From the NCBI RefSeq assembly GCF_004027225.2, contig NC_044290.2, positions 6,216,906 to 6,280,905 of the forward strand: a DNA stretch of 64,000 nucleotides, in the 5' to 3' direction. Each line of letters opens with the position of its first letter. The first letter of the stretch is position 1. The translations under genes and the position numbers were made by a program. The notes beneath the pieces were generated by a model. It searched no databases and had not been told where the DNA came from. It saw only the letters and a program-made list of their open reading frames with translations. Shown one piece after another: positions 1-64,000 of the stretch. The DNA comes from Strigops habroptila (Eukaryota > Chordata > Aves > Psittaciformes > Psittacidae).

Positions 1-2099
1 GGAGAGGAATCCCATGGCAGCGGCAGCAGATGCCTGCGGAGAGGAAAACCGGGACAAGCGTGTCATAGTACAACCCCAGGACAGGGGTTCCATTGCACAG
101 CCCTCCTCTTGGCAAGGGGGGTGTGAGTGGCACAGCCCCACAACCATGCATGTTCAGGGGTGAGACATTTTTGGGAATGCTGCCCTAGGTCAGGAAACCA
201 AACTCATCTCCAAGAGGGCTGTTTTGAGCATGGGACCGCGATAAGAGAGAAAAGCAGCAGCACAGGAAACAGCCGGAGCTGCTTTTGGGTCCATCGTACT
301 CCAGAGCACCCATGGAATGGGAGGGCATTGGCAGCACCGGCGCTGCCTCCTCCTGCCAGGGCCCTTTGTGGCTCAGTGTGACGTTAAGAGAGCTCAGGCT
401 GGAGGGGGGAAAGCAGAAAAGAGCCAACGTCTGTTTGTGTTGAAGCCATCCAGCATTTTTTGCAGACATCAGCCAAGCGGCCGCAGCAATGCCATTGGTG
501 GGAAGACAGAGTTATTTGGGGAATGCTGGACTCCGCACCATGAGAACAGCAGGGGAGGAGGTTGGTTTTAATTTAACAGGCCATGTTTACTCTTCCCCTC
601 TCACCTTTGGACTGTCTGAAATGTGCAACGAAAGCCCCAGCACGGAGAAAGGGGCCGTGGGTGCTTCCCCCGCCCCATGGCTGCTCTGGGGGGCCCCGCA
701 GCCCCACTGCTCCGCAGTGCTCGGCTGCAGCAGCCTCCCACGGCGCAGAGCCGGGGCAGGGATTTCTCACGCCATAAAACACCCGGGCGGAGGCAAAGTC
801 TCGAAAATACTCAGCTTTAATGTGTAAACTTGCAAAGAGAAACCCGGGAGCGGAGGAGAAGCAAAGGAGGCACCAGAGCAAGTAAAGAGATGGGCAGCTG
901 GGGCGCAGAGCCAGGGGAAACGCTGGCGGGGACGGATGTGCTGGGCAGTGCCCGACTCCTACGTGCGGCAGTGCCATGCCCTCTGCAGCTGCCCTTTGCA
1001 TCAGCTCTTCAGCTAAATAACCAAATACCCACCGCCCTGGGTAGTGCTGGGGGGACCAGCAGCGCGCTGGAGGGGTTGGATTGGCACTGGGGATGTGCAG
1101 TGATGCAGGGACAGAGCCTTGCACCCCGGTGCCCAGCGTAGCAGTGTTTGCTGGCTGAAGCATCTCAGGCATCTGCTCTCCAGAGAGTGGGTTTCAGCTG
1201 TTATTTGCCAGGGGCAGGAGGAAAACGGTTGTATTCCATGTGCAGGGATGGGAGCCAGCAGGCACAGCAGCACCGGCACCTCCACCCCACCAGCTCCAGC
1301 GTGAGGCCGGAGATGGTTTTGTCTGGAGGGATTGGAAAGAAAAAGGTTTTTCTTGTTAAAAAATACTAAAATGAAGTCTCTTAATTCCTGTGACTGCACG
1401 AGAGGGGAAATAAAGGTTTTTCCAAATTGCTGCGTGTACTAGAAATGCTCCAAGTGTATTTGGGTGCTCTCAAGGGAGTCTCATTTCTCATGTCAGCTGC
1501 ATGGGCGGGGAACAGGCTTGGCTGGACGCTTCCCCATCCCAGCCCTTCCCTCCGGCAAGACCAGGACACAACAGGGATACCTCTTCCCTCATGGTGGCAG
1601 GAGGATAAAGCAGCAACCACAGCAGTGAGGAGCCCCGGCTGAGCCTGGTCACTGGCAGCGCTGGGAATGCATGGGCTGGATCAGGCCCTTCCAGCCGGAT
1701 GAGAGCAGTGCCATGAGCTGGGATGGCTGCAGAGGACAGGGCCACAGGCTGCATGAGGGCTTGTCCGTGGCACACATATCACCCCTCCAGCCACTCCAGG
1801 GGGCTCTTAGCGAGGTGTGGAGCCACGTCCCGCATCCTGCTTGGGTGATGGAGGCATCACTATGGCTCCCTGCCAGGCTGGCAGTCATCATGCCATGGTT
1901 ATTCCCAAGCATTGTCCCACGGGGCAGCAGGATCCGGCCCCGGGATCCTGACACTGGGATGATGTTTCTCCTCTCTCCGCTGTATTGTCCCGTCCACACT
2001 TGGCTTGTCAGAGGCTGGTTCCCGCAGGAGCTCGAGGGCAGGATCGGGCCCCCGCTGTGCCCCCTGCCTGCCTGCACCCCCAGCTCCCCCTGGCTGCTC
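1..2099. other. Region left of RAB37: 3' flank or UTR, no gene recognised
   Basis: No conserved protein block or splice-consistent exon was found on either strand. It lies downstream of the RAB37 stop codon, so part is probably RAB37 3' UTR. The only minus-strand poly(A)-like hexamer I see is ATTAAA (plus-strand TTTAAT at 816-821). A plus-strand AATAAA at 1409-1414 could end a gene entering from the left, but nothing coding supports that. The open frames here are short, overlap on both strands and match nothing I know. Confidence 0.5.
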
Positions 2100-5000
2100 T
2101 CAGGCGAAGGCACAGCAGCTGGATTTCTTCTTCTGTGACTCGATGTAGTCATGGATCTGGAATCGGGGCTCGTCCTGCGGCTGCACCGCGCGCTGCTTCA
2201 GCTCCCTGGGGCGGTGGGACTGCATTAATCCCCCCTGCCCGCACCAGTGCAGGGGGTGGTGGGGCTGCAAGAGACACCCCCCATGCCCAGCCCTTTGACC
2301 CCAGGTACTCACTTGGCAATGGCCAGGAATGCCAGCTCCACGTTCATGCCCGTCTTGGCACTTGTCTCCATGAAAGGCACCCCATACTCCTGCAAGGGCA
2401 GCATGGCCCCATCACCCAGAGAGCCAAAATGCCCTCCTGCTCGTGTCACCCAGCTCAGGCGTGGGGACAAGGTGCCATCCCCTCCCTGCCTTGCCCCAGG
2501 TTTTATGTGCCACGCTGTCTGTGCTAGAGCCAGCTCCGGGCACCCATCAGAGGGGATGGCACGGCTGTGTGGGGACCCTGCATGATGTGCAATCGTCTGG
2601 GGGGTTGCAGCTGGGTTAGACCCCAGTATGGCTCACCCTGGCCAGTGATGCTCCATCCTCTGTCCTCACAGCCCTCTCGCTGCTCACATCGGCCTGCCAA
2701 GGGAAGCAAAGTGTCACCACACACCAGGGCTGGCTGGCACCCTGGGGGCATCCAGCAAGCAGTATGGGGTGCAGAGGGGGCTGCCACGAACTGCAGGACT
2801 CAGGCACTGGAGAGCATCCAGTGCCCAGAGAATCCAGGACCTGTTGAGCATCTGGGACCTGGTAGCATCAAGAATGTGGGGGGGAACCTGGGACCTGGGG
2901 ACACTGGGAACCTGGGGCAGCATCCAGTACCTGGAGTATCCAGGACCCAGAGGTGGCCTTCTAAAACCCTGTTGGGCATCAAGTACCCAGCATCATCCGG
3001 GACCCAAGGGGCATCCAGTCCCACGGGAAAATCCATAACCCAGTCGGGCACTGGGAAACCAGCAGCATCTAGGACCTCCAGAGAGAATCTGGGACCTGGC
3101 TGGGCATCTGGGGCTTGGGGCTACCTGGGACCTGGGTGAGCATCCCATACCCTGCAGCATTCCATACCCGGAGCCTCAGCCTTGTGCTGCCCTCCACTGG
3201 CTGCCGGGAGCACTGGTCCCCTCATTCTCTCTTGATACCCCAAATCTGTGGGGTCACCTCTGGGCCTGGCTGAGCCCAGAAAGCACCAGAGCCCAGTGGA
3301 GGATGCAGGCAGAGCACCCACTGAGCCCCATCCCTCCATAGCCCCAGGGCAACGAGGGCTGGGCTGGCACTGCACAGCACAGCAAACCATGGGGTGGAAG
3401 GACACCCTGCACACACCTTATTGCCCAGCAGCATGATGACCACGTCCTTCTGGGCGTACTCATGGATCTCCGTCAGCCAGGCCTGTGGGGCAGCGGGGCT
3501 GTGTTGGGGTGAGTGGTGCATCCATCCCTCCCCTCCCAGCCCTTACCCCTGCCATGAGAATGGGGAAAATGACTTTTTCTTTGGCATGGGAACCATTCCA
3601 GCATCACAGTCCCGAAAACACCCTGTCTCCTGGCTACAGCCCAAGTCTATAAGTAGTTGATCCCATCCCAAACCATGTTTTCTCCCTCCAGCACTCAGCC
3701 ATGCAGCACCCAGCCAGGCACCCCAGGATTGAGCTCCCAGCTGGCTGGGTTTGGCCGCAACAGGCAGCCAAACATGTAAGCCAAACAGGGCACCCACAGG
3801 CCCCATCCCTGGGGAGAAACACGCTCCCGACCCATGGAGGGGACTCACGCGGATGTTGTCAAAGGACATCTTGCTGGTGATATCATAGAGCAGGAGCAGG
3901 GCTGCAAGGGAAGAGGCAGAGGCATTGCCCTGCTGCAGGGATGTGTTCTGGCTGGTCTCCCCCATCCCTGCTGGACACCAAACCCACCTTGGGCATCCCT
4001 GTAGTAGGCATGGGTGACGCTGCGGAAGCGCTCCTGTCCTGCTGTGTCCCAGATCTGCTGAGAAGCCACCCCAGTGAGAGCAGGGAGGGGAACCCCCGGA
4101 GCTGGGGAAGCCCCAGTTGCTCCCATTGGACCACTGCGCTCAGCCTGGGGATGGGAGTTCCAGCAATCCAGCTGGGAATTGCTCACCCACTCCCAAAGCT
4201 CACCTGCAGCTTCACCTTCACACCATCCACGGCCACCACTTTGTTCTGCAGAAGAGAAGGAGAACACATCCATCAGCCTTGGCACAGATGCCAGCCAGCC
4301 CCAGCATGGAGCATCTAAGCCCCAGCCCCTCGGCTTCTCGCCCCTGGCTGGTGGGATGAAGCCAGGCTGCCCATGGGGCTGGACATTGAAGCCTCATTGC
4401 TACAAACCATGGTCCTGCTGTGGAGCTGCAGCTACAGGGACATCCCAGAGCAGCATCCCCCAAGGTGGAAAAGAGCAGAATCAGGCCCTGATGGAGACAG
4501 GACAAGATCCCAGCCTACTTTGGATCTGGTGCCTCGCTTATCTCCTACAGCCAGCACCCCTCTTCTGTGGCTCCTGCTGAGCTGGCTGATGCAGGGGGGG
4601 TACAGGTAGCACATAGCTTTATCCAGCACAGCAGGAGGAAATCTCCTGGGTTAGGACGGTTTGCAGCTGAGCTGGGACTGAGGAAGGAAGACACATTTGC
4701 AAGTGAGCAGGGAAGGCAGTTATCAGGGCTTAAGCAACCGCTGTACTCAACTCGGAAGTGCAGGGACTTCTCTCTAGAGGCCAAAAGAAAGCAAAGCAGG
4801 AGTTACTGAAGGACTATTTTAAGACTCTTTAAGAATCATGGTTGGAGGGATGAGTCTGGAAAGAGAAGACCCCTATAAATAATTTGGTTGCCTAGAATTG
4901 TTTGAAATGGAAATTCAGCCCATGTGGAGATGACAGAATTTGAGCAAACGGGCTGAATAAAACAAAAACGTGCCCTAGGAGACTGGAAATGACCTACAGC

Positions 5001-8000
5001 AGGAAGCTGTGCGATGCTGCAGGGGATGCTCGCACAAAGCACCTACGAGCTGGCAACACCCCAGATTTGCCTTCTCTCATGACTTTGGTGGAAGAACTGG
5101 CCACAAGACCCCTCCAAAGCAAACCCCCGGCCCCTGCTCCTCACCCAATTCCCCCCCCGCAAGCCAAGAGCAGCCCAAAGGCACCAGAGGACCAGAGCAA
5201 CTGCAGCTGCGGAGGCAGAGGAAGCACCAACCACACTCAACCACACTCGACACGTGTCTGCAGCCACAGCAGAGCCCTGCCCGGGGACACCCCCACTTCC
5301 ACCCTGCTCAAACCCTGTGCTGCAAACACAGCCTGTCCCTGCATCCCCTGCAGCTGGGGTTGGGTGAGCAGAGAGCAATGGGGAGGGTTTGAACAGGATC
5401 CTGTGACCATAACAACTCCTCAGCAGCCAATTTCAGCCCTTTCAAGGCATAAAATTACCCCAACCAGTGTTTGTACCCATTAGACACTGGCCTCAGCCCA
5501 TCAAGTGGAGCATGGTCGCTACCCACTGCACACCCCAGCCCATGCATCCACCAGATGGGCTAAACCAAGGCTGCTTGCTGATTTAAAGACAAGATGAGAT
5601 GCTTCCAGTGGGCTCTTGTGTCTGTTACCACTCTCCCAGGGAGAGGTGGAAGGGTTTCAGCAAGTGCCTGCTGCTGGTTGGGGTGCAGAGGCTGGAAACC
5701 CTCCATCCCCCCTTTCCAGTGCCCTGTCCTGGCTGAAGTGTAAGTCAGGGGAGGTGAGGGGCCGGCAGCCGTGGTGGTCTCACCCGGAAATCTATGCCCA
5801 CGGTGGCTATGAACATCCCGGAGAGAAAGGCCCCATCTTTGAACTGGAGCAGGAAGCAGGTTTTCCCCACGCCCGAGTCTCCGAGTAACATCACCTGCAA
5901 GATGGGTGCAGGGAGAGGTGTCAGCGGGATGGGGAGGGAGCAGCATCCCTGGGGTGATGCTGAGTCCCCCCCTCCAGGTCCCTGCTGTCCCTCTGTTTCT
6001 TTCGCCAGCGCTGGTTCTGATGGGTTTGGGGCACCCCATGAGAGCTGGAAGTGGGATGGGACCCCCAGGGGTGCAGCCAAGCAGTGCCCAGGGCAGCAGA
6101 GCAGCCCCCAGCCACCGAAGAGGGGGACAGTAGAAGGGGAGAGCTGGTGGGAAGGTGGGTACCACAGCAAGAAAAGACATCTGCTGGCTGTCCCGGGCCA
6201 TCTCCCAGCCCAAGAGGCTCCTGGAGAATCAGCAACAGCTCCCAGACACATGGAGCTTTGCCCACAGCCCGAGTGTGCCCAGCCCCAGGGCTGAGGGGGG
6301 TTGGAACTAGGTGATCTTAAGGTCCTTCCCAACCCAAACCATTCTATGATTCTATGATGCATGGCTTGGGCAAACCCTGCCGTGTCCGGGACTCTCACCC
6401 TGTCGGGGCAGACACCAAAGCAAACACGGTGCCTTTTCCCCTCCTGCTAAGCAAACAGGCTCAGCCTGGGCTCTCCGGCACTGCCGGACCTGGGCGGGCA
6501 GCAGCCAGGACCGATGCTGGTCTCCATAACCACATCCTTATCCAACACCCCGATGCTGTGCTCTCCTTCCTGCTTGTAGGCAGCAGCCCTTTCCTGCCCA
6601 GCAATAATTAACCTAATGGTGACTATATCTACTCCCTGCTTAAAAATAGCAGTGAGCAGGACTCCATCCCCACAAGCCCAGCATGTGGGGACACTGGAGC
6701 CTGCCAAGCAAACCCACACAGCCCCACTGGCCCCAGGGTGAACACAGTGAGCTGTGGCCACCCTGCTGGGCCAGCACAGCCAGAGTTGGGGGCTGGACAT
6801 GCTCTGCCTCCTGCCAATTCGCTTTGCTGGTCAAATCCTGTCCCGGGACACCCCGACCCAGCATAGGCAGGTGGGAACACTGCGCAGTTCTGCCTCCACC
6901 TCACTCCAGGTCAAGCTGGCAACTGAATTCCTCCCTTTGACACAAAAGTTGCCCTCCATTGAAAGGAGTTAGAGCACGGAGGATAAAGGCAAAGGAGTAA
7001 GAGGGGTTTAGAGTGGGTGTGGGGGCTGGCTCGGCTCTGGGGCACACAGGCTGCCCCCCTCCCCGGTGCCCTTGGGATGCTGCGATGGGCTGGATGGAGT
7101 CCTGCATCCCTTGCCCTGTATTATGGGGGGCACCACTGCCCAGATGGCAGGACCCCCCCTTGCCCGGAGAAGGACAGGACGGGCTTTCAGAGACTTCCCC
7201 GGGGCAGGGGCCCCTGTCTCCACCTCCCGGGGAGGGGGGGTAGGACCTCCATCCCCACATCTGGGACCCCCCGGGGCAGGGGCGGGCAGGGCTGGGGGGC
7301 TCGGCTGGGACCGCCGCTTTCTTCCCCTTCCCCTTCCCCGTCCCGCAGCCGCTTCCTGGGCGCGATCGCGGCAGCGGAAGAAGCGGGCGGACCCAGGATC
7401 CCCTCCCGGTCCTCCACCCCCCGGACCCTCCAACCTCCACGCCAGCAGGGTTTGGGGGGTCCCATCCCTGCTCCCCTCGCACCCCGCGCCGCCGCCCACC
7501 TTGCCGGACAGCTCGTAGTCCCGGGGCAGCACCGGGGGTATCCCGCTCCCCGCCGGAGGGTCCCCTCTCCCCTTCGGGGGGGTCCCGCTCTCCACCTCCC
7601 CGTCGGGGCCGCTCATGGTGCGCCCGAGCGGAGCCGCCGAGTCCCAGCGCGGCGGGGCCAGCGGGAGCCGCGGACCCCACCCGAACCGCCTTCCTCCTCC
7701 TCTTCCTCCTCCTCCCCAGCCAGTGCCACCCCCGAGGCTGCGCTCCAGCCGCCTCCCTGCCCAGCCCGGCCACGGGATGAGAAAGAGGAGGCTCAAGGCT
7801 GGAAACCTGCCCCCTGCACCAGGGACCTCAGGGTGCTTGGGTTTGCCAGGGGCTTGGTGGCATCAGATGGTGGGCACAGCCCTGGCACATCCCTCTGGGG
7901 ACATGGATGGGGAGAGGAGAAACCACTCACTCCACACATCAACAGCCTCCTGTCCCCAATGGGTGTGGGGATGGACACCCCAAATCACTCCACCACACTG

Positions 8001-11000
8001 GATCAGTGGGGATCCCTCCAGCCCACCCCAGGGTGAGGCTTTGACCTGGGTTAGCACCCAGGCGCAGTGAAACCAGGAGGGAAGTGAAGCAGCGGCCAGC
8101 AGCCGGAAGCCAAGCGCTATGGGGAGCCCGTGCCAGGATGGCTGCTGTGACTCCTACTCCCCTGGCTGCTCAGAGCCTCCAGCATCCTACACCAGACACT
8201 GGGGCACAGCCCTTGTGCTCTTCATGTGGGAAAAACACAAGTGTGGGAATGAGGGAAAAGTCCTGGATGTGTTACCCAAAAACTTACTCTACAAAACCCC
8301 ATCCAGATCCATGTTCTACAGGTCTTCAGGCTGACAGGCACCACTCCATGGACAGAAGCCGTCAGTCCCCTCTGATTTATTCTCCACGGGATACAGAGCC
8401 TATCTCCCCTGCTCCAGGCCTGATTTCAGTCTAACCCCCCCATCCCTGCTCATGCTGATGGGTTTCAGGCATCGGGGCTCCAGTGCAGAGCCTCGCACTG
8501 CTCTCCAGGTAAAGGCCATGGGAGGTCTGATGGCAGAGATGCCCTCTGTGGCAGCGCCCACCCCTGCTGCCAGCTCCTGCTCCAGTCAAGCCTCCCTCTG
8601 CCCCTCGGGAAAAGGGAACCTGTATTTCCAGTCCTGTAGCTCAGACCAAGCAGGGGGATTTATAGTTTATGTACACTCTTTGGCCAGGAAAGTGCCCAGA
8701 GCTGAAGGCTGGAGGCACTCGGAGTTCCTGGAAGTGGCTGAGCTCCCCTGCAGCTTGCTGGGGAGGGAGGCTGGAAGGATAGGGCAAGCCGCACTGGTAC
8801 TCATGGAGCTGTGCAGGCAGGAAGAACGCCTGGCTGAGCATCACCTCCACACGCGGCATTTGCTGCAGGAGAAACATCCCATTTACAGCCAGGAGCTGGC
8901 AGAGGTCAGCAATGTGGCTGAGCCTCCCCTGCCTGCCCAGGGTTCAGCACTGCCCACACGGGCACCCTGGGCTGCAGGCCCTGTGCTGCCTGGCCCCAGA
9001 CCCCTGTGCTGGTACCACATTTCCCTGCTTCCTTGGCCTGGACTAGAGACAAAACCCATGTAGGTAACAGCCTCCTCATGCTAACAGCCATCCTGTGGGC
9101 AACAGCCTCACCATGGATGCTGGTCTTGCTGTGCAGTGAGGTCCCAAGCGGTCTCTGTCCCAGGCTCTCCCGGGAGAGGGGACACACACGTCGGAGCCAC
9201 TCAATGGCATCATGGCAGCTCAGCAAACAGCACTGGAGGGTGGCCGAGCGCCTTTCCCAGGCGCTGCTGCCGTCTGCCTGACTATTCCCTGCCTGGGCTG
9301 CACAGGCAGGACACGGGCTGGCTTATCCCAGGAGAGCAGGGATGCTCCAAAGGCGGCTTTCTGGGTGAGAAGCAAAAGGCTGCACCCAGGCATGGTCCCA
9401 CTGAGGGTTTTGGAATGCGAAGCCTCATCAGTCCTCCACCCCTGCCAGCAGCCCCCAGCAAGCACACAGCCAAATCAGCCCCTCATCCAGCAGCACCAAA
9501 GCAAATTCTCCCAGATCTTTATGCTCAGCACTACTTAAAGCATAGATTCATGGATTGTGATTACCCAAATAAAACTGCTTTCCCAAGGGTGAGTGAGGTT
9601 CACCACACAGGGACCAGTAACCAGGCTCTTACCGTAAACCCGATGCCCACAGTGGCGGAGAAGGAGCCAGGAATGAACTTGCCCTGGTCAAACTGGACCA
9701 GCAGAGATGTCTTCCCCACACCACTATCTCCAACCAGGATCGTCTGCAATCGAGGTAAAGAGGTATCAGCACAGGGAGTAGGCAATGCCCAAGCTGACAG
9801 GCACAGTGTGTTTGGGGGGATGCAGCAGGGATCGGGAGGGACCAGCCCAGCCCCAGATCACAGCAAAGCCATGGGGCCCACGAGTCCTCCTGCACAGCCC
9901 CACTCGGCAGCAGATTGTCCCCATGGGCGCCTGGGTGCCAGCACTATGTCCAGATGGCTTGTCCCGCTGTGCCCTGTTCTTTGCTGTCATCTTTGGTCCT
10001 GTCACCTGCCCAGGGAGGAATTTCCACCCCTCTGAGCATCTTTGCAATAACTTAAATGTGCCCCAGGTTGAGCTTCAGGCATGAGCCCCTCTGTACCCTC
10101 TCCAAGTGCAGAGTGGTGGAAGAGAAAGCAAAGCACAGCCCATCAATGAAAGCAAGCAGGAGAGATGCTCCTGCCCCAGCTTGGGAAGCTGCTGGACAGA
10201 GACAGCCTTGGCTTGCACAGCCCTGGTGGAAAACCTCTTTGGGAGGACTCTGGCAGCGCTGGATCAGGTCCAAAACTGTTTAGTAAAGACAGCATCTTCC
10301 ACAGCGGCTGCACACAACCATTGCCACAGCCACGCAGCCTCTCGAGACACTGGGCTGTTTTCACACTGCATTAACACAGCACTTCCCCCTGGATTTGAGG
10401 CTATGGAGCCCCTCTGCCTCTCCAGCCCTTCCTGGGAAGCTCCAGGGCTCTCACATGGGGAGCAAAGCTTGCTTGTCCCCAGGCAGAAGGAGCCATGCAG
10501 GTGTCAGAGCTGGAGCATTGCCATCACCTCCTGAGCAGTTCCCAAGCTGCCAACCCATGGCCCTGGTACCCACACCGCATCCCTGGGGAGCCCATCCTCC
10601 CTTCTGCTCCTGCCAGGCGTCCTCCAAATCCCCGGCCTAAGGGACACCAACAGTGCAAACACAAGCCCCTCCCTCCTTCTCTGCCAGTATATGGGCTTTG
10701 TTTGCAGAGCCACCGGTGCAAACATTCCCATCCTCCCAGGAAACTGAGGCTTTTCCAACCCTTTTACAGGGACACAAGTGAAAATAAACACTCTCCTAAC
10801 TGGCTTCTTGCTCATAAGTTGTTTTGGCTCTGGCTTTCAGGACGTGGGTGTTACTGTAGCTGCAGCCCTTGCAAGCACTGAGCCATCCCAGTGTCCCCCT
10901 GTCCCCTGCCACCCCTGTAGCTGCAGGGCTGAGCCAGCGAGGTGCTGGGGCTGAACCTCCTCACCCTGTGCTGCACTTCTCTGTATCTGTTGTTTCTCCC

Positions 11001-14000
11001 TTTGATTTGTGCTTAGTTCGATGCAGCTCCAGCAGCCCTGCTCCGTCCTGGGGTTCCTCAGCCCTTCATCCCCTCCCCGGGTGACATTGTGAAGGTCACT
11101 CTTTGCCTGTCAAGCAGGAGCATCTTCCCAATGGACAGGGGAGCCTCTATGCATGGCCAGTCCCATCCCTCCATCATCCAGGGCAGGGTGAAACCCAGCC
11201 TGGCACGACTTAAGGCACTGCACACATCCCCTCGTGAAGTGTAGTGTGAAGGACCATGTTTGACCAAGTGCCCAAACAGCCCCAGCAGATCAAGCCCTGA
11301 CTTCATGCCTGGGAGGCCACTGGGGATCCAGCCACACCCCACAACGCCCAGCACCATGGCTCCTGCCACCGCACAGATCCAAAAGGAGTGGGAAGAAAAC
11401 AAAAACTAAAGAGCTTGAAGACTACAAACAAAGCAGGAACATGGGCTGGCAGGAGACCAGCATCCTGCCTTGCACGAATCGCTGCACCACAACCCGCCTG
11501 GAGCCTGTTAAGGCCGATTCACTGGCTCACGCTCCAGTGAAACGCTTGATCCGGTGAATCAGCTTTTTCCCTTGGAAAGAAACATCCCAAACATCTCCTG
11601 GGAAAAGCCTGACCTGCCGGGTGGAGTTGTTGGCAGGAAGCAGCCCTGCACCTCTGCCAGCTGCATGCTGCTGCACAGACCTGGGTGCTGAGGCAGCAAC
11701 CAATGGCCAGAGGTTTCTCTCTCCTCCCCAACTAGACATGAGGCTGTTTGCGGGTCACTTGTACATTCAGAGCAGCCTCATGGGCTGGGAGCTTGCACAG
11801 GAGCTGGGGGGATGTTGTAAGACAGAAACCTCTGAGTGAAGGCTTTGCACATGGGCCAGAGGGGTTGGGTCACCCCTTTCCCTATGAGGAATCTCTCTGT
11901 CCATGTCCCCCTTTGCTTTGCCCTGGGGTCCAGACACATTCTCTACTGTGAGGGTGCTGAGGTGCTGGCACAGGTTGCCCAAAAAAGTGGTAAATGCTCC
12001 ATCCCTGGCAGTGTTCAAGGCCAGGTTGGACACAGGGGCTTGGAGCAACCTGCTCTAGTGGAAGGTGTCCCTGCCCATGGCAGGAGGTTGGAACTGAATG
12101 ATCTTAAGATCCCTTCAAACCCAAACCATTCTATGATTCTATGATTGCCTGTGTAAAGAGCAGGATCTGGAGCAGCCACATAGGAAAACACCCCAGGAAT
12201 TCATTTCTGTGGGGCTCTTGCACCCCAGTGCTGCATTTTTTGGTGCTACACCCTTTTCCCAGTATAACACTGGTGCTGGGAGGTGCAACAGGACCAGCTG
12301 CACCCTGCAGCGCTGTCTTTGGGAGCAGTTAATGCGGGGAACAGCATTAATTATGGAGGGAGGAGAGCTGGCTGGAACGAGCACCAGAAAGCCTCCAGAG
12401 CCCAAGATTTACAGAGAGCGTGTACACAAAGCAGGCTCCCATAACAATTTAATTGGCCTTTATAATAGAGGCAACTCATGAATTGCTTCATGATTTACTA
12501 GTAATAATAGTAAAAGTTGGCCAAGAGACTTTCCTAGTGACTTCAGGACAAGCTGATGGGCTCTGTGGAGGTACAGCACAGTGGAAATCACTGTGACCTT
12601 CCTGGCTGTAAAATGAGCGTAGAAGAAGAATAAAACCTCACTGTGGAGTGGATGTGGCTAACCTGCTGTCCAAACCTCAGGCTGTACATGCTTGAGTCAT
12701 GATAGCAAGAAGCCTCACAGTGACAAAGCTCCATCCCCACCCTGCCTCTTGCCAGCATCCTCAGCCACAAGCCAGCCTCTCCTTCATCCCACTGGGTTTT
12801 CCCAGTTTTTTTTCTATTGCCTGGAAAACTTTGGTAGAAAGTTGCAAGATTCCTTTTCAGGCTGCAGCTCCTCTCTGGATGATGGTGTGAGGATGGAGCG
12901 GTGCTTTGCTGGGGTGCATGCACAAATGGGCTGGACAAGGCACAAAGGGAAGCCTGGCCAAGACCTGGAGAGCCACTCAGTGACAATCCCAAAGCACTGC
13001 TTGTAACACACCCTGAGAAGACCTCTCTTAAGCTCTGCCTTAGGGAAAGAGCAAATATCCCCACAAACACCTTGAATTAGTAGTTTTGGGACTAATTCAG
13101 ATGTAGACAAATCACGTCCCTTCAAAACACTGCTGGCTCAGCGTGGGCTGAAGGGACAAGGCAAAGCAATGAAGTGGCAAGGGCAAAACCCACTCAGATC
13201 TCCTCTACCTCTGCTGGCAGCTAGTGAGCAAAGGAGGTATTTTGGTGCCTAGGGAAGTGAGGCTTTGCATGGATGTCAAGGCAGCATAGGGAGGCAATTG
13301 CTGCATTTCCAGTGCCAGCCGAGCAGGAGGAAATCTGGGATAACACGTGTGGGTTGAGGTTATCTTCCCAGTTCACTTTTGAGCTTTAGCATGCAATAGC
13401 TGCACCTAAATGTAGCCAGAAGGAGCCCTACAGGGTAAAATCCCTCTCCTGGGGGATGCAGGGAGGGGAGAGGTGCCCTCCATGGGCTCTGCTGTTGCAC
13501 TCAGAGAGCTGCTGAGGCCCCAAACCCAAAGGTCTGCTCCCAGCTCAGCAGGATTTACCACAACAACTTGTGGTAATTGTGTACGTGCACCCCAGCACAG
13601 CTGCCTGCAGAGCTCAGCCAGGACATGGCACCAGGAGAGTTCCAAGAGCGAAGCTGTAGCTGCTTTCAGCCCCTCATCACCTCGCCCTCACTGTCCCTCA
13701 GGGTACATTAATGAGACTTATTTTTACCTGCTCTAGATATGAAATTGCACTCAGAGCAGGCCTCTCCCCTGCTCCAGGGCAACCTGGATGCTGCTGGATG
13801 CTGCCTCAAGCTGTCCTGTGCCACAGGGACACCTCAGGCCTGTCCCCACCCTCCCGAGGTGCTGTTTAACCATGGCCAAGCCCCTTACGCTGACTTAAGC
13901 TAGAGCCCACAGGTCTCTACTGGCCCTTGCCCTGGCAGAGGCAGTATTTCAGCCCTGTAGACATGAGTTCTAGGGCTGCACATCAAACAAAAGCTGTCTC

Positions 14001-15659
14001 AAATCACTCGGGGGATCCCCATTTGCAAATCCCGCACTAACACCTTGGATCAACCACAGCCCAAGGGCACATCCCTCTCCCTCTGGCACTTGTTCCAGCT
14101 AAATGGATCCAAGCATCGCATGGGAGGAAGAATGATTTGGCAATGGGTCAAATCACCTGAAAGCAGAATCTGTCATTATGTGCCAAGTGAAACTTTTCTG
14201 GAACAGCCCAGAACAAACCTCTGCTTGATCCTGCTTTGATTTGCTCCCAGCCCCTTTCCTCCCCAGGCCTGGGTTTAGCCACCAGCCAGCAATCACTTAA
14301 CCTTTGCCTCCAGAGCACAAAGCTCTCTCAGGGTTTCTCAGCACATCTGAAATGTGATTCCTTGCTCAGAAACAAGATCTAGTGAGGTATTTGCTGTCTC
14401 ACATCCCTGCAGTAAGAGCAGGCTTGGTTTTGCAAGACAAGCAACCCAGCCATGAGCAGCAGCAAAATACCAAGGGAAACGGCAGAGAACATGGGACTGG
14501 GATGATTATTTGCCTGGGCAGCTCTTCTGTTCAGTGACTGAATTCCACCAATGTAATTCCTTAACTGCAGCAGCTCATTGCTGGAGAAGAGGGAGTTAAG
14601 GCTTTGCTAAGAGTCAAAGTTTCTTGAGTCATCCCTGGAGTCATGTCCTACGTACTCAATGTACAACAGAAATGAGAGTTGATAGTAATTGATATTTTTC
14701 TGCTAATCAAGGGCTGGGCAAATTGCCCTGAGTTGAATAGAGCAGGATATAAACTAGGCTGGGATTTGTGAAGAAGGATCCATGCAGCTCCAGTCTTTTC
14801 CACTACCTTACCCCTGCTTTTCACCTGCTTCCCAGGGGCGTCTGTCCCTGCACAGTCACTGGGGACTGCAGCAAAGCAGCGTGAGGACAGCAAGGAGGAG
14901 TGATGGGTGGATCTGGCAGAGATCAGTGTCTCCTCCATGTCTCCTGGAGTTGCAGGGCAGTGTCTGACTGCAGGGAGCAGAGCCTGAGCCACCCAGGTCT
15001 TGCAAGGAAAACAGCAGCAGCACCGAACACCCTCCGCACAGTGTGGAGTTACAAAACACAGTCCCAGGGACCCCGCAGAAGAGAAGGCTTTTAAAGCAAG
15101 GACGGCAGGGATGGACGTCTCTTGGGACACCGCTATTTCATGGCAGGGAAGTCCCGGCTCCTTAGACTGTCTCTGGCAAACAGAGCCCCGGGATGCAGCT
15201 CTCCCCGGCCCCCCCGAGCATGCACAGGACAGTGGGAGCGGCTGAACGCCGGCTACGGGCTGTGCCGCGGGGCTGGCCCCTTTCCAGCGCTCCTGCCCGC
15301 TTCGCTTTCCAAACACGCCCGTTCCTGCCGTCCCCCTCCCCGCCGTCACCAGGGATGTGTCGGGAACGGGGGCCGAGCCCTGCGGGTTACCCAGCCCCGG
15401 CTACAGCGGGGAGGGGGAATAGCTGCAGCCGCAAACCCCCGGCGCGATGGGGGGTGGTGAACGGACGCCGCCGGAGGAAGAGGAGCGAGGAGGGGAGAGA
15501 TACAGACTTTCCCGAGGAAGTTTAAGCAGGCGCCCTGCTACGATGCTCCCATTCCCCGTGCACTTTGCAGTCCCCTCCCCTGTTCCCCTCTCCCCCTACC
15601 TTGTGCAGCAGGGCCTCGTTGTAGCCGGGCCCCCCGGAGCCGGCGGTGCGGGCCTCCAT
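2100..15659 (-). CDS. RAB37: RAB37, member of RAS oncogene family; two promoter-specific isoforms
   Basis: Small GTPase of the Rab family, linked in mammals to secretory granule and vesicle exocytosis. Common exons, 5' to 3' on the minus strand, are 4245-4204, 4054-3988, 3901-3849, 3482-3417, 2693-2637, 2389-2313 and 2205-2100. Isoform A adds 7616-7500 and 5894-5784, giving 231 aa. Isoform B adds 15659-15600 and 9743-9633, giving 212 aa. In isoform A the P-loop GDSGVGKT is at residues 44-51 and WDTAGQ at 92-97. NKAD is split across exons at 151-154, ETSAK is at 179-183, and the C-terminus is CCAFA, a two-cysteine prenylation signal. All exons join in frame with GT-AG borders. The blocks TEIHEYAQKDVVIMLLGNK and SVTHAYYRDAQ are near-identical to mammalian RAB37. 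RAB26 is the closest alternative, but the N-terminus and the exon pair favour RAB37. Confidence 0.93.
2815..3180. repeat. Degenerate minisatellite in RAB37 intron
   Basis: A run of imperfect units built on GGGACCTGG, GGCATC and CAGTACC-like words (for example GCATCCAGT, GCATCTGGGACCTGG, GCATCAAGTACCCAG). Period is irregular at roughly 25-35 bp. It lies in the intron between the exons at 2637-2693 and 3417-3482 and gives spurious Gly/Pro-rich open frames on both strands. Confidence 0.65.
5784..5894 (-). other. RAB37: RAB37 P-loop exon A (mutually exclusive exon)
   Basis: This 111-bp, phase 0-0 exon encodes 37 residues from VMLLGDSGVGKT to ATVGIDFR: the P-loop, switch I and the canonical Rab IGIDF-type motif. 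The acceptor reads TTGCAG and the donor CGG/GTGAGA. It is fed by the first exon at 7616-7500. It is the usual RAB37 sequence. Confidence 0.92.
6297..6358 (+). mobile_element. CR1 LINE 3' end fragment
   Basis: A short, 5'-truncated CR1 tail: GTTGGAACTAGGTGATCTT to the terminal ATTCTATGATTCTATGAT repeat. It lies between RAB37 P-loop exon A and first exon A. Confidence 0.9.
7500..7616 (-). other. RAB37: RAB37 first coding exon A with GC-rich promoter
   Basis: This exon encodes 39 residues, from MSGPDGEVES to RDYELSGK, and ends in phase 0 at AAG/GTGGGC. It matches the Pro/Gly-rich N-terminus ending in a YDLTGK-like block in mammalian RAB37. The start is the first ATG of the frame, set in a GC-rich block at about 7,150-7,760 that looks like a CpG-island promoter. 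The next exon downstream is the P-loop exon at 5894-5784. Confidence 0.88.
7761..9632. other. RAB37 internal region between promoter A and P-loop exon B
   Basis: About 1.9 kb that is intronic for isoform B and upstream of isoform A. I find no conserved protein block, no CR1 tail and no tandem array. A 203-codon open frame at 8452-9063 has no recognisable motif and sits in ordinary GC-rich avian intron sequence. Confidence 0.5.
9633..9743 (-). other. RAB37: RAB37 P-loop exon B (mutually exclusive exon)
   Basis: This is a second 111-bp, phase 0-0 exon with the same role as 5894-5784. It encodes TILVGDSGVGKT to ATVGIGFT. The P-loop is intact, but the conserved Asp of the IGIDF-type motif is Gly and the preceding switch I residues differ (FIPGSFSA versus FLSGMFIA). 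The acceptor is TTGCAG and the donor ACG/GTAAGA. Its reading frame joins the upstream exon ending ALLHK and the shared downstream exon beginning NKVVAVDG. I recall a mammalian RAB37 isoform with the same GIGFT exon, so this is probably an old duplication. Confidence 0.88.
9744..15599. other. RAB37 isoform B first intron
   Basis: A 5.9-kb intron. It contains one CR1 3' fragment (listed separately at 11,942-12,146). The rest shows no exon with a recognisable product. Moderately AT-rich, non-repetitive stretches at about 12,440-14,700 could hold regulatory sequence, but I cannot name any. Confidence 0.5.
11942..12146 (+). mobile_element. CR1 LINE 3' end fragment
   Basis: A 5'-truncated CR1 from CTGTGAGGGTGCTGAGGTGC through GTTCAAGGCCAGGTTGGACA to the ATTCTATGATTCTATGATT tail. 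It sits in the first intron of RAB37 isoform B, antisense to the gene. Confidence 0.95.
15600..15659 (-). other. RAB37: RAB37 first coding exon B
   Basis: A 60-bp exon encoding 20 residues, MEARTAGSGG followed by PGYNEALLHK, ending in phase 0 at AAG/GTAGGG. The C-terminal LLHK joins TILVGDSG. This parallels the HVLHK-TILVGDSG junction that I recall from a mammalian RAB37 isoform. The exon lies in a very GC-rich block, consistent with a second promoter. Confidence 0.82.
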
Positions 15660-15960
15660 AGCCGGGGTGCATGGAACGGCTCCGGCCGCACGGGGGGGGC
15701 CGGGCCGGGCCGCTCCTGCAGCACCGCAGACAGCGCCCGCCCCGCCTTCAGCACCGCGGACAGCGCTCGGCTCCGCCCGGCTCCGTCAGTCCTGGTCTGG
15801 TACAGCCCGGTCCGGCTCCGCAGGGGCCGAGGCTCGGCCGGGCCCGGTTCAGCACAGCACGGCTGGGTTCGGCCCTGTTCAGCGCAGCACAACTCGGCTC
15901 GGTTCCCCGCAGGACAGTGGAGCGGTGCCCGGCTCCTTCCGCTGCCGTGCTCGCTCTGCT
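15660..15960 (-). promoter_or_regulatory. GC-rich promoter block of RAB37 isoform B
   Basis: A dense CpG block sits directly upstream of the isoform B start codon. It contains an imperfect duplication: a CAGCACCGC(A/G)GACAGCGC unit occurs twice near 15,720-15,765. Related GTTCAGC(A/G)CAGCAC units lie near 15,847-15,895. No TATA box is evident. The assignment rests on position and base composition only. Confidence 0.5.
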
Positions 15961-18900
15961 CGCAGAGTTCCACCGCCTGGAGGAGGGAGTCGGGGGGAAG
16001 GCGAGGCCGGTCCCGCCCGGGGGCGGGCAGGCCGTGGGAGCTCCCACACAGGTCCCTCTCCACTCCCCCATCTCCATCCACTGTGATAGAGGTCCCCCCG
16101 GCTCTGCAAAGAGCCCGCACAGGGGCTGCTCCAGCTGACACCCCTCCAGCCATCAGCTCAGTTGGGTGTCCGGGGGCAGTGGCAAAGCACAGACCTGTGT
16201 GGTCACCAGGGTTAGCAGTGTCAGCTCAGCGAAGGACAGTGGCTTGTGCTAGCCAGGCCATTCCAGTTTCTTCATGAAACTGGTACTAACCTGAGTCTGG
16301 CTATCCCGACATGGAAACCCACTGCATTTACAGAGCCAGTTTGGAACGTGCTTGCAACAGGAAAAAAAAATTGTATTTAGAAACAGGAGGAAACTGTGCC
16401 GAAACCTGGAGGTGACAGTCAGTATCTCATTGAGATCCTTTTGTTTACAACTCCCTCTAGAGCAATCTGGTGTTGTCTATTTGACTCAAAAGAAATTACC
16501 GAGAAGTTTATTTAAGAGACTCGATTCAATCTCCAGTTCCCTCCTTCCAGATCAGCAGAAGGCCCCAAGCCAGAGGAACAGACCACGATTCCGAGAACCA
16601 TCTGCACCCGTCCGATTGCTGTTTGACTGCCTGGGTCTGACATTGCTAATTATATCTGCCCTTTGTTTCCTCTGACAGCAGAGATGGTTCTTTCAGGTCA
16701 GATGATCAGTCTTGGCAACAACAGCCAGAAAAGATGAAAAACAACCCAAAGGGACAAGGGGTTTTCAGGCTTGCCCGAGGCCAAGAAGCTAAACTCAGGC
16801 AAGCCTGCAGCCAGACTACCCGTTGGTCTCAGGCACTGGAAAACGATCAACAGCACGAAAATAAGCAATATTGTGAACCACAGTGTCCAAATCAGATAAC
16901 TTACAAGTGGCCCAACCAGCATTGTGGTTCAGCATAGTGCACACAACCCACACCAGGTAGGACCAGGAAGATAAGAAAAACAAACCCTGAGGGGACAGAA
17001 AGCCAGGGCAGCTTTCTGCCCCCTTAAATATACCAGGCATTTGTCAAAAGGCCCATGGGCTTCCCAGTGCTGAAATGGCCCATTGATGATGGTGACCTTA
17101 TGTTAATGTGTCTCAAGTATGTGCTCAGCCTTCTCCTGCCCCAGAGCCTGCACAGAGCATAGTATTGCCCTGCCCTGAGCTGCCTGCAGGGTCACACGTA
17201 CCCAAGACCCAGATTTGCTGCAAGCACCGTGTGACTGCCCTGGGCACCCAAGCTGTGCTGGTGCTCAGACAATCTTCTTCTGGGGGCTGGGATGAACTTA
17301 ACCGCCAGTGAAGAGGACAGGAAGCCCCCAGTGCACCACTAGGTGCACGACTACAGCCCTGCTTATCTCTAGAGGGGGATTCCCAGCACATACCTGCTGC
17401 AGGAGAGGTTCTGGGGCTTGGAGAGCATCCTCTGACCCATCTCAGCTCCAGCAATATTCATTTCCCTTTTGAGTCGCAAAGGAGTGCAGCAAGGAACTGA
17501 GCAAGAAGAGCCTCGTAAAGCCAAATTCTCCCCTTCTCCCGCAGGCACTGGCATCACACCAGACACGTTTAGCCTCGCAGGTTTAACCGCACTCAAAAGG
17601 AAGACACTTTTCCTATCTATCATGTTATCGCCAAATGTAATGATTGCTAGGAAAAGACAGGCACCAGCACAGCCTGGCGCCGCTCCAAGGGCTTTATAGC
17701 CCTTTATGGCTCTGGGGGGCCTGACCCGCCGCAGATAAGTGTTATCGGCAGCTTCAGTAGAGCCCAGCAGTCAATACACATCACCCTCTTTCCCTTACAC
17801 ACCAGTGAATGCCTTTCCCTCCCATCCAAAGCAAAACACTCTCCCAGCCCCCAGCAGAGGTTTCTGGGAGCCAGCGAGCGGTTTATAGCCCCGAGCAAGC
17901 GCTGAGCAGCTGAGATCAGTGCAGAGCAATGAAACCAAAGGAAATGACCTGCAAGTGGCAGGAGTGATTTCAAATGAACACGTAAATTAGCTCCGTTGTT
18001 CGGTCATTTGCTGGCAGATTGTAACCCTGATAACTTGATTCCTTGTTTGTTTCCCTTAAAAAGTACAGCTATAACAGTGGAAGATTTAAATCCAGCTCAG
18101 GATTTTCTGCTTTACTGTCATCCTCCCCACTCCTGCTCCTTCTCAACTACCCAACCCATTAACCTGCTGCAGTATCTCTCTGGACTGCCCATACTGCACT
18201 TTTTGGGGGAGATATGAGCCCTGCCGAAGTCATTCCTTCCTTATGAGCTGGGAAGAATTTCATCCTCTGAACCTGCTGAATTTTGCTTTAATTCCACTGC
18301 AATAACTAACCCCTACCTTAGCCCTTTCTGGGTGAGGAATCCAGCCTAAGGCACAGCTGGGGCTAAACCCTCCACCATCACCACAGTCTCCAAGCGTTTC
18401 TCTCTTTTATTAGCTTTGATAAATGAGGCGATCTGGGAATGGGCTTATCTTGGTTGTCTGAGATGGCAGCGGAAGGGAGAGATCAGACAGCTCTTGCTCA
18501 ATCAGCCAGCACTCCAGGAGCTACATTAGCAACTATTATATTCAGCCTTATCTCCTCAGGACAATTTCACCAAAGTTGCCGAATCTGCCCATGAAAACAT
18601 GGTCCGAAACACCCGGATTATTTTGCAAAGGCCCTGGGTTAAGTAACAGAGTCGGGCATTGGAAATGTCATTGAAGGCCAGGGCAGAGGAGGACTTTGGA
18701 GAGGCTCAGCTGTGGTGGTGAGATGGGAACTGGGGAAGATCTTGCACCAAGAGAGTGCACGCACTGATTGATTCAATTACTGCCTGTTTGCTTTGGGTTC
18801 TATTAAATCCAATTAATTCCTCTGCAGAGGCTTGGTCTGGAGGGGACAATTTGGTGAACCCATAGAGCCACAGTACTGCTGCCATTCTCTTTGGGGGCGT

Positions 18901-19947
18901 CTCTGCGGCACCCTTTACTGTTTGGGCTGTGTTAGGAGGGAGCAATGGGATACTCAAAGCAAGGAAGATGAGAGTGGCTGGGGAGCAGCTGGAGCCCTGG
19001 CTGCCCGGCCTCTGCAGGAAGGTTTATCATCAGAAAGCAAGTTTCAACCTGCAACCACTTCTTGATTTTAGCTCTTGTTGCTTCTTGCAGCGACTCAGCT
19101 CACAGTCAGTCAGCTGGTTTTCTAGGAATGAAGGGGTTAGTCGATAGCCAGAAGAAAACCCCAGAGCTTCCTCTTGGCATGGCAGAGCATGGGGAAGGAA
19201 GGGGATGGTGGGGAAGGAGCTGCCTCAGCCTCTGGCAGAGCTGGGGATTTGTGCTTCCTGCCCTTTCCAAAGACCATAGAGGAAGAAAGCCCTCAGCAAG
19301 GCTTCGTCACTCAAAACCCACAGCTGTGCCCAAAAAAGGCATTTCTGGGGGAAGAAATGAGATACTTCTGCTTGAGGAAACAAACAAAACCAGCCCAGCT
19401 TGCACTGGCGGCCACCTCAGGAGCTGAAGAGCAGTGGGGATGGATGTCCATCATCCCAGTCCACCATTCCTGTCTGTCATTCCAGTCCATCATGACTGGG
19501 AGAGCATCCTGGCAGTTCCAACCGGTCCATCCACACGATCTGCATTTGCTCTACCCTGGAGCCCGCTCTGGCCTGGACCTCCTACAAAGCCCCCTGAAGC
19601 CATTTGGGCTCTGTGCATGAGGAAGGGGCTGCTTTCACCACTGGACAGGCATCGCGGTGGAGGAACCTGCTGTATTTTGGGAGTTTCGCTGGGAACCAGC
19701 ACTGTTTCACAGAAAAAGCAGAGAGTCTTTCTCATGAGACACTCCCAGGGTGAGTCATGGTCCCTGGGTGAAGATGAGGAAGCAACTGCCTTTAAACAAG
19801 GGTCTGCTCTGCTGGTAAACATTGCCCACGGAAGTGACGGGAGAAGGAGGCTTGGGAAATTCATGAGATGTGAACCAGCTCCACCCCACAGGGCACTTTG
19901 TGAATAACCACAGGGGAAAATCTGCGTCAGGAGCAAGAAGGTGGAAA
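15961..19947. other. Intergenic region between RAB37 and the CD300-like cluster, with GATA motifs
   Basis: About 4 kb with no recognisable exon and no CR1. The segment 17,600-18,560 carries several WGATAR words: AGATAA near 17,734, TGATAA near 18,028 and 18,418, and CTTATCT near 18,446 and 18,548. Two further TTATCG words lie near 17,630 and 17,742. Between a leukocyte receptor cluster and a secretory Rab, a blood-cell enhancer is a reasonable guess, but motif counts alone do not prove it. Confidence 0.4.
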
Positions 19948-20844
19948 ATGTGGATTTTCCTGGTTTGGACCCTTTTGCCAGGTGAGATGTGGGAGCACAG
20001 GTCAGGCATGTGCACAGGTCAGGCATGTGCAGCATAAGGCTGCCCCAGTGCAGATTTGGATGAGGGAAGAGGAGGCTACAGAGCCTCATGCAGAGCAGAG
20101 CCTCTTGCTTGCTCCTTTCAGCATTTCTGCTTCCACAAGCCCTTTGGGGTTTCCAGTCTCTCCCAGTAACCTCTCTCCTTTCTCATCCTCCTCCTCCTCG
20201 GTGCCCAGTGCCTTGCCTGGGCACCCCCCTCTCTACCTCCTGCACCTCTGTGGCTGAAGTCTCAGGGCAGAGGCCCCCGGGGCAGGATGGGTGCAGGGGG
20301 GGGTCTCCACTTTGCTCTGACTCTGTTTTCTTTCACAGCTGATTCATCCACCACCAAAGGCAGCGATGTGAGCCCAGTGGCCACCACGGGCTTTGGGGAG
20401 CCTCCAGTGCTGTGAGTCAGGGCTCAGGGTGCGGGCAAGCCCCCAACAGCATCCCCTGGCCTAAGACACCTCTTTCCCTGCATGCATCCCTCATCCCTGG
20501 GTTGGTTGCAGCAGCTCCAAGGAGCATCCCAGGGGCAAGCAGGGCAGACGTGCAAGTGTCCCCATCCCCGTTGCCCAGACTCAAGCTTTAGCACTATCTC
20601 CTTTCTCCTATCCAGGTCCCAGCTCAACATCATCTACCTGCTGCTCATCCCTGGCGTGAAGGTGGCTGTGGCGCTGCTCCTGGGGTGTGTGACTGCCTGG
20701 GTAAGGAGCCAACGCAGGAACCATGGCCAGGAAAACCTGCAGCTCTCCGAGGTGGCTGGTACCAGGGCACTGGGCTGCCCACCAATCCCAGAGCCACAGG
20801 GACACCCTCCTGCCCCTTTACCCCCCACCCTGCTGGGGCTGTGA
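19948..20844 (+). CDS. CD300-like activating-type receptor gene lacking an IgV exon
   Basis: Exons 19948-19981, 20339-20411 and 20616-20844 join in one frame to 111 aa. Exon 1 encodes MWIFLVWTLLPG, a signal-peptide exon ending in phase 1, like the two receptors downstream. Exon 2 is a Ser/Thr-rich stalk (DSSTTKGSDV, then SPVATTGF). Exon 3 has a membrane segment, roughly residues 41-63, with a lysine at about 51 (LLIPGVKVAVALL). In this family such a lysine pairs with an acidic residue in adaptors such as DAP12. The tail has no tyrosine. No IgV exon is visible in the 357-bp gap at 19,982-20,338, although phases 1-1 would accept one. A polyadenylation signal is at 21,010-21,015. It could be a decayed receptor, an Ig-less product, or a gene whose Ig exon was lost in this assembly. 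The strong donor TGG/GTAAGG at 20,700 allows another 3' exon. Confidence 0.6.
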
Positions 20845-22400
20845 CACCCATCACGGCCACCCTGCACCAGGATGTGCTCGGCTCTGGGGGCTTCTCCCCC
20901 AGTGAAGCATCAGCCTCTCCTGGCAGCCCCTGCACTGGAGAGGGGAAGGTTTGGGGCACAGAGAGCCTGTGTCTGCTGAGCTGGAGCTGCCAACTGGTGC
21001 CAGGTTTGCAATAAAGCCTGGGTGTCCTGCAGGTGACTGTCTGTCTGTCTGTTTGCCTGTCAGCACTGCCTGGGGTGCTGATGGCTGCCGATGCTGATGG
21101 TGCTCACATTGGGCTCCTTTTCTCATTGCTCCCATTATTTTCCAGGTTTGGTGCCTCCAAAAAGCAGGCACTTGAATAGTGCTGAAATCCCACCGAATTG
21201 GCTGGTTGGAGGGAATTGAGTTGGGGGCCTGGCTGTGGGCCCAGCATCCACTCTTCCTGCTGGGACCACATGGGCCAGGGCCGAGCTTCCACCCCCTGGG
21301 GTCCCACCTCCTTGTTTATTGTCTGCTCCTGGTGGGTTTGAAGGGTGAGAGCCCCATCCTCAGAGTGCCCCATCCAGGGCACCATCAAGTGGGACAGTCC
21401 TGCCCTAGAGCCACCATGTGTGTGGACGGGATGGAGGTGGCAGCTCCAAGGCAGAGCCATGGGGAACCACACAGCTTGTTGTCTGCAGGGGAGCAACTGC
21501 ACAGGACCCCTGGCAGCCCAGAGCCCAGCTTGGGTGATGCTCAGGGCAGGGACCCACCGTTGGGGGCCAGGGTTTGAGGCCAGGCACAAGGCAGGGACAG
21601 GGACAGCTCAGTTGTGTCTCTACCAAGGAACATGCTCAGCTCTGCTAAACTAGAACCAACTGTTGGTGATAAAGCTGTCTCATTGCCTCTGCTAAGGTAC
21701 CAGCAGTGGGTCCAAGTGTGAGGCTCTGGGCCAAGCCAGGACCAGCCCATGACTGTAGGAAGCAGATCCTGTGACTCTCAGTGTGGGTCTGGTTCCTGTG
21801 TGTGGGCTGTGTCTGTCCTTCCTGTCATTGCCTGTCCCCAGATTCACCCCTGGGAACTTCTTCCAAAGGGTTTGCCCAATGCAGCACAGGATCAACAAGT
21901 CACATATGGGTGGAAGGGAGGACACTGTGGGGGGGACTGGTTCTCCCAGGGGACAAGGGATGGGGGCACAGGGGGAGCATGGGGAGACCTGATTTGGGCA
22001 TAGGGCTACCAAGCCATGCAGGGTCTGTGCTGGGGCTGACAGCCCAGGGTAATGCACTGGCTAGGGCAGTGGGGACAGGTGCTCACATCAGGGACTGGAG
22101 GCTGGAGCTCTCCCTCTGCATTGCCCAAGACGGGGACAGGATGCCCATGAAGAAGCACTGCCCCCAGCCTGGGGGAATGTTTGGGGCTCAGGGGGTCCCT
22201 ATGCAGTGCTGAGCCACCCTCAAGAGGTGGATCCCACACTGGGTGCCCTGCCTGGCCAGAGAGGCTGGGCAGCGTGACAGTGTGGCAGGGAGAGACAGGA
22301 CTGCACCCCACTGTGGCGGCAATGCCAGCAGCAAAAGGGGAGCCCCTGGGGCAGGGGAAGGAAGGGGGACAGGAGCTGGGATAGCACATGGCAGAGCTTT
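20845..22400. other. 3' UTR of the Ig-less receptor and spacer
   Basis: Holds the AATAAA at 21,010-21,015 in the context GCAATAAAGCCT, the same context as the poly(A) site of the next receptor gene (23,536), which points to common descent of the 3' ends. The remainder to 22,400 is non-repetitive and shows no exon I can support. Confidence 0.5.
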
Positions 22401-22408
22401 TTGTGACA

Positions 22409-22470
22409 GCAGAGGCAGGAAGTCAGCTGAGACCAGAGGATAAAGGAAAGCCCACGCTTTAGCTATAAAT
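22409..22470 (+). promoter_or_regulatory. Candidate myeloid-type promoter of the short-tailed CD300-like gene
   Basis: An Ets/PU.1-like AGAGGCAGGAAGT lies at about 22,411-22,423, and a TATA-like TATAAAT at 22,464-22,470 is about 83 bp before the start codon at 22,553. The arrangement fits a leukocyte-restricted TATA promoter. Assignment is from motif and spacing only. Confidence 0.4.
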
Positions 22471-22552
22471 GTGTGGTACCCCTGGCAGAAGAGGAAGCAA
22501 AGCTCCAGAGACACAAGGAAGAAGGAGCAGGAAAGGCAGGAGGGCTGCTCTG

Positions 22553-23418
22553 ATGCACTGCCCAGGCCAGTCTACCATACGGCTCCTGCTGCTGCTCACC
22601 TGGATGCTGCTGCCAGGTAGAGCTGAGGGGATCCCTGGGGCTCAAGCCCCACACTTGGAGCAGCCCCACGGGGCAGGAGGTACCGGTGCAGTGGCAGCAT
22701 TCCCACAGCTCCGTGTGTCTCCGCAGGCTCCTGGGCGGTGACGGGGCCTGGCACCGTGCAGGGGTTGCTGGGGGGGTCCCTCTCGGTGACCTGCACGTAC
22801 AAGCCCGGCTATGAGACGATGCCGAAGTTCTGGTGCTATCCGGGAAGCATTTCCACCTGCAAAACTGACATCGTTCTCACCTCGGAGCTGAGCCCCGTGG
22901 TGCGGCGAGGCCGGGTCACCATCAAGGACTATCAAAGACGACGGGTGTTCACGGTGACCATTAAAGACCTGGTTGTGGAGGACGCGGGCACCTACCGCTG
23001 CGGGGTGCGAACGAGCCCACTCTCGCGTGATAAGAGCGCCAAAGTGGAGGTGATCGTGTCCCCAGGTGAGTCCCTGCACATCCGTCTCCCCAGCAACAGT
23101 GACCACCACGTCTGGGGGCCGGGGCTGGGCTGCGGGAGGAGATGGGGTGCTGGGGATGGAGGGATGGAGAGGGACAAGGGCTGGTCAGTGCCCGGCAGCA
23201 CCCGCTGCATGTGTCCCCTCTTCGAATTCGCAGCCCCATCGCCCAGATGGACCCCAACCGTCCCGCCGATCACCGCCCGGCCGCCTGCGGCAGTGACGGA
23301 CGCTCCACCGGGGACCCCCAGTCCTTTCCGCTGCTTCCCGGTGCTGGCCGGGCTGCAGGTGCTGGCGCTGCTCGCCATGAGCGGAGCCGTGCTCTGGGTC
23401 AGCCTGCGGGGCGCCTGA
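22553..23418 (+). CDS. CD300/pIgR-like receptor, single IgV domain, short tail
   Basis: Exons 22553-22616, 22727-23065 and 23234-23418 give 195 aa. Residues 1-22 are a signal peptide ([13 protein letters not shown]). Residues 22-134 form one V-type Ig domain with VTCTY, the CD300-type KFWCYPGS with an extra cysteine pair (WC...STC), and [10 protein letters not shown] Pro/Thr-rich stalk follows, then a hydrophobic segment ([19 protein letters not shown]) and a few-residue tail LRGA. The membrane segment has no charged residue and the tail has no tyrosine. It may therefore be a decoy, GPI-anchored or cis-acting form rather than a classical activating or inhibitory chain. AATAAA at 23,536-23,541. 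Phase-1 introns flank the Ig exon as in mammalian CD300 genes. Specific orthology to a human CD300 member cannot be assigned. Confidence 0.82.
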
Positions 23419-23535
23419 ACCGCGGCCGGGACCCCGCAGCCTCAGCCGGCACCGCTCCGCCCTGGCCCCGACGGCGCGGGTAGGGGGGCAGCACCGGGAC
23501 CCCGCCGGGCCCTTCCTACCGCCAGCGGCGGCTGC

Positions 23536-23541
23536 AATAAA
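23536..23541 (+). terminator. Poly(A) signal of the short-tailed CD300-like gene
   Basis: AATAAA in the context GCAATAAAGCCT, 118 bp after the stop codon and about 220 bp before the next receptor gene starts. Confidence 0.75.
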
Positions 23542-23644
23542 GCCTCTCTGACTCCGCTCTGCGCCTCCGTCTCTTCTTTCCGATGCCTGCCGCGGTCAGG
23601 CAGGCCCGGGGGTCCCAGCGCTCCGCCCCGACAGGGCGGCCGGT

Positions 23645-23712
23645 GCTGCAGGGGCGGCCCCAGGGGCGGCCCCAGGGGCGGGCCGGGCCCCACGGCCCCA
23701 CGGCCCCACGGA
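23645..23712. repeat. Short GC-rich tandem repeats before the ITIM receptor gene
   Basis: Three copies of a GGGGCGGCCCCA-like 12-mer, then three copies of a CGGCCCCA-like 8-mer. They lie about 50 bp upstream of the start codon at 23,762 and may be part of its GC-rich promoter. Confidence 0.6.
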
Positions 23713-23761
23713 GAGGAACCGGGCGCGGCAGGACGCCGAGCCCCACCGCCCTGGAGCGGCC

Positions 23762-26700
23762 ATGCGGCTCCTGCCTCTTCTTGTCTGGGCGCTGCTGCCA
23801 GGTAAGGCCGGCCCGGAGCCTCCGCGCCCCGGAGCAGCCCCGACGGGCCGGGCGGGCGCGGCGGCAGCACTCCCGCGGCTCCGTGTGTCTCCGCAGGCTG
23901 CTGGGCGGTGACGGGGCCTGGCACCGTGCGGGGGTTCCTGGGGGGGTCCCTCTCGGTGACCTGCGCGTACGAGCCCGGCTATGAGACGATGCCGAAGTTC
24001 TGGTGCTATCCGGGAAGCGTTTCCACCTGCAAAACTGACATCGTTCTCACCTCGGAGCTGAGCCCCGTGGTGCAGCGAGGCCGGGTCACCATCGAGGACA
24101 ATGGTACACAACGGGTGTTCACGGTGACCATTAAAGACCTGGTTGTGCAGGACGCGGGCACCTACCGCTGCGGGGTGCGAACGAGCACACTCTCGCGTGA
24201 TAAGAGCGCCAATGTGAGGGTGATCGTGTCCCCAGGTGAGTCCCCGCGTCCAGCATTGCTTTGTCCCACTCCATGTGCTGGGATCCGAGGCTGCAGAGGG
24301 GGTTAGCCGGGAGGAGATAGGTGCCCGCATCACCTGAGGCAGCCCCAGCGTGTGCCACCAGGTCTCGGCAGGCTGCTGCTGTGGCAGGTGCCACCTCCAC
24401 TGGTTCCCCATGCCCAGGTCTTGGCATGGCCCCTTCTTAGCACCCCAGGGTCAGCCACCCCCAACAGTGGAGTGCCCCACACCATATTTTCCCCTCTCTT
24501 CAGATCCTGCTGGTCCTGTCTGTGGTCTAGTTGCCTTATTTTATAACACTAGAGATCTCCTCACCCCTTTGTGTCCTCCCATTATCCACTGTAGGGCCCT
24601 GAGCTTAGGGAATGTCCCTCTCTGTCCCCTCGCCAGGGACCTTGGTGTTATAGTACTGGACTGAGCATGAGGTGCCCACATGCCCTTTCTGCAGGGCGAA
24701 CTCTGTTGTGTGCATGTTTGGGGGGGGATTGAGGCCATGAAAAGCCTCCTGGGCAGGGGATTACAGTCCTCTCACCTCAAGGAGCGTGCTCTGGATGTGG
24801 CAGAGGGGGACCCAGCTTTTCCTCCTGTGATGGACGGTAAGTGGGTCACTTCTGATTCACTGCAAACCCCACATCCTTTTTCCCCTGCAGAGGCAGGGAG
24901 ACTGACCAATCCTCTCCTCTTTTTGTTACAGCTCCGTCTTCCTCCTCCCCGGCATCGCCCTATGGCCCCACCACTGAGCACCGGGATCTCACTAGCTTTG
25001 TATCAGTCTCCACACAGGCAAATCCCCAGGCGGAATCTCTGCAACCACGATCAAATCTCTCCCACCACAAAGGCTCCAGCCCTCCACAGTGAGTGCCAGC
25101 TCCTGCCCGCAGTGGCCACCTCCCTCCATGAGGTCTCTGATGCAGCTGGAGCCCTGCAACCCTGCGGGCTCTTCACACCCCCCTTAAGGATTCAGACCTC
25201 CTGCTTTTGCCTTTAGAGACCAGTGTTCCATCCTCTCATCCAGCCACTCTGCATGGAAAATAATCCCAGCACTCCTGGTTGGTTGGCCCTGGCAAAGCTC
25301 TGATTGTCCCATGTTCATCTTGCAGCTTAAGCAAGGCAAGGGTTATCACCATGGTTTCTAATTGCAGCGCTGACCCCATTTCCTTCCCCAAAATTCAGAG
25401 GGCCTGTTTGCTTGTGGGAAACCAAGCGCTGAGCTGGATCCCTTTTTTAATGTAGTCACATGCAGCCCATCAGAGAGAGTTGAGAAAGCGTGAGACTGGA
25501 GCTTTGTTCCTCCTCCCCTGCCTCTTGGTGGTGATGAAAGAAGCAGGCAAAGCTGAGGCTTCCCATCTGCGTGCTCAAGGGGTAGCTGGCACACTTTGCC
25601 TGGCTGCCCATTACGAGTTCAACAAATAGTGGAGCTAAACCAGAGTTAAATCAGGTGCAGGAACTGATCTTTAAAGCAGTGAAGATGCAGCAGCTCTCAG
25701 ACCCCAGTGCCTGTTTGCTTCTGCAGTTTCCAGTTTGCTTTGCTCTGAGCCCAGCCTGCAGCCTGACCACCCCAAGCCCCATCACCCTCAGCCTCTCCCT
25801 GTGTGCCTGCCCCACACTGGCTCCTCTCCAGTCTGCTTCTGAGAAGTACGAGAACAGAAACACTCTCTTTTTTCTTGCAGCTTGGATGTGGTTGAGCACA
25901 TCCTCACCCCAGTCATCGTAGTGGTTCTTCTTTTGCTTGCAGTTGCTGTCGGTGTTTTGGTAATATTGACTAGGAAGAGGAAGAAGGGTAAGCAAAGCTG
26001 TCACTGCTGCACACATGCTGCTTCCTCACCAGGGCCTGTCTTCTGATATAGTTGGGGGTTTTTCCCTCTATATTTGTTTTTTCTCCCCCATTCCCTCTCT
26101 GATCCATCCAGTTCCCAGGTCCACCACTGAGACCTCCACCAATGTGGTCTCCTTCCCCCAGAGGAGGAGTGGGACCATCTCATGGGTCTCATACCGATGG
26201 GAGCAGGGAATGGCAGCTCTTGGGATGGGTGCTGCCTGGAACAGCACCTGCTTGAGTTTGTTTGGGCACCATCGGCTTCTCCAGCCGTGCTCAGTTGTGT
26301 GCTCAGGGCTCACACTAGGCTTGGTGCAGAGTTCAATGCCAGTGTGATGGGTAGGGAGGGACAGAAGGGGATGTCACCAGCTGGCAGAGGGGGTCTGGTT
26401 TTGTTTGGAGAACTCCAGGTGGTTGATGGGGCAATAGATTCTCTTTCTGCTTTATGGTGAAATTCATAGTGGCAGTGCAGGTTTTTAATACATTTCTTTT
26501 CCTCTGGTTTCACTCGTGTCTAACCTCATCCACGCTTCAACCAGCCCCTTCTGGAACAGCTGTAGAGATGGACAGGACTGGCAGCATGTCACATACAGTA
26601 AGACAAACCACATTGTGCTTAGAGCTCGCTTGGAGAGGGGAAACAGGCTGCCAGAGCCCTTTGCTTTCAGCCAGGTTCATAGCCCTTTAGGCTGGGAGGG

Positions 26701-27630
26701 ATCCTCTGGGCTCCGTTTTGCAACAGGAAGACCCAACCAGGGATTTATGGCAGAGTATTCCTGTGAAGGGAATTTAGGATTGGGCTGAGAGGCTTCTCCT
26801 CAAGCCTCTTCAAGCATGGGAGCTGCTTCTCTGGTTGGAAAAGCCTTGGGAACCAGCAGTAAACGCACCATAGGTAGTTTTCTGCCAGGTTTCAAGGAGG
26901 TGCTGGTGTCACTAACCAGATTTCCCCTGGGGAACGTTGACCCAGCCCTTGCTGCAGGTTAATTCCCCCCCAGTGCTCCTGCAGCCTCATCAGGAAAGGC
27001 AGCAGGATGGGAGATGTTCCCACCACTGCAGTGGGGCAGCAGGAGGTGAAACAGCTCATCCCTCTCCTTCACGTGTCAGGGAGAAGATGCCTTGAACTAT
27101 GCGGACATCAACCACCGCACGAGCACAGCCGAGAGCCAGTTGTACAGCAACACCGAGGCATTACGCTGCTTGGCAGACACCACGACAGAGTACATGGAGG
27201 TCAAGCAGAGCAACAAGGTAGGAGAATGCAGAGCAGTGCCGAGCTCGGAGTGATGGGTGGAAAGCTGGAGCGGATGGGAGACAGTGTGGGCAGTGGGATG
27301 TGTCGGGTGGGCAGGGAGGGAGCTGCAAAGGGATGTGCCAAGCTGGCGTGGAAATGATGCTGGGTACTATGGGTGTCCCCTCTGGTCCCCACGCTGCTCC
27401 TGGATGCTTAAAGCAGCTGAGAGAGGTTCCACCAGAGGGTGTTGTCCTGGAGCAACCCCGCAAAGGATGTATTTTGTTTTTCCCTCCTTTCCCAGCGTTC
27501 GGAAGAGAAAAGAGAGGCCGCATATGCCACCGTGCGGAAGTGTCCACCAGCGCAGCAGGAGATCTACGCCAACGTGCCGTCAGCTCCACAGCCCAGAGGA
27601 GAGCCCCAGAGCCCGGTGCAGAGGGAGTGA
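23762..27630 (+). CDS. CD300-like inhibitory receptor with ITIM/ITSM-type tail
   Basis: Seven exons: 23762-23801, 23897-24235, 24932-25088, 25881-25987, 26545-26597, 27080-27217 and 27496-27630, giving 322 aa. Residues 1-13 are a signal peptide ([14 protein letters not shown]) and 14-126 an IgV domain ([22 protein letters not shown]). A Ser/Pro-rich stalk runs to about 178, then a strong membrane segment ([18 protein letters not shown], about 186-208) followed by TRKRKK. The tail has five tyrosine motifs: LNYADI (Y239, ITIM), QLYSNT (Y254, YxN), TEYMEV (Y270, ITSM-like), AAYATV (Y288) and EIYANV (Y302, YxN). This predicts recruitment of SHP phosphatases and Grb2-type adaptors. The IgV exon has an NGT glycosylation site absent from its upstream twin. 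Poly(A) signal at 27,889-27,894. It resembles CD300A/CD300LF in architecture; one-to-one orthology is not claimed. Confidence 0.85.
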
Positions 27631-27888
27631 GCCCGTCCGGGTCCCTGTGCTGCTCCTGCTGCCGGCAGCGCCAGCGGGACACACATGGGATACACACGGA
27701 GGGCAGTGGGCTGGCTTTCTGCTCAGGCAGGAGCCGGCTGGACAGCAGAGCTGCTGCTCTTGTGGGCTTGGATGTTTCCTTGGAGCAACCTTGAAGAGAT
27801 TGATGATGAGCAGGAGGCACGGGGCGGGATGAGGATGGAATCATCCCTCTGCGTTTGGAGACCTCACCCGCACAGCAGTGATGCTGGG

Positions 27889-27894
27889 AATAAA
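27889..27894 (+). terminator. Poly(A) signal of the ITIM receptor gene
   Basis: AATAAA 259 bp after the stop codon, in GGGAATAAAACCTT. It is the first canonical hexamer after the stop. Confidence 0.7.
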
Positions 27895-29399
27895 ACCTTA
27901 CCCCTTGCACTGGGGTAGCTCAAGCCAGAGACCGGCTGGGCAGGGGTGGAAGAGCCCAGCAGCAGGAGGTGAGGGTGGGCTCTGCCTGGCTCCCTGCATC
28001 CAGCACCCATCCCAGTTGCCCCTTTGGCTGTTATTCACAGGGACTGAAGCTCCCAAACCCATTGGTCACCTCGGACTGACTTTTTTCACGCTGATGGCAG
28101 GCAGAGCTGGCAGCTCCTGGGAAGCAGGACAGTGAGATGTGCTATATCCAAATGCATTTGTTACATCCAAACACTGGAGGGCTCAAGTGGAGGGTGCAGT
28201 GCATTAGGGTCTCGATGATGGCAGAGGAGGTCCTGTCCCTCCTGCACAGTGGCTGGGAAGTGTCTCCCTGACCCTCCTGGTCCCACATCCCCAGGGACGT
28301 TTGTTCCTGCTCTCTCTCCACCACCATTCCCAAGGAACTCCAGGCTGGAAGCACACGGATAAGCAGTAACCGTGACCCTGCTCTTCTCTGCTTTGCTGAT
28401 AATTTATTTCATGGCACCCACTCAATACATCTGTTTGTGAGGCTGAGTCAAGTGTATTTCAGGGGTTCATTTGGAGAGGATCTGTTAACTTCGTTAACTG
28501 CTGCAAAGCTTTGTTTCAGTATTGTAATTGTCTTATTTGAGAAGCCACGTGGAGCATCCCTGCTCTGACAAAGCCAAAGTCGGCTGGAATTAAGTGCCTG
28601 TGGTAAAACAGTTGTGGTTGTTCCTATAGGTTATTCCTATATAAGCTTATATTCCTCTATAAGCAAAATTCCTCCTCTGTTTGGTCAGGAGGTGGGATCC
28701 ATCCTTCCTACCCTGCCTGAGGCTGGGCTCCAGAGGAGCAAACAGCAACGGCACAGACAAGCATCATTGCTGTAGTTTGTAATGAAATGAGCATCCAGCC
28801 AGATTCCAGCCATTCCTGGGGAAAAAGGGAAAGCAAAGCCACATACTCCTCCTCCTGCTGCCCCGTTTATTACTGGAGATAATAACACCCCTTCTCTGAA
28901 GGAGCTGGGAGGAGGAATCGGATTTTTTTAGGTAACTGGGTTCCATTATGCCATAGCTGGAGGTAGTTTCCGTGCTTTAGGAAAAGATCAGGGAGAAAGA
29001 CAAACTCCCAACAGGACAGAGCAGGGAGAGTCCCACTGCATGGCTCACTCATGAATTGCTGCTGCCTGAAACCCCCAATTAACACATAAGGATTGGTGGA
29101 GCAGATAGGATGATCCAAGCAGAGAAGGGGCTTTTCTTCTACTCCTGCCATGCCTGTAGCTCTTGGCTTTCATGGGCATGAACTAAACTATTCCTGGCAA
29201 GGGGAAGCTGCCTTCCCGGAGCCTTTTGGGTGGATGTCCTGGAAGAGGTTTTGCATCTCCTCAGGTTTTATTGCAGCAGAACCAGCAATGGGGTGTTTTA
29301 TCTCCCCTTGAAGCACGCTCGGCAGCAGGGCAGGTTTGTGCCCACACCTTGTGCAGGGGTTTCCAGCTGTGACAATCCGGTGGCTCTGCGTGTGCACAC
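27895..29399. other. Intergenic region between CD300-like cluster and XYLT2
   Basis: No exon recognised on either strand. An AT-rich portion at 28,430-28,690 has small CCTATA/TATAAG repeats. This gap joins two blocks that lie far apart on human chromosome 17, so an evolutionary breakpoint probably falls here or in the adjoining CA-rich tract. Confidence 0.5.
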
Positions 29400-30612
29400 A
29401 TGTGCCCGCAAGACACACCTGCAGGTCCCGAGGCACACCAGCGTGTCCCAGTGCATGTAAATGTGATTGTGCACATCCCACCATGCACATGTATCTGTAT
29501 GTGTACACATGTAGACATCCAGTGGACACAGGCACACACTGCAGTGCACACATGGCCATGCACCCCCCAGCACGCACGAGCACACGTGCACCCAGCGCAC
29601 ACGTGCAGAAGCACATGCACACGGTGCTGCTCACAAGAACATGAACATGGGCACTGCAATGCACACATGCTCATACATGAAGATTAGATGCTCCAGTGCA
29701 TACATGCACACAAATGCACCCACACACCCCCCAGTGCCCAGATGCACATGCATGCACACATGCGTGTACACATGCACATGCCAGTGCCCCAATGCACAGC
29801 AATGCATACATGGAGCACACACGCATGAACACATGCACGCCCTGATGCACACACAGAGATATGCATATATTCATGGTGCACACATGTATGTACATGGATG
29901 GCTACATGCACAGCCCAGTGCACACATACACAGGCGTACACAAGCACATGTACACATGCATGCAGGCACATGCCTGTACACACACATATCCCTGTGTATG
30001 TGTGCACAAACAACCACACACAACCACGGATACCTGGATGCACACATGCCAAACACATGTATGAACACATGCACACTCTGGTGCACACATGCATGAACAC
30101 ATGCACCCCCTGGTGCACAGATGCACATGTACTCACACACATGCACTAACACACACACCCCCTGGTGCACACATGCACATGTATTCACACACATGCACTA
30201 GCACACACACACCCTGGTGCGCACATGCACAGGAACACACACACACACGTGCACACCCTGGTGTACACACGCAAACATGCATATAGTCATGGTGCACATG
30301 GACGGGTACATGCACACGCCAGTGCCAACATGCACAGTTGTGCACACACGGCACACACATACTTGAACACATGTACACACCCGTGCACACACATGCACTA
30401 ACACACACGCACACCCCCACTGCACACACACACCCCCGTTGCACATGCACCACCCCTTGCACACGCACCCCATTGCACACACGCCCTCGCCGTTGCACAG
30501 GCGTACACACAAGTGTGCGCCCCCTTGCACACTTAGCCCCCGTTGCACGCACGCATCCCCGTTGCACACGCACCCCCGTTGCACACACGCACCCCCCGTT
30601 GCACGCTCACAC
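29395..30612. repeat. CA/TG-rich imperfect tandem tract upstream of XYLT2
   Basis: About 1.2 kb composed almost wholly of CACACATGCA-like words. It shifts into CCCCCGTTGCACAC-like units of roughly 12-20 bp at 30,410-30,612. The long alternating purine-pyrimidine character favours Z-DNA. It ends about 115 bp before the XYLT2 start codon. Many His/Thr- or Cys/Val-rich open frames on both strands here are artefacts of the repeat. Confidence 0.9.
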
Positions 30613-30726
30613 ACACCCGCCCCCCGCTCCCCGCCCCGAGCCCCGCCCCGGTGCCCCGTCGGCGCGTGCGCGGTGCCCGGTGCCGGTGCCGGTGCCCGCC
30701 CAGCCGCGGCGGAGCGGCCCTTGACC
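30613..30726 (+). promoter_or_regulatory. GC-rich proximal promoter / 5' UTR of XYLT2
   Basis: A TATA-less, CpG-dense stretch between the CA-rich tract and the start codon, with repeated GGTGCCGGTGCC-like words and a CCCGCCCC block that could bind Sp1-type factors. CpG density continues through exon 1. Confidence 0.55.
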
Positions 30727-42032
<11,306 letters not shown>

Positions 42033-43740
42033 CAGGAGCAGCCGGGGGGGCGGCCTTGGGAGCGAGGAGCATCCTCCTCCATCACTGTCACTGGCGTGGG
42101 GGGCGTCCCCGGACTGCATCACCCTGTGCCATCTGCACCGTAGGCGCTCGAGGAAGAGAGAATGGGAACCCCTGGGCAGGGGAAAACCTTCTCCTAAGGG
42201 GGATTTTGGGCAGAGGGGTGAGGTGAGGCTTGTCCATCTCCCCCAGGAACGGGCTCTTGCTGGCTGGGGAGAGCATGGAGAGCGCGATGGGCTGCCCAGA
42301 AGGTGGCTGGGAAGAGCTGTGCGTCTGTCCCTCCAGGCCTTGGTGCCTCGGGAAGCGCTGGCAAGGGAGCAAGGGAAGGCTGGTGGGTGTGGGCAGGCTC
42401 TGGACCAGCTCAGCACCCTGAGGTCTCTGCAGGATCAAGCTCTGTGCTGCTCCAGGCAGGGCTGGCACAGGGCTGTGGGGAAAGGCAGAAGCAGATGGGT
42501 TGAAGCCTGACATGTGCACGGAGCTGCTGCTGGGCCAGGGCTTGCATCTCACCCCCTCCACCCCAGCCCTTTAGTTTGTATTTTTATAAATATATATAGA
42601 GAGAAATATATATGATGCAAAGTGCAATAGAGACGAGACCCCGCATTGGCCGGGAAGTCCTTGTGTCTCCATCTCCCCTCAGACTGTAACAGACCTTGTT
42701 CTCTTGGGTGTCCTGGCGCTACAGGACAGGGTGCTGGGTCGTTTACATATTTTTTTTTTACTATGAATTATGATGGTTACTGTTCTGCTGTTTCCCCATT
42801 TCCTGCTGGGTGCTGCTGGGACACTCACCCTGCTGCCCCTCGGGCAGGGTTGTGGGGTGCTGCCTGATGGTGCCAAACATCTGGAGCTGCTGGTGTGTGT
42901 CTTGTGACGGTGGAGCACTTGGTCCATGGTTACAGTCCCAAACGCTGCTGTAGACCCTGCTGCCACCGTCTGCTTCAGCAAAGGGACACCCCAGTTCCTT
43001 GCCAAAATGCCACCCCTTAGGCTGATGTCCTGCTGCAAATGAGAGCAGCTTGCTGTGCCCGGAGCGCTGCCCTGTGCCATGGCCCCTTGGCCCAACCTCT
43101 TCTTTTCTCCTGGGTCATCAGAAGCTCTCAGGACCTGCTGTGCTTCCCTGGCCAAAAAGCAAAGAGGCAAGACAAGGTCCGGCCGGATCCATTGGCGCTT
43201 TCTGCTTCTGCCTCCTTGGGGAAGGGGTGCAGCGGAACATCCCTCTTTCCTGCCATCCTCCCAGGCTCAGGGACTGCCTGTGCTGTTCCTTTCTCCAAGA
43301 CTGACTGCGTGGAGAAGCCTGGGCTTGGTTTGCACCCTGGGAAGACACTTCACCATTTGCCTGCAGCCTGGGAAGGGGAATTGCCTGCTGCATGGGATGG
43401 GGACAAGCAGGAGCCCATTGGGCCCAACCACTGTGCTCCAGGCAGCGCCAGCAGCTCCGGGCCTCGGCCAGTCGTGTTTTGCCATCTCCAAAGATTCCGT
43501 GCCATCCTCCACCCTCCTCCAGCGCCCCACTTCCCGCCTGCCGGGGCTCACGCTCCCTGTCTCCCCAGATTAAGGATGCTGGTGCTGCATGGGGCATGCT
43601 GTCAAACAGAACGGAGACCTTGACAGCAAGGGCAGGTACCTGCCGGTGAAGGGCGCGCGGGGGGGGAAGACGCCAAAACTGTTGGAAGCGTTGTGTAAAG
43701 TTGTCTTAAATATGCAACATCTCCACAAATATATCTCTGG
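42033..43740 (+). other. XYLT2 3' UTR and downstream region
   Basis: Follows the XYLT2 stop. It contains an AT-rich block at 42,575-42,620 with tandem ATATATA words, a T-run near 42,750 and AATATA variants (about 42,587 and 43,729) but no canonical AATAAA. The transcript end is therefore uncertain. No other gene was recognised. Confidence 0.5.
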
Positions 43741-44124
43741 CTCTATGGTGTGGTGTGATGGGTTTGTGTGGTGGGTGCTGCGAGGGGTGGGGGAGCTTTG
43801 GCTTCACCTGACACCCTGGTGGGGTGTACCCGGTCCTGTGCACCGGGAGATGGATGGTTGAGGGGTTTGTTGGGGTGCATTGCGGTGCTGGCGGTGTTTG
43901 TTGGGCTTGCTGTCCAGGGCCATGTGCAGCTCAGCACCAAGCTGTTGGGTTTCCATAGCCTGTGCCCGGGGGGGGGGGGGGGAGCCCTGTAGGTGCTTAC
44001 TTAGCAATTAGCTAATTAATTAATTAGGTAATGAGCGGGCACCACCCTGTGCCGGAGCCTCCCCGTGCTCTCGCTGCCCGGGAGCGGGGCAGCGCTGCGG
44101 CCGTTCCCTGCCCGCGGGGCCGGG

Positions 44125-44125
<1 letters not shown>
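43741..44125. other. Spacer with poly-G run before the unrecognised membrane-protein gene
   Basis: Includes a run of about 16 G near 43,966-43,982, which could form a G-quadruplex, and an AT-rich TAATTAATTAATTAG stretch near 44,014-44,030. No exon seen. Confidence 0.5.

Positions 44126-44182
<57 letters not shown>
44126..44182. repeat. (CA)n microsatellite
   Basis: A perfect CA repeat of about 28 units, inside a GC-rich promoter-like block and about 260 bp before the start codon at 44,440. Likely length-polymorphic. Confidence 0.97.
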
Positions 44183-44186
<4 letters not shown>

Positions 44187-44439
44187 AGCGTGGCTCCGCT
44201 ACCGCAGCGGTGCTCCGGTAACCGCGGGCTCGGAGGAGCGGGACTGCCGCTGCCGGGGCCCGCCCCGCCGCGTCGCCACGACAACCGCGGGCCAATGCAG
44301 CCCGTCCCGCCTGCAGCCAGTGGGGAACGGCGGGGGGCGGCCAATGGGGTGCGCCCGGTCCCGCCCCGCCGCTCTCGGCTCCGCCCCGCCGGCCGATGGG
44401 GCGCGGGCAGCGGCTGCCGGTGCGGGCGGCGGCGGCGGG

Positions 44440-47400
44440 ATGGCGCAGCCCAGCGAGGCCTCGGTGCACACGGCGGCTGCCGGCGCCGCCATGGACAGCA
44501 ACGTCCTGGCCATCGTTATCGCCGCGAGTGAGTGGCGGGGTCGGGTGGGGGCGGCCTCGGGTTGTGCCGGCTCCCTGCGGCCCGGGGATGCGGTCGCTAC
44601 AGCCCACGGTCCTTCTTCGGGGTCCCCGTTGAGCCCCCGGGGCTCAGGTCAGAGTAGAGCGGCGGGAGGGGGTGCCGGTGCCGGGTGGGCTCTGCGAGAG
44701 TGCTGGAGACCCGGTTCCCTGCGCGGGGCCGCGTGTGAGCCGAGAGCCCCGGGAGGGGGGGCGCCGGGCCCGGTTCCCGGTGCAGTGGTCCGGGATGGGG
44801 ATGAGCCCCGCGGAGTGCCCTTACTCGCTGTGGGCGAGTCCTCGGGACAGGCAGTCGGTGAAACCGGCTTGAATGGGGCTTTTCCAAGCTGCTTTTAGCC
44901 GTGGCCCCTGGGGGATGAAGGTGGGAGGCAACAGGGAGGCCCGTGGGCCCACAGGCTTATTCCCCTCTTCTCCCTTCCCTGGCAGCTGTGTCCACCTCCG
45001 TCTTCATCGTGGCAATCCTCATCCTGCTGCTGCTCCTGTACCACCGGGACCCCATGTGCTGCCAGTTCCTCTGCTCCTGCCGCTTATTCCAGAGCCCCAG
45101 CCAGTATGTGAGTGTCCTCCTGCCCTGGGTCTCCTGCTGCTCCCGGCCTCATGTTCCATTGCACTGTGCTCCAGGATGGACATGGGATATCCAAGCAGGG
45201 CTGAGCTCTGCCTCCTCCTTCTTCCCAGTCTCCCGCACAGATCCATCACCTGGCCATGCTGTTGGTGGTAACATCCCCAAGGCCTGACACGGGCAGGTTC
45301 CCTGGCTCCCTGGAGAGGGGTGATGCACCGTTGTGGTGGGGTCAGGCTCTGCGTTATGGGGAGAGGGCTGGAAGCTGAGGGCAAAGGCAGACAAAGCCAC
45401 TCGCATCCCCAGCAAGTGGCTCTCATGTGCGCAGCTCCCAGCACAGAGCAGGGAGACACAAAAGCCCTTTCGCTCGCAGCTGTAATTTCTTGGGGCTGGC
45501 CTTTGAGTGGGGAGCTGGTGACAGTGAAAAGAGCAGCATGTTCAGGCAGCACTGCTTTTGTGGTGCTTGGTGGCTGCCTGGGGACAGCTCAGCCTCCAGA
45601 GCTGCGGGATGGCTGTTAAGAGCTGCAGGTACCACTTTCCCCTGGGAGAAGAGGGGATGTTCAGCCTCAGCTGGTAGGGAATGGAGACTGGTGCCATGAA
45701 AAGCAAATCTGATAGTCCCCAGCAGAAATCAGAGTGGGAGCAGGCTGTGGGTGTCCCCTGCCCGCTTCACTGCCTCTGCTCCTTCCTCCTCTTCCTCCTT
45801 GCTGCCTGTCAGGGAGAAGGCTGTCTACAGAGAGATGATCTCTGCTCACTCTTGCTCAACATGTTGATGGGGAACTGAGTTTAACTGGAGCAGGACTACT
45901 CAGGAACAGAACAGCCATTGCTCTGCAGATTTTCTTGCTCCGTTATCCTGAAATGACTACCTTGGTAGATAAGAGTTTACAAATTCAGCATGTGATGGAG
46001 CTCTTATCTATGATAGCGGAATACTTGGCTTGGTTTATTGTCCTAAGCAGATGAACCAAGAGAGTGGTTCTGCTGAGTCTGAATGAAACCTGGGCCTGGG
46101 CTGCTGTCCCTCCAGTTGGGCTCAGGTTCTGTGCTGCTTGGTGAGGATGTTGGCATTGGTAAAGAGGGAGGTGGAGGTTGGTGGTGAGAGCCACATCAGC
46201 CAAAAGGGCAGGGGTGGTTCTCCCCACTTCCAGAGCCCCACTTCCCACCCTGGCCCATGTAAGCCAGCTCAGTTCTGTTCATTGCCAGGCAGGATGAGAG
46301 GGATTTTGGCTTTGCTAACATCTCACCCCTCCTTACAGGACTGCCCCCCGCCCTCCTTCAGCAGCAGCCAGCGGCTGGTGGGTCCCCAGTGCAGAGCCTC
46401 GCGCCTGGAGAGTGCTGCAGCTGAGAACCCGGGCGTGCAGGTGATGGCTGGGTCCCTGATGGGAGCTGGAGGGGGAATGGTAGGGAAAAGGCCATGGTTA
46501 TGGGAACCTGGGGGCTCCTGGGGCAGAGGGAGAAGGCGCTGGGCAGCAGGAGCAGCTTTGGGAAGTGCTGCCTGTGCGTGGAGGGGGATGTGGGGAGCAG
46601 GGATACTGCACGGGACACCATGGTAAGTGCCAGGCATATCCCTTGGGGCTTGGGATCTTGCAAGCACGTCATGGTATGATTATCTCCCAGGAGGGAGGAT
46701 TTCCTCTCTCAGGGTTCAAGGAAGGGCAGCTACAACTTCAAACCCTGAAGCAACTTCAGGTGGCACCAAGTAATGAACTTTTAGCAAAGGAAGCCACCAC
46801 CACACTGACCTTTCTCCTCTGGCTGGGCATTTCTAGGGGGATGAGCTGTTCTGTGTCGGGCCCCCCAGCACATACCAGGTCCCTTATTGGGAGCAGCCCC
46901 GCCTGCCCAGCTACGAGAGCGTGCGGAAGAAGGATCGCCAACGGGAGATCCACCAGATGATTGCCGACAGGTTCGGGCTGTGGGCAGAGCCTTCCCAGGA
47001 GGTGAGCTCTCCCTCCCCTGCACCGGGCTGCTGGCAGAGCCCCAGGGGCAGTTCCCCGCCTCTGGTCTGCATCTGGGTCTTGCTGCAGGACTCTGTTCTC
47101 TGCGATTGCCTTACTCCGATAGCCTTTATCTCTGGGAAGGGCACAAAGGGTATCGGGAAGCTCCTTTGGTGTTCATCTGTGCTGGTTAATGATCGAGCTC
47201 TCGGGGTGGGGGAGGCAGGGCAGAGCTGCTGCTGAAAGGGTGAGCCCTTCAGATCATCTGCTCAGTACAAGTCCAAGCTGGAATGTTATTTTTAGATCTG
47301 TAAGGCTTCCAGGGTTTCTCGCTCCCTTCTCCCTGCCTTTGGGAGGCCCTTCACTATTACCTTGAAGTGTTATTTCTGAGCAGAAGGCTTTGCCTGTTTA

Positions 47401-48419
47401 AGATTTGCACTCCTTCAATAGAACAGAGAGAAGCGAGTGCATCTGCCAAGTAGGTCCTGTGGCAGTGTCCCGAGAGACTCCCACAGAACAGAGACCTCCT
47501 TGACTAAAGCAGAACAGAAACATCTGAAACCCTGGGTAGAGCACTAAAGGTTCACCAATTTACCTGGATTTTGAGCTCTTAAAGCTGTACCTTAAGTCTG
47601 GCTTAGCACTTGCTACTCAGTGTTTGGAGCTATTACTAACGAGAGCTGCCTTGAAACCAGAGCACTGAGGGCAGAAAGGTCAGTCCCAAAGATGAGTAGG
47701 TAAGGAGCTGCAAGGGGAGCACTTCCACAACATGCCTGTGCTGCTTCTGTGGCTCCTCACAGGCAGAGAACTGGCTCAGCTCTGCCAAAATACACATAAC
47801 AACAGCCTGGAGGTTCCTCTTTGCTGCTGTGTACTGAGACTTGCTACCAAAACCTGGGCAGAAAGCCTGGTTTGTAGGTGCTTGTATAATCCCAGTAACT
47901 GATCTTTGTGGCCAAAGGAAAGTGAGCTACAGTCCTCTTGATGAAAGTCGCATCTCTTCTGGCCGTATGACAAGTAGTGACAAGTCCTTGAAAGGGACTA
48001 GAGAAGAGCTGGAACCTGGTACAGAGAGCTGGGGGGAGCAGGGGGAATGTGCCTCTTCAGCGTGCGCTACCGTGTTGCAAGGTGCAAGATCAGAGTGCTA
48101 AGCCCTCATCTCCCAGTTCTCCTGGCTAGCAGCCTGCTGCTTGGATGACTGCAGGAGTTTGATTTCAGGCTGGTGGTGGTTGGGAGCCTTGTCATCTGCT
48201 CCATGAGAAGAGGTGGGATAATCTCCTGGTTATTTCTGATCCGCTGTAACGCTCTTCCTCTCTCCTCAATAGATGCCGCCTCCCTATGAGCATGCTCTGA
48301 GGCATCCTCCAGCTTTCTCAGGACCAGTGATAAGCTCAGAGACCTTGGACAGACGTGGCGTTCCAGACTCTTTCCAGGCCCCTCCTGGCTACCAACCTCA
48401 GCGAAACACAGCCGTGTAA
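44440..48419 (+). CDS. Unrecognised single-pass membrane protein with PPxY-type motifs
   Basis: Five exons, 44440-44527, 44986-45107, 46339-46440, 46837-47001 and 48273-48419, give 207 aa in one frame with GT-AG borders. A short N-terminus without a classical signal peptide (MAQPSEASVH) leads to a membrane segment around residues 21-46 (VSTSVFIVAILILLLLL), then HRDP and a cysteine cluster (CCQFLCSC), likely palmitoylated. The rest is presumably cytosolic and proline-rich: a CPPPSF block, LPSYESVRKKD, a basic helix-like IHQMIADRFGLW, then PPPYEHAL and PPGYQPQ. PPxY and LPxY motifs bind WW domains of NEDD4-type ubiquitin ligases, suggesting an adaptor or trafficking protein; this is inference. 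A second in-frame ATG at residue 18 is possible. I do not recognise the family. Human TMEM92 neighbours XYLT2 and also has PPPY motifs, but it is on the other side and the sequence is not evidently alike. Confidence 0.78.
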
Positions 48420-50051
48420 GGCCTCGGTGTGCTGCTTCTTCCTGTGGTGTCAGCGGCAGAAGTGCCTGTGACATCGTTCTCATCCGCAGGGAATGGCCAA
48501 ATGTCAGACCTTTGCCCAGGTTTGCCATCAGCTGAGACACAGGCAAGTCAGACCTGGCCAGCAGAGACATCCCTCCTGCAGCACAAGGACAACCACGGAG
48601 CCACTGCCAGGCAGAGCAACTAGGGATGTGTGCTCACTCTTTGGCAAACGTACTGTCACCAAAGGCAAGAGACCAGCTGCTTGCTTCCACACAGGGGGCA
48701 AAGCCAAGGAGAAGGTCTGCTCAGCCAGAGCTCCTCCAGGCAGCTGGTGTATGGCACCTCTGTGAGGCGAGCACTGCCAGCTGGACCAAGGATCAGACCT
48801 CAGACAGTCACAGTGTTGTGCTACTTCACTTATTTCTTAGGTTATGAAATGTTTTACTTTATCAGTGTATTGGCTGCCAGGTGGGAATCCTCACCTGAGA
48901 GCAGCAGAACGGGTCAGCATGAGAGCACTGCTGTGTGCTCCTGCAGCAATGGTCCTCTGTGACCAACAGCGATGTTGTATGGACTTTACATAAAGATCTG
49001 GAGAGGCTCCAGGGGTAGTGTCACCTGCTATATGCAAATCCCAACCACAGAGAATGAACTGTGTGACTGGGAAAGGACAGAAATGCAGCCAAAATAGCTG
49101 GTGAACTACGAACCACAGGGAATGTAAAGCAAAGGTGGACAGGCGTGGCTGACCTGATTTACTTAGTTGTCTTCTGCAGAGCAGACAATCTAACAGCATC
49201 CACACCGGTGTCCTTACACCACCAATTTTGATAACCTGTTTTCTACTGCAGAGCCAATGTTTCAAATTGTTTACAAACAATGATAAAATTGAGATAAAAT
49301 GAGATCAGTTTGGCCACAAGGTATTTGGGCTCCTTTCTTTTGAGCAAGAGAAGCTCAAAAAATGCCATGGAATGACTCAGGGGAAGACAAAAAGGATGTC
49401 TTCTGGTTTATGGCCTTATGATACACCTCCAGCTGCTGAGCTTCAAATACCACCCCAGGCCTGTGCATCCTCCCAGGCATCCTACAATTAGTCATGAGTT
49501 AGCTTTACAAGTGTGAACTTGCCTCTTGTGGCTACTAAATGGTATCTGAGTTATATTCCAGATACTTGAGTTAATCACTGAGATGAGTTAGAAGGAAAAA
49601 TCTACCTTCCAGGGATGCAGAGATAGATGCAGGTGGAAAAGTATTTTGAATTAAGATACAAATACAACAGTAATGTCTAATAATGAGCAAAAATAGAGGG
49701 GAATTATTAGTGCGATAAGTAGTGACCTAAAAGTGATTGTGGAGAAAACTCATCCAGTGGCACAATGGAACAGGTTCCCCAGAGGAAGGGAGTTTCAGAT
49801 GGTACATGAACAGAAGTAATGCATTCCATGAACAGCCAAAGCCTTCAGCGGCCCCAGAGCATTTATTAAACACTCTTAGAAATGCCTGCAGGTGATCCCA
49901 TCGCCTGAGCACTGCCCACACGTGCTTTAGGAGCAAAAAAACAAGTCCTAAACTGGTACCTTCAGAGCTAGGATGTTCTTGTCCTCGGATGTCGGTCCAG
50001 CTGTAGTGGTCTGTCCCAGTCACTCCTTCCCATCCGTCCCCGTGTGATGGC
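48420..50051. other. 3' UTR and intergenic region between the unrecognised gene and MRPL27
   Basis: Probably 3' UTRs from both convergent genes. For MRPL27 (minus strand) the hexamer AATAAA is at 49,862-49,867 (TTTATT on plus), 185 bp past its stop. No canonical plus-strand signal was seen. No exon or interspersed repeat recognised. Confidence 0.5.
49862..49867 (-). terminator. MRPL27 poly(A) signal
   Basis: AATAAA on the minus strand, 185 bp downstream of the MRPL27 stop codon. Confidence 0.7.
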
Positions 50052-53000
50052 TCAGAGCATGGTGACCAGTTTAAAGCTTCCTACTTCTGTGGTAGGGATA
50101 ACATTGATAAAGGTTTTATAAAGCACTGCTCCTTTGGGTAGGCGACAGATGACTTCTCTGCTCTCACTGCTGCGGGGCAGAGGGACGTAGACCTCTTTGG
50201 TGTATCTCACAATCCCATCCTCCAGGGCGTAAAGTGTCTTGTTACGGCCCATCCCCACCTGGAAGAGGATGAGGAGCATTAGGAAGGAAAGGCTGGAGGT
50301 CCACCACTAAAGCAGACCTGATCATTGGTCTGCCTCCTTTGATATCCTGGTTTCAACAGCATCTGTTGCTTTGGATTTTAAAACAAAACCACACTAGTTG
50401 CTTCCAGCAATCAGTATACAATGGTGCTCATCACGAGGGAGGAGATACTGATTCCACCCTGAAGTACAAGGTTGTAGAAGTGTTGGGGGATATCCATAAC
50501 TTTCAGACCTTTCCCGAGCCACATGGGCACTGGTGTGGCTCTGTGACTAAGAAATATCAGGTCATGAAACCCCATTTCAGAAGTATATAGGGAAGAGCAT
50601 TAAGAATGAGCTTGAGAGAAGGCCCCAGGTACAGGATTCTGGTGGGTTGCTGTTCTCTGAGAACTAAGGAAGAGATGGAAAACAACTCACGTGAGCCCCA
50701 GGGTGCCAACGTATCAACCGCTGCGTAGCCAGAATGTTGCCTGCATGCACAAAGGCACCTGCAACAGAGTGACAGAGTCAGGCTGCAGAGAGACAGAGCT
50801 CCCTGGAACACAAGTGGTTCCAGGACTTACAAACCTCAGCTTTTGGTGGGAATTTTCTAAGGAAAAATGAACTTGAAATGCTAAACGCATCTAACCAAAA
50901 AATGCTGTTAGCAGGAAATAAAAGGCAATTGATACACAGTGGCAAAAAGCAATGTTAGTCTTTGAACAGATTCCTTGGGGGTGCAAAGCATTTTCTGGTT
51001 GCTGAAAGTATTTGTTTTATTACCTTTTACATCAGTATGTTTTCATCAGCAAAGGTAATAATTATAAGCACTCAGGTGCAAGAATCTGTACTTTGGCTTC
51101 TGCTAAGCCTCATAATTCTCCCCTTTGTAAACATCTCAAATGCGCAGCAGCATGGGGGGGAAAAGTGTCCCACTGCCTGCCCTCCTTCCAGGAGCTCCAC
51201 AGAGGCAGAGCTGGAATCAAAGCATGTTTCTGTAGGCAATTTTGGCTGGCTCACCCTGCCCTCCCACCAGCCACCCTTGATCACGAGGTTTCACTGAACC
51301 TCCCCTTGCCATTCTCTTGGAAGAGTGCCCTGGCCACCTCCTGCTGCAACCAGTAGGAGGGGGAAGCTGTGAGGAGCCCAACAAATGGGACTCAGCAGAT
51401 ACTCAAGACCTACCTTCTACTTTCTTGAACCCATAGCGCTTCCCAGGGCTGCGGCCACCAAGATTTTTTGAGCTGCCCCCACTTTTCTTAGAAGCACATC
51501 TGATGGCAACCAGGCTCGTTTGGGGAGTTGTCAGAACTGGGTTTGAAGCAAGAACAACAACGTTAGCTGGAAAAAGCTATTAAGACATATTCTTTCTTTC
51601 AGATTTAAAGGAGATCAGTTAAGACCAGCTTTAAAACTAAAGGTAAAAGAAAGTCTGGAGAGAAAAAAACAATGTACTTCCAAGAGAAACCATAATTTGA
51701 CCATAAGTTTAAATGCTTAGGCATTTAAAAGGCTACATCTCAAGTGCTGCTGCTGCTGCCCATGGAGGAATGATCTCAGCAATGATGTTAAAGGACGTGC
51801 ACAAATTCATGCTTGAGCAAGACCTTGTAAAATGAGGTACAGACGTTCCTGGGAGCTGTGGATTGGCCTGATACTGCTTGGAGAAGAGATAAGTTGTGAT
51901 CTCTGTTTCAGCTTCCCCTTTGACCCAATGGTATTTACTTACACAGTAATATTTTGCAATCTTACAAGTGAGAAGACTCCAGGATGATGCACAAGCAGAT
52001 ATTCATACCAGATACTGCCAGAAGCAGTCTGAGGAGTATCAAGAAGGACTATAGAGCCCTGGGAGTGGTGAACAGGGACTCTGGAGCGCAGGAGTTTTTC
52101 ATCCATCCTCCTGGTTGAAGGGAAGGGTTTGAAGGGGCCTGTCAAATGTGGCAGATCAACACATGATTACAAGACTGGTGTCACAGTAAGGGGTTTGGCT
52201 GCTTAGACCATGGGACTTGCTTTGAGAAACGTGGCTCTGTGTGTCTGAGAAGGGGAAGAGCATCTTCGGTCACAAAGCTGGTGAAGAGGGCTTTAAACTA
52301 AAGTTCCGAGGGAGGGGAACCTCAGTCTGTCCCACTCCTACCAGTTTGATGCCAGTGCAAGGTGCCCAGAGCCTGGAGAGGGATTGCAGGTCAGCAGGAG
52401 AGCACCTGAAGAGCTGCACAAAGGAATTCCTGCCACTCCAGCCAGTGGAGGCTTCAGTGGGGGCAGTGGGAGGTGTGTGCAAGCCTGCAGGGCTATGGAC
52501 TTATTGGCACCACGGAGACACGGTGGGATGGCTCCTGTGTCTGGAGTGTTGGAATGGAAGGATACAAGCTCTTCACGAAGGACAGGCAGGGGAGATGAGG
52601 TGGTGTCACCTTCTATGTCAGTGACCAGCTGGAGGGCATGGAGCTCTGCCTGGGGATGGATGAGGAGCAAGAGAAGTGGATGAGGCCCTCTGGATACAGG
52701 TGGGAGCAGCCTCACGTTCACAAGCCCTGGTCCTCGTGAGGAACTTCAACCACTGATAACTGTTGGCGGCAACACAGCAGGGCAGGAGCAATCCAGGAGG
52801 TTCCTGGAATACACTGATGATAACATCCTTTTCCAAATGATAAAGTGATAGTGGAGCCAACGAGGAGAGGTGCTGTGCTGGACTTTGTCCTCGCCAACAG
52901 GGAGGGGCTGGTGGGGCATGTGAAGCTCAAGGGCAGCCTTGGCTGCAGTGACAATGAAATGGAGATCAAGATCCTTAGGGCAGTGAGGAGGGCATGCAGC

Positions 53001-54531
53001 AAGCTCACTGCCCTGGTCTTGTAGCTGAGCAACAAGAGAAACTTCTAGATTTAGAAGTTAGATAGATACACTGGGGATAAAAGGAAGACAAGGGAAAATG
53101 TGGGCCCCCTCCAGAAGGAAAAGGGAGACCTGGTCACATGGGACATGGAGAAGGCCAAGGTTGTCACCGACAAGAGCTCCAACCACACCACCCAAGTCAC
53201 AGAAGGCAAAGGCAAGGACTGGGAGAATGGAGAACTACCCGCTGTAGCAGATCAGGTTCAAGACCATCTAAGGAACCTGAAGATGCACAAGTCCATGGGA
53301 CCTGATGAGATGCATCCATGGGTCCTGACTGGTGGATGAAGTGGCCAAGCCATTATCCATCATATCTGAGAAGTTGTGGCAGCCCTTTGAAGTTCCTGAT
53401 GACTGGAAAAGGGGATATATAACCTCTGTTTTCAAAAAGGGAAAAAAGAAGATCCAGGGAACTACAGACTGGTCAGGATCACTTCAGTGCCCAGCAAGAC
53501 CATGGAGCAGATCCTCCTAAAATTAAGCTAGGGCACATGAACAATAAGGGGTGACTGGTGGCAGCCAACATGAACTCCCTAAGGGCAAATCATGCCTGAC
53601 AAATCTGGTGGCCTTCTACGATGGGCTACAGTGCTTGTGGATAAGGGAAGAGCAACTGGACTTGTGCAAGGCACTTGACACTGTCCCACATAACATCCTT
53701 GTCTCTAAATTGGAGAGACATGGATTTGATGGGTGGATCCACAGACAAATTTGAGAGGTGAGGCCATGGAAACCTGAAAGTTCAAGGTCCTGGCCAAGTG
53801 CAAGGTCCTGCCCCTGGGACAGGGCAATCCCAAGCACAAGTACAGGGTGGGCAGAGGCTGGATTAAGAGCAGCCCTAAGGAGGGCTTGGGTGTGTTGGTT
53901 GATGAGAAGCTCAACATGACCTGGCAGTGTGCAGCCCAGAAAGCCAACTGTGTCCTGGGCCACCAAAGAATCATTAAGAGTATTTTGGCCTTTAACACTT
54001 AACAATTAGAAAAGGGTATTTTTAAAGCTTCCTGACTATTACACTCTGCAAGGAGAGAGCGGCACCCCTCACTGTTTGGTTTCTATCTAACACACATGAA
54101 TACTGGTTCTCTAAAGATGATTTTTCCACTTTGAAGGCAGTCAAGCAGCAGCACAGAGACATTCCTCATCCCTGGAGATTTCTGAAGGCATAAGGGATAA
54201 AGCCCTCAGCACTTCACCATCACCTCAGCCCCTGCTTTCAGCACATTGCACTTTAAACCACCTGAGATGGCTTAAACCCCTTCCCGCATGAACAGTCCCG
54301 CAATGCGGGGCCTGAAACCCGCCCACTTCACCACAGCACCTCCGCGGCCTGAGGTAAAAACCAAAGAGTTCGACCCCAAGACACCGACAGCGAACTCCCA
54401 CGGGGTACACCCCATCCCATCCCGAGCAAAACCTCCCACCCTACGGCCGGCTTTCCCTCCTTTCCCCACCCTTTGAAGGGAGCGAAGGTGAAGGTAACCC
54501 CTCACTCACACAACCGCCGCAGCGCCGCCAT
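50052..54531 (-). CDS. MRPL27: Mitochondrial ribosomal protein L27 (bL27m)
   Basis: Component of the mitochondrial large ribosomal subunit near the peptidyl-transferase centre. Four exons on the minus strand, 54531-54510, 51536-51414, 50758-50691 and 50258-50052, give 139 aa (human 148). The start MAALRRLFLTT is a short basic mitochondrial targeting sequence. The bL27 core follows: [19 protein letters not shown], then GFVHAGN-type [32 protein letters not shown] and [12 protein letters not shown]. The C-terminal extension ends [10 protein letters not shown]. Phases (1, 1, 0) and borders are consistent. Intron 1 is about 3 kb and hosts a large CR1 remnant. The gene is divergent from EME1 with 181 bp between start codons, so the two probably share a bidirectional promoter. 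Confidence 0.95.
52000..53975 (+). mobile_element. Degenerate CR1 LINE body with endonuclease and reverse transcriptase remnants
   Basis: Lies in MRPL27 intron 1, antisense to that gene. Recognisable pieces are the end of the endonuclease region at about 52,855-52,990 ([27 protein letters not shown]) and reverse transcriptase blocks at about 53,285-53,755 ([74 protein letters not shown]). A jump then leads to a more 3' CR1 segment (GGAGGGCTTGGGTGTGTTGG). Frames are broken by stops and shifts and the normal CR1 3' tail is missing, so it is long dead. The left boundary is approximate. Confidence 0.82.
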
Positions 54532-54712
54532 TTTGTCTACCACCATCTTCTTCCCTTTCCGGTGGGAGGGCGGGAAGCGCGCGGGGCTGGCGGCGATTGG
54601 CCCGAACGCGCACGCGCGCGCATCCGGGCCAATCGCCGCCAGCCCCGCGCGCCTTCGGACCAATCGCCGCGAGGGCTGGGCTTCCCCTCAGGATACCTCA
54701 GGGCAAGGAGGG
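54532..54712. promoter_or_regulatory. Bidirectional MRPL27/EME1 promoter with CCAAT-bearing palindrome
   Basis: This 181-bp divergent promoter contains a perfect 28-bp inverted repeat: left arm 54,577-54,604, right arm 54,625-54,652, spacer 54,605-54,624. Each arm carries one CCAAT box (NF-Y type), so the two face opposite ways. A third CCAATCGCCGC copy follows at about 54,660-54,670 in direct orientation. The spacer is alternating purine-pyrimidine (CGCGCACGCGCGCGCA), Z-DNA-like. No TATA box. Confidence 0.8.
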
Positions 54713-57700
54713 ATGGCGGAAAGCGGTCCGAGGTCTGAGGGGAGCGATGAGGAGCGGTTGCCTACTTTAGCCTCCCTTCTGCAGATATCCCCATCGCCGC
54801 CTTGCGATTTGGGTCGCCGGCGGTCCTCGCCTTCTGCCTCTAAAGCGAGGGGCGCGGCAGAGGTGGTTGTGGTAGTGAGCAGTGGGAGCGACGAGGAGGA
54901 GGTCGTCCCTCTACCTGAGAGGATCAAAAGGAGGATGGAAGCAGGGAATGCGGGTTTTGAAGTGTCTTGTGGCAGCCAAAGGAGCACGCAAGATGCTGAG
55001 ACACCCTCCTTGTGCCCGTTGCCAGCCTCTCAGTCTGACTCCACGGACCAGCCTAATATGCCCCTGCTAAGCGAAGCAAGCCCAGAGATATCCCCCCTTC
55101 CCAAGAAGCTAAACCGTAGTCAGAAGGATAGAGAGACAATGTGCAAATCGTGGCAGAGGAGGAAGGAGCGAGAAGCGCTAAAGAGGCAAAAGGAGGAGGA
55201 AAAAGAGAGGAAGAGGGCCCTTGCCAAGGTGCTGAAAGCTCAGCGGCCAGGGGAGTGCCAGAAATACATAACAGTGGTGCTAGATCCAGGTACTTGTCCT
55301 CACAGCCTGTGTCTGCCTTGTATTGCCTGTTGTCTCCTCTGTGTGGAGGTCTGACCCATGCACTGATCTCAGTTCTGTTGCAGGTAGAAGGTGGTGAACA
55401 GGTCCTTAGTGCTTTGCAGGCTGCAAATTATTCCTGTCTGGTTGAGGATCAGGCTGTTCCCTGCAGCATCACCTGGAGGAGAAAGGCTGTGTCGTTTCAG
55501 GTGCGCAAGCCAAATCTTCATGTTCTTGCCCTTTTCTTCCTCTGTTATTTGCACTCATTAGTAATTGTATTTAGTAAACACTCTCTAATCCTCTCCCTGC
55601 TTCAGAGGGCTGAGTGGGAGCACTGGTTGGAATGAATGATAAACAGACTGTTGGTCTGGCTGTTTGTTTTCCTATCTGAACAGATGGGAGAAGGAGATGA
55701 ATGGACAGAAGAACCAAATGTCCTGGTTCTGCTTCGCTTGGAGGAGTTTTTGTCCATGGCTCACAACTACAAACAAGTGAGAATGCTTATGACTTTTGTG
55801 CTCACGAACATGCTGTGCTCTCAGGGTGATGTTCATCGTTCTCTTCACAGCAGGAAGGTTTTGATGTGGGATGGAGCCATGGTTTCATGGATTAATGGAT
55901 CAAAGCCACTAGGGTTGTATAATGCAAAGTTCTGCAAACATTGTCATTCTGACAAACTTTTTCAGCTCAAATGGGGTTATTTTATATTTCTTTTTGCCAT
56001 AGCTTTATGCCAGATCAAATATTGCCTGCTTGCTCCTGAAGAGCAGCACGAACAGATGTTTTCATCTGCAGAATCAGAGCCATAGGCTGCTACACTTGCG
56101 TGTGTACCTCAGTATGGTTTAACTCCTGTTTTCTGTTCATCTTTGCAGGAGGCCCAGGGCTGTACAGAAGGACAGAAGGAGACCCTACAGACCTACGTAG
56201 CTCGTGTGATGGAGAAAATGCCTGGGAAGATTCTGGCACTGGCTGTTGCCGAAGTAGAAAATTATTTCAGGTTAAACTTTTTTTCCCTCCAAACATTTCT
56301 GTGTTTGTCTCTGGCCTGGAAAAATGCCATAGGTGTTTACATTAATTCCTTCTAGCAAAGACTGGAGCTTAAGAGGCATTCCCACCCAGAGCTGCTCCAC
56401 TATTTGTCATACAGAAACAGAAGTAAAGGCCTGTCATCACAAAATACCTGGGGAAGAGCATGAGATCCCAGCCTCACTTCACTCTTCTTTCGTCTCTCAG
56501 ACTTCAGTCAAAAAAGAGACAGCGACAAGCAGCAGCAAATGGAAGCCGAGATGAGGAACAAGGAAGACGTAAAAAAAAGGCAGTTAAGGATTCTGGCCTG
56601 GAGATAACCAGAATGGACGTGGAAGAAGTGAGTACCTTTAAAACAGGCACACAGCCATCATGTCTTGTTGGCTGCTGCTGGAACATTTGACCCACTCACA
56701 CACCTTCTTGGGTGGGAGGGGTTCAGCCTTTGTTAATCCATGTGTGTGGACAGAGCTCTGGGTTCAGTTCCCCACTCTCATGGACTGTCTTGTTCACCTT
56801 GATTCTTGATTCTCAATCAAGTTCACCTTGAACTTGATTCTGATGTCAGTCTTGGTTAGCATCTCTCACCTTCGGTGGGCTGCTGGCAAAGCTGGGCTGG
56901 GTGGCTTGTGTGTAATGAGAGCTGCCACTGAGGAGCTGCCCAGCTGAAATGGTGCTAGACTGATACTAACTGGCAGGAGACAGACTGCCCCTAAATACTT
57001 CAGTGCCTTAAATTACCTGTTCCCAAAATGGGGAGAGAGGGGGATGTTCTTGTGCTATAGCAAGATGTCGTGACCCTTTTTTTGTTTCAAGAGTGGGGTT
57101 TGATGTGACAAGATGAATTGTTCCATTCATTTCTGACAATGTTTACAGGCCTTGGTGGACCTGCAGCTGTGCAAACAAGTCCAAGTCAGCTTTTTTGAGA
57201 GCTGGGAGGAGCTTGGAGAATATGCCACTATGTTCACAAAATCTGTGGCTGAAGCACCCTTCAAGTGAGTAACCAGATCAGGTTTGGTCACACCTTTGGA
57301 GAGGTTGCATTTGCACGGTTACTGGGAGGGGATAGCAGGTATGCGGCTCTACTTCACTACAACACAGTGTAATGATCTTTAAAGGAGCAGGGACCAGAGC
57401 AGCTGTAGTGCAGCTCCTTCAGCACAGAGTTAGCTCTTGGAAACTGAATTCCTGCCTAGGGAGGGGTGAGGACAGACCCTGGTTTCATGTTGGAATCTTA
57501 ACATCGAGCTCTTGGTCTGATTTTAGGAGCGGGAAAGGAATGCAAGTAGGGTTGGACTTTTAGAGCACCAGCTTTTCTTCTTCAGTGTGTAACCAAGAGA
57601 GACATTACTGAGAGGGAACCCTTTAGCTGTTTTCACTGATAAGGACAGCAGCATGTTGTGCACCAATAGCTAAAAGAAAGCCATCTTGTGCTGTCTCACA

Positions 57701-58725
57701 CAATCCTAGCATTCCTATCACAGCAGCTGCTGTATTTGACATCTCAGCCATGAGAAGAGGGGAGACGTCATTAAAAATGACACATAAAAGTGTTCTAGTA
57801 TGGTTGACAGAAAGTGAATTCTTGTTTACCACTTCGCATGCATGCTGGCTCGTGTCAGGATTGCTCCCAAGCACAGGTCGTTTCTTTTTCAGTAGGAAAT
57901 CTGGGTCTTAAACAAGGAAATGTAAAGAAGACAGGGTCAAATTGTTAGCATTTACTTTGATGCCAATGGCATCTCTAATAGCAGAGAGTGAGAAACGTCT
58001 CTCTGGTTATGTGACAACTCATGGAGGGATGGGATTTTCATATCTCATTGTCTCATTTGCTCCTCTCTTCTTTGTTCTCCCCAGGCGAGAGCGGGAGAAC
58101 ACAGGGTTCTCCTTCTACTTAGAGAAGGCGTGGTGTGGAGGAGTGAAGGTGGATCGTTCCGGAAAGGGTCTCTTGGAAGTTTGGAAGAGACAGTTACAAC
58201 AGTTTAACCGGGTCAGCCTGGAGATGGCTGAGGCTATTGTGTCCGCCTACCCTTCTCCTCAGCTCCTGAGCCAGGTGAGGATGCCTCAAGAACACTGTGT
58301 GCAGACAGCCAGCTAATGTAAGGAGTGGAAGACATCATTTAATTGATATTAAATGTGACACAAGGATTCTCTATGGAGCTGCTTAGTGAGGTGGTGAAGT
58401 TCACAAATGGGATCTGTGGAGAGACCAGGTGAAAATCAAGCGTACGTTGTGAACAAGGGTAGTGCAGCCACGGGTGCAAAGCTTTAATTATTCTTTTGAG
58501 CAATGGATGCAAATGGTTGATACTCTTGATCCTTTGTGTTGCTTTTAGGCCTATATCAGGTGCTCCTCAGAGCAGGAGCGGGAGAACATGCTGGCTAACA
58601 TCCCTGTGCGCCGTGGTGACGGCGTGACAGCCACCTCCCGGCGCATTGGACCAGAGCTCTCCCGACGAGTCTATCTCCAGATGACTTCCCATGATCCTGA
58701 TCTCTATTTGGATATCACTGGGTAG
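54713..58725 (+). CDS. EME1: EME1, regulatory subunit of the MUS81 structure-specific endonuclease
   Basis: Partner of MUS81, together cleaving branched DNA such as stalled forks, 3' flaps and nicked Holliday junctions. Eight exons: 54713-55289, 55373-55500, 55684-55776, 56149-56270, 56501-56627, 57149-57264, 58085-58274 and 58549-58725, giving 509 aa (human about 570). The N-terminus is acidic and disordered with a SUMO-interaction-like [13 protein letters not shown] at 51-63. A charged helix follows ([18 protein letters not shown]). The ERCC4-like, non-catalytic nuclease fold includes [12 protein letters not shown] and [14 protein letters not shown]. The C-terminal part includes [38 protein letters not shown] and [15 protein letters not shown], matching EME1. 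Exon 2 uses the acceptor at 55,372, 11 bp before a second AG, which keeps the LLQVEGGE frame. EME2 is less likely given the N-terminal length. Confidence 0.95.
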
Positions 58726-58998
58726 CTCCAGGGAATGAGGATTTTACTGTTTGCTGCTTTAAGTATTTACTATTTAAGTATTCAGCTTCCTTCTGGGGAG
58801 AAGTGCTTAGATAACAGAATCATTGATGCCAGTTAAAAGACTTAAAATGCACTCGGACTTCACTGTAGCAGAAGAAGGTTGGATTAAATTGCTGAATGGC
58901 TGGAGTTTACACAAGAAAGGGGGAGAACATCTTCCCTAAGAGCATGAGATGGACACGGCTTAGAGGAATGAAAGTTCCTTTTATTTGTCTTCCTAGTA

Positions 58999-59004
58999 AA
59001 TAAA
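58999..59004 (+). terminator. EME1 poly(A) signal
   Basis: AATAAA in GTAAATAAATCA, 274 bp after the EME1 stop. It is the first canonical hexamer downstream. Confidence 0.7.
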
Positions 59005-61734
59005 TCATTTGACTAATAAGTTTGCTTTTTAATATCCGGCCTTGAATCTAGACAGGTCTGTCATCTGTTGAAAGGAATACTTCCCGCTGCTCTCCTAAAC
59101 TGCAAGGAGTTGTCTTCCCTCTCCAGTGTGAAAAATCCTAATGCTAAAGCAACATGGTGCAGCCCCCCCAGCACCTGCTCTAAGTGAGGTGGAAGAGCTT
59201 TACCTCACAAAGCAGACTCAGTTTTCTGCTGTGGCAGATGGGAATGAGTAAGACTAATTTTCAGATATAAATTTAGAGTGCCCTGATTCAGTCTCCAGAC
59301 AGCTTAATCTATAGAGGGTCTTGAAATCTGATTATATGTGCTGGAATTATGAGGGCTGAACAGTTGGCAGAAAAAGCTTTCTTTTAATTAGACGGGGGAG
59401 CATGCTTGCCCCTCTCTGAAGCCGTTAGCACTTGTGTGCACACAAGGACACTTGAAGTCTTTTGTGACAGCAGCACTTACGGAGATGAGTGTTGGGAGTG
59501 AATTTTAAACTGCATCTGATGTGTGGAAGTTACCCTTTGGAAATGTGTTGTCTTGGATGAAAAAATACCCACCTGCCACGCTGGCTTCAGGGGTTCAGTA
59601 AGAGCCTTTGCGGGGCCAGCAGCGCGCTTCTGACCCAAACTGATAAACCTGATCAGCCTGGCATTTGGGAACTTTTAGCCCAGAAGCCAAGTGTGTGCTG
59701 GGCTGCATCAAAAGAAGTGGCCAGCAGGTTGAGGGAGGTGTCCTCTGCTCTGCTCTGGTGAGACTTCCCCTCAGTCCTGTGTCTAGCTCGAGCAACAACA
59801 CAAGAGGGGTGTGGAGCTGTTGGAGTGAGTCCAAGAGGAGGCCACGGAGGTGCTGTGAGGGCTGGAGCAGCTCTGCTTTGGAGCCAGGCTGAGAGAGCTG
59901 GGCTGGTTCAGCCTGGAGAAGAAAAGGCTCCGGAGAGACCTCAGAGCAGCTCCAGCGCATAAAGGGGCTGCAAGAAACTGGGAGAGGGGCTTTGGACAAG
60001 GGCTTGTAGGGACAGGACAAGGGGTAACGGCTTTAAACTGAAAGAGAGGAGACTGAGATGAGCTCTTAGGCAGAAGCTCTTCCTTGTGAGGGTGCTGAGG
60101 CGCTGGCACAGGGTGCCCAGAGAAGCTGTGGCTGCCCCATCCCTGGCAGTGTTCAAGGCCAGGTTGGACACAGGGGCTTGGAGCAACCTGCTCTAGTGGA
60201 AGGTGTCCCTGCCTGTGGCAGGGGGGTGGAATTAGATGAGTTTTAAGGTCCCTTCCAACTGAAACCTGTGATTCTATGAACTTAAGTAGCAGGTTCCTGC
60301 CAGATGCTGCAGGAATGTCTGCAGAGAGGAAATGTTGTTTTGGATTTTGTTTGTTGGGGTTTTTTCTGCACGTTTCTGGATAGCAAGCAAGGGCCTTTTA
60401 AAGAATGTGGTGAGTTAAATACTAAAAGCAAAGTGTAAACCTGCTTAAAGAACTTTAGCAAACATACATACTGCTAAGGTGGAGATAGGCAGTCTTTCCC
60501 TCCTTTTACTTGATATTCATGCTGTTGCTTTTTTCTGTGTGATACTTAGAAAACCACAGACTTTTATCATCAGGTTACGAAAAGATGAAGGCTTAATGCT
60601 TCAATGATGACCTTGGTATGGAATGCTACAGATTATTCCCTCACAGCACTCCTCTTACCAGCAACAATCTCAGGTGTTAGAAGAGAGGGGAGCGATTCTG
60701 TGACTAATGTAGGATGTCTCAGTGGAGTCTGTAGCACGATTTTCAGAGAATATCCGTGCTTAACAACATTATGTGTACATCTCAGTACTCACACAGCCCT
60801 TAAGGATATGATAAACATCTGTTTGCTTTTCTCTGTAAGGAAACTATGAATAATTCATAGGCCTTTGCACAGGCGAGTTTTCATCTCTAGGTGCAAACCA
60901 AACCTCCCAGCAAGCCCCGAGGCAAAGCCCTTTTCTGCCTGCCTGCCTCAGCACCCACGGCTACTGCCAGCACCCTGTCCCTTGGTCTCAGACACAAAAC
61001 CAGCCTCCAGGCTGGCCCCAAGCCTTCCGTATGCTGCAGCCACTCTGTTGGCACCAGCTGCTTCAACATAGTTAGAAATCATTACTGTATGTACTAGGAA
61101 ATAATGTGTTGGCTGTTTCTAAAAGAGCTAATTGAAATTAAAACCACATTAGCAACATAAACATCCAGTGGAGACAAATTGCTGCGAAAACTGTTGTATT
61201 GAAAATTTTCAGCTCCTTTCACTAGTACATCAGCTTCTTCGCTCCAACGCGCGGCTCCACAGCCATCCTACACGCTTGTAATTGGTCCTGGAGTAGGCCT
61301 TCATTATTCCCATACAGCCATATAATCAATTTTAGCACAAATAGAAATGAGAGCAAGGAATAGATATGTATTAAAAACCTTCCACCTCCCAAGACAGAGC
61401 TATAGCTACCTAGATAATGCAAAGGCTCTTTTTTTTTCCACTTCTATAGATTGGCAGCATGCTGTATCTCACTATCTGGTTAAACATCCCCTGGAGGTAA
61501 GAAGTGTTAATGACTTTAGGTTAAGGTAGGCAAGTAATGGGAGTTACAGGCCAACTGGGAAACATGCACAGCAAGGATGATGTGAACAATAACTCTGCTT
61601 TGTGTGGAGTGGACCAGCAAACCAATGCTGACTGATTAAAAGCAGTTTCATCAGAACACAATTCCATAGGAATTCTGGCTGCGTAGATGGTGGAAGGAGA
61701 TGCTGACGAAGCAAGTGCCCGTCCAGGACAATCA
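59005..61734. other. Intergenic / probable LRRC59 3' UTR
   Basis: Sits between the convergent EME1 and LRRC59 genes. It includes one CR1 (listed at 59,790-60,278). The nearest minus-strand AATAAA I see (plus TTTATT at 58,980-58,985) lies in the EME1 3' end, so LRRC59 either ends there with a long 3' UTR or uses a weaker signal. No further exon seen. Confidence 0.45.
59790..60278 (+). mobile_element. CR1 LINE 3' fragment
   Basis: A roughly 490-bp 5'-truncated CR1. It includes the segments GTGGAGCTGTTGGAGTGAGT, CAGCCTGGAGAAGAAAAGGC, GTGAGGGTGCTGAGGCGCTG and GTTCAAGGCCAGGTTGGACA. The degraded tail reads CTGTGATTCTATGAA. Confidence 0.95.
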
Positions 61735-63823
61735 CTACTGCGAGTTCTGTTGTAGCATGTTTTGCAGGGTTTTGTGGTTTTGCAGAGCGGCCACCACGTC
61801 CTCGTAGAGAGTGTTCACGCTGACACACAGAGGTTGACGCTGCAGCTCCGTCAGCTTGCAAGTGGCCAAAACACAGAGGACACACAGCAGCAGAAAGAGC
61901 AGGATTCTGAGCACCGACCGTGACCAGGAGTGCTTGTGCCGGGGTGGCTGCGGGGGACGAGAGCTGGAGGCGGGCTCTGTAACCAGAACATTTACAAGAC
62001 ACAGAACATGAGGGATTAGTCAAGTGTCTTGAACAGTCTGGTTCAGAAATGAGCTGTTCGGGTGAGATGCTTCAGCCTGTGCTGCGGGTGTCTTTTGTCA
62101 TGAATATTCATTACTTAAGTAAATGTGCAGAATGTGTGTTTAGGATGAAAAGTTTCAGCTTTAGTTTTCATGGGCAGCAGTGGAGAGGGTGTAAAGTACC
62201 TCTGTGTTGTACGAGGTCTGGTTTTGCACGTATAGCTCAGAACACTTAAAAAGAAATAAGTGAAGTTCTCCCTAGAACAGATGAAGAACTTTCTGTAGCT
62301 CAGCACTTCATTGGGAACACAGATGAAGGAGAAAAGGACACAGCAGCGACACGTGTCCTGCAGGTTCCCCTCATAAAAGAAGATCTGGCAGCATCAAAGC
62401 GTGACGAGGATGAAATCCGGTGCAATCCCACCCCAAACAGATACTACTTACTCCGGGTCTGCACGGTTTCCTTTTTAGTTTTCTTTTCCACCTCCTGTTT
62501 TGCAGCTTTCTGAGCATCGTACTCCCGTCTCCTGCGCTCCTTTTCCTCCGCCTTCTCTCGCTTCCTCAGCTCCCTCTCTTGAGCCTCCTTTGCTCGCTGT
62601 TCTGCTTCACGCTTCTTCTCCATCTCTGGGGATTAATAGGAAGTTTTTTCCTTTTTATGTAAAGGGTTGTCATTGCCTTCTTCCTTATTACCTGCTTATC
62701 TGTTCCCGATAGGAATGAGGAAGCCAATCAAGTAACTATCCTTTTTAATCTTTTAGATATTACATACCTTGCACTTGGCTTCCTCAGAATTAGGCTTCAC
62801 TTAAAATAAATCCTGTGCTCTTCTTTCATAGTTTTATAGTTAAACTACAGGACATTCTATCTGGAGCTCTAACTATTATTCAGGCAAGAAATCACAGTTA
62901 TCCTCCTGCTATCTTTCTCCCTTCAACCCTTCTACCCTACTACTTCCCGAGCCTCAGGATTTTGACAGTTACGAGTATGTTAGATGGCAAATAGCATGTT
63001 CGGGTGTGTGAGACATCAGGACCAGTCCTCAGCAGAGAGTACATGAGGGCTCTTTGTGCTCACCTCGCTCTGCTTGGAGCTTCCGTTGCCGTTGTCGATC
63101 CTGCTCCGACTGGATGGCTTTCATGTGCTGCAGCACCTTCAAGGTCCAAGAAAACAACCTGAGAGCTCTGCAGAGGGCTTGTCGCATGGTCAGTTCAAAG
63201 CAGAACAGTGGGAGCGTGGCTGAGGACACCGGCTGGGGCTGACCCCAAACCCTCTTCCCCTTACAGGTATCCTCTGAAGAGAGCTCGCACATTCCCCCCT
63301 GAACCTTTGTGGTTAAGAAACAGATCTCCCCGTGACAAAACAACCTGGTGGCAGCCAACACAGGGGATCACAAAACACTTCTACTTCTGTGAGCCTGTAG
63401 TTTGCCAGAACTACAGAGGTTTTTACTCAGAGCTATACGCCTAGACATGGATTACTGTCTGATTACGCCTCTGCTTTCTTGGCAACCATCATTTACTCCT
63501 CTCTTAACTCCTCTACTGGAAGAGAATCCTACTCAGCCCAGTGTTTGCTCTCTACAGGCTCAGCAGCAGTGAAGTCAGTGCAGTGAACCTGCACCTCAAT
63601 GGCTGAAGAAAACACAAGCTGCTGCAGCAGCTGCCCAGCTCGCTAAGCAAAAAGAGGAAGGACCTCCACTGACAAAGCCAAGTAAGGAAAAAAAAAAGAA
63701 TAAAAGCAGATTCCTTACCTTGACAGCAGCCTGCTTGCACTGCTTCTCATCCAGACAGTCTCCTGCTACTTTAGCCAGGACAGGATCCAGGGGATTGTCC
63801 TTCAGATCCAGCCACTTCAGGTT
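61735..63823 (-). CDS. LRRC59: LRRC59 (leucine-rich repeat containing 59), 3' part; 5' exons beyond window
   Basis: ER-membrane leucine-rich repeat protein (p34) associated with ribosomes and implicated in nuclear import of FGF1. Four exons are visible on the minus strand, 63823-63719, 63136-63064, 62625-62452 and 61976-61735. They encode about the last 197 residues. In order: the end of the LRR array ([20 protein letters not shown], then CLDEKQCKQ), a long charged coiled coil ([20 protein letters not shown]), a basic linker, a membrane helix ([19 protein letters not shown]) and a short luminal tail [20 protein letters not shown] ending NSQ. Phases agree throughout. The N-terminal LRR exons must lie to the right of 64,000; none is visible at 63,824-64,000. 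The gene converges on EME1, as in the human XYLT2-MRPL27-EME1-LRRC59 order. Confidence 0.94.
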
Positions 63824-64000
63824 CTGCAGATAGGAAAGGGGAGGCTGTAAGAGCACGGTAGTCTTGCAATTATTTAAGAGATCCAAAGCAGGAGCAGAGG
63901 ACTAGTTTTCACGTGAATGAAACAGGTACAGAAGGTAAGCAGAGAGCTTGAGCAAAGACATTTCCAATAGGTGTGAGAGAATTCCCACCGAGGTGCGGTG
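63824..64000. other. LRRC59 intron at right edge
   Basis: 177 bp upstream of the LRRC59 exon starting NLKWLD. No preceding LRR exon and no repeat recognised. Confidence 0.6.

Follow-up and report, generated by a model that had tools for sequence, protein, structure and literature searches.

Paired CD300-type receptor genes of the kakapo carry IgV exons that differ only by amino acid-altering changes

In primates, CD300A and CD300C constitute a receptor pair with an ITIM-bearing inhibitory member, in which an extracellular domain of approximately 112 residues is homogenised within lineages while the signalling parts differ, according to the available parts of the published account (PMC12447643). 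The same source places the mammalian CD300 locus between GPRC5C and RAB37, describes N-glycosylation sites that vary, and names phosphatidylserine and phosphatidylethanolamine as ligands of CD300A/CD300C. Concerted evolution by gene conversion, together with selection, is described also for the paired CEACAM receptors in the available portions of three papers (PMC5112662, PMC7042247, PMC2832619), although these receptors represent another Ig family with signalling parts other than those of the genes considered here. The present locus, from the kakapo (Strigops habroptila), resembles CD300A/CD300C in having an ITIM-bearing member, a homogenised IgV domain and differing signalling ends, but departs from the primate pair, as far as the accessible text describes it, in that the transmembrane segment of CD300C has a charged glutamate whereas the anchor of kakapo gene A is uncharged (PMC12447643). 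The pattern is, on the available text of that paper, already in print for primate CD300A/CD300C, and the kakapo and other birds extend it. The word 'bird' is absent from the main text of the primate study, and the available part yielded no passage on an exon pair differing solely by amino acid changes. No bird case of such CD300 exchange was evident among the literature matches listed, judged by titles and the openings of abstracts in a search with most subscription papers outside its scope.

Two tandem CD300-type genes

The window (the whole 64-kb stretch of DNA that was analysed, to which all positions refer) contains two tandem CD300-type genes, A and B, both on the plus strand. Exon 1 of gene A, with the start codon and signal peptide (22553–22616), ends at a GT border in phase 1 and is followed by the IgV-encoding exon 2 (22727–23065; Pfam V-set, E=2.1e-14) and by exon 3 (23234–23418), which encodes a stalk, an uncharged transmembrane anchor, a four-residue tail and the stop. 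The spliced 195-residue prediction is identical over its full length to NCBI protein P0121 ('CMRF35-like molecule 6'). Gene B has seven exons, namely exon 1 with the start and signal peptide (23762–23801), the IgV exon 2 (23897–24235; V-set, E=3.8e-12), the stalk exon 3 (24932–25088), the first 25 residues of which are absent from a second isoform (P0003), the transmembrane exon 4 (25881–25987), exon 5 (26545–26597), exon 6 with an ITIM (LNYADI) and an ITSM (TEYMEV) (27080–27217), and exon 7 with the tyrosine motifs AAYATV and EIYANV and the stop (27496–27630). Its 322-residue product is likewise identical throughout to NCBI protein P0001 ('CMRF35-like molecule 6 isoform X1'); the only kakapo entries among the proteins listed are P0001, P0003, P0121 and P0122. 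Both products have a single V-set IgV domain by Pfam and, as read off the sequence, a type I membrane layout of signal peptide, stalk and transmembrane segment. The transmembrane and tail region of B matches in addition the Pfam family SIT, the SHP2-interacting adaptor (E=1.6e-6). No further IgV exon was found in the 64-kb window beyond these two, the next best candidate having E=1.8.

The solved folds nearest to a structure model of gene A (mean pLDDT 79) are those of CD300f, then CD300a and CD300c, at 39–47% identity. A sequence search with the B IgV domain similarly returned CD300f/CLM-1 (2nms, 1zox), CD300a (2q87) and CD300c (9z0m) among its matches; in that search the top rank by summed score goes to the polymeric Ig receptor with its five domains, but the single-domain CD300 chains outscore any single domain of that receptor (best match shown). 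The CD300 structures are mammalian.

The designation of B as the inhibitory copy, made in the initial sequence-only reading, is borne out by its ITIM/ITSM tail, whereas the implied activating partner is not apparent in gene A. The anchor of A, a stretch of 23 residues, is an uncharged hydrophobic helix followed by the tail LRGA; neither of the hallmarks of an activating partner, a charged transmembrane residue or an ITAM of its own, was found in kakapo A. Since a charged residue, through which pairing with an adaptor would be expected, is absent, the role of A as a classical activator is in doubt. A scripted search flagged charged anchors in 3 of 30 A-type bird proteins, of which that of Gymnogyps is genuine, with Glu; the two Phalacrocorax flags were discarded as false matches upstream of an uncharged anchor. 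Among the paired B-type proteins the ITIM is present in 30 of 30, duck included, and the ITSM in 21 of 30. Net charge is +7 for kakapo A and +3 for kakapo B; as a general trend this difference was rejected, its direction being inconsistent across species.

With regard to the neighbourhood, exons of Rab26/Rab37 type lie on the minus strand upstream of the gene pair, at 15.6, 9.7 and 5.8 kb, with Rab-26 as the nearest solved chain; the neighbour is presumably the gene named RAB37. Pfam analysis of 20 open frames revealed one near-side Ras match (5 of 32 near-side frames) and 19 frames with no match, and no GPRC5C was seen among the 15 of 62 far-side open frames of at least 130 residues that were included. 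A search with fragment C returned no relatives under a length limit that misses full-length IgV-bearing relatives, and the gene A exon had no relative in virus and prokaryote contig collections, as expected there.

The exon 2 pair and the extent of the homogenised tract

Exons 2 of A and B are 339 bp each, with AG/GT borders in phase 1-1, and are identical at 320 of 339 positions (94%). The 19 differing bases fall in 16 codons, and all 16 codon differences are nonsynonymous; a codon-by-codon recount agreed exactly with the figures first reported from the sequence. Nei–Gojobori (NG86) counting on the pair (S=91.8, N=244.2) gives path-averaged differences of 0.5 synonymous and 18.5 nonsynonymous, the half difference arising because some paths between CAA and GGT at codon 69 include one silent step. 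The codon-based dN/dS comparison proposed as a check, carried out here on the kakapo exon pair, gave a dN of 0.080 against a dS of 0.005 (Fisher p=0.005, on counts that hold effectively 0 synonymous differences, and weaker when the loop block described below is set apart).

The tract of high identity begins 25 bp before the end of intron 1, runs through exon 2 and extends 12 bp into intron 2, spanning 22702–23077 (plus strand) on the gene A side and 23872–24247 (plus strand) on the gene B side. Its margins are identical at 23 of 25 positions at the end of intron 1 and 11 of 12 at the start of intron 2. Over the 150 bp of intron 2 that follow, similarity is weak (z=2.4), with no clear homology. 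The step at the exon, with identity ending a few bases beyond it as originally stated, is real. Intron 1, by contrast, had been described as unalignable except for its last 16–25 bp or so, and that description does not hold: 75 of 93 aligned columns are identical, alongside 19 columns with gaps (z=11 relative to shuffled sequences), and 52 of 68 remain identical when the last 25 bp are removed (z=7). Exon 1 is identical at 34 of 45 positions, so that it and the bulk of intron 1 both stand at 76%; the 150 bp upstream are identical at 79 of 139 (z=3.3). The sharp identity of exon 2 amid diverged flanks indicates that the 5' halves are old duplicates in which exon 2 was homogenised much later.

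Within-species likeness of A and B across birds

The comparison with other birds was made at the protein level, the DNA tract being compared in the kakapo only. The 30 pairs of A- and B-type IgV domains were hand-picked from 203 proteins (the best 120 of 284 plus the best 120 of 153 matches), with one A and one B protein taken per species even where several are present, and the sample is not a random one. A rows were identified by the anchor motif and 25 B rows by motifs in the tail, including one that overlaps the ITIM; five further B rows fall outside the tail-motif rule yet have an ITIM. Since the A rows were chosen by the anchor motif, its presence in 30 of 30 A proteins is by construction. 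Across all 203 proteins listed, the A anchor is present in 67, the B motifs in 96, both in one and neither in 39. The Amazona pair consists of two congeners, the best-matching IgV was used for predictions with several IgV domains, and Pluvialis, represented by an A/B fusion (P0004), was excluded. The addition of nine unpaired rows gave a set of 69.

Within this set, A- and B-type IgV domains of the same bird are mutual nearest relatives in 19 of 30 pairs, and the nearest domain is the own partner for 45 of the 60 paired domains. Within-pair identity ranges from 69 to 99%, with the kakapo pair (86%) twelfth lowest; the 11 species whose pairs are not mutually nearest include Podargus (69%) and Athene (72%). 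A tree of the 69 rows, built on 111 columns with a bootstrap that did not fully settle, contains 29 changes of A/B label against a shuffled mean of approximately 23, each of the 500 shuffles reaching a count at least as low, and trees constrained to unite all A domains (p_AU 6e-18), six parrot A domains (5e-48) or seven parrot B domains (5e-5) were rejected. Kakapo A and B are sisters with moderate support (79/73), on terminal branches of 0.120 and 0.033, respectively. They have in common seven residues absent from 12 other parrot or parrot-like rows, two of which (L and P) are the majority state in non-parrots. The comparison set for residue states consists of 11 parrot rows plus P0183, which was counted as parrot-like because it is placed among parrots in the tree.

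A- and B-type genes co-occur in 30 species sets, duck included, five of which are from parrots. With the IgV domains mixed by species and the distinct ends widespread, the IgV part appears to have been exchanged and the ends not, and the within-species likeness in most of the birds compared suggests that the genes keep copying exon 2 mutually. Paralogs that resemble each other more than orthologs do, inside the tract only, are the mark of concerted evolution, and this was found at the protein level in birds and for the DNA tract in the kakapo. Gene conversion between A and B, recurrent across birds at the protein level, is thus strongly supported by these comparisons.

The amino acid differences and their interpretation

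Taken together, the evidence probably reflects, and we hold this with good confidence, an IgV exon subject to conversion between genes with distinct signalling ends, in which the kakapo differences were probably selected. The sequence-only reading had likewise proposed conversion followed by diversifying selection; the conversion recurs in birds and stands, whereas the case for selection is only moderate once the loop block is removed (P about 0.006–0.03, below).

The densest differences lie in the D-strand/DE-loop block, codons 66–71, which reads KDYQRR in gene A (22924–22941, plus strand) and EDNGTQ in gene B (24094–24111, plus strand). Five codons (66 and 68–71) differ here by seven of the 19 bases, rather than by the six changes reported earlier; the clustering itself (KDYQRRR against EDNGTQR) is confirmed, with at most six differences per 14 bp (P=0.004 were they placed at random). 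The block does not clearly consist of changes new to the kakapo, judging from the loops of other parrots. In Neopsephotus (Bourke's parrot) the A loop is KDYQRRR, as in kakapo A, with identity across codons 65–73, while the B loop is EDNRAQR, so that residues at codons 66, 68 and 71 are assigned to A and B alike in both species. The B loop of Pezoporus is EDYQRRR, and in Guaruba, Amazona and Melopsittacus the A and B loops are nearly or fully alike. The kakapo represents an early branch of the parrots. The sharing with Neopsephotus would imply that the block predates the kakapo–parrot split, that a short tract was exchanged, or that the block arose twice.

Gene B alone of the kakapo pair carries an N-G-T sequon in this block, as had been pointed out, but such a site occurs in A-type domains as well: 23 of 69 rows, 11 of A type and 12 of B type, have a sequon at this loop position, in the form NRT or NRS or, for kakapo B, NGT. 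Given its frequency in both genes, kakapo B would have retained or regained a common feature that A is without. A DNA donor for the loop was sought within the window, and neither strand contains a second match with three or fewer mismatches. A stretch at 43688 on the minus strand, which matches the B loop with four mismatches, was taken as chance.

The account that fares best against selection is one of conversion alone, in which the differences are old paralogous or allelic variants, kept or re-introduced by short tracts with no burst of substitution, and in which selection removed conversions that would overwrite useful residues. This is possible, if doubtful. The loop sharing with Neopsephotus is what it would predict, as is the finding that at seven of the 15 codons tabulated (from codon 3 onwards, leaving out codon 1, S in A and C in B) each of the two kakapo states is seen in rows from other parrots. 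At the remaining codons, however, the A state is unseen in the 12 parrot or parrot-like rows at four (codons 11, 25, 105 and 107), the B state at three, and neither is seen at one. Moreover, the complete lack of silent differences, even beside changed codons, would require tracts of only a few bases at many sites.

Chance offers a less probable explanation, in which a neutrally diverging, recently converted exon happened to acquire no synonymous change; this we consider unlikely. Counting all 19 changes as independent, the probability of zero synonymous changes is 0.0003–0.0025 under nine kappa/CpG settings, and purifying selection of the usual kind, acting on an Ig domain, would lower the expected frequency of such a pattern further. 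Outside the loop block there are 12 base changes in 11 codons, none of them synonymous, and the probability rises to 0.006–0.023 by bases or 0.009–0.031 by codons, and to approximately 0.02–0.06 for nine independent events; these values, which leave chance some room, apply to a pattern picked post hoc from many possible ones. The conversion-alone and chance accounts challenge only the selection part of the best explanation.

A duplication of the exon, or of the 5' half of the gene, in the recent kakapo lineage instead of conversion might be suspected from high identity limited to a single exon and a few bases on its flanks, but it is very improbable, given that A and B types, each with its own anchor, coexist in the 30 species sets, five of them parrot, and that the homologous exon 1 and intron 1 are far more diverged. 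Least credible of all is an assembly artefact in which alleles of a single gene were collapsed, mis-joined or duplicated, named at the outset as what could overturn the finding and suggested by the tandem 339 bp of high identity, for the introns and 3' exons differ, NCBI holds two separately annotated protein entries, and both gene types are present in other birds.

Positive selection after conversion in the kakapo is plausible as a reading of the exon pair. The sites that differ in the kakapo fall at columns that differ within other pairs (mean 0.25 versus 0.10, p=1e-5), and the highest within-pair difference rates are in the CC' loop, CDR3, the C'' strand and the DE loop. Within-species A/B differences track column variability between species (Spearman 0.88), and loop-specific diversification across birds was rejected as an interpretation, since the columns that differ within pairs also vary between species.

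Under the joint reading of conversion and selection, the IgV exon would have been repeatedly homogenised between A and B, by what we infer to be interlocus gene conversion, while the membrane and signalling exons were kept distinct, with an ITIM/ITSM tail on B and, on A, a conserved uncharged anchor with almost no tail. The latest homogenisation in the kakapo would have erased silent differences, and the 16 amino acid differences would have been gained since the last conversion or through it. The D-strand/DE-loop block, which distinguishes A and B in a second parrot as well, would form one part of the 16, and the 11 scattered codons would mostly have changed once conversion had occurred, in A more than in B and probably driven by positive selection. 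The 86% identity of the two IgV domains suggests that A and B share ligands, and if both are displayed on the same cells they would sample these ligands in common, with B as the ITIM brake; conversion would hold the binding face of A near that of B, and selection would permit divergence at some positions. In signalling, A may act as a decoy, as a GPI-anchored form or through an unusual adaptor contact. More tentatively, and with rather little confidence, selection could be keeping the D-strand/DE-loop block of A and B apart despite exchange of the exon across birds, as in the split common to the kakapo and Bourke's parrot, with A serving as a decoy or as an adaptor partner of an unusual, uncharged contact rather than as a classical activating receptor.

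The kakapo, a critically endangered parrot, thus provides a clean bird case, in which an exon without fixed silent differences in the present assembly carries 16 amino acid differences. Bird genomes would allow a direct test of the order of conversion and selection, and what receptor A does is a concrete question raised by its conserved, uncharged anchor.

The start codon of gene A and the interval before gene B

In gene A, the CD300-type gene with the short tail, ATA stands at the place of the start codon of gene B, its ITIM/ITSM-tailed neighbour, and translation begins at an in-frame ATG 24 bp upstream of the ATA (22553-22579, plus strand). A similar N-terminal extension is found at the start of four other parrot A proteins (P0123-P0126). 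The stretch at 23001-24000, which spans the end of gene A to the start of gene B and lies between both IgV exons, has a GC content of 0.74 and a CpG o/e of 0.78; it is CpG-island-like, and may favour recombination.

Neighbouring loci

A third CD300-like fragment (19948-20844, plus strand; splice borders placed by eye) comprises exons for a signal peptide, a stalk and a transmembrane segment, in that order, the transmembrane exon containing a lysine. The 357 bp separating the signal-peptide and stalk exons lack an IgV exon, and no relatives of the joined peptide were found in a search whose length limit would miss full-length IgV-bearing relatives. The fragment may represent a gene that has lost its head, or a pseudogene. 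Further upstream, a single minus-strand Rab37-like gene holds two Ras P-loop exons of unlike sequence, TILVGDSGVGKTSLLVQF and VMLLGDSGVGKTCFLLQF, at 9633-9742 and ~5778-5894, which look like mutually exclusive alternative exons.

CD300 proteins of other birds

Among the listed bird proteins, P0002, P0009 and P0127 (Balearica, Egretta and Willisornis) are predicted to carry two or three IgV domains in tandem, which may stem from the fusion of gene models or from genuine CD300 genes with several IgV domains. The A/B pair of the pigeon Patagioenas (P0138/P0034) is 92% alike, whereas those of Athene (P0137/P0042; 72%) and Podargus (P0146/P0024; 69%) lie far apart, a disparity suggesting that A/B conversion may have lapsed in some bird lineages.
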